A DNA stretch of 64,000 nt from Melieria omissa (taxonomy: Eukaryota > Arthropoda > Insecta > Diptera > Ulidiidae), in contig OZ020267.1 in the NCBI GenBank assembly GCA_963971225.1, positions 69,663,718 through 69,727,717 of the forward strand. The letters run 5' to 3'. This document shows, one piece after another, positions 1 through 64,000 of this stretch. Position numbers and translations under genes: made by a program. The notes under the pieces are model-generated. The model was given only the letters and a program-made list of their open reading frames with translations, ran no database searches and was not told the DNA's origin. Position 1 is the first letter of the stretch. Every line of letters begins with the position of its first letter.

Positions 1-140
1 AATTACTTCTTTGAAATACTTTAATCTACCTATGTAAGGAAATAATTTGAACATTTGTAATTAATTCCACTTTGTAAACGAATTGAAGAAATAATATACT
101 CCTCGAAACGCAGATAGCGTCTAGAGACAAAGGAAAAAAA

Positions 141-175
141 AACCTAACCTAACCTAACCTAACATAACCTAACCT
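141..175. repeat. short CCTAA (TTAGG-type) pentamer array
   Basis: About six CCTAA pentamers in a row, two degenerate. The same pentamer in the other orientation (TTAGG) occurs at the end of the repeated block near 6921, 23600 and 24833. TTAGG is the ancestral insect telomere unit, which Diptera no longer use at telomeres; these short interstitial tracts probably have no telomeric role. Confidence 0.7.
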
Positions 176-1860
176 TAAGCCAATGAGTTCTTCTTTGTAG
201 CTAATATAATCTTGGCCCATGTAACCATCGATGGACAGTAAGCATAGTAACATTTCAACTCTTAAACATTTCAAAATATTTCAATATCTGAGAATCCCTT
301 ATAAAAAATCATCCGATAAATTTAACCAAAGTCACAACATAACTTATAACCACACGTGTCTTTTAAAAACTACCACAAATATTAACGCTTAATAACAAAA
401 ACAAAAACAACAACACAAAACAAAACATCACGCAATAACATTTAAATGTGCTAACGAAATTTCAACAATAACCACAACAGATGCGTCCAACGCCAAATTA
501 AATTTTCAATAAAATAAATATTTACATATATCATTAAAGTGGCACATCCTGGCCGTCGAAAGCCAACACACACACACACAGATCTGCTTGCATACAGCAA
601 CCTCGCAGACACAGCTGTGCCAGTGTCGCACACCCCAACAGTCTGTCGTCTTCATTTTATTATTCCACATGCATTGTTATTGTTGAGCTTATTTTGGGCC
701 AACTTTTCCTGCAAATATTTTCGGTAAAGGATTTGTCGCAGTAGGTACAAACAGTGCGACAGCGACCCAAACAGACAACGAGAACGCGCGAAAAAAAAGC
801 GAAAGTATGCGCACACAGCCAACTCGCAGCGATGCGGCAAGGACACGCAGCACACGCACACATACATACACACACACACACACGTCATGGGCGTGTTGTC
901 TGCGCCGCAATGTTCGCTTGTTGTTAGGGCTTCGTTGTTGTTGTTGTTGGCCTTATGATGAACATTATTATGATTGTTGTATTTGTCAGAGTACACGACA
1001 GCGCAGCTGACAGCCGAAAGGGTTTTGCTGGCAAATTTTCAATGCGCCGCCAAAGGTTGGCGAAAAAATTCCATTACAACAATGCCAACAACAACAACAC
1101 CACTTGGCAGATTGAACACAGCACGCGCCAAGTTTCGCGCCCAGTTTGAAATACTTTTTGCGTTCTTTCATTTCTGATATTTTTTTGTTTTTGTTTTGAG
1201 TCGCAGATCGACCTTTTTGCGCAGCAATGACGATAAAATTCAATCATTTCGCAAATATGGCCAATCATTTTCATTATCACCGGCGCCTGTGGAAAATTTT
1301 TGTATTTCTTTTCAACTTGTTCATAAAAATCACCTGCCATATCGGTTTTTGAATTTGTTTTTTTTTTTTTTGGTCTACGTAGCAACGAAAAATTTCTGGC
1401 AACAACAAAACATTTCAAGTGACAAAAATAAAATAAAATCTGTTGACGCATTTTGCAATGTTTACTTTTTTCAATCACTTTTTTTGGAGTTGTTGTGCTA
1501 CGAAAAGTAAATTTTGTTGCTGCTATGCAACAGACAGACAGACTATAGCATTTTATGGCTGGCCAGATTGCAATTTGTGCCACCCACATGTCGCCTACAT
1601 GACTGCAACATTGCAACGACAAAACATAACAAAAAATTCTGCGAAAAAATATCGAAAATATCGGCCAACGGCAGTGCGTGATTTTTTAACCATTTCGAAA
1701 TTCCTGCAGCCGACTGCTGCAAGGCAATATTTCAATATTTTTCAACACTTGTACGGACAGATTTGCGTTGATGTTAATTGTTGGAGCACAAAAGCTGAAA
1801 GGAGACAATGGTTTTTCCAACATTTGTGCAACAAGAACATTTTTCAATAATGAAACTAAT

Positions 1861-1892
1861 TCAAAACAATTTTACTGATAAAATTGTTTTGA
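1861..1892. repeat. perfect inverted repeat (hairpin)
   Basis: Two 14-bp arms (TCAAAACAATTTTA and its complement) flank a 4-base CTGA loop. AT-rich, no adjacent gene; could be cruciform-prone or the core of a small palindromic element. Confidence 0.8.
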
Positions 1893-3739
1893 CTTTTAAA
1901 ATGTAAATTGTTTTGAGTTTAAGCTTTATAGATTTTTACCATCAGTTTCAATATTTTTTTTTACTGAGAATGTTGTCATTTTTACTTTAGTTTTATCAGA
2001 TTTATCATAATTTAATTGGCAGTCAGGTTGATTGAAAGACACTTCTCTCAGTTATACCAAGTGGAATATTACACGGAAATGTCGCGCCTCACTATATGCT
2101 ACAAAATGACAACTTTCCAGGAATCCAGTGATGTCATACTATTGTATCATCAGTAGTGAGTTAAATCTCCATACAATTTACGATTTCAAAAAAATTAATT
2201 CAAGTGCGTTTAAAGCAGCTTGACTGAATAAAAATCCTTATAAGCCGTCAGAAAAAAATTTCTAAATTGTTAGTAAAAATGAAAAAATTGTCAGTAAAAA
2301 TGACAACATTGTCAGTAAAAATACGCAGTGAAACTTAACAAATTGTCAATTGAAATTACAAGATTGTCAGTAGTCAGTAATGAGTGAAATCTCCATACAA
2401 TTTACGTTTAAAGCAGCTTGACTGAACAAAAATCCTATAAGCTGTCAGAAAAAAATTTCTAAATTGTCAGTAAAAATTACAAAAAGGTCAGATCAAAGGT
2501 CAAAGATTGTCAAATAAAACAATGGTCAGTCAAACTGATAAAACTGTCAGTAGAAATTACGAAAATTGCAAAATTTGCAGTGACAATGAAAACGAACTCA
2601 AAGATTTATTGGCTAGAAAGCATGTGAAGCTGGTGAACAGTGAAACACACAGCTCCATGCCTACTTCGATCTCTGCCCTATATCTACATTTTCATATGTA
2701 AGCATTGAGAGACCACACAGTGCGATTGAATCTGAGACAATACGAAGACAGTTAAAACCTCTGAGCCTCTTCTTCGCTGAGCTCATATTCAAAATGGAAG
2801 GTTCGTGAAAACTAAGGGTCTCAGAATCTTTATCGGGTAGTTCAAATTATTGTTGGATGAGCGTTTATGGTCTGTTTCGTTGATTCAAGCCATACTATCT
2901 TTAACACTCAGCAATGAAAGATGAAATGACAATGAAAAATTTTGAACTCCTTCACATAATAATTAAAAATCCATGGTTATCAGTTTAAAGGCTCCCATTT
3001 CACGATCTTCATCTGCTCTCTCTTGTAGTCTATGTTAGTCATCGAATAAGTTCAGATTCGGTTTAACGTTATGTCGGAAACTGCTCATCAAAGGCTTAAC
3101 AGATCACAGTATCTTAGGATCTAAGCCGAGGTGATGAATCAGCAACAGAAACGATATCCATTGAAGAAGTCTGCATACATTTTCGTCGTAGTCAAATCAG
3201 GCTATCATTACAGAACTGTATGTTATGGGTCTCGCCTTATAAATGACAACTCTCAGGGCGTCTACTGTGATAATGAAGAAAAACCAAAGATGTTTTCGTT
3301 GTATTTCTATCAGTCTGCTCACCGTAGACATCACAGCTCTGTAGAGATCAGGACTGTAGACATCAGAACTTTGTGTTATGACTCTTATCTCATTAAATGG
3401 CACCTCTTGTCCGCAGTATTGTCTGCATCAGAAATGGTAATGAAAAACTAGAATGTAATGCGCACTGCAACCTAGTTAGGTTTATTGTGCCCCTTGAATC
3501 ATCTGGTGTTTTATGTGCCCAGGTATTGAATCAGATCTTTCTGCGATATTTGCATCAGGTCCTCATCACCGAGAATATGTTTCCCTAGAAACTTTGCACG
3601 TCTGTGTGCCAGGGCTGGGCAGTTTATGAAAAAATATAAACAATATCCATTGAAGAACATTTTCATTGTAATTTCATCAGTCTCCCCATTGAAATCATCC
3701 CAGAACTCAATGTCATAAGTCCAATTTTGTTATAAGACA

Positions 3740-3960
3740 ACTCTCGCTTGCAGTGATATCTGCAGAAGCTGTGGTAATGAAAAAGAGACAGAAAGGATAC
3801 AACACTTCCTATGACACTGCGCAGCTCTATAGGAAAGTAATAGCTTTTTTGGGGGTTCTAGGTTATTGTTTTATCCTAGAAATACAGAAAAAGGCAAATT
3901 GGGTCATTCATTCAAGGAGACTGTAGAATATTGCTGGTAAGAGATAGTAAGATACTTTAT
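3740..3960 (+). pseudogene. LINE 3' end remnant (C-terminal Cys/His motif)
   Basis: Forward translation from about 3755 reads DICRSCGNEKETERIQHFL, a stop, then HCAAL. This matches the C-x2-C...H-x4-C motif at the C terminus of jockey/R1-type non-LTR reverse transcriptase proteins. One in-frame stop breaks it. The preceding 3050-3740 contains two diverged repeats of the same kind of sequence (both include ACAATATCCATTGAAGAA or close variants). A parallel copy lies near 20440-20640. Confidence 0.55.
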
Positions 3961-4208
3961 TGTCCATTTGAAAAGGCTTACATGGGACTTTTTCGGGAAT
4001 CCGACAGCTGACACTCTACGCAACATAACCTAACTTAAACTACCCACAGCTTTACAATTTCGTAATTTTTGAACATTAATTTGTTATATTTTTGGTAATA
4101 AAATGTTTGGTAAGATGTGGAAATTCATTAACACATGAGGAAAAGTACTCCAGAAAAATCTGTAAAGCCTTCAGGAAAAAAATATTTTACAAACAATACA
4201 AACATTTG

Positions 4209-5401
4209 ATAAATTCATAAAAATGGATTTTTTAACAACTTAGCCAACAATCAGTAGTTATGCCCGTCGTTGCGAAGCATTGTCTTGGTTCTGGTAGGAT
4301 TCCCAATGCTGGAAATACATAATTTAAAAGGATTAAAAAGAAATAATTTAACGATTCAAAGAGAATAACAAATCGCTTCAACTATTAAAGATAATGTTGA
4401 CAGCACGGACCCCAAGTCACTGTTGGACAATGTTCCTAGTGGTGTAGGATTAAAGCTTTTTTTGGAAGCAATAAGGCAGCAAAAAATAGTGGAATGGAGG
4501 ACTTTAACACGCATCCGTCGTTAACAAAAAGTTACGAAAGAGTCGTTTGTCAAATCATCAAAAACAAACGTCAAAAAATATCAATGCAAAGTAGTAGTTA
4601 AAAAGGAAAAGGGAGGGGAAGTTTATTTTTGTTTGTGTTTTGCCAGTGAGCCAAAATCTCATTCGATTTCGTGAAAAAATAAAGGCGCAATGACAGTTTG
4701 AATTCGGAAATTGTGTCAAATTGACACAAACGACGGATGCGTGTTAAAAAAGAAAATTGTGTATATAATTTTTTTAATTTATAATTTTTTCTATAGAATT
4801 TTTTTCAACAAACCTGTTGGTCAGAGTAATATTTACAAATGAGACGAGCAACTGTTTTTCTATGCCTTTTATACGTTATTAAACTCCTTCAAAAATAGCT
4901 CAAATAAGAAAACACAAGCAAGAAACAAATTTATAGACATTGATTTTTTTGATAACTTAGCCAACAATCAGTACATAGTTATGCCCGTCGTTGCGAAGCA
5001 TTGCATTGGTTCTGGTAGGATTCCCAATGCTGGAAATACATAATTTAAAAGGATTAAAAAGAATTGATTTCACAATTTAAAGAGAATAACAAATCGCTTC
5101 AAGTATTAAAGATAATGTTGACAGCAAGGACCCCCAGTCACTGTTGGACAATGTTCCTAGTGGTGTAGGATTAAAGCTTTTTTTGGAAGTAAAAAGGCAG
5201 CAAAAAATAGTGGAATGGAGGACTTTAAAAAAGAAAATTGTGTATATAATTTTTTTTATTTATAATTTTTTCTATAGAATTTTTTTCAACAAACCTGTTG
5301 GTCAGAGAAATATTTACAAATGATACGAGCAACTGTTTTTCTATGCCTTTTATACGTTTTTAAACTAACTCAAAAATAGCTCAAATAAGAAAACACAAGC
5401 A
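4209..5401. repeat. tandem duplication, two units
   Basis: Unit 1 begins near 4209 and unit 2 near 4930; both contain the same ~470-bp sequence, including the phrase AATGCTGGAAATACATAA. Unit 1 is longer because a 236-bp MITE sits in it. Unit 2 retains the empty site (ACTTTAAAAAAG near 5222). The pair is repeated in block copy B at about 20900-22080. Confidence 0.85.
4508..4743. mobile_element. 236-bp TTAA-flanked MITE
   Basis: The ends are perfect 15-bp inverted repeats (CACGCATCCGTCGTT). Both sides carry TTAA (4504-4507 and 4744-4747). The neighbouring tandem unit has a single TTAA at the same position, which proves insertion. TTAA targeting points to piggyBac-type mobilisation; the element is non-coding. 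Confidence 0.9.
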
Positions 5402-6395
5402 ACCATTGAACAATTTTCAAAGTAGAAATTTTGAAAATCAATTTTCATTCGCTAAAAACATTTCAACGTGAATTTGTTGCATGAGAAATTCTCAATTCAA
5501 AAAATATTTTGGAACATTTTCAATAGTGCGAACTTTGACGAAGCTGAAACTGAGCATTTGCAACAGTGCCAATTTTGGTGAAGTTGTTACTGGAACTTGG
5601 AACACATTTTAATGTGAACCGGTTATAAGAAGACTTAATGAAGTTTTGGAGAACATTTTCAATAGCGTTTATTATGGTGAAGCTGACAATGGAACTAGAG
5701 ATGGTAAAACTTGAAGGATAAACTGAGATTACATTTCTTTGTCAGATTAAAAAAATCAGACCACACTCATTCTACTATTTTTTTATAGGTTATGTTTGGG
5801 TTTGGGAACCAATTGCGGAGAAGCCCATAGTTCTACTGAAAGTGGCTTGGCTTTTGGTTTTGAGTAGCCGAAGAAGGCACAGAAGAAAGAACGCGCTGAA
5901 AAACATTGAACCATTTGCTCACTCAGATAAAATTGAGAAGCAGTCAGCAAAGAGTTTACTTCTATTATCTCTGTTAAATCTGTAAGGATGCTTGAAATGT
6001 TTCAATCACTTCAAAGCTTTCGACACTGACATAGAAAGTGCAATCATAATCAATTCCAGCTCTTCTTTGTGGTGACAAGTTCTAGTATAAAAGGTACTAA
6101 GTGTTTAGTGGAAACTCCTTTAAGTGCCTTTGCAGCTTTACAGCCTTTACAGATCTTTTAAACTATAAAAAATCAGTTGTTCTTTTCCTAAATAATTTTG
6201 CCCAAATCGACCCTTAAATTGTAACCAAAAGTCGACTAATTCATTAGTCACTGCTGATTAATCAATTCTATCGAGGAGATCATTAAAAACTTAAATATTC
6301 TATAAATATATTCCATGATTACGCTGCCCTCGTCAATAATTATTTGTATTTTCTATAGAAGAAAGAAAACAATTATTAAAGCATTATTTGTATCA

Positions 6396-6650
6396 TTTCA
6401 CTCTTAATGCATCCAACATATTCTTTTTTTTAAGCCTTCCGTGGTAATTCTTTTCAATTATTTGTATCATTTCACTCTTAATGCATCCAACATATTCTTT
6501 TTTTAACGCCTTCAGACGTAACTCTCTTCGATTTTTTCTCATTTCACTCTTAATGCATCCAACATATTTTTTTTTAACGCCCTCTGTCGCAATTCTTTTC
6601 ATATTTTTATGATTTCACTCCGAATGCATCCAACATATTTGCCGATGTAT
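6396..6650. repeat. ~72-bp minisatellite, four units
   Basis: Units share CTTAATGCATCCAACATAT followed by a T run and a variable tail. The repeat also appears at 23060-23310 and again near 24440-24560. Confidence 0.85.
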
Positions 6651-6946
6651 TTTTTTTAAGTCTCTCTACGCCTTTTGTCGTCCTTTTTTATATTTGTTTT
6701 CTCCTGGCTCTGGAAATGTTGTTTAATGACCGATTCCTTATTTGCACCAACGTCCTGGACTACAATATCTTCTTCCTAGCCTTCGTAGCCTCAACACGTT
6801 CAATCTCGTTGAAATCCTTTATCCTGTAGCAGAATCATCTCAATGCTCTCAACAATCCTTAAAATCCTTTAACATTTGGCCTGGTATTTTGTCTCAGTCT
6901 GCTTCAAGCCACCATTGATTGTTAGGTTAGGTTAGGTTATTGATTG

Positions 6947-7276
6947 TTACTTCGATCCATAGAGTCGGTGAACCCCAAGAGTTTCTTTTTCATTACGCGA
7001 TATTGGTTCATTTTTCGGATGAAATTGGCTTGCATTTTCTTCGCTCTCGATTGTGTCGTCCAATTCAATGACTTCTGTTCGTTGCCCACCAGGCTGCATA
7101 GAAGCTTTGACTTCTAGGGGTTCACCGACACTAGTGTCATTTGAGCTCATGCCTTGAAATGCCTCAGCGATTGATGAATCATCCGATTCGTTGGCTCCAT
7201 CCTCCCCTGGTTCGAAATCGCTGCTTTCGTATCGAAACTTGAGACTGTGTCGATACGCTCGACACACTTGGCGCAT
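6947..7276 (-). pseudogene. copia-type pol, N-terminal stub
   Basis: The first ~98 residues match the start of the pol frame at 29617 (MRQVCRAYRHSLKF...). The frame then runs into unrelated sequence (ending GVHRLYGSK) where the duplicated block is fused. All reverse transcriptase and RNase H sequence is missing. Confidence 0.8.
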
Positions 7277-8291
7277 GCTTATCTCCCTGGTTATCCTGGC
7301 TGTTGTGACTACTCACATCGAAAGCCATGCCGTGGGGCTTCGGCGGAACCTGACCGTGGGCATACTTCCCCATTTTTGCCCTAGTCAGGACACCAGCTAG
7401 TCCCATGCGCTGGTCCTCCGCATCGACTTTAATGTCATCGCACTTTTGCTGATTATACTTCATAACGGATACCGAATCTTCAAAGGATATATCATCAACA
7501 GAACCCTCAGTCATCGACTTGCTTATTTCTGTGTCTGCAGCATCGTCAGCAGCGCCAACAACGAGGTGATTGCGCGCATACCAATCCTCCACCTTGCGTT
7601 TCGCAAAATCATCACGATCATCATTCAGCGAAATGTTTCTGCTGTTTGTGTTGTCGCGGCGCGTAACCGAATAGGGGGAGACGCGATTTGTGCCATACTT
7701 CAAATTACCGCTGTTTGACAGCCAGGGCGGTATCTTTGTGGCCTTCAACGTCGTGCATACCTTGCGGAAATCTGATCCCGCATCCACCGCCAGATTCATG
7801 GCCTTTAGATATTCACTCACTCGGAATCTCTCGCCGGTTTGGTTCATAACTATCAACTCACCCCAAGTCTGTTCGTTGCTTTCAAACTCTTCCACGAATT
7901 CAATAGAGTCAGCATCACTTAACAGCTTGTCTAGGGTGTCGCACGCACGCTGGCACCATTGCTCTTTGGCGGTCATCACTGCACGACTCTCCATGAAATC
8001 AAACTCCTTCTCGCCTGGCAACACTCCAGCCAATCCGCCGCAGCGCACATGGTCCACTGGCCGTGCCAACTTTTCCGGCAAGCGAAAAATATGCTCAGGA
8101 GTCGTCTGAAAAGGGAATCCGTGGTCTAGTGCCCACATTATATATTCACCGCTTTGCTGCATGTTTCTGCTAAAATTCGCTTTTTCATCCACACGCGCCC
8201 TTATCAATTTATTCCAGCCGAGAAAGTTCACAGCCACAACTGCGTTAACCGACGGTCGTATGGAATAAGCAGCAGACCTGATGCAGCCCAT
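7179..8291 (-). CDS. unknown 370-residue ORF inside copia-type element (copy A)
   Basis: The ATG lies within the presumed primer-binding site, two bases inside the LTR edge region; the open frame runs through the LTR, but the internal ATG is the more sensible start. The protein has an acidic, Ser/Asp-rich C-terminal half and a short internal repeat (GGLAGVLPGEKEF versus MGLAGVLTRAKMG). I see no gag zinc knuckle, no DSG protease motif and no integrase HHCC or DDE pattern, although copia elements normally encode all of these here. Identity unknown: a rearranged gag-like region or captured host sequence. Nearly identical in copy C (29520-30632). Confidence 0.6.
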   Translation of the reverse strand: MGCIRSAAYSIRPSVNAVVAVNFLGWNKLIRARVDEKANFSRNMQQSGEYIMWALDHGFPFQTTPEHIFRLPEKLARPVDHVRCGGLAGVLPGEKEFDFMESRAVMTAKEQWCQRACDTLDKLLSDADSIEFVEEFESNEQTWGELIVMNQTGERFRVSEYLKAMNLAVDAGSDFRKVCTTLKATKIPPWLSNSGNLKYGTNRVSPYSVTRRDNTNSRNISLNDDRDDFAKRKVEDWYARNHLVVGAADDAADTEISKSMTEGSVDDISFEDSVSVMKYNQQKCDDIKVDAEDQRMGLAGVLTRAKMGKYAHGQVPPKPHGMAFDVSSHNSQDNQGDKHAPSVSSVSTQSQVSIRKQRFRTRGGWSQRIG

Positions 8292-8295
8292 AACC

Positions 8296-8425
8296 TGATG
8301 CAGATGTTGGTTGATAAAATAAAAAGCACGTCTTACGTCTTGTTGTGTTAAAGTGTCAAGGAAGAAGAAGAAAATTTTATTCACCATATTGTGTGACATT
8401 CGCAATGAATGCGCTCAATGTAACA
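8296..8425 (-). repeat. copia-type 5' LTR (130 bp, copy A)
   Basis: Read on the minus strand it begins TGTTACATTG and ends CATCTGCATCA, i.e. TG...CA. By eye it is identical to the LTR at 30637-30766. It is followed inside by GGTTATGGGCTGC, which resembles the copia primer site complementary to an internal stretch of initiator tRNA-Met. Confidence 0.85.
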
Positions 8426-8479
8426 AAGTTATTATAAACTAATCTTTGAAACTTTGTAAAGAAAACTCGTAGATGTAGT

Positions 8480-8800
8480 TCAGAATCTACGAATATAAGG
8501 AAATCTTTCTACATACTTTGTTTGTGTGGAGACGTCTTGTGTGCAGGAGGATTCGTCCCAAGACAGTAAATACTCTACTGCCATTGGAACAGCATCCTTT
8601 GCCCATAGCCGCCTCTTCGAGTCAGTTTCGAAATCCCTGGGTGAAAAATGCACAGCGCATACTTTTGAAGTAGCGCTCAATTCTTCACCACAGGCCTGGC
8701 TCCACTTCCTCCGTTCTATTTCACTCGCCGGGAGATGGTATAAAGCTATACCACTTTTTGTCCACGTTTTCTTGCGCAGAAAAAATTTTGCCTTGGGCAT
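8480..8800 (-). pseudogene. THAP-domain exon of a P-element-like transposase (copy A)
   Basis: Translation shows the second half of a THAP domain: ALYHLPASEIERRKW, then CAVHF (the C-x2-H zinc ligands) and the AVP box (KDAVP). The first Cys pair is absent in this frame; a different frame over the T6 run near 8780 would supply C...C, so a frameshift is possible. A splice donor (GTATGT) falls after STQTK, and the copia element sits in the following intron. In P elements this domain is the DNA-binding N terminus of the transposase. No downstream transposase exon remains in copy A. Confidence 0.7.
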
Positions 8801-9838
8801 GATTGGAAAATATATCGAAATTACACAGTTTTATTTCAAATATAAAATTGAAATATAACTGTCATATAACCTCAAATAAGCATCAGTGTTGAATTTATAT
8901 TTTTTAATGAAAAGCAATAAACAATTACTACTTTTTTTTTGTTTACTTAGAAATAAAATGTACTTTTGTAAAGAAGCAACATTGTTATTTCGGGGAGCAT
9001 TTTCCTCAAAATACGCTCTGACAACCGAGAACTTACACCAAAGTAAATCCTATGGTCAGTTTAAAATTTGAATTTGAAATTAATTTTTTATATTTTTACA
9101 CAAAAGCTGACTGGACACAAGAAAATTTTGTTTTGATCGGGTGTTGTTTGCAATGGAATGCGATATATTGTAGCGCTGCACGGCCGAGAGTATATGATTG
9201 TGGGCGCTTAACATCACCGGACCTCGCTCCACCACGAACAACTCCTCCAGCATGGCCAACTCAGTCAGCAGCCCGGGCGGTCGCCGGCCAACGAGTCGGA
9301 GTCGGACATTTGTAAAAATAATTTTGTGAGCAATGACAGTTCGATTTTTGTCTTCGGGGTGAATATTTACACTTTCTGTGAAGAAGGTGGCAATTTAAGT
9401 TGATGTAGAGTTGATATTTCTGTTACACATGTTTGGTATAGAAATGTTGCAAAATGGATAATTTTTGAAAAGTTTTGGATTTTTTTTTAAATAGTTTAAC
9501 CACTTCAGCTACATTTAAATATTCAGCCATAGGTACAGAAATGTTCAATTGAACTCAAATGCATTCCGAACTCAAATGCATTCCGATTTAAAAATCGCGC
9601 ATATAAATGTTGTACATTAATATATGTTATATACACATTTGTAGTGCTTATTAAGAGTTATGAAGATAGACAAAATTATATTTAAATAAAATTCTTGACA
9701 TAATTTATAAGGAATAACTTTTTTGATAGCATTTTTCCTTGCACTGAAGCAAAATTACATTGACATTGATTCCGAATGTTCAATGTTTACATAATCAAAT
9801 TTCATACACAAAAAGCAATTTCTATTTCAAAAAGCAAA
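8801..9838. other. non-coding 5' flank of the THAP exon (copy A)
   Basis: AT-rich, no coding signal. It matches 31142-32183 almost throughout, with small indels and substitutions, so it belongs to the duplicated segment. It ends at AAA (9836-9838), where the 8.4-kb transposon begins. Confidence 0.7.
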
Positions 9839-10446
9839 CCCTGTCAGACAGCAACTGGTTATATAACCGTACATATAACCGTTTGTATTCACTGCGCTTT
9901 CGGTTACCTCCCCTATATAGTTTCTTAAGAGCGGTGGGAAAAAAGTAACCGAAAGTCTTGTGTACGTGTGAGCTTCCATCTCGTTTCCACTCATGTAGCT
10001 TATAGAAAAGCTAATTATATATTCGTCTCGCTCACTTATTGGTTACCAGCAGGGACGGACGCAGGGGGGTGGTCCGGGGGGTCCGGACCCCCCCCGAAAT
10101 CTCAGACTTTTTCAAAACCCCTTACAGCACACGGTCTTTCAACCGCATAAACTAAATCCACATCACAAGTTGGTACATTACAAATATGATTCATTCCACT
10201 TTATTTCGTAATTTTCAGTTTATTTTCACAACTTTTCTGGTCAAGATCACAGTAGTAATTGAGTGTTATTATCATGCCACATGTATTAATAGTACTATCG
10301 TTAGACGACTCGCAACCTACTGTAGTGCGAGAAAGATGCATTTTTCGTTTGTTTATTTTTTGACAGTTTGACAGAAAAAGTCACAAAACGTTTGCAATAG
10401 AAGATTTTACAGCCAGATATACAGGCTTTTTCAAATTTGTGGGACA

Positions 10447-10644
10447 CTACCGGTCACAGTTGCCTCTAGTGAACGGTCCTTCTCCACTTTGCGAAGGTTA
10501 AAAACTTACTTGCGCAACCGGAATGGAGAGGAACGACTGAATGGACTGGCGCTTCGTAACTTTCACAGAGATGTGAATGTTACCAGTGATCAAATTCTGG
10601 ATATTCTCGCAAAAAGAACAAGAAGAATTGACATCACTCTGTAA
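10447..10644 (+). pseudogene. hAT transposase, C-terminal dimerisation domain fragment
   Basis: The forward frame reads VTVASSERSFSTLRRLKTYL, then RNRNGEERLNGLALRNFHRD, ending in TAA. This is the hallmark hAT C-terminal (dimerisation) motif of transposases related to the TTF-type/ZMYM1-like group. About 65 codons remain and the catalytic core is missing. It lies in the expected place, just inside the hAT right part before the mariner insertions. Confidence 0.85.
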
Positions 10645-10737
10645 ATACTCTGCCTAATATTAAAGGCAGTAAATCATATGTATTGCAATTTCATCCTTTG
10701 ATTCGTGTACTGTCAATTAATGCTTCTTATACCAGTA

Positions 10738-11465
10738 TGCGCCTATGAAACCGGTAATTATTTTTGAAAAAACACGTTTATTGTGAGGAAATGATTACAA
10801 TTTTATTCTTCAAAGTAATGGCCATCGCTAGCTACACATTTTTCCCATCTCTCAGGCAATTTATGGATGCCTCGCCAAAAAAATGTTTCGTCTTTTGCCT
10901 GAAACCAATCATCGATCCATTTTTGGGCTTCTGCGTGAGAATTGAAGCGCTGTTCCGTTAATGCGTGACCCATCGATGCGAACATGTGATAATCCGAAGG
11001 CGCCAAGTCTGGTGAGTAAGCCGCATGAGCAAGAGCTTCCCAGTTGCACGATGCAACCAATTCTTTGGTGGCTCTAGTGCGGTGTGGTGGTGCGTTGTCA
11101 TCGAGGAAAATCACTTTGTGTTGCCTGGCTTCATATTCTGGGCGTTTTTGGCGTACAGCACGGTTCAAATCGGCCAATTGTTGTTGGTAACGTTCACCGT
11201 TAACCGTTTCACCAGGTTTTAGAAGGTGTTTTTCTTCAAATGGTAACACAAAATTAACTGTGTCCGCAAATCGTAATTTGTAGGCACGTAATCCGACATT
11301 TTCCGGAGCGTCAAACAATGCGTTGTTGGATGAAACTTGACAAATTGTGAACTGAATATTGTTGACATATGACAGAAGAACTAAACATGACATTTGGTAC
11401 GGTTCCGAAGTTTATAAATATTCGGCTATTTACCGCTAGATGTCGTTACCGGTTTCATAGGCGCA
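10738..11465 (-). mobile_element. mariner, internally deleted (728 bp)
   Basis: Inverted ends begin TGCGCCTATGAAACCGGTAA and are flanked by TA on each side (10736-10737, 11466-11467). Full-length mariners are about 1.3 kb, so ~550 bp is missing. Different lineage from its neighbour at 11557. Confidence 0.9.
10803..11393 (-). pseudogene. mariner transposase, central/N-terminal deletion
   Basis: The C-terminal ~130 residues are good mariner: LLKPGETVNGERYQQQL, FLDDNAPPH (second catalytic Asp), YSPDLAPSDYHMF (third Asp) and LPERWEKCVASDGHYF. The helix-turn-helix region and the MDETW block with the first Asp are gone, replaced by a short jumbled N terminus, so it cannot be catalytic. The motif set resembles the rosa/capitata-type mariners of fruit flies. 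Confidence 0.85.
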
Positions 11466-11556
11466 TACCTGGTATTATAAAATATTATAACGTTAAATGA
11501 AATTCCAATTGACTGAAAATAAATTTTTTTTTAATTATGATCACTATTTTTAGCTA

Positions 11557-12848
11557 ACACTTCGTTCAATAATGTGTGTGACTAACTAATTAAAACACAT
11601 TTTTTTGCCAAAATTCGTTTTTATTCATCAACATAGTCCCCTTTTAGGGAGATACAATCATTCCAACGCTTTTCCAATCTTTCGATACCGCCTTTGTAGA
11701 ACGATTTTTCTTTGCCTTCAAAATAGGCGTTAGTTTCGGCGATTACTTCATCATTTGAGCCAAATCTCTTACCACGGAGCATCTTTTTGAGGTCTGCGAA
11801 GAGCCAGTAGTCGCTGGGGGCCAAATCTGGAGAATACGGGGGATGAGGAAGCAATTCGAAGCCCAATTCATGCATTTTTGCCATCGTTTTCATCGACTTG
11901 TGACACGGTGCATTGTCTTGGTGAAACAACACTTTTTTCTTCTTCATATGGGGCCGCTTAATCGCGATTTCTTCTTTCAAACGTTCCAACAACGCTATAT
12001 AATAGTCGCTATTGATTGTTTTCCCTTTCTCAAGATAGTCGATGAATATTATTCCGTGCACATCCCAAAATACTGACGCCATAACCTTGCCAGCCGATGT
12101 TTGTGCCTTTGGACGCTTTGGGCGGCTGTCACCGGTTGCATGCCACTCAGCAGACTGCCGATTTGACTCTGGAGTGAAATGGTGGATCCATGTTTCATCC
12201 ATTGTGATGTACCGACGCAAAAACTCCGACTTGTTGCGCGTAAACATGTCCAAACAGCTCTTTGAATCATCGATTCGTTGTTGTTTTTGCTCCGGTGTGA
12301 GCAAACGCGGCACCCATTTCGAAAACACCTTTTTCATAACCAAATGTTCTTGTATTATGGTGTGTACACTGCCTGCTGATATCTTTAGAATGTCAGCAAT
12401 CTCCCCCACTTTCACTTTACGGTCGGACATAATGATTTTCAGTGTTTTTTCAACGTTTTCCGGAATAACAGCGTCATTTGGCCGTCCAGTAGATGGAATG
12501 TCATCGGTGTCTGTACGACCACGTTTGAATTCGGCATACCAATAACAAATGGTTCTCTTTGATGGAGCAGAGTCCGAATAATGTTTTTCAAGCCATTCCT
12601 GGCATTGAACAGTATTTTTTTTCATTAAAAAACAATGATAAATCAGCACACGGAATTGCTTTGAATTCATTTTTTTTTTAAACTCAAAAGTAGTGTCACT
12701 TAAAGCACTGTAACTTGTAAACTAATGGTCGGATTGACATATAATTTTGACATTAAGCCTAAAAAGGTTCACAATTTCGAAAAAAATATTGATTTAGTAT
12801 TAGTGCCGCCATCTATGTGTCAGTCACACACATTATTGAACGAAGTGT
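11557..12848 (-). mobile_element. complete mariner (irritans-type), 1292 bp
   Basis: The terminal inverted repeats are about 30 bp with one mismatch and start ACACTTCGTTCAATAATGTG. TA flanks both ends (11555-11556 and 12849-12850). It encloses a full transposase frame and sits inside the hAT element. Confidence 0.95.
11621..12670 (-). CDS. mariner transposase, full length (349 aa)
   Basis: Cut-and-paste transposase of the Tc1/mariner superfamily, acting in the nucleus on its own TA-flanked inverted repeats. The order is complete: N-terminal paired HTH region (~1-115), WVPRLLT linker (~119-125), MDETW with Asp158, HQDNAPCH with Asp252, and YSPDLAPSDYWLF with Asp287, giving the D,D34D spacing. 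It ends EKRWNDCISLKGDYVDE. Length and motifs match the irritans (Himar1-like) subfamily. The start is the first Met and no stop or frameshift is visible, so the gene looks functional by sequence. Its ends are intact, so autonomous mobility is plausible. Confidence 0.95.
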   Translation of the reverse strand: MNSKQFRVLIYHCFLMKKNTVQCQEWLEKHYSDSAPSKRTICYWYAEFKRGRTDTDDIPSTGRPNDAVIPENVEKTLKIIMSDRKVKVGEIADILKISAGSVHTIIQEHLVMKKVFSKWVPRLLTPEQKQQRIDDSKSCLDMFTRNKSEFLRRYITMDETWIHHFTPESNRQSAEWHATGDSRPKRPKAQTSAGKVMASVFWDVHGIIFIDYLEKGKTINSDYYIALLERLKEEIAIKRPHMKKKKVLFHQDNAPCHKSMKTMAKMHELGFELLPHPPYSPDLAPSDYWLFADLKKMLRGKRFGSNDEVIAETNAYFEGKEKSFYKGGIERLEKRWNDCISLKGDYVDE

Positions 12849-13394
12849 TACTTTTACCCAAAAATTGATTTTGTCTTGTGTTTATTTTTTGGAAAATAAA
12901 ACTCGCAAACCGCCAATCAACACGCGATTCAATGAACAATCATAAGTTATAATTATTAAGTTTGTCAAACACAACTGTTTAATTATCCAAATTTTTCGAT
13001 CGGACCCCCCCCAAAATTTTTTTCTGCGTCCGTCCCTGGTTACCAGTACCGATTATTTAACTGGTAATTAACCTAATGTGGTAACGGTTATACCTACCCC
13101 AATAGTAACGGTTATACCTACCCCAATAGTAACTGAATAATAACCGGAATTCAATAACTGGTTTTTGTAAACGAAATTTTATTTTTTATTTTTTATTAAA
13201 AACAAACAAAGCATAACATAACATAACATACTTTAATTCATTCATATTTCAAAAAATTAAAAATAAAATAAATGAATAAATAAAAAATAACATAACATAA
13301 CATATAACACAACAAAAAATTAAAAATAAAATAAATAAATGAATAAATAATAACATAAAATAACATAGTTTATTAGTTTAAAAAAATTAAAAAT

Positions 13395-14432
13395 TACAGC
13401 CGAATGGCCTTGAATTTTTTTTGTTTTTGGCGGTTTCTCGACCGCTCGACGAACTTCCTAACCGCGCCTTTAAATGCGGACCGCCCATTCACTTTAAAAA
13501 CATCTGAAAAAATATATAAAAAAGGGATTTAAAAAAAGAATTTGAAAAACTAGTATAAGTCATGCTTACCAAATAAAATTTCGTCCACCAACTTAGGTTT
13601 TTGAAGTGCCCGCTTGCCGCATCTCCCGTCCCAGTTATAGTGCAGCAGGACTTCGTCAGTGAAAATTTTTCGGAGCACTCCGTCTACTTCCTCCGACCCA
13701 CCTTTCAGCTTGAAAATGTATGCGATCTAAAACAGGAAATATATCAAAATTTTTCTTTGAAAATTGTATTTACAATTACCGTCGACTCTGCGTACTCCTG
13801 TTGACCAAGTTTCGCATCAAAGTCGGCAACAGCATCTGGGGTCTCAAGAGGAAGCAAACTGGAGAGCTCCGACATAACTGGGTCGACTACGTCGCCCGTG
13901 ATCCGGTGGACGCTTTCTTGCACATTTTTAAGCAAAACCTTACACTCCCTTATAACTGTGTTTTGCGCCAAAAACTCAGGTTTTTGAACCACCTATTGAA
14001 ATATAATTATAATCTAAATCTTAATATATACCTTGCTGCAATATACATTTTGTGGGACAACTTTTTTTGGTTCTCCGCAAGTGAATGCAGAACGGCCATA
14101 ATTTCTGCAATACAATATAATAGGAGTAACGAATTAAAATATTTTATGGTGAATACGGCAGCCGCCGTGGCTCAGTTGGTTAGTGCGCGGTCCAAGCGAG
14201 TCGCATGCAGAGCGACGCTAGTTCGAATTCCGACGCTAGTTCGGAGGTAGTGGCCGGCATTGACTGGAGAAGCGGGGAGGGGAAGGAGAGGGGGAACGAG
14301 GAGTGTCGCACAATACATATTTTTTTTTTTTTTAATTTGAGTAGATTGAAAGGGACTTCGGGAGCGAGGAGTTTCGGCAAAATTTCCAATTTGGAGGTTT
14401 TCTTCGGAGCTGTCGCTAAAAATAAAATCCAT
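13395..14432 (-). CDS. DUF4806-like second protein of the CACTA-like transposon (five exons)
   Basis: Splice sites support five exons: ~14340-14432, 14032-14104, 13780-13992, 13570-13726, 13395-13503 (stop). Exon 1 encodes MDFIFSDSSEENLQIG. Exon 2 is a coiled-coil piece (AVLHSLAENQKKLSHK). Exon 3 contains LPLETPDAVADFDAKL. Exon 4 has LHYNWDGRCGKRALQKPKL, and exon 5 ends in a basic tail (RSRNRQKQKKFKAIRL). The PL-x-T-x4-FD and NW-G-GKRA patterns fit DUF4806, often found next to transposon genes in insects; its function is not established. A SINE sits in the first intron or at the exon 1 edge. It lies just downstream of the transposase on the same strand. The exon 1 boundary is uncertain. Confidence 0.65.
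14160..14335 (+). mobile_element. tRNA-derived SINE
   Basis: The RNA polymerase III A box (GTGGCTCAGTTGGTTAGTGC) and B box (AGTTCGAATTCC) are correctly spaced, followed by a GA-rich body and a T-rich end. Inserted between exons of the DUF4806-like gene. No clear TSD found. Confidence 0.7.
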
Positions 14433-15202
14433 TTAAAAACATTTCAATTAGTCACTCTTATAAAATTAAACAAAAACTGAAATTAAAAAAGAAAGCTAAT
14501 TCGAAAACTTATGAAATATACTGTGCAAAAGAGGTATGCAAATGAATTTATTTTCCTGAGGAATACAAAAATATTTGTACTTTATATCGTTTTCATTAAT
14601 TTCTACCGTTTCAGCACTTAACTCACTCAACACTGCAATTCCCAATCCTAAAACGAATTCAAGTGGTTCATTGAAATAGTTTTCAATATTTTTAAACGGA
14701 GATACTACTATTGAACCATTTTTTGATTTAGCAGTTATTACTTTAAATGGACCAGTATATTCAGTAAACCCAAAAGAATCTTTTTCTTTATTTTTATCTA
14801 TATTAAACGATCCAATTTTTATTGCTTTATTAAATTCCAAATCACGTACTTCTTCCAATCTGAATTGTAACTGTTGTAAAATTTTACTTGGCTTTTTAAT
14901 AACTTTTTTTAAATGTTGCATATAGTTCTCAAATTTATAAGCCGAAAAACTATCTAGGGGTCCATATTGTTTAACACATTCAGATATATGCAACAAGCCA
15001 TGTATGTTGAAACTTATTAAATGATCTCCATAAATTACTCCAAAGTACTGCACAAATTCCTCTAACATACTTTTTGCAACGTCAGCTTCTTTTCTATATG
15101 ACTTTTCACAAGACAAAAGCCTAATGCTAGCATGTAAAAGCAAAAAATGGTAATACAAGTCGTCTGGAATGCAATCTTTGAGAACGAATATTCCCGTATA
15201 TA

Positions 15203-15945
15203 TCAGGTGTACAACTTTGCTTCCGCCGTTTTCCGATAGGTGGCTGTACCGGCTGAGGCTGGTTGAAATACATAGATGGTAATGCCTTTAAAGTGAGTGT
15301 GGACAGTGCCTAACGAATTGTCATCGCCGTTTCAGTGACAGTTGTTCTTGTTTTCGTATTATTCACGCTCGAAAATGTCCGTTTATGTGCCCAATTCTCG
15401 CCATTTGCGGCAAGTTTTACTTTTCTGTTACAATTCGAAAAAAAATGCAGCTGAAGCGCATCGAATGCTCTCAGAAACTTACGGTGATGCTGCTCTGAGT
15501 GAAAGAACGTGTCGGGAGTGGTTTCAACGTTTTAAAAATGGTGATGGTGACATGACAAAGTCATCCTCCAACACGACAATGCTCGGCCTCACGTCGCAAA
15601 AGTAGTCAAAAAGTACCTGGAAACGCTGAAATGGAAAGTCTTGCCCCACCCGCCGTATTCCCCAGATGTCGCCCCTTCTGACTTCCACCTATTCCGTTCG
15701 ATGGCACACGGCCTGGCAGATCAACATTTTCAATCCTTCGAAGAATTGGAAAAATGGATTGCTTCATGGATAGCGTCAAAAGAGGACTCCTTTTTTCGAG
15801 CCGGGATCCGAAAATTGCCGGAAAGATGGGAGAAAGTTGTCGCTAGCGACGGACAATATTTTGAATAATACATCTGTAAGCACTTTTTCGCAATAAAGCT
15901 TTTAATTTTGGAAAAAAAACGGCGGAAGCAAAGTTGTACACCTGA
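15203..15945 (+). mobile_element. mariner deletion derivative (743 bp) inside the transposase gene
   Basis: Long perfect inverted ends (about 29 bp) begin TCAGGTGTACAACTTTGCTT and are flanked by TA (15201-15202 and 15946-15947). A third mariner lineage in this window, distinct in TIR and protein from those at 10738 and 11557. Confidence 0.92.
15375..15868 (+). pseudogene. mariner transposase with central deletion
   Basis: The N-terminal HTH part (MSVYVPNSRHLRQVLLFC, ERTCREWFQRFKNGDGD) runs from the ATG at 15375 to about 15545. The sequence then jumps to the C-terminal part (MPHPPYSPDVAPSDFHLF, ... LPERWEKVVASDGQYFE). The segment with the first two catalytic Asp residues is lost except for a scrap (QHDNARPH-like in another frame near 15570). 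Confidence 0.85.
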
Positions 15946-17715
15946 TAATAAAAATTGTCTAAATTCTATGGACTTCCAATTGTTAATCTCGTAAAGATCT
16001 CTGCCGACTCTGCCAAATTCTGTCGGAACGAATTTGGCAAGGAAATTAATCTTTTCATTCATTCTAGTAACATTACCTTTTTTCATTAGCAAATGGAGCA
16101 ATTTTTTAGTGACTCCAAGATCAACAAGATGCATTCCATCTAGTGGAAATTGCGAAACCATTTTAAAACCTGAAAGCTCTAGTACACTTTTTTGTTCGTT
16201 AAAGTGAAAACTATGGTGAGACGGATCAAGTCTCAAGTTAAAAGAACTATCGGTTCGTAAGTCACAAATTTCTTTTAGAAAGCTTACGCGTCTATGTTCA
16301 TATATTCCCTTTTGAGTACATTTAGGGCACCCACTTTTCCCATTGTGTGATTGCACTCCTGTAATGAACGCTCTGGCAGGTGCATCGCAAGTGAACAGAC
16401 GGACATCGAGTTTTTTCGTAGTGGAAATAGAATCGATTCAAAGACCATTTTCCCTCAACAAAATTACTTCCTCACAAAAGTCTTTCATGAAATCATCCAC
16501 ATTATTTGGTTTCGCCGATCCAGAAAAACACGCTATGGGGAAAGGATTTTTTTCTGGAAAACCAACTACGTGGCCAAGAATTGGCCACAAAACTCTGCTG
16601 GAACTTTTAAATATTTTCAAACCGTCAATACCGACATCAATTAAAACTTCACTAACATTCTCAAGATAGCTAAAAGAACCTGAACTAAAATGGGTCTGAA
16701 TACCAAAGTACAAAAACTCTCCATTCGGAATACTTTTAATTTCCACTTCTTCCCTTGGTGTTCCTAAGAGAGTTTTTGCAGACAATGGCAAATCAGTCAC
16801 TTCTACTCTATGCAAAGTGTGAAGCAAATCTTCTAATGCGATTTGCGAAATGCTATTTCGTATTGCCCAAGACTTAACCTCAAAACATTTATTTATTTGT
16901 TTCTGACCTACGGCATTTAAAGAATGATGGGAACTGCTGACGGATAGTTCATCTTCATCCCTGTTACCACATTCACTATTGGAGGAATTTGGCATGCATT
17001 CCTCAGCTTCATAAAATTCACTAAGCTTCCGATACTTTTCAGCACTGCATAGAAAAGCCTTTTTTTTCTTTGCTCATGCAATTGCTAAAGGTTTTTCTAT
17101 TCATATTGCTGAATATAATAATAATAACAATAATAATAAAATATTAAAATTGGTACTTATCTGTTTTTTTTTTTATATTTCTGGATATTTTCTTCTTTTT
17201 AGAACACTTCGCGGTCACTTCACCTTTATGAGAATAATTATGCCAATTTGAGCGCGGCGACCACCTGTTAATATGAATATTGCTGTTTCATTCTAACACC
17301 CGCATGTTGAATTGAATATTTGAATATTTGCATATTGCTGTTTCATTCGGTCATACGTGTTGTATTCAGTGTTGCCAATTCATGATCTATCTGAATTTCT
17401 CCTACAGTGTTGCATTTTTGCAATCTTATGGGCAAAAAGGGTAAAATTGTTATTAAAATTAAAGGTTTCATGCTGCACACTACAATAGTAGACTAGACAA
17501 ACAGACTTATAGAATGGCATGATCTGGATTGGTTGAGTGACTTAAGGCTAAACAAATTAGTTAAAAATGCATAACGTACATCGTGGATGCATTTCCCGTG
17601 GAAAATTTAGCTGGAAAAAATATTTTATACTGTAAATAACATGTCCGGAATAAGTGATGTTAGAGCGATGTAATACATTTTTTAATCCAAAATATGTTTT
17701 TTTAAGTAAAATTGT

Positions 17716-17900
17716 GTGCGACCGCCGTGGCTCAGAGGTTAGTGTGTGCGACCGTGACCGACTAAACGCAACATTCGGACCTCGCATTCGAATCCAGTTG
17801 CTGCTAAACACCGAATACACAAAACGCAACTTTTCTTTCGGCGGCTGTCCTCAGCAGGCAATGGAAAACCTCTAAGAGTAATCTTGGCTATGAAGAAGTC
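17716..17900 (+). mobile_element. tRNA-derived SINE
   Basis: A box (CCGTGGCTCAGAGGTTAGTG) and B box (GCATTCGAATCC), then a body with GGCTGTCCTCAGCAGGCAAT and GGAAAACCTC, a body type I associate with tephritid SINEs. A related body lies on the minus strand at 41365-41405. Confidence 0.7.
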
Positions 17901-18212
17901 CCCAACTTGCCAAATTTTGGATCCTGTTAATATTTATAATTTTTCGGGGAAATTTTAGTGGCTTTCGGGGCAAATTTTCGTATTTTACTTTCACCAATAG
18001 TACTCCAATTTTTTACACAAGAAAGGTTGGCCACATTGAAAATGTGTTTTGATAATTATTATTTATCTCATTCTAACATAGGGGTTATGCGAAATGTCCA
18101 AGCGTCTCTTTTGCTCTTGAAGAAATGGTCCAAGATATTTTTGTCCATGTATTAGTTTAAGCTTAAAATTTTGTAAAAGTGTTGGTGAAGTGGTTACCTC
18201 TGTCTGACAGGG

Positions 18213-18955
18213 AAATCTTTTCTATTTCAGTTAATTATATTGACATATGTCATGACATAGGTGCACCTATTGAATTATTACAACAAATATACATATATCT
18301 ATCTAAAGATATTTATTTTCCCAAACAAATGCTTACTAACAGAAATTCGCATCGGGGTAACATGGCCAAACAGACTTAATGTACCACTGACAGCTCGAAA
18401 AAAGAGTGTCGCTACTTAGAGTATACTTTGACTTACACCACCTTGTGTTATTGCATCATGCCATATGACAACCCGTTCTCATTTAACTGACTACAAATGA
18501 CACCATATATGACATAGTCAGAACGATGCAAAAGGGTTTTCAAACAGATTGTTGAAAAATGCTTTGAAAAAGTATGAAGAAGACTGAGTCAAGCAATTGC
18601 AAAACTGGCTGAAAAGTTTCTTTAGTACGAAATCGTACAACCCGACAGTGGCGCACACAGGGGGGCTTAGGGGTTCAAACCCTCCCAAACACAAAAATTA
18701 CTAGTACAACATGTAATTTCGAATGGTATTCGGCTCAAAAGTTGTACGCGAAACCCACATAGTTTTTATACAGTGAAACCCTCTTAAGTAAATAACTCCT
18801 CTCTGAAGAACCTATTTGCTATGTACGCTTAAGTACTGCATCCGCTTGAGTACCTGCTTAAGTACTGCATCCACCTAATTACCCGCTGAAGTACCCACTT
18901 AAGTACTTCACCCACCTAATTACCCGCTCGAGTACCCGCTCAATTAGAAAAAAAT
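18213..18955. repeat. right half of duplicated segment A (pairs with 32184-32958)
   Basis: Continues the duplicated segment beyond the 8.4-kb insertion. It contains a hAT-like end (CAGTGGCGCACACAGGGG at 18646) and a degenerate ~20-bp repeat of the form CTTAAGTACCCGC (18785-18955). At 18956 it is fused abruptly to the block-B copy. No coding region. Confidence 0.85.
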
Positions 18956-18956
18956 T

Positions 18957-21900
18957 TCTATTGTCAGTAAAAATACGCACAGTAAACAAATTGTCAATTA
19001 AAATTACAAGATTGTCAGTATTCAGTAATGAGTGAAATCTCCATACAATTTACGTTTAACGTTTACGCTTGACTGAACAAAAATCCTTATAAGCTGTCAG
19101 AAAAAAATTTCTAAATTGTCAGTAAAAATTACAAAAAGGTCAGATCAAAGGTCAAAGATTGTCAAATAAAAAAATGGTCAGTCAAACTGATAAAACTGTC
19201 AGTAGAAATTATGAAATTGCAAAATTTTCAGTGACAATGAAAACGAACTCAAAGATTTATTGGCTAGAAAGCATGTGAAGCTGGTGAACAGTGAAACACA
19301 CAGCTCCATGCCTACTTCGATCTCTGCCCTATATCTACATTCTCGTATGTAAACATTGAGAGACCACACAGTGCGATTGAATCTAACTGGGACAATACGG
19401 GGACAGTTAAAACCTCTAAGCCTCTTCTTCGCTGAACTCATATTCAAAATGGAAGGTTCGTAAAAACTAAGGGTCTCAGAATCTTTATCCGGCAGTTCAA
19501 ATTATTGTTGGATGAGCGTTTATGGTCTGTTTCGTTGATTCAAGCCATATTATCTTTAACACTCAGCAATGAAAGATGAAATGACAATAAAAGATTTTGA
19601 ACTCCTTCACATAATAATTAAAAATCCATGGTTATCAACTTAAAGGCTCCCATTTCACGATCTTCATCTGCTCTCTCTTGTAGTCTATGTTAGTCATCGA
19701 ATAAGTTCAGATTCGGTTTAACGTTATGTCGGAAACTGCTCATCAAAGGCTTAACAAATCACAGTATCTTAGGATCTAAGCTGAGGTGATGAATCAGCAA
19801 CAGAAACGATATCCATTGAAGAAGTCTGCATACATTTTCGTCGTAGTCAAATCAGGCTATCATTACAGAACTGTATGTTATGGGTCTCGCCTTATAAATG
19901 ACAACTCTCGCCTGCAGTAATGTCTACAGATGTTTTCGTTGTAGTTCTATCAGTCTGCTCACCGTAGACATCACAGCTCTGTAGAGATCAGGACTGTAGA
20001 CATCAGAACTTTGTGTCATTAAATGGCACCTCTTGTCTGCAGTATTGTCTGCATCAGAAATGGTAATGAAAAAATAGAATGTAATGTAATGTAATGATAA
20101 TAGGTAGGGACAATGCCCTTGCGCACTGCAACCTAGCAGGTTTGTTCTGCCCCTTGAATCATGTCGTGTTTTATGTGCCCAGGTATTGAATCAAACCTTT
20201 GGTATTTTATGTGCCCAGGTATTGAATCAGATCTTTCTGCGATATTTGCATCAGGTCCTCATCACCGAGAATATGATTTCCTAGAAACTTTGCACGTCTG
20301 TGTGCCAGGGCTGGGCAGTTTATGACAAAATAGAAACAATATCCATTAAAGAACATTTTCATTGTAATTTCATCAGTCTCCCCATTGGAATCATTACAGA
20401 ACTCAGTGTCATATGTATAATTTTGTTATAAGACAACTCTCGCTTGCAGTGATATCTGCAGAAGCTGTGGTAATGAAAAAGAGACAGAAAGGATGCAACA
20501 CTTCCTACTATGGAAAGTAGTAGCTTTTTTGGGGTTCTAGATTATTGTTTTATCCTAGAAATACAGAAAAAGGCAAATTGGGTCATTCATTCAAGGAGAC
20601 TGTAGAATATTGCTGGTAAGAGATAGTAAGATACTTTATTGTCCATTTGAAAAGGCTTACATGGGACTTTTTCGGGAATCCGACAGCTGACACTCTACGC
20701 AACATAACCTAACTTAAACTACCCACAGCTTTACAATTTCGTAATTTTTGAACATTAATTTGTTATATTTTTGGTAATAAAATGTTTGGTAAGATGTGGA
20801 AATTCATTAACACATGAGGAAAAGTACTCCAGAAAAATCTGTAAAGCCTTCAGGAAAAAAATATTTTACAAACAATACAAACATTTGATAAATTTATAAA
20901 AATGGATTTTTTAACAACTTAGCCAACAATCAGTAGTTATGCCCGTCGTTGCGAAGCATTGTGTTGGTTCTGGTAGGATTCCCAATGCTGGAAATACATA
21001 ATTTAAAAGGATTAAAAAGAATTAATTTAACGATTCAAAGAGAATAACAAATCGCTTCAACTATTAAAGATAATGTTGACAGCAAGGACCCCAAGTCACT
21101 GTTGGACAATGTTCCTAGTGGTGTAGGATTAAAGCTTTTTTTGGAAGCAATAAGGCAGCAAAAAATAGTGGAATGGAGGACTTTAACACGCATCCGTCGT
21201 TAACAAAAAGTTACGAAAGAGTCGTTTGTCAAATCATCAAAAACAAACGTCAAAAAATATCAATGCAAAGTAGTAGTTAAAAAGGAAAAGGGAGGGGAAG
21301 TTTATTTTTGTTTGTGTTTTGCCAGTGAGCCAAAATCTCATTCGATTTCGTGAAAAAATAAAGGCGCAATGACAGTTTGAATTCGGAAATTGTGTCAAAT
21401 TGACACAAACGACGGATGCGTGTTAAAAAAGAAAATTGTGTATATAATTTTTTTAATTTATAATTTTTTCTATAGAATTTTTTTCAACAAACCTGTTGGT
21501 CAGAGTAATATTTACAAATGAGACGAGCAACTGTTTTTCTATGCCTTTTATACGTTTTTAAACTGCCTGAAAAATAGCTGAAATAAGAAAACACAAGCAA
21601 GAAACAAATTTATAGACATTGATTTTTTTGATAACTTAGCCAACAATCAGTACATAGTTATGCCCGTCGTTGCAAAGCATTGTATTGGTTCTGCTAGGAT
21701 TCCCAATGCTGGAAATACATAATTTAAAAGGATTAAAAAGAATTAATTTCACGATTTAAAGAGAATAACAAATCGCTTCAAGTATTAAAGATAATGTTGA
21801 CAGCAAGGACCCCAAGTCACTGTTGGCAATGTTCCTAGTGGTGTAGGATTAAAGCTTTTTTTGGAAGCAATAAGGCAGCAAAAAATAGTGGAATGGAGGA

Positions 21901-23637
21901 CTTTAAAAAAGAAAATTGTGTATATAATTTTTTTTATTTATAATTTTTTCTATAGAATTTTTTTCAACAAACCTGTTGGTCAGAGTAATATTTACAAATG
22001 AGACGAGCAACTGTTTTTCTATGCCTTTTATACGTTTTTAAACTAACTCAAAAATAGCTCAAATAAGAAAACACAAGCAACCATTGAACAATTTTCAAAG
22101 TAGAAATTTTGAAAATCAATTTTCATTCGCTAAAAACATTTCAACGTGAATTTGTTGCATGAGAAATTCTCAATTCAAGAAATATTTTAGAACATTTTCA
22201 ATAGTGCGAACTTTGACGAAGCTGAAACTGAGCATTTGCAACAGTGCCAATTTTGGTGAAGTTGTTACTGGAACTTGGAACACATTTTAATGTGAACCGG
22301 TTATAAGAAGACTTAATGAAGTTTTGGAGAACATTTTCAATAGTATTTATTATGGTGAAGCTGACAATGGAACTAGAGATGGTAAAACTTGAAGGATAAA
22401 CTGAGATTACATTTCTTTGTCGGATCAAAAAAATCAGACCACATTCATTCTACTATTTTTGTATAGGTTATGTTTTGGTTTGGGAACCAGAGAAGCGGAG
22501 AAGCCCTTAGTTCTACTGAAAGTGGCCTGGTTTTTATTTTTGAGTAGCCGAAGAAGGCACAGAAGAAAGAACGCGCTGAAAAACATTGAACCATTTGCTC
22601 ACTCAGATAAAATTGAGAAGCAGTGATCAAAGAGTTTACTTCTATTATCTCTGTTAAATCTGTAAGGATGCTTGAAATGTTTCAATCACTTCAAAGCTTT
22701 CGACACTGACATAGAAAGTGCAATCATAATCAATTCCAGCTCTTCTTTGTGGTGACAAGTTCTAGTATAAAAGGTACTAAGTGTTTAGTGGAAACTCCTT
22801 TAAGTGCCTTTCCAGCTTTACAGCCTTTACAGATCTTTTAAACCATGAAAAGTCAGTTGTTCTTTTCCTAAATAATTTTGCCCAAATCGACCCTTAAATT
22901 GTAACCAAAAGTCGACTAATTCATTAGTCACTGCTGATTAATCAATTCTATCGAGGAGATCATTAAAAACTTAAATATTCTATAAATATATTCCATGATT
23001 ACGCTGCCCTCGTCAATAATTATTTGTATTTTCTATAGAAGAAAGAAAACAATTATTATAACATTATTTGTATCATTTTACTCTTAATGCATCCAACATA
23101 TTCTTTTTTACGCCTTCCGTCCTAATTCTTTTCGTTTATTTAGCATTTCACTCCTAATGCATCCAACATATTCTTTTTAACGCCTTCAGACGTAACTCTC
23201 TTCGATTTTTGTCATTTCACTCTTAATGCATCCAACATATTTTTTCTTTTTTAACGCCCTCTGTCGTAATTCTTTTCATATTTTTATCATTTCACTCCTA
23301 ATGCATCCAACATATTTGCCGATGTATTTTTTTTAAGTCTCTCTACGCCGTTTGTCGTCCTTTTTTATATTTGTTTTCTCCTGGCTCTGGAAATTTTGTT
23401 TAATGACCGATTCCTTATTTGCACCAACGTCCTGGACTACAATATCTTCTTCCTAGCCTTCGTAGCCTCAACACGTTCAATCTCGTTGAAATCCTTTATC
23501 CTGTAGCAGAATCATCTCAATGCTCTCAACAATCCTTAAAATCCTTTAACATTTGGCCTGGTATTTTGTCTCAGTCTGCTTCAAGCCACCATTGATTGTT
23601 AGGTTAGGTTAGGTTATTGATTGTTACTTCGATCCAT
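18957..23637. repeat. long duplicated non-coding block, copy B
   Basis: Aligns with 2304-6960 almost end to end, including the internal tandem pair, the minisatellite and the terminal TTAGG tract. Differences are small indels and substitutions. A LINE C-terminal remnant equivalent to that at 3740 lies near 20440-20640. No gene seen. Confidence 0.85.
21187..21422. mobile_element. 236-bp TTAA-flanked MITE, copy B
   Basis: Same MITE with the same 15-bp inverted ends and TTAA flanks (21183-21186, 21423-21426) at the same position in the block as 4508-4743, so it was copied with the block. Confidence 0.9.
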
Positions 23638-23653
23638 AGAGTCGGTGAACCCC

Positions 23654-24426
23654 AAGAGTTTCTTTTTCATTACGCGATATTGGTTCATTTTTCGTGGGGC
23701 TTCGGCGGAACCTGACCGTGGGCATACTTCCCCATTTTTGCCCTAGTCAGGACACCAGCTAGTCCCATGCGCTGGTCCTCCGCATCGACTTTAATGTCAT
23801 CGCACTTTTGCTGATTATACTTCATAACGGATACCGAATCTTCAAAGGATATATCATCAACAGAACCCTCAATCATCGACTTGCTTATTTCTGTGTCTGC
23901 AGCATCGTCAGCAGCGCCAACAACGAGGTGATTGCGCGCATACCAATCCTCCACCTTGCGTTTCGCAAAATCATCACGATCATCATTCAGCGAAATGTTT
24001 CTGCTGTTTGTGTTGTCGCGGCGCGTAACCGAATAGGGGGAGACGCGATTTGTGCCATACTTCAAATTACCGCTGTTTGACAGCCAGGGCGGTATCTTTG
24101 TGGCCTTCAACGTCGTGCATACCTTGCGGAAATCTGATCCCGCATCCACCGCCAGATTCATGGCCTTTAGATATTCACTCACTCGGAATCTCTCGCCGGT
24201 TTGGTTCATAACTATCAACTCACCCCAAGTCTGTTCGTTGCTTTCAAACTCTTCTACGAATTCAATAGAGTCAGCATCACTTAACAGCTTGTCTAGGGTG
24301 TCGCACGCACGCTGGCACCATTGCTCTTTGGCGGTCATCACTGCACGACTCTCCATGAAATCAAACTCCTTCTCGCCTGGCAACACTCCAGCCAATCCGC
24401 CGCAGCGCACATGGTCCACTGGCCGT
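23654..24426 (-). pseudogene. copia-type fragment in copy B, internally deleted
   Basis: Begins with the pol N-terminal junction, then jumps about 310 bp (relative to 7018-7331) into the unknown ORF. It continues open from 24419 to 23685 (residues corresponding to DHVRCGGLAGVLPGEKEF through GQVPPKPH), then is cut off at 24426. No LTR. The break coincides with a 2-base CG microhomology. Confidence 0.8.
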
Positions 24427-24878
24427 AACTCTCTTCGATTTTTGTCATTTCACTCTTAATGCATCCAACATATTTTTTCTTTTTTAACGCCCTCTGTCGT
24501 AATTCTTTTCATATTTTTATCATTTCACTCCTAATGCATCCAACATATTTGCCGATGTATTTTTTTTAAGTCTCTCTACGCCGTTTGTCGTCCTTTTTTA
24601 TATTTGTTTTCTCCTGGCTCTGGAAATTTTGTTTAATGGCCGATTCCTTATTTGCACCAACGTCCTGGACTACAATATCTTCTTCCTAGCCTTCGTAGCC
24701 TCAACACGTTCAATCTCGTTGAAATCCTTTATCCTGTAGCAGAATCATCTCAATGCTCTCAACAATCCTTAAAATCCTTTAACATTTGGCCTGGTATTTT
24801 GTCTCAGTCTGCTTCAAGCCACCATTGATTGTTAGGTTAGGTTAGGTTATTGATTGTTACTTCGATCCATATGGAATT
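24427..24878. repeat. partial third copy of the duplicated block's right end
   Basis: Repeats 23191-23637 (minisatellite units, TTAGG tract, GATCCAT end). After it, 24879-25440 is unique AT-rich sequence with no gene. Confidence 0.85.
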
Positions 24879-25440
24879 GCTACGCCAACTGGTCCGATGT
24901 TCCAAACTACTCTAACTGTGAGATGCATAATTCATTTGTCTGTCGGTTGAATATTTAAGGCATAGTTCGGCACTTCTTTGATTGTGCTTTGATCAATTTT
25001 GTTTCTAACAAACTATTTTAATTCTCTTCGTTATTGAACTATTCACATGACTATGAAGTGAATAAATTAAAAAATAATTAATTTTAATATTAACATTTTT
25101 CCATTCTTGTTTTGTGCATAAAATTTTATCTTTAATCCAAAAATCCTCATTAAACAAATACCTAGTTCTGACTATGTCATATTCACTGACGACAAACACT
25201 GCCATATATGTCATGTTCGTCATATGTCGTCAAATGCGTTCTCATTGCAAGACAAAACCTGACGAAAAATACATATATGACAAGGCATGATACAATAAAA
25301 TATTATTGTACCATGATGACAAGGTTTGCCATCGATTGAAGTCAAATTTCGGTGTCAGTCGACTGACATGCCGTACTCACTTTGATAGTCAAATACGATT
25401 TGACGTCAAAGTGAACAAATGTTATTCCAAAACAGGAAAA

Positions 25441-25784
25441 ATGAGCAAACGAGTGACAGTGGCCACCGCGTCTTTAGGATTGGTATCCTGTAATAAAAAA
25501 CCAAAAAAAACAGAAGATGTAGTGCAAACAAGCGCTGGTGGATTCGACCTGGGCTTACCCACAGATCCATTAGTGGATTTTACGAAACGCTGGGGGCAAG
25601 GATGCGGGTACAGGACCCTCAGGGGTTCCGCAGCATCATCCGGATGAGTGTGGACGACTTCGACTACCTTGTGGCACGTCTATCGCCACACATCAATAAA
25701 AAAAACACGCAGTTTCGGCAAGCGATTACGGGTCGAAACGATCACATGTTCAAATACAAACACAAACGATTTGCCCTGTGTTAA
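25441..25784 (+). pseudogene. PIF/Harbinger-like transposase N-terminal remnant
   Basis: The ATG at 25441 opens a Lys/Thr-rich N terminus (MSKRVTVATASLGLVSCNKK). After a frameshift near 25610 the second frame reads FRSIIRMSVDDFDYLVARL then SPHINKKNTQFRQAI. This matches the conserved start of PIF/Harbinger transposases (F-R-M-x2-x-DFD-x-L...PHI-K-T-RQAI). Nothing of the DDE core follows. Inverted-repeat-like sequence lies just upstream at 25160-25300. Confidence 0.7.
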
Positions 25785-26001
25785 GTCGCTGCGATACCAT
25801 GTCTTTTCTTTATTTAAAAAATACAAAAAATGTATGCTTAGAGTCATATGGTGAAATCATTAAAATCGCCATTATTCCCATTATATTAAAGAAATGCTAT
25901 GTAAACACATGGGATTAAAAAAAAATATCATAAAAGCTACTGTACCTATACTAATGGGAACGAGGGTCAGTGTCGCACGCAGGGGGTGGTAAATAAATTG
26001 C

Positions 26002-26677
26002 TTAACCCATCGATACTCCCAACTCCTTCCATAAAGCTTGGTTGCTGCCCCCCATGTCCGAAACTACAGCTACCACTGGGTACCCTGCTTCACAAAGCTT
26101 TTCGATAATGCTCTCCAAAATGGTTTTTGTCATTTTGCAATCGAAAGCATAAAAAACCGGCTGCTTCCACGATGCCTTTAGTCCACGAGCTATGACCATT
26201 TGTACGTACTTGCTTGGCTTCCTTACGCTATCGGTCAAGGGATCGTGTTCGTAGACCGATGCTACACGCATCTCATCAAACGCAAGTACGCACAGCCGGT
26301 CTGTAACTTCCGCATTTTTCATAGCTTCGATCACAAAACACAAAATTTCTTCACGGAACTGCAGCTTTTGGGCCAATTTAGAAATCGTAGATTCGCAGGG
26401 TAGAGGAAATCCCTTGCGGTAGAGGTGGTTGTACGCTCTGGGGCCGGCAGAGTGTAGGGTAATCGCCCACGAAATATCTTCGTGGGACCAATGCAGTTTA
26501 CTACCTGGTCGTTGCATCCTTCGAAGTTGCCCTTCGGTAAAGATAGAGGCAACGCATTTCTTAAATGCGCCAAGTTCAGCAACTTGCATCCTCAATTTGG
26601 CGTTCTCAGTCTCAAGTAATCTTAACTGCTTTCGAAGCTGCGCATTTTCCCGTTCCAGTGTTGACTCAGAGTAAGCA
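26002..26677 (-). pseudogene. P-element-like (THAP9-type) transposase, central exon, truncated
   Basis: A splice acceptor (CTTACAG) at 26678-26684 opens the exon with a leucine-zipper-like coiled coil (ERENAQLRKQLRLLETENAK). Then come an HTH-like region (HWSHEDISWAITLHSAGPRA) and the first part of the RNase-H-fold catalytic domain: LAFDEM (first Asp) and VVAVVSDMGGSNQALWKEL (second Asp). In P-element transposase the third acidic residue and the GTP-binding insertion come later; here the frame stops at SMG and the element ends soon after, at CAGTGTCGCACGCAGGGGG (25972). The THAP exon at 30821-31141 is its likely 5' partner, separated by the copia insertion. Confidence 0.8.
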
Positions 26678-27078
26678 CTGTAAGAACGAGCATTATGGTT
26701 TTTCATAGCAAAAAATATATTTTTTTTATATATACTTGCAGCAGAGTAGCTTAAGTTATCTTTGTTTGTCTTTAGTCCTAAGAATAGAATAGTTGGTAAC
26801 GCTAATTGAGCTAAAGCTCGTTTGTATACACATGGATAGAAGCTTTCGTTCCAAAGCTATAAAAGCTCTATCCTGCGTGAGTATGAAATAGCGATCCTTA
26901 CGAGTTTCCGAGCCACTTTGCGATTGGCTCCTGCTTGAAAGGGTACGTTAGGAAATCTTTCAAATAGAATTGAATTGTAGCAGTCGTGGACAACGATGGC
27001 TGGCCGACTGAGAAATTTGTAGTCGCAAGCAATCGTGGGCGGCGAAGGAAGGCCGATTGTGCGCATGCGTAGGAAGTT

Positions 27079-27389
27079 TGATGCAGATGTTGGTTGATAA
27101 AATAAAAAGCACGTCTTACGTCTTGTTGTGTCAAGTGTCAAGGAAGAAGAAGAAAATTGTATTCACCATATTGTGTGAGAGTAAAAATTGCCTATGAAAA
27201 TGCTCCCAACCTGCCGTTCGGAACCGGCATAAAACTGTAGGTCCCTTCCACCCGCGTACAAAATTCACACGCACAACACGGGTGGTTGCGGGAAGCTAGG
27301 CCTTAGTCTCGCGTAAGCGGGCTGTCGTGCCAATCAATTATTAAAAATTATATTGTGTGACATTCGCAATGAATGCGCTCAATGTAACA
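27079..27389 (-). repeat. copia-type 3' LTR, interrupted
   Basis: Same LTR as at 30637-30766, split by an insertion at 27179-27349 that duplicated 11 bp (ATATTGTGTGA at 27168-27178 and 27350-27360). AAGTT at 27074-27078 is the outer TSD. Confidence 0.9.
27179..27349 (+). mobile_element. LINE/SINE 3' fragment inserted in the 3' LTR
   Basis: 171 bp with an AT-rich 3' end (AATTATTAAAAATT) and an 11-bp TSD. The body contains GTTCGGAACCGGCATAAAAC and TGTAGGTCCC, a type I associate with 5'-truncated non-LTR elements in flies. Family not certain. Confidence 0.65.
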
Positions 27390-27679
27390 TCCTCCCTGAA
27401 TTAATTTTTCGTACATCTATTTCATTATTAATTATTTGTAATTCATTATTATTATTATAATTTTTGTGTGTGGGCAATTATTGGGGAAACCACACAAAAA
27501 CCCATATTTCGTTTTGTGACAATCATGCTACAACAATTTTTGTTACAATTCAAAAATAGTTTGATTTTTCTCGCAACAACTTCAAATAACAATAATTCAA
27601 TGAAATTATTAGTAATAAAATGAACATATTTCAATAACTTAATTCCAGTAGACGTGGCATAAGGCCTAAAAACGTCTAT

Positions 27680-29617
27680 CTATTCACTTATGCCGAAACA
27701 CTTTAAGAAAGTCAACATATTTGGCAGTGCAACTGCTTTAGTTAGGATATCTGCTGGCATATTTTTAGTTGACACCTGATTAATGCTCACATGTTTTTCT
27801 TTGGCATTCTGGACAATGTACTTTACTTTAACATCAATATGTTTTGTTCTAGCAGAATAATTATTGTTTAGTGCTAAATCTACCGCGCCGCGATTGTCAC
27901 AGTATACCGAGATCATTCGTGGCGCAATTGGTATCAGTTCAGCTCTTAAATACTTCAGCCATGTAGCCTCTTGAATCGTCTCAGTCATGGCCATGAATTC
28001 GGCTTCTGTCGTTGATAGCGCAATTGTTTGCTGTCGTCTTGTAGGCCACGATATTGCGCCACCTTGCATGATGAATACGAAGCCAGTAGTCGAATTGCGT
28101 TTATCAAGATCATTGGCCCAATCAGAGTCGCCAAAGCCCATCAAATCATCAGATGACTTTGTGTATGTGATTCCTCTGTTAAGAGTGCCTTTCAGGTATC
28201 GAAATACGCGCTTCAACGCCACCCAATGAGCTTTGCCGGGATTTTCGCTATACCTGCTGAGTAAATTTATAGCGAAGTTAATGTCGGGACGAGTTACCTG
28301 AGCAGCAAATAGCAAGCTGCCGATTGCTTCCCTGTACGGAATGTTTCGCATTTCGTACCGCTCCTCATCAGTCTTCGGACACATTTCTTCGCTGATTTTT
28401 TGGTTCAAGTCCAAAGGAGTCGACGTCGGATTCGCGCTGCTCATTCCGAAGCGTTCGATGAGCTCGCTGATGTACTGTGATTGATCGATGGTGATGGAGC
28501 CAATTGACTTGTTTCGAGTGACTCGAACACCGAGAAGTAATGACGTTTCACCGAGATCCTTCATTTTAAAATGCTTGTTCAGTTTGCCCTTCAATTGCAT
28601 TTCGAGCTCCGAATTATTCGATAAAATGAGAATATCGTCGACCCATGTGGCAACAATGAGCATTTGTCCATTTTCTATTGAATAGAATATACACTGATCA
28701 GCTTGTGAACGCTTAAGTCCGAAGCTCAACAAGACTTTGGTTAACGCGATGTTCCACAAACGACCGGATTGTTTCAGTCCATAGATTGATTTGACCAGTC
28801 GACAATATCGATTTGAACCGTCGTCAAACAGTTCCGGCTGTTCCATGTAAATTTCGGTGTCCAGTTTTTCGTGCAGAAACGCAGTCACTACATCCATTTG
28901 AGTGACTCGTAGATCAAACTGCACTGCCATGGCTAGCAAAAATCTGATTGAGGTGTACCGCACCACAGGTGAAAAGGTTTCGTTGTAGTCAACGCCGGGA
29001 ACTTGTGTGAAGCCCTTCGCAACGAGTCTGGCTTTGTACCTCACGGTTTTTCCAGCCGAATTGCGTTTTGTTTTGAACACCCATTTGCATTTAACAGGCT
29101 TTTTTCCTTTTGGCAACTCAGCAAGCAACCAAGTTCCATTTTTTGCAAGCGAATCCATTTCTTCACGCATTGCATTTTTCCAATACTCACTTGCATCGCT
29201 CGACAAGGCTTGCTTGACTGTTGTTGGATCGCTCTCAGTGAAAACAGCACAAGCATAATTTGGTTTTGGCTTGTTGGCTCTTCGACTTGATGGAGCACGC
29301 GCTACTGTTTCACTCTCAAGAGTTTCTTTTTCATTACGCGATATTGGTTCATTTTTCGGATGAAATTGGCTTGCATTTTCTTCGCTCTCGATTGTGTCGT
29401 CCAATTCAATGACTTCTGTTCGTTGCCCACCAGGCTGCATAGAAGCTTTGACTTCTAGGGGTTCACCGACACTAGTGTCATTTGAGCTCATGCCTTGAAA
29501 TGCCTCAGCGATTGATGAATCATCCGATTCGTTGGCTCCATCCTCCCCTGGTTCGAAATCGCTGCTTTCGTATCGAAACTTGAGACTGTGTCGATACGCT
29601 CGACACACTTGGCGCAT
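27680..29617 (-). CDS. copia-type pol: reverse transcriptase and RNase H (645 aa)
   Basis: Copies element RNA into DNA in virus-like particles. Residues 1-~125 are an acidic linker, normally between integrase and RT. RT (RVT_2) spans ~130-380: GTWLLAELPKGKKPVKCKWV, ARLVAKGFTQVPGVDYNETF, TQMDVVTAFLHEKL (first Asp), KSIYGLKQ, and WVDDILIL (the YVDD box with Trp for Tyr). RNase H spans ~490-625: DSDWANDLDKRNSTTGF, ALSTTEAEFMAM, VYCDNRGAV and KHIDVKVKYI. The frame is intact to the stop. It overlaps the upstream unknown ORF by ~98 bp in another frame, so a frameshift or separate translation would be needed. Integrase is absent, so this copy is unlikely to be autonomous. Confidence 0.9.
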   Translation of the reverse strand: MRQVCRAYRHSLKFRYESSDFEPGEDGANESDDSSIAEAFQGMSSNDTSVGEPLEVKASMQPGGQRTEVIELDDTIESEENASQFHPKNEPISRNEKETLESETVARAPSSRRANKPKPNYACAVFTESDPTTVKQALSSDASEYWKNAMREEMDSLAKNGTWLLAELPKGKKPVKCKWVFKTKRNSAGKTVRYKARLVAKGFTQVPGVDYNETFSPVVRYTSIRFLLAMAVQFDLRVTQMDVVTAFLHEKLDTEIYMEQPELFDDGSNRYCRLVKSIYGLKQSGRLWNIALTKVLLSFGLKRSQADQCIFYSIENGQMLIVATWVDDILILSNNSELEMQLKGKLNKHFKMKDLGETSLLLGVRVTRNKSIGSITIDQSQYISELIERFGMSSANPTSTPLDLNQKISEEMCPKTDEERYEMRNIPYREAIGSLLFAAQVTRPDINFAINLLSRYSENPGKAHWVALKRVFRYLKGTLNRGITYTKSSDDLMGFGDSDWANDLDKRNSTTGFVFIMQGGAISWPTRRQQTIALSTTEAEFMAMTETIQEATWLKYLRAELIPIAPRMISVYCDNRGAVDLALNNNYSARTKHIDVKVKYIVQNAKEKHVSINQVSTKNMPADILTKAVALPNMLTFLKCFGISE

Positions 29618-30632
29618 GCTTATCTCCCTGGTTATCCTGGCTGTTGTGACTACTCACATCAAAAGCCATGCCGTGGGGCTTCGGCGGAACCTGACCGTGG
29701 GCATACTTCCCCATTTTTGCCCTAGTCAGGACACCAGCTAGTCCCATGCGCTGGTCCTCCGCATCGACTTTAATGTCATCGCACTTTTGCTGATTATACT
29801 TCATAACGGATACCGAATCTTCAAAGGATATATCATCAACAGAACCCTCAGTCATCGACTTGCTTATTTCTGTGTCTGCAGCATCGTCAGCAGCGCCAAC
29901 AACGAGGTGATTGCGCGCATACCAATCCTCCACCTTGCGTTTCGCAAAATCATCACGATCATCATTCAGCGAAATGTTTCTGCTGTTTGTGTTGTCGCGG
30001 CGCGTAACCGAATAGGGGGAGACGCGATTTGTGCCATACTTCAAATTACCGCTGTTTGACAGCCAGGGCGGTATCTTTGTGGCCTTCAACGTCGTGCATA
30101 CCTTGCGGAAATCTGATCCCGCATCCACCGCCAGATTCATGGCCTTTAGATATTCACTCACTCGGAATCTCTCGCCGGTTTGGTTCATAACTATCAACTC
30201 ACCCCAAGTCTGTTCGTTGCTTTCAAACTCTTCCACGAATTCAATAGAGTCAGCATCACTTAACAGCTTGTCTAGGGTGTCGCACGCACGCTGGCACCAT
30301 TGCTCTTTGGCGGTCATCACTGCACGACTCTCCATGAAATCAAACTCCTTCTCGCCTGGCAACACTCCAGCCAATCCGCCGCAGCGCACATGGTCCACTG
30401 GCCGTGCCAACTTTTCCGGCAAGCGAAAAATATGCTCAGGAGTCGTCTGAAAAGGGAATCCGTGGTCTAGTGCCCACATTATATATTCACCGCTTTGCTG
30501 CATGTTTCTGCTAAAATTCGCTTTTTCATCCACACGCGCCCTTATCAATTTATTCCAGCCGAGAAAGTTCACAGCCACAACTGCGTTAACCGACGGTCGT
30601 ATGGAATAAGCAGCAGACCTGATGCAGCCCAT
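29520..30632 (-). CDS. unknown 370-residue ORF replacing gag/protease/integrase (copy C)
   Basis: Starts at the ATG inside the primer-type site (MGCIRSAAYSIRPSV) and runs into the pol frame. The predicted protein is soluble with no membrane segment. It is mixed polar in the first ~200 residues (MWALDHGFPFQTTPEHIF; WCQRACDTLDKLL), then acidic and Ser-rich (DDISFEDSVSVM), then basic (SIRKQRFRTRGG). No CCHC knuckle, DSG protease or integrase signature. It has stayed open and nearly unchanged in three copies, but those copies are recent duplicates, so this does not prove selection. Candidates: a highly diverged gag, or host sequence transduced into the element. Confidence 0.6.
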   Translation of the reverse strand: MGCIRSAAYSIRPSVNAVVAVNFLGWNKLIRARVDEKANFSRNMQQSGEYIMWALDHGFPFQTTPEHIFRLPEKLARPVDHVRCGGLAGVLPGEKEFDFMESRAVMTAKEQWCQRACDTLDKLLSDADSIEFVEEFESNEQTWGELIVMNQTGERFRVSEYLKAMNLAVDAGSDFRKVCTTLKATKIPPWLSNSGNLKYGTNRVSPYSVTRRDNTNSRNISLNDDRDDFAKRKVEDWYARNHLVVGAADDAADTEISKSMTEGSVDDISFEDSVSVMKYNQQKCDDIKVDAEDQRMGLAGVLTRAKMGKYAHGQVPPKPHGMAFDVSSHNSQDNQGDKHAPSVSSVSTQSQVSIRKQRFRTRGGWSQRIG

Positions 30633-30636
30633 AACC

Positions 30637-30766
30637 TGATGCAGATGTTGGTTGATAAAATAAAAAGCACGTCTTACGTCTTGTTGTGTTAAAGTGTCAA
30701 GGAAGAAGAAGAAAATTTTATTCACCATATTGTGTGACATTCGCAATGAATGCGCTCAATGTAACA
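30637..30766 (-). repeat. copia-type 5' LTR (copy C)
   Basis: 130 bp, ends TGTTAC and TGCATCA on the minus strand, followed inside by the primer-type sequence at 30621-30636. AAGTT flank outside. Confidence 0.9.
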
Positions 30767-30820
30767 AAGTTATTATAAACTAATCTTTGAAACTTTGTAA
30801 AGAAAACTCGTAGATGTAGT

Positions 30821-31141
30821 TCAGAATCTACGAATATAAGGAAATCTTTCTACATACTTTGTTTGTGTGGAGACGTCTTGTGTGCAGGAGGATTCGTCCC
30901 AAGACAGTAAATACTCTACTGCCATTGGAACAGCATCCTTCGCCAATAGCCGCCTCTTCGAGTCGGTTTCGAAATCCCTGGGTGAAAAATGCACAGCGCA
31001 TACTTTTGAAGTAGCGCTCAATTCTTCACCACAGGCCTGGCTCCACTTCCTCCGTTCTATTTCACTCGCCGGGAGATGGTATAAAGCTATACCACTTTTT
31101 GTCCACGTTTTCTTGCGCAGAAAAAATTTTGCCTTGGGCAT
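30821..31141 (-). pseudogene. THAP-domain exon of P-element-like transposase (copy C)
   Basis: Same exon as 8480-8800 with one residue change (RRLLAKDAVP versus RRLWAKDAVP). The C-x2-H half (CAVHF) and AVP box are present; the first Cys pair is missing in frame. The donor after STQTK and the acceptor near 26680 could splice the THAP to the coiled-coil/catalytic exon across the copia insertion. Together they would give the domain order of P elements, but the catalytic domain is truncated. Confidence 0.7.
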
Positions 31142-32183
31142 GATTGGAAAATATATCGAAAGTACACAGTTTTATTTCAAATATAAAATTGAAATATGTA
31201 TAACTGTCATATAACCTCAAATAAGCATCAGTGTTGAATTTATATTTTTCAATGAAAAGCAATAAACAGTGACTACTTTTTTTTTGTTTACTTAGAAATA
31301 AAATGTACTTTTTTAAAGAAGTAACATTGTTATTTCGGGGAGCATTTTCCTCCAACTACGCTTTGACAACCGAGAACTTACACCAAAGTAAATCCTATGG
31401 TCAGTTTAAAATTTGAATTTGAAATTTATTTTTTATATTTTTACACAAAAGCTGACTGGACACAAGAAAATTTTGTTTTGATCGGGTGTTGTTTGCAATG
31501 GAATGCGATATATTTTAACGCTTCACGGCCGAGAGTATATGATTGTGGGCGCTTAACATCACCGGACCTCGCTCCACCACGAACAACTCCTCCAGCATGA
31601 CCAACTCAGTCAGCAGCCCGGGCGGTCGCCGGCCAATGAGTCGGAGTCGGACATTTGTAAAAATAATTTTGTGAGCAATGACAGTTCGATTTTTGTCTTC
31701 GGGGTGAATATTTACACTTTCTGTGAAGAAGGTGGCAATTTAAGTTGATGTAGAGTTGATATTTCTGTTACACATGTTTGGTATAGAAATGTTGCAAAAT
31801 GGATAATTTTTGAAAAGTTTTGGATTTTTTTTTAAATAGTTTAACCACTTCAGCTACATTTAAATATTCAGCCATAGGTACAGAAATGTTCAATTGAACT
31901 CAAATGCATTCCGAACTCAAATGCATTCCGATTTAAAAATTGCGCATATAAATGTTGTACATTAATATATGTTATATACACATTTGTAGTGCTTATTAAG
32001 AGTTATGAAGATAGACAAAATTATATTTAAATAAAATTCTTGACATAATTTATAAGGAATAACTTTTTTGATAGCATTTTTCCTTGCACTGAAGCAAAAT
32101 TACATTGACATTGATTCCGAATGTTCAATGTTTACATAATCAAATTTCATACACAAAAAGCAATTTCAATTTAAAAAAGCAAA
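31142..32183. other. non-coding flank, copy C
   Basis: Pairs with 8801-9838. No coding signal. At its end the single AAA (32181-32183) joins directly to TCTTTT, the unoccupied target of the 8.4-kb transposon. Confidence 0.7.
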
Positions 32184-32958
32184 TCTTTTATATTTCAGTT
32201 AATTATATTGACATACATATGTCATGACAAAGGTGCACTTATTGAATTATTACAACAAATATATATCTATCTAAAGATATTTATTTTGCCAAACAAATTG
32301 TTTCGAAAAAGTAGTAAGAAAATTAGGTATTAAATTTACTACCAAAACCAACAGAAAATCGCATCGGGGTAACATGGTCAAACAGACTTAATGTACCACT
32401 GACAGCTCGAAAAAAGAGTGTCGCCACTTAGGGTATACTTTGACTTACACCACCTTGTTTTATTGCATCATGCCATATGAAAACCCGTTCTCATTTAACT
32501 GACTACAAATGACACCATATATGACATAGTCAGAACGATGCAAAAGGGTTTTCAAACAGATTGTTGAAAAATGCTTTGAAAAAGTATGAAGAAGATTGAG
32601 TCAAGCAATTGCAAAACTGGCTGAAAAGTTTCTTTAGTACGAAATCGTACAACCCGACAATGGCGCACACAGGGGGGCTTAGGGGTTCAAACCCTCCCAA
32701 ACACAAAAATTACTAGTACAACATGTAATTTCGAATGGTATTCGGCTCAAAAGTTGTACGCGAAACCCACATAGTTTTTATACAGTGAAACCCTCTTAAG
32801 TAAATAACTCCTCTCTGAAGAACCTATTTGCTATGTACGCTTAAGTACTGCATCCGCTTGAGTACCTGCTTAAGTACTGCACCCACCTAATTACCCGCTG
32901 AAGTACCCACTTAAGTACTGCACCCACCTGCACAGTACTGCTCGAGTACCCGCTCAAT
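32184..32958. repeat. duplicated segment C, right half (pairs with 18216-18955)
   Basis: Same order of parts as 18213-18955: sequence with TGTCATGACA, a hAT-like end near 32658, then the degenerate CTTAAGTACCCGC repeat (32800-32990). A ~50-bp indel near 32300 distinguishes it. No gene. Confidence 0.85.
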
Positions 32959-33617
32959 TACCCGCTTAAGTATCTTAAAATGATGGCATTTATAGGTTAG
33001 ATACTTAAGCGTGGTGGACTGCATTTTAACATAAAAAAATTTTCCAAACACAGTCGAAATTTTTATCAATCGGAATCTCCGGAGAGTAGTTCAAATTCTC
33101 TTGAATATTTGGGTGAAATAAACAATAATAACTATTATATATTATTACATTAAATTTTTTCTTGATTTTGTTTGACTTTATAAAACCGTAAGTTTAAGTT
33201 CAAAAACTTAATCATTTTTCAAATTTGAAAAGTTTGAAATTACTTCAAATTCTTTGAAATAAATGTCATAAAAACCATTTTAATTTTCTACTTCGAAGCA
33301 GTTTTTGTAATACAAAATGTTATTACATTTTTCTAGTTTCAAAGCACTTTATGAGACATAGAGAAATTTATATTTTGCAAGCACTTTATACGATGTCAGC
33401 TGTGAATGAATGAATGAATAACTGACAACGTTTACATGGTGACAAAATTTTTTTTCTATGGAAATTGGATTATTGTAATAAAAAATTTATGACCGTTTTT
33501 ATCATTGTTTGCTTCGATTTTCATTTGCTTCTTGGGCACAAATTTCAATTTCCTGCTCAACTATGCGCCATTTCCTTTTTGAAAGTTCTTGCCTTGTCTC
33601 TTCATTACTGGCGCAAC
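32959..33617. other. AT-rich non-coding
   Basis: No coding, RNA or element signature recognised up to the hAT target site. Confidence 0.5.
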
Positions 33618-35238
33618 TAGGGATGGCAAAAAAAATTTACTAATCGATTAATGTATCAAATGATTAATTGCATGGCTAATAAAATAATCGCAATTTATTA
33701 CAAGAATTTAATCGATTAATCGCCATTTTCGATTATTTTTTGTTTTTCTTTTTTATGATCAAATAAAGGGTTTGTTTGAATTTTTTTTTAATTTTTTTGA
33801 TACATAAAATTACAATTTTGGCTTAAATTTGTTTGCAGAAAAACTAATTTTGAAAGCTAATAGGCAGGATGTGGCATGGAAAGCACGGCGAATGCCTATG
33901 CAAAAAGTATCTAGGAATAGCTTTTTAAGGGGGCCGATACATGTAAAATGAAGTACTTTTGGAAATTTTGTTTTTCTCGGGAATATGTTCTACAAAGCCT
34001 TTTCAATGTATGGCTAAGAGCGTTTTTCAAAATTCTAATCCCTTCCCAGACAAAACACAGGTAGAAGCGGCGGCGTCAGGTATAAGCCTGTCGCTTACTC
34101 AACCTTTGAGCCCGTTTATCTCGGAACCATGTTTTTCGGTATGGGCTGCGCGATTGCATGAGAACCGCTTAACCGATCGCGATGAAATTTTAACCACACC
34201 TTCGGAAGACTCATCCCTTCGATGTGAACCTACTTGTTTTTACAAATCTGCAAAAATCTCATGTTGGTGCTTGCAAATTCATCAAAACAGCTGCCCCAAA
34301 AATTCAATTTTCTGCCGTTTCCAAAAAAATCACAATTTCTTTACTAAACCAGGTTCACATCGAAGCCACAACTGTTTTTTAATTGATTTCCTTTCATTTT
34401 TCATTTCAGCCCCATACGAGCAGCGCAATCGCGCAGCGCATCAGATTGGAGGGGGTTTTTTGATCCCACGCGCCGCCGCCATCTTGGATTTTCGGGTCAA
34501 AAAAAAAATGGAAAAAGAACCTTTAATTAGTTAATAAAAGATTAAAAACAAAAGAAAATCAATTGCCAAATTCCTTATCCCCCAAAAAAATTCTCAAAAA
34601 ATACACTATTTATATGTATCGGCCCCCTTAACCCTACAAGAGTAATCATATTTTACATACGTTGTTGGTAATCTTCGTCGAATCGACTTAGTCATATTCA
34701 ACTCCGATTTTTGAAGGAACTAGAAGTCGTATAAACTTAGACATTTTTTTGTAAATAATTCGCACAATAAAGCACTTTGCTAACTGAGATCACACGAAAA
34801 GAGAAAGCAATCAGGTTGTCAAGGATGTGATGCCGTATTCACAATATAGTGGAGAAGCGAGTGTCGAGATTGAAAAAATGCAGTAAATTTAGCGAAAAAC
34901 CAATAAAAACGTACCTAAAGTGCACAAACGCTTCTTTCCCTTAGTATACGCGCCAAATTTTTGCAAGCTAGTGATGTGGTTTAATTTTGTAATCAGTGGT
35001 GTGAAATAAACAAATGCCGTGAGGGTTACATGGGCAAGTTTGCAGGCATTTTAAGATTTTCAACCGATTTGAGTGTGGCAGCAATGCTTAAACGATTCGA
35101 AGGCAATTTCGCGATTAATCGGCAACTAATCGATTAATGATTCGATTAATCGCAAGGTAGAATTCGATTCGATTAAATCGCTTTTTGAAAAGAAATAATC
35201 GATTAACGCTATTCATTCGATTAATCTTGCCATCCCTA
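33618..35238. mobile_element. non-autonomous hAT element (1621 bp)
   Basis: Ends TAGGGATGGCAA and complement TTGCCATCCCTA. The 8-bp duplication GGCGCAAC lies at 33610-33617 and 35239-35246. The subterminal regions are packed with AATCGATTAAT-type repeats in both arms. No transposase frame seen; it carries an inner TTAA element. Confidence 0.92.
33929..34627. mobile_element. TTAA-flanked element nested in the hAT (699 bp)
   Basis: 14-bp perfect inverted ends (GGGGGCCGATACAT), TTAA on both sides (33925-33928, 34628-34631), and longer inverted similarity just inside (both arms mention cattcgatgtgaac-type sequence). The open frame at 33959-34534 has no recognisable domain and is probably chance. 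A piggyBac-type MITE by target choice. Confidence 0.88.
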
Positions 35239-37139
35239 GGCGCAACGCTGAAGCCGCATAAACACAGGCAGCGTTCAGCAGCATAACGCAAAATGTCACT
35301 ATTCAAATATTGAAAATAGTAAAGTTTAAAAAAAAATGCTGTTTCCTATGTTTTCGGCGTTAACCGGCAGCTGGCTGCTGGTATTGGTTAACCTATCAGC
35401 ATTCTGCCTTCGCTACTCTCGGCTGTTATAATTTCAAATTATTCAATTTTACATTTCATGCCACCTCCTTTATTTTCATTCAAAAATTCAAAAATAAAAT
35501 CTAAAACATAAAAAACTTAAGAAAAAAATATGTTTTGACTGCAGCAGGCTGCGGCGCAATGCGTTTGAATGGAAAAGCGTACAGTGAATTTTGCATTTTC
35601 CGTAGCGGAAATTTGTATTGAAATCTTTCACTCATGCATTCAACAACCAAACCCAAAACAACAATAACCAAAGAGACGAGTAAGACGCAAAACGTAAAAG
35701 CACAGTAAACTTTTTATGCCACTTTCGAGTTGCCACTTCCGCCACCACATCCGCACGCCATGCAACGAACGACGTCTGCAGGCGGTGCTTTGTGTTGCCT
35801 GGAACAGCTTCAAGGCTTACGGCAATGCAAACGCCAGTGTGTGTGTGTGTGTGTTTGTGTGTGAAAGAGACAGGTAGTCAACACATTTGCCTGGTCGATT
35901 GGGTTTTTTGCCTTTTTCAAAATGCTTTCATAGCATTCAAAGTCAGGTTGTGGCATAAGTTTCTGACTTGCACTCGCCTCGCCCCGCTTGCAATAATTTC
36001 GCTTTCGTTCTCTGTCAATGTCACTCGATGCGGCTCGAGAGTTGCGCCTTGTTTATGACTTCATTAAATGCAATCACGCTGTCACGCCCACACACTCGCC
36101 GCCTCTGTCGCTGTCGTTGTTGTTGCTGTCCGCAAGGTTGCACTTCAGCTGCAGCCAATGAGAGATGATGCAAATATCACTTTGGTGCGCAAAAGTGCCA
36201 TTTTTTTCTGCATTTTCTTATTTGCATTTGGCCCCCCACCCTCCCCTTCCATTCGCATGCCAACTCAACTCTTCTGCGCGCTCGCTTGTTCGCGCTCGTT
36301 CGCAAACTTTTAAATGGATTTTAAATTGTGTTGGGGCTTTTAATTGGATGCGCACTTCAAATGAAAATTAGTACGAGTCGCAGTGACAGTGCGAACGAAC
36401 ATTGCACAGAAGCGCTCGGCGCCATTCCACGCGATCCTCTCTATTTCTGTTGAAAAGCGCAGTGTGCGCAACTGACAGTTTTACGCCGCGAATGACAGAC
36501 CAAGCAGCAGTAGTGACAGTTGTTTTAAGTGTGCAGTGTGCTCGCCCTCAACAAGTCCAAACTACTTACTTCAGTTAGTTTTTTCATTATGATTTTTTCA
36601 TCTTTTTTGAGTCCGCAATGCTGATTTTGAAAAGCCATCTTTTTTGCTTTGGTTTTTTTGTTATTTTTTATAAAATCATTTATTTGTATGTGTGAGTGTT
36701 TACAATGAAAACAAAAAGCTTTTAGTATGTTTTCGTTGCTGTAACTTTTTGCAATAATTTGATACTTAAGTAGGATTTTGTTTGCATGGTGCAGCACTTA
36801 ACTTGGCCAGCACTTGGCTTGGTTAATGTGCCAGTTTGCATGAAAATGGAATGGCCAAGGCATTCACGCTAATGAAGGACACTTGCAGACAGAACTCGTA
36901 GCTAAATTTTTGTCATAATTTAAAGGCCATCAAGTTGTCTATGAACGGCACAATGTTGATGTTTTTTCTATCGTTTTTTTGTAGTCGTTTTTTTATGAGA
37001 CACATGTTTAAATTATTAGGTGATGAGTTACAAACTGAACTTAAAAACTGCCGACCTTATGTAGAGGGTATTTCAATTGTAACATGTTAAATAGTGCTTT
37101 CTTCAATCAGTAATAGTAATTTTTATTTGAAATTGGTCT
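35239..37139. other. non-coding host-like DNA
   Basis: Moderate GC, a GT dinucleotide tract near 35838-35862, and many CACTCG/GTCGC-type words typical of fly intergenic or intronic DNA. No exon recognised. Confidence 0.5.
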
Positions 37140-38170
37140 CAAATTGTATATTCTTTTTAAGGACTTTTATTTAATCGACTGGCAAACGCATCGCAAGAAG
37201 CTCGAATTACATCCTGCGGAATTTTCGTCCACTCACAGATCAGGGCACGTTTCAGGGCATCGATGCTTTCATATTTTTTTTACGAGGCCTTACTTTCCAA
37301 AATGCACCATATGGCAAAGTCTATAGGATTGAGGTCTGGTGAAGACGATGGCCACTCCGTTGTCGAAATGAACGCCGGGGCGTTGCGTTGAAGCCAACAC
37401 TCTGTAGTTCGAACTTTATGAACAGGTGCAGAGTCCTGCTGGAATATCCAATGCTCTTTTTTTGAAAAGCTTGGCTGCCCAGGGTTTCAAACAACCTTCC
37501 AGTACAATTTCTTGGCATGATCGAGGCATGAGCTTTAATTTTCATTCCAGGTACAAAAACATGCAGTGTGAGTCCTTTTTCGGTTACTCCAGCCCAAACC
37601 ATCACAGATGCGGGTTTTTGGCGTCGATAGGCTCGCAGTTGATCTTCGTTGATAGCTGAGCGTTGTCTCAGCCAAACGCTGTCATTTTGCTTGTTAACAA
37701 ACTGCTGCATAGTGAAAAGTTTTTCGTCGGTAAACACACAATTTTTAAACTCACCACATACGAGCCTCTGACGAAGCGCTTTTGCTCTAAGGAGTCGCAT
37801 TTTCTTTAAGGTTGTCGTAAGGTGTTGAACCTTTTGAATTTTGAAAGGCTGCGCCTGTAGCTTATTTCTCAAGATTCGATGTATACTTGCGAGCGAAACC
37901 CGTGTGTCCTTTGCCATCAAGTTTGAGCTGCGACCAGGATTTCGGGATAATTTGCTTCTCACCTATTTTACATTCTCAGCGAACGTCGCAGTTGGTTGAC
38001 GGTCACCATCATACCGTGTTTTAATAGAGCCCGTCTCCTTGTATCGTTTTATGGTGCAAAAACCCAAAACTCTATTTATGCGCAAATGTTTCAACTCTGA
38101 AACGATTGCAGAAGTCCATTTTTCAGCCAAAAAAAAGTGGGATCACACAATTACGTTTCGCGTTTAGCTG
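37140..38170 (-). pseudogene. Tc1/mariner-superfamily transposase remnant
   Basis: The minus-strand translation has an HTH region (FCTIKRYKETGSIKTRYDGD), then an open stretch from 37962: ASIHRILRNKLQAQPFKIQK, FTDEKLFTMQ (first Asp), RQKPASVMVWAGVTEKG. The later part is frameshifted, with DLNPIDFAIW (third acidic residue as Asp) near 37310. A stop lies between the HTH and core, and at least one frameshift falls near 37480. The motifs suit an ITm lineage (Tc1-like or maT) rather than true mariner. TIRs not located. Confidence 0.75.
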
Positions 38171-41100
38171 CATTGCGTTTGCTATTATTTTGATTTTGAA
38201 AAGCCATGATATGCATTTGACATATAATTTATTATTTATTAAGTGGTAAAAAAAAATTCTTTCATTCTATTTCATACTGCAGTATTTTTTACGTTTAAAG
38301 TCAAATGTCCCTTCTGGACATTTTACAACCTTTCTTCCCACTTTGAGCCTTACAACAGTAAACTTTATTCCATATTTTTTTAATTTGTATCTCCAATCCC
38401 TTCTGTCGTACTTATAGACTCAATGTTAGTGCCTCATCTACTGAATTTGTTCTGTCAAGTTATTCAAAATTATTTCCAATAATTGTCAACAGTTTCTTGA
38501 TTTATTAAGGCAACAAATTGTCATTGCATTGTCTCGACAAAACTTCATCAGCTTTATAAATTTGTTAATATTGATATAAATTCAATTACCAGACTAGATG
38601 CTTTCTTCATTTCACTGTCAATAAATACCGTCAACATTATTAAATTAATTTTCTAGCTGTAGTAATGTACAGTAAAATCATGTCTACATATTCAACTAAA
38701 CTTATTCAATTAAAATTTGCTGCTTAAATGGATTTTATTAATTGCCAAACTGCGGAGTTTTCCGCACTGGCGCCGATATTACATAAATTTGCTTTCGACA
38801 AACTATCCAGTAAAATTCTGTCTATATGTTTAATTGAACTTATTCAATTCGATTGAAAATTGGCTGCTTAAATCAATGTAATTAATTGCCAAACTGCAGA
38901 GTTCTGCGCACGGGCGCCTAGAAGTATGCTATCAAATAGCGACTGCAGCACGTTCGGGCGCATCAATCCAACGTGCGCCCATAAAACATGTCAGTCATAA
39001 TGACATTGCGACGTTATTTCCTCCCAACCACCCACTCACCTGTCACATTGGCAATAAACGCACAACGTTGCATTTAACAACAACAACAACAACAACAGCG
39101 TACTTAATTAAAGTCATCAAAAATTTGTTGCAAACACAAAACGAAAGACGAAGAACGAAAGGGTGAAAACACGAAAGGGGGGGAACGAGAAGCGAAGCAG
39201 AAAAGTGCAATTAAGATCAAGTTTATGAAAGTGATGCAGGCCAAGAGTGAGTGAGATGGCACGAGTGTAACTACTTTACTGCCTGTGAGCGTCTGTTGGG
39301 TGAATTGGTGAGCAGGGAAAGGGGGCGGTGCAGGGAAGCTGTGTGATTAAAGCGACGATTGCCGCCAAGTTTTGTCTGTGTAAGCAATAAAACTTAAACC
39401 AAACAAAAACAAAAACATATCCGAATTAAGCGAAAACGGAAAGAAAGCAAAATGCAAACCACTTTTTTTTGGTGCTTTGTAGTGTTTATGCTTTTAATTT
39501 TTGTCTGTTAAAAAACAACATAAAAATTATGTATTTTGTTAAAAAATTGCCGAAAAAGTTTGCCCCTGAAATTTGTTATTAACTCACACACACACACAAT
39601 ACAATACAGAGGCATAATTTGTTAATTAGTGGGTCATGGGTCATGCAAACAGTGGACACAACGCCATTTTTTCTTACTTTTTTTGCAATGCGTCGTCAAA
39701 ACGACTGCAACACTCACCTTCGTCCTGTCAGTTTGCCTCCCAAAGAGGACGTCGCACTCGCTGCCTGGTGCGCTTTCACATTACCGTTAATTATTATGGC
39801 GCTTGTTAATGTCATTGTTGTTGTTGTTGTTTTGGGTTTTCTGCATCTGCTGCGCGCATGTAGTAATTTTTTATGTGAAAATTTTTGCAAATATTGACAG
39901 CATAATTATGCTACCCGTCGCTCCATCCACCACACCGCATCGCTCTGAGTCGCACAAAACCAAACACAACGCACCGCAGCTCGCATACCTGCCGCGTACC
40001 ACAGCCGACTTGAGCTGTGCGCGCAGTTGTGGTTTTATTCTTCTTCTTCTTGTTGTTCTTATTTGTGTGTGGCTTATGCTACAATGAGTTATTTGCGTCC
40101 GCCCCCTCGCCCCCAGCCCTTTTCTTTCCTCGCCGCACCAAAAGACCGCTGCGGCGAAACGCTTAACGGCTGAAATTGCATTAATTTTGTTTTTTTTTGC
40201 ACTCTTTGCTGCATTTTCGTATAATTTTAATGAGCAACTTCATGTGCCTGCACCAGTGTCTCTGCAGCTCAGCGTTTCTCTCTGTGTGTGTGTGAATATT
40301 TTCACCAGCAACTGCAAGCAACGATCTTATTGCGCTTGCATTTTTTTATTGTTGTTGCTGTTAATTAACATTTTAAGGATATGACAGCGTTCGCTTGACG
40401 AGCAAACGAAGTGTGCAAATGACAGCGGGGAAAGGGGGGCGCACAATAATTGCATGCAACATAATGATGAGCAATGCCAGGCGCGCTGCTTGCTGGGTGG
40501 ATGTAGTGAAATTGTTGTTGTTATAGCTGTGCACTTCTCACATTACAAAGAGCGCAGCGCAAAAGGCCACCAATGCCAACAATGTTGTCGAAAAATAAGG
40601 GGAAATATTTGCATGCATTAACAACACTGACATCAATTAACGGCACGCAACAGCTGTTAGGTGTTTTTTTTTGTTTTGTTAAGCGCCAAAAGCTGAGAAA
40701 TCTTAGTTGTAATTAAATAGAAATCTGTTAGGGCACATTAGCAAATTAGCGTTAACGATACAAAAGTGATTTGTAATTGTTGTAACTGGTTCAGTTTTGA
40801 TATAAGTTTGCTGTGTTACGTAGGTGGGAAGGTGAAGTTGCGGCTCGTAAAGTCCCATTGTTGCATTACAGAATTAATAACCTTCTCTAGGGTTCTAAAC
40901 ATATATTCTCTAGTGATTTTATTCTATTTCCATGAAGTGACCACTTCACGGTTAGCATTTTTAGACCATTTAGGCCAAAATGAAAAACTCGCCGAAGGAG
41001 CTAATGTAATCCTAGACTCAGTGTATGAAGTGTTTTTTTATGATTGGAGGAAGCATTGGTATGTTTGGAGATTAATTTGAAGGATATAAACTGAATAACG

Positions 41101-41329
41101 ATGAATAATTAAACCGTTTTCATTTTTTAAGGAATTCCGGGTATTTTTTTTCAGAAGATAAGTAGGTAAGTTGTAGTGGCTGCGTCTGTATGAGGCCTTT
41201 GTATGGACCTATTGTGATATCACAAATTGTACCCATTTGAAATGTGTATGCAAAACTGTTTTTTTTTTCAACATGTATTACAATTACACATTTCAAACGG
41301 ATGGAAGAAGGAAGTGAGGGGACCAACAG
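38171..41329. other. non-coding host-like DNA
   Basis: AT-rich with TTGTTG/CAACAA tracts, a CACA tract near 39585 and GC-richer patches around 39000-40500. Two diverged ~150-bp copies (both with TTAATTGCCAAACTGC followed by GCGCC) sit near 38670-38780 and 38800-38910. No gene supported. Confidence 0.5.
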
Positions 41330-41554
41330 TTTAAAGCCAAATCTGAATGGCGGTTTTTTGGGAATTTTCCTTTTACACTTGGAGGTTTTCCATTGCCTAC
41401 CAAGACAGCACTTGTGCAATTCTTGTAATTCTTATGTGTTTCATGCGGATAGCGTTAAAAGGAGACAAGTTTTTCACCAGCCCGAACTAGGACTCGAACC
41501 TAGGTCCTCGGTATAAGAAGCCAGCGCGCTACCCGCTGAACTATCGAGACCGGC
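41330..41554 (-). mobile_element. tRNA-derived SINE (minus strand)
   Basis: 41480-41554 read in reverse is a tRNA-like head with a perfect T arm (CTAGG-TTCGAGT-CCTAG) and an A-box-like GATAGTTCAGCGGGTAGCGC. Its anticodon stem does not pair, so it is not a working tRNA. The body at 41365-41405 (GTAGGCAATGGAAAACCTCC) matches the SINE family at 17716. Confidence 0.65.
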
Positions 41555-41664
41555 TGGCAGAAGGTGAATTCTCCATCTCGCTGTAAGTTAGTAAAAAGCG
41601 CTATCGGGAAATCTTCACTGCAGATTTCTTTCGTTCTACTCCTAAATCTCAAGAAATCCAGCAA

Positions 41665-42500
41665 TTAGTGACTCAATGATGTTCTACATCAACGTTTCTT
41701 CAGTACCCTTCGATTTCACTGATGCTTACTTCAGCGCTTTTTATCCTTAAAAGTCAACACGCAGCATACAAATTGCCATGAAATTCCAAACATTATATTG
41801 ATTCCAGAAACAAAACAATGATTCGAACCCTGGAAGAAGGAAGGAGCCTTTACCTTAAATAAATCCAAGTCTTAGATGCCTTGCTAGGATACAACAATTT
41901 GGGGGAAAACAATCCCTTATGAGTTTAACGGCGTTACAAAGAGCAAAAATCTCTGCTTGCTACAAAACTCCGAAAGTTTTTATGACCAACAAACTTGGGT
42001 CACTACTAAGTAGCAAATAGCTATTGTTTTAATCCATTCATCCAGGATCCTCGTGTAGTGAATGAATGTGTAATGTTCTACATCCACACGTCTTCACTAC
42101 CCGAATGAAATTCGAAGCATTGTTTTGGTTTCAGAAAAAAAGGAGTTATTAAGAACCTCCGAAAAGGCACTTGTAAGTCTTTACCTTAACTTTCTACAAA
42201 AGTAAAAGTGATTCGAATCCTGGGAGAAGAAAGGAAAGAATGAAGGTGAAAAACCTTAAAACAATCCAGACCTTAAAACAAGTCTTAGCAACCCGTCTAT
42301 CGGCTAGAATACAAATATGGGCAGAAAAAATTCCCTTAAGTGTTCAGCAGCGTTCCAAATTGAAAGATCTCTGCTTTCAAGATGGTACAAAGCTCCAATC
42401 ATCGAACTTTTGTAATTGTAGCGAACAGTCATTGTTTCTATCCATCCATCCAAAAACTTCGTGTAGTTTTTTATTAGAACAGAGGCTCGCAACTAGTTAG
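41665..42500. repeat. diverged tandem duplication (~385-bp unit)
   Basis: Two units share ATGTTCTACATC, GATTCGAA(C/T)CCTGG, AAGTCTTAG and ATCTCTGCTT in the same order. The first unit is about 41665-42050, the second about 42055-42500. Non-coding. Confidence 0.7.
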
Positions 42501-43051
42501 TTGAAGTAGTCCGTCTGTCCATCCCCTTTTACATTAAGTTTCCCAGAGTTTCTCTATCTCTTTTACCCGATCCCTTACTTTGTAAAAGGTCAAGATGTCC
42601 CAAAACTAAAGCTCCACAAGCTTGTCCTATTGAAACGATAAAGCACTCTGTGCTGAATGCTTTTCCAAGCATACTTTTAGGCATGCACTTTGAAGTATGC
42701 CAAATTTGGTATAATTCGCTTGGATAGTCCGATATGGCAAGGATGGTTCGCGAAAGGTAATGAACTTTGCTAGAACAATCGAGATAGAAAGTACAACTGG
42801 AATGTGCAAGAAACTTCGGCGCGATAAGAAAACTAGTATGAAAGCAGCAGTGGCAGCGCAAGGGCTAAAGTCTGTGTTAAGCAAAGTAGTAACAAGTGTA
42901 GATACAAGCGAAGTGTAAATCTGTAAATAAAGTGATTGTTTCTGACTGCGTTTGCGCTGAATAATTGAAGTTGTTTTATTTTGAAACACAATCCAAACAA
43001 ACCTTAGAAAACTTGGAATTTTCGTAACACTATATTAGAGTCATCTGGCCA

Positions 43052-43195
43052 CGGCCAGGGGGAAAGGGGGTGATTGGGGGTTCATACCATCGCCCATCAC
43101 AAAAATTGCTGGTAGAAAATATGACTTCGAATGGTATTAGGCTCAAAAGTTGTACGCAAAACCCCTCGCAAAATAAAATCGTGTGTGCGCTACTG
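43052..43195. mobile_element. short hAT-like MITE, degenerate
   Basis: Shares CGAATGGTATT and GGCTCAAAAGTTGTACGC with the hAT-like ends at 18646 and 32658, and closes with GTGTGTGCGCTACTG, the inverted partner of CAGTGGCGCACAC. Left end eroded; no clear TSD. Confidence 0.5.
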
Positions 43196-43398
43196 CAGAT
43201 GTGTCTGGAATCTTCGCTAATATAGCCAACAACAATACACCATTGTCATATTCGAATAATTAAACAATTTTAAAATACCTTCTCCGTTGCACTGAAACAT
43301 TCCAACTAAAATATTTGTCACTTTAAATACTTTCAATAACTTGAAAAATATTAAATTCCATCCAATAACCAACCTTTCACTCCCCTTTGCACTTGCAG

Positions 43399-44149
43399 CT
43401 CAACTGATAGATTAAATGTGGCAACGCTCGAAGATTCCCTCTACCCAACACTTCATCATCATCATCATCAGCATCAACATTATCAGCCGCACCTGCTGCA
43501 TGGCCTTTCCACGGAAACAGCAGCAATAGCAACAACAACAACCATGTCGCCACCCATGGCTCTACAGGCCGCAACACTGCCACTACAACAGCAATTCCAG
43601 CTACAACAGCGCCAGCAGCAAATGGCTGCCTCGTTTGCCGCCACCACCATGAACAACAACAACTCCAGCTACAAGCGCCAACAGAAATTGAAAAGATTGC
43701 GCGAATTGCACTCGCTGGCACTGGAGGGCGGCGATGCGGCGCGCGGTTATTGCTCCTGCGACGAGCAATGGACGTCCGGCTCCTCGCCGCCCACATCCGC
43801 TTCGCCGACACTCTCGCCGACCAGCGGACACGAAAAGACATCCGACGGAAGCGAAACCAACGAAACGACAAACGGAAACGTGCACAAACAAATGAATACA
43901 TTCGGCGTTGGCAGGCGCCAGGCGGCAGAGACGAGCGGCGCGCAAGTGGACAGCGCAGCGGCAGCAGCAGGAGGCGGCGGCCTAAGCAGGTCGAAAATGC
44001 GCAGCAACGCGCTGATGGACAGCAACGCAACAGCGACGACGGCCGCTCCCATTAACAGTGGCGCAGCGAGGCGTGGTCCAACGCCGGCGGCACGTTTGAA
44101 ACAACAACACCACGTGCGCTTTTCCGACGAGAAGAATTTCTCTGATTAG
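43399..44149 (+). CDS. terminal coding exon of an unidentified host gene (249 aa)
   Basis: A strong acceptor (pyrimidine-rich, ends TTGCAG at 43398) opens the exon in phase (one base completes the previous codon), reading STDRLNVATLEDSLYPTL. It has His- and Gln-rich runs, then KRQQKLKRLRELHSLAL, a Ser/Pro/Thr-rich stretch (SGSSPPTSASPTLSPTSG), an Ala/Gly run, and ends HHVRFSDEKNFSD before TAG. GC content and codon use are far above its surroundings and fit a conserved fly exon. The composition suggests a disordered cytoplasmic tail or regulatory region. I do not recognise the gene. Upstream exons would lie to the left; the nearby region shows none I can support, so the intron is probably long. 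Confidence 0.75.
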
Positions 44150-44380
44150 ACCAGTCAGTGGGTGCGCAGCAAGGCGAAGCACTGAGCGCGTTTGATGGTT
44201 GACGGAAGCGCACAGCTCGGCAGCATTGGTAGCACTTTTCAGGTGGAGGTGGGGGGAGGCGGCGAAAATAAATACTTGATTTATTAATGTTTGCCGAAAG
44301 GAAAGGGCAAACAATTTGTTGAATTTATTTGTATGGTTTTGTTAATTTGTTCTGGTTTCGCAGAAAATAAATTTGCCATT
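44150..44380 (+). other. probable 3' UTR with polyadenylation signals
   Basis: Follows the stop codon of the host exon. AATAAA-type signals occur at about 44265 and 44365. Confidence 0.5.
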
Positions 44381-44671
44381 CGAGAGAAGATTTGAGTGCT
44401 TTAGGGTTGAAAACTTAAATTCAAATATTTAGCTTAAAATTTTGTTGAATTGTTGGATAGAGATGAGTTAAAAAAGTTAATACGTGAAAACTGAAATGAG
44501 AGACCACAATGAATCAAAGAAATTTAAAATTAAATGAGCAGGGAATGAAAAATTTTCAATAGCGAAAGACTGTGAAAGCTACAACAACCTTCTCTGCACT
44601 TTAGTTGCATTCTAGATCTATCAAAATTAAACAATCTAAATCTATAAAAAACAAAAGAAACCATCAAATTT

Positions 44672-45210
44672 ACGAGGGTTGTCTGAAAAGTTTCCGACCT
44701 AACAAAGATACAAGATTTTTTTACGTATTTTTTTCTACATTGTCTCTTTGGAAGTCAGGAAAAACTTTGAGCACATTTTGGACTCCGTCTGAATATCTCA
44801 AGAGGTCACTTTACTCACTTAGGGACTCCGTTCTTCTCTGAATTAGAAAGTCGCTGCTGAACTTTACTAGGAACGAGCACAATTTACATCCACCCGCAAC
44901 ACTAAAGAGGCTGTAACTGATACAACTAGAGTCCCAAAAGTGTCTATGAACGATTTGGAGTTTAACGTAATCTCCTTCTAAGTCTACACACTTCTCATAG
45001 CAGTGCTCCCATCTCTTTCATCCATCTCTCTTCAAATAAGTAGAGTGGTGGAACTGTTCATCCAAAAAAAACTTTGATATCTCTACCACTTTAATTCAAT
45101 AGTTGTCTCGTACCATTTGGTGAACTTGAGTGACGTTATGGTCAGTGATTGCAGTATTTGGACGTCCCGAACGTCCATTGTCTCTCAAATGTGCTACGGA
45201 CACGTTTTAA
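44672..45210 (-). pseudogene. mariner remnant
   Basis: The left edge ACGAGGGTTGTCTGAAAAG is a mariner-type terminal repeat. Reverse translation near 44960-45020 gives RWEHCYEKCVDLEGDYVK, the typical mariner C terminus. Many stops elsewhere. Confidence 0.6.
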
Positions 45211-45424
45211 TTTAGCTGCTTAAAATTTCACGGTGGCAAATGATGGCCCAGAGTCCTTCAAACTCATCTAGTTGCATTGCTTTTCAGAAACAAATATTTG
45301 ATAACATTTTTACAAAATCACATTGACTCACTCAAACCATTGTCAAACAAATACGACGCATCCCAAATGGCTGAAATTTTTATAAACACTTTTCAAAAGA
45401 GACAAACAGATTCCCCACCACAGA

Positions 45425-45830
45425 TTCATGTTGAGAATGGAACCTTTTCAGACCACCATCATAATTTCTTTTCGGAATCTTTTGACATTTGAACTTTTCG
45501 GATTTCCCACCTTTTTGTTGACAAATGGTGACTTCATTCGTGTCGAGAACGGAAACTTTTCAGACCACCATCGTATTTTTTTTTTCTTCGTAATCTTTTG
45601 ACACTTGAACTTTTCGGATTTCCCATCTTTTTGTTAACGAATGATGTCATCTTCATTTTGAGAACGAAAACTTTTCAAACCATCGCCGTAGTTTCTCTTC
45701 ATAATCTTTTGACATTTGAACTTTTCGGATTTCCCACCTTTTTGTTGACAAATGGTGACTTCATTCGTGTCGAGAACGAAAACTTTTCACACCACTTTTG
45801 ACATTTGAACTTTTTCGAACAACAGTTGCA
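45425..45830. repeat. tandem repeat, ~115-bp unit, about 3.5 copies
   Basis: Units share CTTTTGACATTTGAACTTTT, CGGATTTCCCACCTTTTTGT and AACTTTTCAGACCACCATC. Confidence 0.85.
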
Positions 45831-47339
45831 AAAATAATAATGAAACGTGATCTTTCAACGTTGTCCTACTCTTTACTCTCTCTTTTTCTCTCTCTTTACT
45901 CAAACAACCTTTCTATCACAGACAAAAATTCATCATTAACCAGAACAATACAGCATTTTTCTGAAATGCTTTTTTCCTAAAAAAAAATATTAAAACACAT
46001 TCAAACAGCGTTTATTTTCAGTTGTTTCCCCCTTCTCCTGAAACTTGTCCAAATAATTTCTTTTCAACCCGCTGAAAGTTGTTTTATGTAAACGACTATT
46101 TTTTGCGCCAATGCTGCCAAATGTGTGGAAAACGTTTTACACGCCATAAATGCACAGTGAACTCTAACCTCAATATTGGTGCAACACCCACTCGCCAGTC
46201 GCTCGCTTCACTTCACTATTCAACATACAATGAAACTTTTCACACTCGACCCACATTTTAAACCGCCGGTTAACCACACTCCTCTCCTCCTCCCTTCGCC
46301 CTTGCCCCCTTCACTTGGAGTATTAAGCGGCAAAAAACGAGTAAAATCAACGATTGACTGTTTTCTAGTAACGAACACCAGTGCAAAATCAATAGTCAAC
46401 ATAAACAATCAGTAGAGAAATAAATTTTTAAAAATCCCTAAGAACCTTCCAAACAAAATCCCACAACATTAACAACAAACAAAAGACAAACTAACAACAC
46501 ATAAATACACAAACAAAACGCAGTGTTTTCAATAGCGATGCAATTTTTTTGTTGGCAAAAATCTGCAAAATACGCTGAAATGCAATAAAGCCAGCAATGG
46601 CAACAAAGAAAAGAACAACAATAAAAACGGAAAACTCAAAATAAAAACCGCTGCAATTAACAAAGAATAAAGCGCACACTAAATGCAAAGCAACCAGCCA
46701 GCAGCATAACAACCGCAATAACAACAACAACTACAACAAAAGCAAAACAACAATCCGTACAGCATTTCTAATTAAAGTTTTTTGTTGCCAACGAAACTAC
46801 ACAAACAAATAAACAAACACACACACACACACGCTCACTCACTCACACTAAAAAAAAACGATTGGCAAAAAAAATGAAATTAACTCGCAAAACTACCGAC
46901 AACTCGACGAAAACTTAAACGAAATTAAAAATAAAATGGAGAAAGTGTTGCATTTGTGCAAAATTTGCAGGTATGCAACAACAACAACCACTAACAAACT
47001 GCAATTATTTCCTTTCATTCTCCGCGCACCATTTGCCAGCAGTTCGCGGCATGTTGCTATACGCTTCCGCTGCCCTTTTCCGCTCCGCTGACGTCAGCCA
47101 GCCAACCAGTAGATTTCAATCACACCCGCCGTGGAAGTTTGAAGGCGCAAATGAAAAGCGTAAAGTTGCATTCGATTCATTTTGTAAGCGGAAACTTGCA
47201 CTAAGTGCGTTTTCATTTGGCAATTTACCGGCGCACACTTCCAGCTTATTGAGACTTTATCTTGCTGAGAGTTTAGTGATTTTTCGTGGAGCACATTTCA
47301 AGCTTCAGGTTTCAGTGTTATTCTTTCATTTGCCAGATC
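45831..47339. other. non-coding host-like DNA
   Basis: CT-rich tract near 45870-45900, CAA-rich and CA tracts around 46480-46830. The open frame at 46973-47407 has no domain and overlaps the LINE remnant at its end. No gene supported. Confidence 0.5.
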
Positions 47340-47598
47340 TCTGCAGGGTCTTTCATGCGGATACAATAACGGAAGCATGTAGGATTCTCTTACAGCAAAA
47401 CGTCTGAGGTAGGAATCTTTACATTGTTTCCGACAGTAAGGCGACCCTTAAGACACTCATTAATCCTATAGCTGACAGGTGGACCTCACCATCTTCTGGA
47501 TAACCGGACACGTGGGCATTCACGTGAACGGGTCGACTAGTGAGCTGAACAGGGTGTGGTCTGCTATGGACTCACTACCCGAGCAGCTTCGCCTTTAA
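47340..47598 (+). pseudogene. LINE RNase H remnant
   Basis: Reads CRILLQQNV, stop, RNLYIVSDSKATLKTLINP, then after a frameshift LTIFWITGHVGIHVNGSTSE up to a stop at 47598. The SDS-x4-L and W-x-GH-x-GI patterns are those of the RNase H domain of I/R1/jockey-type LINEs. Confidence 0.75.
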
Positions 47599-48711
47599 GT
47601 GCAACAAAGCTAGACAGACAGTATCTTTTTTACTAGGAGACCCATTGAAGTTTTGTATTGCTAGGTGACATATTGAGAAAACAGAAGTCATGTCTACTGC
47701 TAGAAGATATCTCGAACGAATCTTCTATCTATTGCTAGAGGACATGTTGAAGGTCTATTCTATCGGTTACTAAAAGACATCTTGACGGTATCTTCTGTCT
47801 GTATTTCTGGGTTTGGCCAGATTCCATTTTGTGCAAAATACATTTTGCGCCCATTTGGTTTCTCTCTAAAAGTTGTTGCCCATGAAAGGTCAACTAAAAA
47901 TTCAAGAAAGTCAAAAAGCACAAAGTTATTCTGCAATTATTCTACAGAAACCTTACTCAATTGCAATAGAATCAAGAAACTTCTATGTCAAAAGCATTGG
48001 ATTTGAACAACTTTTCTTTGGTTGAGAGACATGCATAAATAATTTAACTTTCTTTGAACTTTGAGCTTGAGAAAGCTTTCATTTTTAAGTCATTTCTTGA
48101 AGACAAGACCTGCAGACTCAAACTTGCTTTGAACGGTTTCGTCTTGAATGACGACTTATGGACACAACATGCCCAGAGGTGCAATAGATAGAAATTTGTG
48201 TACTAACTTTTCAACTGTCTGCCAGATTTGTAGCCACTAATTCCAACCCCTGTTTGAGAATTTGTCAAAGCGTGCCACATAGTGGGACTTTTTTCATTCT
48301 CACAAAGTTTGTGCCAAGTCATTCGGTGCTATATAATAAATATCGATCTTTCAACCTCTTACCAAATTATTTCTAGTAAATTTTAGAGACTAATGTTCAG
48401 TCGCTTCTTCGTTTCTAGTATATTTCAGAGATTAATGTTCAGACGCTCATTAATGTTTTTTCCCAATTATAAAGAACTTATTGCATATGATTTCTCTTAA
48501 ATTGTGTCCTATAATTGTAAGCAGTGGAGCATATAAGATTTAATTTTGGAGGGTTCAATATAAGCTTTGAATATATTTGATCCAGAGTAAATATGTATTA
48601 ATATATTTGAACCCTATTTGGTCTCCACATTATTTGTTACGAAATCCAATTTGAGAATGGGTTCAACCACCAAAGCATGACATACAAATTCAAGACATTA
48701 TTACCAAAATT

Positions 48712-49170
48712 TTCTACGAAAAAAGAGGTCCTCAAACATGAGAAAAAGTCGCCGCTAACCTTTGCCAGGAACACTCACATTCTTACCGATAAGTTTAACG
48801 TCGATTCGCAACATTTAAAAGGTGCTTACTGGTTCCTAGGAGCTCTAGGGACCCAACAGAGTCCATGCATGAACAACTTGGCCAACCAGCTTACTTAACC
48901 GAAACTAACTTTCTGCCAAACTTCCAAACTTCCAAACTTTCTGCCAAACTGCCAAATTTTCTACGAAAAAAGAGGTCCTCAAACATGAGAAAAAGTCGCC
49001 GCTAACCTTTGCCAGGAACACTCACATTCTTACCGATAAGTTTAACGTCGATTCGCAACATTTAAAAGGTGCTTACTGGTTCCTAGGAGCTCTAGGGACC
49101 CAACAGAGTCCATGCATGAACAACTTGGCCAACCAGCTTACTTAACCGAAACTAACTTTCTGCCAAACTT
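48712..49170. repeat. recent tandem duplication (241-bp period)
   Basis: 48712-48925 repeats at 48953-49170 with essentially no visible difference over ~210 bp (starts TTTTCTACGAAAAAAGAGG). The lack of divergence implies a recent duplication or gene conversion. Confidence 0.9.
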
Positions 49171-51339
49171 GTTGTATTGTTTCCGCAAATAAGAAATACT
49201 ACAATTACTACTATTTCCGCACTTATTTTCTTACTCCTCGAAAAACTCCTTTCAAAACTTTTCTCCATGGCTTCCAAACTGTCTGCATACCTCCTCGAAA
49301 TTTGCACAATTGTCAACTACACATCTCGAAGCACAACTGCGCTAAATGCTCAAATGAAAAGTGTTCGTAAGTTTAAACGCTACAACAAAATTAACAACAA
49401 CAAATTCAACTAATTTGTAAAATAATGTGAAGCCGAAATGAAGAAGAGAAAAACATGAAAACTCCTAGACTGCACCTTAAACTAAATAAAAATACTTAAA
49501 GTACTTTTACTCGAAACAAAATTAGTTCGTAACAAAGTTGGTTAAGTAGAAACTATTGTAATTATATAGTCGTAAGTAGTGAGTAGCTAAGTGAATAGTT
49601 TAATTAAGATAGCTTAGTGATTAATGAAGAGTGCAAGTGTTGTAAATACGACTAAGAAAGAACGATGGCCCGAAAGTTGTGACACTGCTGCGTTGAGCAA
49701 AGTTGATTTGGAACTGGTGGTTCCACTCACTCACCAAATAGACCGCAGTCAAAGTGTAAACAATGCAATAAGTGCACGTTGTCCTCCTGTCCAATGCTCA
49801 ACCGACTCAAACGCAAATTGCACAACAGTGCGCAACATTCCTAGTGGGCAGCACATTGCCTGCAAATTGAAACCTTGCAATGCAAACAACAAAAGAACGA
49901 AATCGCATTGCGAAAAATTGTCGCAAATGCAGCGAATGCGGTATTTTTAATGTAAATTGCATAATTTAATTGATTGTATTTAGTTACGTAAAATAATCCA
50001 TGAAATACAAAAATGTGGTATGACTTTTTGAAAGCGAAACAAAAACAAAAAATTCAATAAAAAGAAAATATTGATGAAAATCACTACAACTGAACATGAA
50101 AATACGAAACCAAAAACACAAATGAGCAAACAAAAAAAAACAACAAACGCTAATTGTATATAATCATTAATGACAAAAACAACAACAACAAATTGTAGTT
50201 AAATATTTAATTATAAATATGAAAATACATAAAGAATGCAACACTGCAGTCACATTTCCCACACACTTGCAAACCAATTATGGCGACAAATGCAAACAAA
50301 AATTAAACAAAAAAAAATCGATGACATACAGAAAATACGAAATGCATAAACTTAATTAGGCCAATAATGCGTAAAATCATAATTATAATTGTAATTGTAA
50401 TTAGGTCATATGGCTAGTTAATTATTGTTAAATGACAAAATGTTTACATATAAGTTTTTAAATACAAATTATTGCATTAAATTTATTCAATTACAACAAC
50501 GTGTAATCAACATGTAATTAGCAAATTAACAAAAAACAAAACCACAACAATAACAAAAAGAACCTTCTCCTTTGTTTAGATTTTCTACAAGCAAACGTTC
50601 ACACAAACACATTCATATAGCGTAAAAATTTTAGACAACTTTAAGTTGGCTCACACGAAGCTTAAAACAAGCGATTCACGACAGTGGGAAAACTTCCTCA
50701 CCGCTGAACAGTTGAGTGAAATTTCAGACCTTAGACAGGAAAACTAAATAAACTGATAAACTCAAACAATGCTCAAACAAAGATTACAAAAAATGCTAAA
50801 GCAACAAATTAAACTTTTCAAATGAACTCAGAGCGAACTAGTTGAGTGAACTGAACAAAAAAAACAGTTCCAAGTACTTAGAGGTCTGAGATCAAAAGTC
50901 AGAATCTCCTGCTGTGAAATTACTACAATCTATCGTCACCTTATTATGGAAAAGTGATGTAGCCGCAAACGTTTACATATTTTAGAAAAACAAACAAAAT
51001 TAGTATGAACAACTCAGTTACTTATCCTTTGTAAGACATTTCCACGATACTTTTTTAAGGTTTAGTACAAAGAAATGCACTTTGTTTGCTTAAAATTAAA
51101 GGCCCATAATTAGGATAGTAGGAATAATCCGATTTAAGTCAAATATACATCGGTTTGTATGATTACTTGTTCCAAAGGTAATTTCATTAGGCTTCCCTTA
51201 TAAAAATCCATGTTTTTATTGACCAAAAACTAGGAACAGTCAATTTTCAGAAGCTTCTCTTGAGGCAAATTTTTCATTATCAAAATCATTCGCCATAGAC
51301 AGGCACAGGTGTTAAGCACTTGATGTCAGGTACGGACTA
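49171..51339. other. AT-rich non-coding DNA
   Basis: Rich in AACAACAA and AAAACAAA words. A 108-codon open frame at 49624-49950 has several Cys but no recognised domain and no homologue I can name; not called as a gene. Confidence 0.5.
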
Positions 51340-52120
51340 TAAGGTTTAGGAACTTTCCAACCGAGCTCTCGGAGCTTCTGGCAAGTCACTGTCCAATCAG
51401 TTCTCCTTCTAAGAACCTGTCAACCAATCTCCCACAGCTTCTATCAAGTCACTACTGATCACAATTCTCCTCACAGGAACCCGTCAACCAACCTCCCGTA
51501 GCTTCTAACGAATCATTACCGATGCATGTGACCTAAAGTTGTTCTGATGGAACTCACTTCTGCTCCTAAGAACCTGTCAACCAACCTCGCGGAGCTTCTG
51601 TCAAGTCACTACCGAAGACAATTCTCTTCCTAAGAACCTATGAACCAACCTCCCGGAGCTTCTGACGAATCACTATCGATGCATGTGACCTGAAGGTCAT
51701 GAAATGACCAATGATCTCCTTCTAAGAACCTGTGAACCAATCTCCTTAAGCTTCTGGCGAGTCACTATTGATTCGTGTGACCTGAAGTTGTTCTGATGGA
51801 ACACACTTCTGCTTCTAAGAACCTGTCAACCAATCTCCCAGAGTTTCTGTCAAGTCACTACCGAACACAATTCTCCTTCTAAGAATCTGTCCACTAATCT
51901 CCCGGAGCTTCTGGCAAATCACTAACGATACATGTGACCTAAAGTTGTTCTGATGGAACACACTTCTGCTCCTAAGAACCTGTCAACCAACCTCGCGGAG
52001 CTTCTGTGAAGTCACTATCGAACACAATTCTCCTCCTAAGAACCTATTAGCCAACCTCCCGGAGCTTCTAAAGAATCACTATCGATGCATGTGACCTGAG
52101 GTTGTTCTGATGGAACACAA
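51340..52120. repeat. minisatellite, about ten units of ~65-95 bp
   Basis: Units share CTAAGAACCTGTCAACCAAC, CTCCCGGAGCTTCTG and AAGTCACTA(C/T)CGA, in two alternating lengths; the longer also has ATGCATGTGACCT. Confidence 0.85.
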
Positions 52121-52310
52121 TTCCTCTCCTTTTGACGTTCAATTCAGACGGTCCAATTCTTGACAGTACCGGTTCGAGTGAGAGAGTTCGGTTGTAGGTG
52201 CGCAGTTTATGGTAGATGATTCCGTGCCAACCCCACCAAACATATAGCAAAACCTTTCTGGCCGTCAATCATGATTTTTGTGCCGGCTCACCACAAATTC
52301 CGCCAATGTC
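52075..52310 (-). pseudogene. mariner transposase fragment
   Basis: The minus frame reads KVLLYVWWGWHGIIYHKLRT then KRRGIVFHQNNLRSHASIV. This corresponds to the mariner stretch before and around the second catalytic residue (HQDN here changed to HQNN, so the Asp is lost). Fused at its 3' side to the minisatellite. Confidence 0.75.
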
Positions 52311-53454
52311 TGAAAAGTTTTTTAGTAAGAAATTTTATCTTTCTAACACCTTCTAGCGTTACCCGATTGCTTCATACATCGCGGGATACAGATTAACTAC
52401 TAAAGACATCTCTTAAAAAAATAATTAATTTCATTTTACTATATCTCATTTTTTCTCATATGTATCTCATATTTTTTATATTTTTTCTTGTTTTTACATT
52501 TCTTTCTATTTAATTTGTTATTTTTATAAATATGATATTTTTTCTTTTTTTAGGTTTTTTTAAATAAACTATCAGTAAAAACAAAACGCCTTATTTCATT
52601 CGCCATCTGAACATATTTTCAACTAATTAATTAACACACACAAAAAATGTTTACACAAAATATTTCCACATTGAGGTGACGATGGAATAATAGTAAATAA
52701 TTATTATTTCTTTATTTTTCAAGAACTTCATCACACTTTTGTAATAAAAGTTTTGTTTCATTAAAACTTATGAAAAGTTTTGCCGTGAATAGTTTTGTTG
52801 AGCGTGAAACTTAGCAAATAAAATAAAACCAAAACTAGCAACTTAAAGCAAACTACATGAAATTGCAACAAATGACATGAAAAATAAAAAGTGGGCAAAT
52901 TTCAGTGTAATTCTTTTCTTATGTTTATTTTTTCAAAAACCCATAAATAACTAAAATCAACAACAAAACCCACAACATGATAACACAAATTGTACCAGCA
53001 GCGCATGTAATCGATTAAGTTAATAATAATAACAACAACAACCACAAAATCATTAAACTATATACGAAAGATTGACATAATAGTAAAAGAAGAGAGACGA
53101 AATCAGATAAATAAATAAATTAATAAAATAAAACATAAAACATAAAACATGATGGTAAAAAAATAAACGAACAAATTTGAAAAAAATTAAAATTATTAAA
53201 AGCGCTGTTTCATTTTAGTAGGAAACATTTAAATTCATTAAAAAACAAAGTAAGTAAGTGTGTAAATGGTACAACAAGTAGTACAGCCTTCGTACCGGGA
53301 GAATTTATGGGGAACCGAGAGACTGGACGGAAACAGGGCCCATTGTGCTCCCACACGTAGTTGTCCTTCTAATCACACCACATCTTCGAGAATCAGTTAA
53401 CGGTTCTTAGGAGTTCTAGATAGGGAGATCTAAGAGACATTTTTCTAGATTCAC
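52311..53454. other. AT-rich non-coding DNA
   Basis: Long T-rich and A-rich runs; nothing recognised. Confidence 0.5.
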
Positions 53455-54045
53455 CCGACAGCTTAAGTAGTGTAGGAAGGACTAAGACTGAGACCTAAAG
53501 AAGACTACGGCCAAACGTTACAGAAGACTATGGCTGAGCCCAACGAGAGAGAGAAAAAGACCGAGCCCTATAGAAGACTAAGGCCGAAATGTATAAAAGA
53601 CATACACTAAGTTCTTTGGAAGACTAAGTCCGAACGTTACAGAAGACTATGGTCGAGCCCTATAGAAGACCAATGCCGAACCCTATATTTAACTAAGCCG
53701 AAATCTATAACTGACTTAGACTGAGCCCTCTAGAATACTAAGGCCGAACGTTGCAGAGGACTATGGCTGAGCCTTATAGAAGACTAAGAAAGAGACCCAC
53801 ACTAGACTAAGGTCAAAATCTATAAGAGACTGAAACTGAGCCCTAAAGAAGATAAAAGACTTAGATTAAGCCCTTTAGAAGACTAAGGCCGGAAGTTGCG
53901 GAAGATTAAGACTGAACCCTACACTAGACTAAGGCCAGGTTCTATAGAAATCTAAATGCAAACCCTATAGAAGACTAACGCCGAACTCTACAGAAAATTA
54001 AGACCAATCGTTATGGAAAACTAAGGCTGAGCTTTGCGCAACCGG
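53455..54045. repeat. short-unit minisatellite (~21 bp)
   Basis: About 25 degenerate units of the form AGAAGACTAAGGCCGAACCCT. Confidence 0.85.
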
Positions 54046-55029
54046 CCAAGTAGAGCGGACAAAAATTTTATATGACCGTTTGATTCTTAGGATGGCTGAA
54101 AAGCCTTTCCGTGGTCAACTATTTTACTCGCAAAAGTTTGCCTTTAGCTCGAGGAACTGACATCAAAATAAAGCTAAAAAACCTTCCATTACTTCAAATT
54201 CGCGGCCAATTCACGTCACTAAAAAACATTAATGTATTATTGGTAAAAAAATTATTTAGTGTTGGTTTTGTCGGAAACTGGCCGCAAGTTGAAAGTATCA
54301 AAAAACTGTTTATATCTTGCTATCAATTTTAACATCCCAAACATGTGGAACTACCTGCCTATAGATTAATTTCTTAATCGATTTCTCTATAGGTTATTTT
54401 TCCTAACTATAGAATCACCGTCTCACCATTCATTCATCATTTCCACATCAAACATCCCAAACTTCGACAACATTCAAATTGAAGAAAAGCTTTCGCCAGC
54501 AAATTTATCTTTGGACTCATAAGGCAAGGGAAAAGCAAGGACTCTCCTGTGGTGAACCAAACTTGTTCCTCGTTCTATTCTGTGGTGAGTTTAGTGATGC
54601 ATACAAGAGGTTCTTTTTTGGATTCAAATCACCGCCAAAATAGTTGTTTTTTACAAAAGTTGTGGGCAACAAATATGATTCAAATCGTATTGGGATCAAA
54701 ACATGTACCGAATTTCCCAAAATCCTATGTGCGCAAGGGAGTGTATTCTTAAAAAAGATGCTGTTAAAGATCTGAGGACCTTTTCTCGGCGCATATTAAG
54801 TTTGGTGTTCGATAAAACAGCGAACTGTAAGAGTTCTACAGGGTTGTGGCCATAATGAAACACTATCTATGGTTGCTACATCCTTTAAGTGAATGCGTCT
54901 GGACTCGATTCTTCAATCCTCTGACCTGCAGTCTAATGTACTAACTACAAAGTCAAAGCAGTCACTAGGTAAGAGAAGAATTAATGAAATAATGGGCATA
55001 CAAATAAGTTTTCAGGAATCTGTTTTGTA

Positions 55030-55412
55030 ACTTTGAAGCATTATTCAGACAAATTGGTACCATGTATTTCATTCAAGGTATCATCGTTGGGTACAACTTT
55101 TTTTCATCTTTCAGGCAGCATACAGATTCCACAGTGCAACAAAATGTCCCATCTTTTGAGGCGATCCAAGAAACAATCCAATTTTTGATGTCTTCCTAAG
55201 CAGTACGTCTCAGTCAGGCTCATCCAACTCATCGGCAGTACAAGTGGTAGTGGTAGTGGAAGGAGCAACATCTGGTAAATAGGACGAGTGGAGTAGGACA
55301 TTGCATTGAAGGTTTTCTTGAAGACTTTCGCAACATGTGGCCGATCGTTGCTGTGCAGATAGATCAGCGCTTTTCGAATATTAGAGTACAAAGAAATTGT
55401 GTTTGTATTCAC
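55030..55412 (-). pseudogene. mariner transposase remnant
   Basis: The minus frame contains ALIYLHSNDRPHVAKVFKKT (region of the second Asp, shifted) and, further on, LLHCGICMLPERWKKVV, like the mariner C-terminal LPERW motif. Heavily decayed. 54046-55029 before it shows nothing recognisable. Confidence 0.6.
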
Positions 55413-55734
55413 TTTAGCGAAATTACACCTTTTTCAGTTTTAAATAATGTCATAAGTATAGTTGCATAGATGGTCCAATGTGATTTAATCCTAGTTATGC
55501 TATCTTTTCTAAATCCTTCAAAAATTATTTGTACTTAATTGAACAGATTTGTAATACAAAACATTGATCTTGGCCATAAGCTCGAGAACCGAAATCAGTT
55601 CTGTAACCTAACTTAACATAGATATGAATTATTGTGTAATTTTAGTATCAAAATGAAAATAAAAAATTAAGACCAAAAATACTAAAAATAAATTTCAATA
55701 TATGAAATAAATGTCACGCCAATACAACGCAACC

Positions 55735-55857
55735 CTGACCCGAGCGATCAACACAACGCAACCCTGACCCGAGCGATCAGCAACCATGACGTCGCAGTTG
55801 CCCATGATGCAATTATTAAAGGTGATGTATGTTGTGACAGCCGAGTTTTGACACTCC
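55735..55857 (-). repeat. inverted partial copy of the gypsy-type LTR
   Basis: CATGATGCAATTATTAAAGG and GTGATGTA here are the reverse complement of the LTR start region at 57386-57460. A 28-bp direct repeat (CGCAACCCTGACCCGAGCGA twice) precedes it at 55727-55780. Confidence 0.6.
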
Positions 55858-56359
55858 CTTAGCTCAATGCTGTATTTCAGAAGCAGGGCTAATGGGGAAT
55901 AAATTGAGGCCTTTTCATGAAAAGGTATTTAAAAAAGTAGTATTTAATGCCTAAATGGAGGAAAATCCATTAGAATTTAACATATAGGAAAAAATCTTGA
56001 CCCTTAAATGCCCGACGATACTGATTTTGATTAAAAAATAAATATAAGTAAAAAAATCATGCATGATGTGCGGAAGGTCAAAATATACAAGAAAGTTATT
56101 AAAAAAAATGTTACCATCAGAATGCTTTTGGGTGGGTTCGGATAATATACAACGATTTGAGAGGTTTAAATGATTATATCTTTAAAGATACCGTAATCTT
56201 GAAAACAAAAAATGGTAATAATTTCCAGTTTGAAAAGAAAAGAAATGCATATATTTTTTGTTGATTTTATTTTTTATGCAATTTAAATATTATATGCGAA
56301 AGTGCATTCGGCATTTAAAAAATGCAACAAGACGGTAGCGCGCGCTCGGCCTGGGCCTG
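55858..56359. other. non-coding DNA
   Basis: AT-rich; nothing recognised. Confidence 0.5.
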
Positions 56360-57120
56360 AACGATTTGCAGTATCTGTCTGTAGAATCGAGGACGTCTAC
56401 GACGGGTGCCCGGCCCATGACGTTAAAATCGTCCTCGGGACTTCAATGCAAAGGTCGGGCGAGAAGGTATATTTATTCCCACAGTCGGGCAGTTCAGCCT
56501 CCATACGACCACCACGAACAACGGTCTGAGGCTGATCGATTTCTGAGGAAATTGAGGAGGGCAGGTGCAGGAATGACGCCCGAAAATGCATCCAAAAAGT
56601 TAAGCGTCTCACGGAAGGCTTAAGCCCGGGGCATCTTCTTGCAGAGATGAAAACGGGGATCTGGTTACGGATGCGCAGGGTGTACTGGGGTTGTGGAAGG
56701 AGCACTACACCAAGCTGCTCGCAGGTGACGATGGGAACAATACCTCCAGTAATGAAAATGTCTAGATGGCACCAATCGACGACGACGGTGTGGATGTGCC
56801 ACCGCGAATAAACATCCAGCGGCTACGCTGGCTCGGTCATGTCTGCCGCATGGACGACGAAGTTCCGGCGAAAAAGGTGTTCGATGCGATGGTTGGAGGT
56901 CGGCGGCGAAGAGGGAGGCCGTGCCTCCGGTGGAAGAACCAAGTTGAAGAGGCCGTGTCATCTCTTGGTGTTACCAACTGGAGAAGGCGAGCGCAAAGCA
57001 GAGGCGCCTGAAGAGAAGTTTTGCGGCAGGCCGTAACCCGATCACGGGTTGTTATGGCCAGTTAAGTATGTAGAATCGCTGCAGCGGGTGGGAATTGCAG
57101 TTGTTGTTGTTTGTGTAGCT
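56360..57120 (+). pseudogene. LINE 3' end remnant
   Basis: Translations in shifting frames give LWKEHYTKLLAGDDGN near 56690, then an open piece at 56766-57011 with INIQRLRWLGHVCRMDD and RRRRGRPCLRWKNQVEEAV, TNWRRRAQSR. The RLRWLGHV-R-M...GRP-RW pattern marks the C terminus of RTE/BovB-like and related non-LTR reverse transcriptases. Stops and frameshifts before it make it dead. Confidence 0.75.
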
Positions 57121-57385
57121 GAATTAGCCGCCAGTCTCCACGTAGTGGATGGTAAAATTATTAAATATACCGAAATTCGCGCGCTTTAAATTCAAATACA
57201 ACGAAAATATATTTGAATTTCAACGAAAAGAATCAAAACAAACAGCGTGAAATGGTTCAGTAATACCCACCATTTGTTTTTAGAGAATGTTACTACTTAT
57301 TTGTAAGTACTTTTTTCAAATTGTCTTCTAAATAAAAAAGAACTTTTTCAAAGAAGCATTACTGATTTGCTAAGGGAGCCAACAT

Positions 57386-57616
57386 TGTTAAATTAGAATG
57401 AGACGGCTGCCTACGTACATCACCTTTAATAATTGCATCATGGCAGTTGCCAGGAGTTGCATACCGGCGCGCGGCGCGAACAGATTGATTTTTAAATTAA
57501 CACAAATTCCATTTGTGACGACTGTAATTGTTATATTTTGTATAATCTAGATTGCCTACCACGTTGAACGCTACGTTTTGCGTTGCTGGAAAATAAATAA
57601 AAGTCAATTTGTGACA
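57386..57616 (+). repeat. gypsy-type 5' LTR (about 231 bp)
   Basis: Begins TGTTAAATTAG and ends TTTGTGACA, with a polyadenylation-type AATAAATAAAAG near 57590. The next bases, ATTCAGAAGTGGGATGCC, may hold the primer site; I could not match a tRNA. Boundaries are inferred from TG...CA since the 3' LTR is outside the window. Confidence 0.65.
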
Positions 57617-58261
57617 ATTCAGAAGTGGGATGCCGGGGAATTGTTACGCGAATTCTTCGGTAAAGAACTAAACGAATAGCCTGCCCCGCAATGTGAAAAA
57701 AAAAACGATTAAAACGCGATATATAGTGTGATCTTGTAATTCACGACGGACGCAGCAGCCTCCAGCGGCACCACCGTCGCTACTACAGCAGGTGCAGGAG
57801 AGTGTGAAAAGTGAATTCGTGGAAGTGCGAAAGGAATTGTGGAGGTTTGCATACACACGAGCAGTTGTATGTGAAACTTCAATTCGGTTCCGATGATTAA
57901 ACTACGTACGATATAAACGTGAACGATTCGCGTACACGTTGTGTGAGACTCCCATGGGCATACGATTTCCCTTGTAAGTGAGTGAGACTCCCGTAGACAT
58001 ACGCATTGTCCTTGGAATCGGCAAAGCCTACTTGAATCGCCGTTAAGATTTACAGTTAGGCAACGCTGTCGAACATTTTCGAGTCAGTTGCTGTACTTTT
58101 CAAATTGTCGCGTTGTCGCTGTAGCATAGCGGTTGCGTGTCGTGTGTCGTTATGTGCGTATACGCGTAAGCGTGAAACGAAAATTTGAAAGTAACAACGT
58201 ACGTTACTCGTTAGTTCGGAATTCAAACGAGCGAAAAGTGAAAGTAAAACAAACGTTAAAA

Positions 58262-58605
58262 ATGTCGTTACGGAACAGAAAAATCAGCGAATTGCGTGAA
58301 CAATGCAAACGGGCCGGGTTGCCGACGTCGGGCAGCAAGAATCTGTTAATTGAACGGTTATATGAACAAAGAAACGATGAAACAATGAATTCCACGATGG
58401 ACGAATCAACAGTGACTCAACGTATCTCCATGTTGGAGAAGACAATTTTAGAACTACGCGCGCAGCTGAACCAAAATTCGCAACCACATTTCGAACCTTT
58501 ATTAACATCGTCGCCAGTACCGACGGTGTATACTACGGCAGCGATGCAAGCGCCCGTCGCCGCAACGGTTACCGGTGCAACCGACATTTGCGACTCAATA
58601 CAGTG
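58262..58605 (+). pseudogene. gag 5' part with SAP domain
   Basis: The start at ATG 58262 (MSLRNRKISELREQCKRAGL) is preferred over upstream frame-open codons because the SAP motif begins there. Residues ~3-37 form a SAP-type helix-extension-helix (ISELREQCKRAGLPTSGSKN, LLIERL), a DNA/chromatin-binding fold. A coiled-coil segment (MLEKTILELRAQLNQNS) and a Pro/Thr-rich stretch follow. Interrupted at 58605 by the Transib. Removing the Transib and one TSD would not restore frame with the downstream part, so gag also carries a 1-base indel. Confidence 0.75.
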
Positions 58606-58634
58606 CACAGTGATTCGTTCCATAGACAAAATTC
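58606..58634 (+). other. Transib left terminal repeat with RSS-like layout
   Basis: Heptamer CACAGTG (58606-58612), 13-base spacer, then ACAAAATTC (58626-58634). A second A-rich nonamer-like stretch lies at a 23-base distance (58636-58644). Confidence 0.85.
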
Positions 58635-59574
58635 AAAAAATTTATGGTCTCAGAATTTAACGATTTTGATGTCATTCGAAAGGTAAAACTCCAACTAAGA
58701 AAACCCCAAAAAATCTGTGCAAAAAATTAATTAGCGTGGCTGCAAAAGCTGCTCAAAGTTGAAACTTTTTTCACGAAAAAATGCAAACACATATTTTCTG
58801 TTTTTTTGTGTATTGAGTAAAAAAAATCGTAAAAATACATGTTTAACAAGAACTTTCTGAAACTTTCAACATAGATTAAAAATTGGTGTGGGCATTTTCG
58901 CTTTTAATGTTTTCTCAAAATTTGCCAAGCTAAGGCTTTTACTTCACTTTTAATTTAAAATATTTTTTAAAATTAAAAATCTGAAAATTGGCAAAATTTA
59001 GAGGAAAATATCTAAAAAGTATGTGAAAGTATGTTCCTGGATTTTGGCTTATTTTAAGAAGCACTCTTTCTTTGTCGGAAAATGTATTCACATCCTCCGA
59101 TATCTTCCGATCTCAGAAAATAATTCAATTTGAAAAGTGGTCTAAACACCTATTTTTCGACAAAAAATGTATTTAAATTCAGTAGCCTAAAAGTATGCAA
59201 AAAAATCATTCTTCACATATTTTCCCTTTTAACCCATTCAAATATTTTGTCATCGATATGAATTGTGAAGGAACTACTTAATTATACGTTTACTTTTACT
59301 TCCTTGAAGACAAATAGAATGTACCTAAAAATATATATATATATGAGTGAAATGTGATTAGCGACTCATCTCATAGTTTTTAAAGTGTTCAGTGTAAATT
59401 TTTTAGGTATGAAACTGAAAATGAAAAACAAAATTTCGGTTAGGGTTTTAGGAGGTTAAAAAATATAACACCCTAAAAGTAGGTAACGGAAAAAGTCGTG
59501 AATTTTGAACAATTTGTTTGTTTGGCAATGTCAGAATTCATTCGCAAAAGAGCAGTTTGGTGAAATCGTTTGAA
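58635..59574 (+). promoter_or_regulatory. Transib 5' untranslated/promoter region
   Basis: Non-coding AT-rich region between the left end and the predicted ATG. No clear TATA or initiator assigned; a short AT run (TATATATATATG) lies near 59334. Confidence 0.45.
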
Positions 59575-62284
59575 ATGGCTGAAATAATTACAAATCGCGA
59601 ATTAGCTTTTTGCTGGATATCGGCAGCTCCTTCGGAGAAATATTGCGCAGTGTTAAACTTTTTAAAGACTAAACTTAATGTTAATAGTTTTGGTGCATTT
59701 AAATTTATTACAAAAGCGAAACTATTTAATGTAGAAATGAAGAACAAATGGAAAAAGTGCAGCTACAAAAAAGACATTTTAGAAAAAAGATATTCAAATT
59801 GGCTAACGTGGAATGTGTATTTTGAAGATGATTCGCAAAACGTAAGTTGTATCGTTAATGTTTTTGAATAAGATAAAGTTGTTGTAATTTGTTGACAAAA
59901 AACATAACAACTGAGGTCAAGAAACAGGTGATTTCTTAACAATCAACAGAAAACATACTAATTATGGGAATACCCTCTTTCATTTTGATTCCTTCTTGTG
60001 TTTTTTGTTGCTTTTTGCTTGGTATTGCTTTCAAAATATTGTTCACTATTTAGAGGTTTGCAATTTTCATTTGGCGAAGTTTTATTTCATTTTTTTTAGA
60101 AATTCTAGATTTTCCTACATTGTACTTCACTGCTAGTTGGCGAAGTGACTTTCCTCGACTTAATTTGTTTAGAATTTTTCCATCGTTAAGATTGTACGTG
60201 CTTTCTTAACTATAAGTGCCATTATTAATATTTGATTTAGTTTACACAGTTAGATTAAAATTTAATAATTAGAAAAAAGCAGATAAAATTAGTGTCCGGA
60301 TTTTTGAGGTAAATAAAATGTGTGGTGTCCGGATTACAGAGTCAACAATAGAAAGCAATAGGGTGTCCGGATTACCGCGTTGGCCGTATTAGCGAGTATC
60401 CGCATTATCGAGATTGTACTGTATATAAAAAATTTATCCACATCTACTGTTAGACAAATTAAACAAATCATATGCATTGTTATAAAAAGTTGTATTAGCA
60501 CTAAAGTCTATCTGAGTGGTAATATTTACAAACATTATAGCAACAGAGTACTAGCACGAAAGCTGGAAGACGTAAAACAGAGTTTCAAGGATCGTCGAAG
60601 AAAACAAAGTTGCGAAGAGTAGCCACGCTACTGGAACACGAAGGAGATGAGCTCAGTTTTACAGCTGAAAAGAAGAAATGCGACCGTAGAAATCATGACT
60701 GCTTATCACCCGCCGATGCCTTGTCACTCTGTTTGGACTTAGATCTTTCGGATGAAAAATACACTGTTTTGCGAAATGCTGTGAATAAAGTTCACGAAAA
60801 CTGTTTTCCGACATTATATGCATTGCGAAATTTAAGGAAGTCATTAGTCCCAGAAGTGTCAGCTACAGAATGCTCAGCACAAGTAGAATTACAAGAACTA
60901 CTGAGAACAACGGCAAGCAGTGTGCTAAAGCTTTCCGACAAAGAAAATCTGCCTCAAAAAACCACCCTCATATGCAAATGGGGTATGGATGGCAGCTCTG
61001 GCCATAGCCAGTATAAACAGAAATTCTCCTCCGAAGAGCAGTCGGATGAGTTTATGTTTCTTGTGGCAATGGTTCCGATGAAGTTAGTTTCCACTTATAT
61101 ACACATTATAACATTTCTATTTAGTTATATTTCCGTTATTCATTTGTCAAAGGCTTGTTGATTCAGCAACAAAAATGGATGTGTGGACAAACAAAAGACC
61201 TTGCTCAACATTGTTTTGTAGGCCAGTAAAAATCATAATGGCAAAAGAAAATAAAAGTGTTATTACTCACGAAAACGACATAATGAAAAGCAATATAGCA
61301 AAGTTGCAGCCTGATATATTTGAGGATCATGGGAATGCAGTGGAGGTCTCCTACGTGATGCACTGCACCATGATTGACGGCTCAGTTGCTAATGCTTTGA
61401 CGGACACGAGAGCATGCAGTAAGTGTTTCATTTGCAAGGCCAACCCAACAGAAATGAATCGCGTTGATTTGGTCAAAACTCCAAATGTTAACAATTACGA
61501 GTATGGGTTATCTACTCTTCACTGTTGGATTCGTTTTTTTGAGTGCTGCCTTCACATTTCATATCGACTGCAATTCAAATGCTGGCAAGTTCGTGCCGAA
61601 AATAAAGCCATATATTTGGAAAACAAGAAGCGAATTCAAAACGAATTCAGAGTCAAAATGGGTTTATTGGTAGATCACGTCAAGCCAAGCGGCGGCAACA
61701 TGAGCGACGGAAATACCGCTCGCAAATTCTTCGCAAATATTGAGGTTGCAGCTGAAATAACTGGCCTCAATAAAAACTTACTCTTTAATTTTTCAATAAT
61801 ATTGAGAGTCCTGTCGTGCTGCAGAAACATTATTACGGACCGCTTTTCGGAGTTGCTGGACAAGACCAGAAATGACTACATACAACACTACAGCTGGTAC
61901 AATATGCCAAGTTCTGTGCATAAAGTATTGGTACACGGATGCGACGTAATAAAATACTTTAATATTCCTATAGGTAATACATATAGATGTCAAATGACTT
62001 ATTCCCTTCATTGTAAATATTTAATTTTTCAAGGAAGCTTATCTGAAGAAGCATTAGAAGCTCGTCACAAAGACATACGCAACACGCGCTTACATCATAC
62101 ACGAAAAACATCTCGAGTGGCCACAAATACGGACCTACTTAACCATTTGCTAACTTCTTCGGATCCCCTGTTATCATCCAGAAGAAAAATCCAAACAAAA
62201 ACCGGGTCGCCAATGGATTCAACCGTGAATTATTACATTCATGATGGCGATAAGGATAATAATTGCAATCACTTTGCTGGATAG
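59575..62284 (+). CDS. Transib transposase, RAG1-like, three exons (644 aa)
   Basis: DDE cut-and-paste transposase of the superfamily from which the RAG1 recombinase core derives. Exons by splice signals and phase: 59575-59841 (donor GTAAGT), 60547-61082 (acceptor CAACAG, donor GTTAGT), 61153-62284 (acceptor CAAAG). Joined they give 645 codons with stop and no interruption. Residues ~1-89 are a lysine-rich N terminus (NKWKKCSYKK; YSNWLTWNVYF); ~96-125 basic (AGRRKTEFQGSSKKTKLRR). The catalytic core has KWGMDGSSGHSQYKQ (Asp237), MIDGSVANALTD (Asp343) with the Cys cluster ACSKCFICKA (~355-362), and SEEALEARHKD at 565-575 (catalytic Glu). The length fits known Transib proteins (~650). Exon 1 is predicted from splice logic and is less certain than exons 2 and 3. 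Confidence 0.9.
60055..60420 (-). pseudogene. pogo/Tigger-like remnant in Transib intron 1
   Basis: The minus-strand translation of 60060-60210 gives KILNKLSRGKSLRQLAVKYN then VGKSRISKK, the CENP-B/pogo-type HTH. The right part (GTCCGGATTA repeated at 60295-60375, GATAATGCGGATACTCGC on the minus strand) and the edge CAGTACAATCTCGATAATG (complement near 60400-60420) look like a pogo/Tigger end. The left end is missing. It lies between the exon 1 donor and exon 2 acceptor. Confidence 0.65.
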
Positions 62285-63045
62285 AGTGCCAACCGGCCCT
62301 ACTCCACACCTGACGGTAACGGACTAGACTGACAAAAAACTAACGATTGAACTATAATGCTCTAGACGGTCTCCCGACGAAATACTTAGCGGAAGTTTAT
62401 GGAACAACTATCCGTCGGACAAGAGGAGATGTTTAGCGGGTTGAAGTCTCGCACTGACTTGGGCTTTCGATGCTTTTACTCCTCATAAAAAACAAAAAAA
62501 AAAAAACAAAATCTAAACCAGTTTTAAGTTATCTACACACACTCTTGTAATCGGCAAATATTTATACTTTCATTATTTTACTCATAGCGTTTACTATAAA
62601 ATATGTATTGTAAGCCAAAACAGCTTCAATCATAGGTGTACGTTTATTTCTCTTTGTAACCAAAATAAATTATGAAACATGAAAAACAAAAATAAATTTT
62701 ATTCATCCCTAAAAGTATGCAATCAGCATGAAAAATTGAGAAAACTGCAAAAATGCAAAACAACATCTATTATAATCGTTTTTATTGCAATACCAGAGGG
62801 TCCTAAGACAATTTCTGTTACTCTTTGGAATAATCAATGATGACGTTATCGATTAAATGTAAAATCTGAAAAATCTAGCCAACACACTTGGTACTACAGC
62901 TCTCCAAAAACGACGAAATTTGAAAATTCAAGACCCTGGCATTGCTAAACTACAAAAGTTTAAGAAAAAAAAAAATGGAGATTTCAGTTCAGCTGACCAT
63001 GATTAACTAGTATACCAAATTTTATGAAGAACAGACCACTCCTTC
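62285..63045 (+). other. Transib 3' untranslated region
   Basis: Non-coding; an A-rich tract near 62488-62512 and several AATAAA signals (62664, 62691). No second gene. Confidence 0.6.
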
Positions 63046-63084
63046 TAATTTTGTCCCGCGGTTGTATGGAGTCGAATCACTGTG
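63046..63084 (-). other. Transib right terminal repeat with RSS-like layout
   Basis: Read inward from the end: CACAGTG, 23-base spacer (63055-63077), then ACAAAATTA (63046-63054). The shared CTCCAT/TTCCAT word aligns the two ends, so the spacer difference is a 10-base insertion or deletion inside the spacer. Confidence 0.85.
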
Positions 63085-63088
63085 CAGT

Positions 63089-64000
63089 GTACCAAATACA
63101 AGACCGAGTCAATATACGCAATTTCCACACACCAATACGCAAGCGCAACCAGTTGCGCTTCAGTTTCAAAATTATATGAGTGCTCCGATTCCGGGTGCCA
63201 ACATGTTTGTGCCGAACGTCAATAATCACGCGAGTGCTCCGTATGTTGTTAATTCAATGCCGACCGTTTTTCCGAATAATCCGTCATCGTGCAATAGCAA
63301 TATTCGCGATATAATCGAGCTATTACCAGCATTTGATCCATCGTCGGATAAATCGCTGAACCCGCGGCAATTCATCAAACGGGTAGAATTGCTGAAAAAT
63401 GCATACGGTTGGAACGAGGGCGCCATTATGTTCGCTATACAACAAAAAATGAGTGGCTCAGCCAAACTGTGGATTGATTCGCAAGATACGGTGTTTTTAA
63501 CGTGGCAGCAATTTGTGAATCAGTTCTTAGCCGACTTTCCGTGTTTTGAGAACGAAGCCGACATACATTTAAAGTTAGCGCGGTCTAAACGACAACCAAA
63601 CGAATCGCCGGTTGAGTATGTGTATCGAATGCAAGCGTTGGGTGCGAAGGGTGGACTACCCGAATCGAGTATTATACGCCATATTGTGAACGGTATAAAC
63701 GATTTCGATTTAAAACGGAAAATATCAAACGAATACGACCGATGCCAGGATTTACTGCGCGATATCCTGAGTTATAGTGCGTACAACGATATTAGACCTG
63801 TACTAAATAAACCGAAAGCGCCAATTCAAAACCACGTAACGTCAAACGAAACCCCAGCAAACGGTGAAACCCGCGCACAACGAAAACCGGTGCCACGAGA
63901 AAATCTGAAATGTTTTAATTGCTCTAAGCCTGGACATTTTTCGGTTAACTGTCCAGAGCCGCAGAAGAAACCGCGATGCAACAAGTGTCAGCGTACGACA
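63089..64000 (+). pseudogene. gag 3' part: capsid-like domain and zinc knuckles, open at window end
   Basis: About 300 codons open to the edge. A Pro/Gln/Asn-rich linker leads to a Retrotrans_gag-type core (PRQFIKRVELLKNAYGWNEG, WQQFVNQFLADFPCFE, ESPVEYVYRMQALGAKGGLP). A CCHC knuckle follows (CFNCSKPGHFSVNC) and a second begins (CNKCQ). Gag would form the particle and bind element RNA. Because it lacks its own start downstream of the Transib, this copy is disabled. Confidence 0.85.

Follow-up and report, generated by a model that had tools for sequence, protein, structure and literature searches.

A complete and very probably recently mobile Transib transposon encoding a RAG1-like transposase in the fly Melieria omissa

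Transib transposons are kin to RAG1, the enzyme that cuts and rejoins antibody genes. A stretch of 64,000 nucleotides from Melieria omissa (referred to here as the window) contains such an element, and this raises the questions whether it is a complete and recently mobile transposon and whether its ends are arranged and read like the signals of antibody genes.

Boundaries and insertion site of the element

The Transib element occupies positions 58606-63084 of the window (4479 bp) with exact limits. Its terminal sequence is CACAGTGATTCG, and the 12 end bases are identical on both sides. The heptamers, the identical 12-bp ends and the 5-bp target site duplication (TSD) claimed in the initial annotation were all confirmed at the positions given in Table 1. 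CACAGTG was present at both termini in 25 of 25 elements compared; the left 12 bp as well as the right heptamer were invariant in this set, and bases 8-12 of the right end were altered in L011 and L019. L028, which is outside the 25-element set, showed one change in the right-end heptamer. A perfect 5-bp TSD was found in 24 of 26 two-ended elements (off by one base in L025 and L037), a count that excludes L019, L020 and L023, whose TSDs all mismatch. The target motif of the copies was CCANTGG, in agreement with Drosophila Transibs. The predicted protein, the ends, the TSD length and the target motif support the view that this is a structurally intact Transib.

The insertion target is a retrotransposon gag, with a SAP domain upstream and, by eye, a zinc-knuckle pattern downstream. 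It had been described as young-looking; the target is indeed a gag, but its halves lie in different frames once the two flanks, about 200 nt from each side, are put together. This gag copy is therefore not open at the site and not a clean "young" gene, and it was rejected as evidence of youth. A copia-type reverse transcriptase was also observed within the window; among 120 listed of its 2253 matches, identity reached 57% at most.

Table 1. Features of the Transib element and its flanks (positions in the window)
Feature	Position	Strand	Remark
TSD, left copy, CAGTG, 5-bp	58601..58605	.	fits CANTG target type
Left heptamer CACAGTG	58606..58612	+	opens 12-bp end 58606-58617
Left nonamer-like block ACAAAATTC	58626..58634	+	13 bp past heptamer; 24/25 elements, L039 with one change
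15-nt repeat CCTAAAAGTATGCAA, left copy	59186..59200	+	sits at junction of short deletion derivatives
Exon 1, ATG to DDSQN	59575..59841	+	N-terminus aligns with P0001
Intron 1, 699 nt, GT-AG	59842..60540	+	GT-AG in 14/15 full-length copies; donor GA in L020
Exon 2, carries D239 (codon 60988-60990)	60541..61082	+	D239 aligned with HzTransib D126
NBD-like (nonamer-binding-domain-like) stretch, AT-hook-like, GRRK	60565..60633	+	weak alignment of family motif to RAG1 GGRPR
Intron 2, 70 nt, GT-AG	61083..61152	+	GT-AG in 15/15 copies
Exon 3, carries D345 (codon 61376-61378)	61153..61973	+	alignment to HzTransib
Intron 3, 60 nt, GT-AG, in-frame, stop-free	61974..62033	+	GT-AG in 15/15 copies
Exon 4, carries E552 (codon 62057-62059), stop TAG	62034..62284	+	E552 aligned with HzTransib E436
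15-nt repeat CCTAAAAGTATGCAA, right copy	62708..62722	+	same repeat as left copy
Right nonamer-like block ACAAAATTA	63046..63054	-	23 bp inside heptamer; 25/25 elements
Right heptamer CACAGTG (forward strand CACTGTG)	63078..63084	-	opens 12-bp end 63073-63084
TSD, right copy, CAGTG, 5-bp	63085..63089	.	sequence match to left copy

Gene model and transposase

The initial annotation proposed a protein of 644 residues encoded by three exons, overlooking an in-frame intron. Reading exon 3 through to the stop yields 646 residues, including an insert of 20 residues that adjoins the catalytic glutamate and has no counterpart in HzTransib, the transposase of Helicoverpa zea, nor in 12 of 12 aligned homologs. 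Splicing from GT at 61974 to AG at 62033 instead gives the junction PIGSLSEEALEARHKD, where HzTransib has PIGSLSEEASEARNKD. Because the insert is absent from HzTransib and all 12 homologs, the three-exon model was rejected and the gene is best read as four exons with a predicted product of 626 residues. The intron-3 junction is based on this alignment of 12 homologs and not on a motif count, in which the junction motif was found in 82 of 120 homologs with the 38 misses unsorted. One of the misses is P0056, a relative with an insert at the intron-3 position, as if the intron were read through.

The 626-residue protein matched HzTransib with an E value of 5.6e-105. All three acidic residues reported earlier are present, the former Asp237 and Asp343 corresponding to D239 and D345, but the SEE pair is not the aligned glutamate. 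The SEE glutamates were rejected as catalytic residues, since E436 of HzTransib aligns with E552, the third E of SEEALEARHKD (D126 and E436 are numbered as in a passage of PMC6941560). The D239/D345/E552 triad was invariant (13/13). Of 390 homologs, 120 were listed; the top-scoring of these showed 47-50% identity across most of the protein, and the highest local identity was that of P0056 (54% over 52% of the protein). At E 0.001 Pfam gave no family for the transposase; PF26100 is carried by some of the listed relatives. A scan of viral contigs revealed no relative. The N-terminal motif reads GRP in 96 of 103 homologs and GRR in 15 of 15 full-length copies of the element. In a model of P0004, the N-terminal 130 residues had no structural partner in nearly all aligner rows, which does not disprove kinship with RAG1.

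Copies in the genome and mobility of the family

A search for further near-identical copies, suggested in the initial annotation, revealed at least 15 full-length copies that are at most 1.4% apart in substitutions, and at least 10 internally deleted copies with the same ends; these numbers are lower bounds, as 40 of 3772 first-look candidates were scored. Perfect TSDs and different flanks were found in 12 of the 15 full-length copies, at 12 sites on four contigs. L019, L020 and L023 share one duplicated site, so the 15 copies do not represent 15 insertions. The window copy (C1) and its closest relative L010 (C2) lie at different sites, are separated by a single substitution and two indels in A runs, and encode identical proteins. 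Seven of the 15 copies have an unbroken reading frame and retain every splice dinucleotide, and eight carry a coding or splice change which, relative to the window copy, shortens, breaks or possibly blocks the protein. Segregating coding changes (13/15 copies) comprised 15 synonymous and 34 nonsynonymous ones, a ratio of 0.59 that would be a weak sign of selection on the protein. No recognisable end was found in L046, a diverged sibling-subfamily fragment (86% over 1088 bp).

These observations make it very probable that the element is a complete, recently mobile cut-and-paste Transib encoding a RAG1-like DDE transposase. RAG-like (ProtoRAG) transposons carry convergent RAG1-like and RAG2-like genes, and the RAG1-like protein, CACAGTG ends and 5-bp TSD would also suit a transposon of that type; however, stop-to-stop open reading frames of at least 120 aa inside 58606-63084 all belong to the transposase exons, no second one of that size being found, and the best match in sequence and structure is HzTransib and not BbRAG1L, which leaves this assignment a negligible probability. 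Recent activity, formerly an inference, now has good support, since numerous near-identical copies occupy different sites and are flanked by perfect TSDs. A fossil family without recent transposition, whose copies stayed similar through gene conversion or through duplication of chromosome segments, would account for the three copies at one duplicated site and for the damage in eight of the 15 copies, and gene conversion could also hold copies alike; the 12 copies with distinct flanks and the near identity of the window copy and L010 at different sites make it very improbable. The part played by the window copy within a mobile family is less clear-cut. Its sequence suggests that it may itself make active transposase. 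There is nevertheless a considerable, though lesser, chance that it is not a source and moved in trans with transposase supplied by a different copy, given that damaged copies (L021/L022 and the short deletion family) did move. Against a passive role speaks that neither a stop nor a frameshift interrupts the window copy and that all its splice dinucleotides are kept, that L010 encodes the same protein and that GRR in place of GRP is likewise found in the other 14 full-length copies. By analogy with HzTransib and RAG chemistry, an active transposase would bind both ends, nick 5' of each heptamer, form hairpins on the flanking DNA and insert the liberated 3' ends into a new target at positions 5 bp apart. 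Copies with internal deletions would be moved in trans.

Asymmetry of the ends

The left end has the structure CACAGTG-N13-ACAAAATTC and the right end CACAGTG-N23-ACAAAATTA, resembling the 12/23 signal pair of antibody genes. The heptamer equals the consensus heptamer of recombination signal sequences (RSS) as given in a section of PMC8289069. Compared with the consensus nonamer ACAAAAACC, the left block matched at 7 of 9 and the right block at 6 of 9 positions; in Markov sequences of matching composition, the joint chance of such matches at 12±1 and 23±1 was 0.0018. The 9-mer GACAAAATT is common to both ends and absent from both strands of the rest of the element, the chance of any shared 9-mer between the ends being 0.025. 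The right spacer of L011 measures 22 bp. The difference of 10 bp between the spacers is about one helical turn.

The heptamer-nonamer asymmetry may help the enzyme to pair one left with one right end, but any role for it is much less certain. We lean slightly towards regarding the blocks as chance A-rich sequence in a longer, ordinary conserved terminus, which the enzyme would read no further than about the twelfth base. The ends are A+T-rich, the nonamers fit the consensus only in part, and the GRP motif of the transposase is altered to GRR. Moreover, the outer 100 bp are conserved as a whole and not at the nonamer alone (of 81 differences that separate the window element from the short family, 4 lie in the outer 100 bp of each side), and the ends of HzTransib are, according to parts of PMC8289069, symmetric with little or no nonamer, unlike the 13/23 ends found here. 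The low joint probability of both matches and the 9-mer confined to the two ends argue against chance, as does the 12/23-type asymmetry that an excerpt of PMC8355894 describes for Drosophila melanogaster Transib5 and Anopheles gambiae Transib2/N1-N3. That a living, RAG2-free Transib reads a genuine 12/23 pair, with the NBD-like segment binding ACAAAATT and the 10-bp difference forcing left with right pairing, appears rather unlikely.

Such a rule would nevertheless be of consequence. HzTransib is the only Transib among the solved structures listed, with symmetric ends and a chain in which the N-terminal portion is missing. A family that moved recently, keeps undamaged copies and combines asymmetric RSS-like ends with an NBD-like N-terminus would be a system for asking directly if asymmetry and nonamer reading predate RAG2; whether they are older than RAG2 and V(D)J recombination is disputed among published models (PMC8355894, PMC9435367). 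If the pair is genuine, the 12/23 rule would already work at the transposon stage without RAG2, and a mobile element offering natural variants (the 22-bp spacer of L011, the family-wide GRR) would be available for its dissection; otherwise, this is an ordinary, well-preserved Transib family.

Comparison with known systems

HzTransib (PDB 6PQN/6PQX) shares with the predicted transposase the core over residues 144-594, the triad and the PIGSLSEEA motif. The model of a 47%-identical relative of the transposase superimposed on HzTransib at 1.9 A over 470 residues. The protein described here has about 120 extra residues ahead of the shared core, including the NBD-like stretch, and residues before 130 of the 47%-identical relative find no counterpart in HzTransib, whose chain enters the alignment at residue 21. 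Transib Subgroup II, in an account attributed to Tao in 2022, reportedly lacks the RAG2-binding alpha11-alpha12 region in the zinc domain. The core showed no large insertion compared with HzTransib (451 against 454 residues), as would be expected for Subgroup II. HzTransib has a CAC-type heptamer as well (PMC8289069, in part) and is biochemically active, performing cut-and-paste with hairpins on flanking DNA, as stated in a passage of PMC6941560.

Among insect elements, Transib5 and Anopheles Transib2/N1-N3 share the 12/23-type asymmetry, a likeness drawn from the description in a part of PMC8355894 and not base by base; at least 15 near-identical full-length copies are found here, seven of them undamaged. 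Drosophila hopper and transib2 have the same 5-bp TSD and CCANTGG target preference, again likened by description and not by sequence (a portion of PMC3276498). Drosophila Transib1 is mobile today and spread through D. melanogaster in 2013-2016, as reported in a section of PMC12230796, so that finding a live fly Transib is in itself no novelty; with 3030 bp, it is by length a different element. Compared with vertebrate RAG1 and its RSS, the system described here is a mobile element in which no RAG2-like open reading frame of at least 120 aa was found, its nonamers agree with the consensus at seven and six of nine positions, and one of its spacers has 13 instead of 12 bp.

The Element and Its Insertion Site

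The Transib element was 4479 bp long with identical 12-bp ends (CACAGTGATTCG) and was flanked on both sides by a CAGTG duplication, confirming the bounds, ends and 5-bp target site duplication (TSD) of the initial annotation. The proposed insertion in a retrotransposon gag was borne out by a SAP domain in the upstream gag ORF (domain search, E 8e-10) and, by eye, a zinc-knuckle pattern in the downstream ORF. Once the short flanks are joined, these two gag parts lie in different frames. The gag copy is therefore not open across the insertion site, whatever Transib did; in this host retrotransposon copy it is interrupted independently of Transib.

Other mobile elements were also present in the window. 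One copia-type retrotransposon is represented in the same 64 kb by three pieces whose translations are near-identical by eye; one contains an RVT_2 domain, and its reverse transcriptase shared no more than 57% identity with any of the 120 database matches listed. Two mariner-like ORFs adjoin within 10803-12721 (minus).

Features of the window
Feature	Position	Strand	Remark
Copia-type piece	6947-8414	minus	
Mariner-like ORF	10803-11411	minus	judged by eye only
Mariner-like ORF	11621-12721	minus	366-aa open frame, Mos1-type HTH and DDE domains
Copia-type piece	23685-24449	minus	
Open frame	26002-26856	minus	TNP-like RNase H N-terminal domain (E 5e-15), sub-threshold P-element HTH
Copia-type piece	27680-30755	minus	RVT_2 at 27680-29653 (E 4e-73)
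Gag ORF, upstream	58130-58660		
Transib element	58606-63084		
Exon 1	59575-59841		
Exon 2	60541-61082		
Exon 3	61153-61973		
Exon 4	62034-62284		
Gag ORF, downstream	63011-64000		

Gene Model of the Transposase

Joining of four exons yielded a stop-free predicted protein of 626 residues, with GT-AG introns of 699, 70 and 60 nt. The initial annotation had proposed three exons and 644 residues. Since the length of intron 3 is a multiple of three and it contains no stop, a reading by eye would pass straight through it; such a read-through gives 646 residues. The junction PIGSLSEEALEARHKD obtained after splicing of intron 3 agrees with PIGSLSEEASEARNKD of HzTransib, the biochemically active Transib of Helicoverpa zea, and the insert is absent from all 12 aligned homologs. 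In P0056, a homolog not included in this alignment, an insert occupies the same position and looks like a read-through intron. GT-AG is kept in 15/15 full-length copies at introns 2 and 3 and in 14/15 at intron 1. The four-exon, 626-residue model is the one predicted from these comparisons. The catalytic residues are conserved.

Full-Length Copies in the Genome

The genome search gave 63 matches, and 40 of 3772 candidates were scored; copy counts are lower bounds. At least 15 full-length copies were found, differing pairwise by 0.02 to 1.40% substitutions (mean 0.80%). The nearest of them to the window copy is L010, located on a different contig; a single substitution and two A-run deletions of one A each set it apart. 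Twelve of the 15 have a perfect 5-bp TSD; these are spread over contigs C1 to C4, and their flanks differ. The other three (L019, L020, and L023; C1, 76.4-76.8 Mb, within 370 kb) have one common flank pair and a TSD that does not match. These represent one insertion in a duplicated segment carrying the element, and recombination may have brought the outer flanks together.

Seven of the 15 copies (L009-L013, L018, L019) retain the complete reading frame and every one of the six splice dinucleotides. L020 lost the intron-1 donor, and truncation or a frameshift affects L016, L017, and L023. The frame is open with two codons missing in L014 and L015, and with 14 missing in L021 and L022. The latter two have both deletions in common, yet occupy different sites, each with a perfect TSD, which shows movement of a damaged copy, with mobilisation in trans as the simplest route. 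In 13 copies (without L020 and L023), 15 synonymous and 34 nonsynonymous changes segregate, a ratio (0.59) that provides little evidence on selection.

A fragment of a sibling Transib subfamily (L046, C1:48669500-48679000, at 5250-6296) showed 86% identity over 1088 bp; no recognisable ends were found in it.

Short Non-Autonomous Derivatives

Ten short derivatives, all but one 947-957 bp long within an overall range of 874 to 957 bp, share their ends with the full-length copies. In these, element positions 1-595 are fused to 4084-4479 at a 15-nt repeat, CCTAAAAGTATGCAA; L039 has an additional deletion. They diverge by 4.9% among themselves and by 8.8-9.7% from the window element, and look older than the full-length burst. 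A majority-base consensus of the ten shows 81 differences from the window element over 957 bp. The outermost 50 bp at either end contain none (chance 1.3e-4), and the first and last 100 bp contain one and three, respectively, where 17 were expected together (chance 5.6e-5). The conserved terminal region is wider than heptamer plus nonamer, and the nonamer is not singled out.

Two derivatives, L037 (C2:84150253-84151204) and L040 (C1:95670692-95671642), occupy the same place in one repeat in opposite orientation, reflecting either two insertions at a favoured target or an element inverted in place.

Target Site and Signal-Like Ends

Target preference was assessed at 34 loci (L009-L045 without L019, L020, and L023). 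Both ends were present in 26, and 24 of these had perfect TSDs, so that insertion duplicated 5 bp at many sites. The reconstructed empty sites read TYRNNC-CANTG-GNNYRA, palindromic about CCANTGG. The TSD letters C, A, T, and G occurred at 21, 20, 20, and 23 of the 24 loci, respectively; for the C and G just outside it, the counts were 13 and 12.

The left end comprises CACAGTG, a 13 bp spacer and ACAAAATTC, the right end CACAGTG, a 23 bp spacer and ACAAAATTA. Both heptamers are intact in all 25 elements compared (15 full-length and 10 short), the nonamer-like block is kept in 24 on the left and 25 on the right, and the spacer is 13 in all on the left and 23 in 24 on the right (22 in L011). The blocks match the consensus ACAAAAACC at 7/9 (left) and 6/9 (right) positions, the top scores on each side among spacers of 5 to 40. 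Equally good matches at 12±1 and 23±1, in either arrangement, occurred in 0.0018 of Markov pairs; for an exact ACAAAA core at both positions the chance was 2e-5, in a test chosen post hoc with the sequence already seen.

By analogy with HzTransib and RAG, the transposase would nick 5' of the heptamer, a hairpin would form on the flanking DNA, and both ends would be transferred to the target 5 bp apart. Tentatively, the N-terminal segment might contact the ACAAAATT block, with left and right ends pairing via their 10-bp difference.

Comparison With Known Transibs

No title describing this element was found in the literature searched, most subscription papers being outside its scope. The element probably represents a new Transib family, which may already be listed in Repbase or Dfam. 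A Transib active today in flies, Transib1, is already known (PMC12230796). Asymmetric 12/23 ends are described for a few Transibs in PMC8355894, and both kinds of ends occur in Subgroup II (PMC9435367). The 13/23 pattern thus appears to be a further instance of this asymmetry, in a recently mobile family. The ends of HzTransib are symmetric with little or no nonamer, according to PMC8289069. Drosophila hopper and transib2 have the same CCANTGG motif, as reported in PMC3276498.
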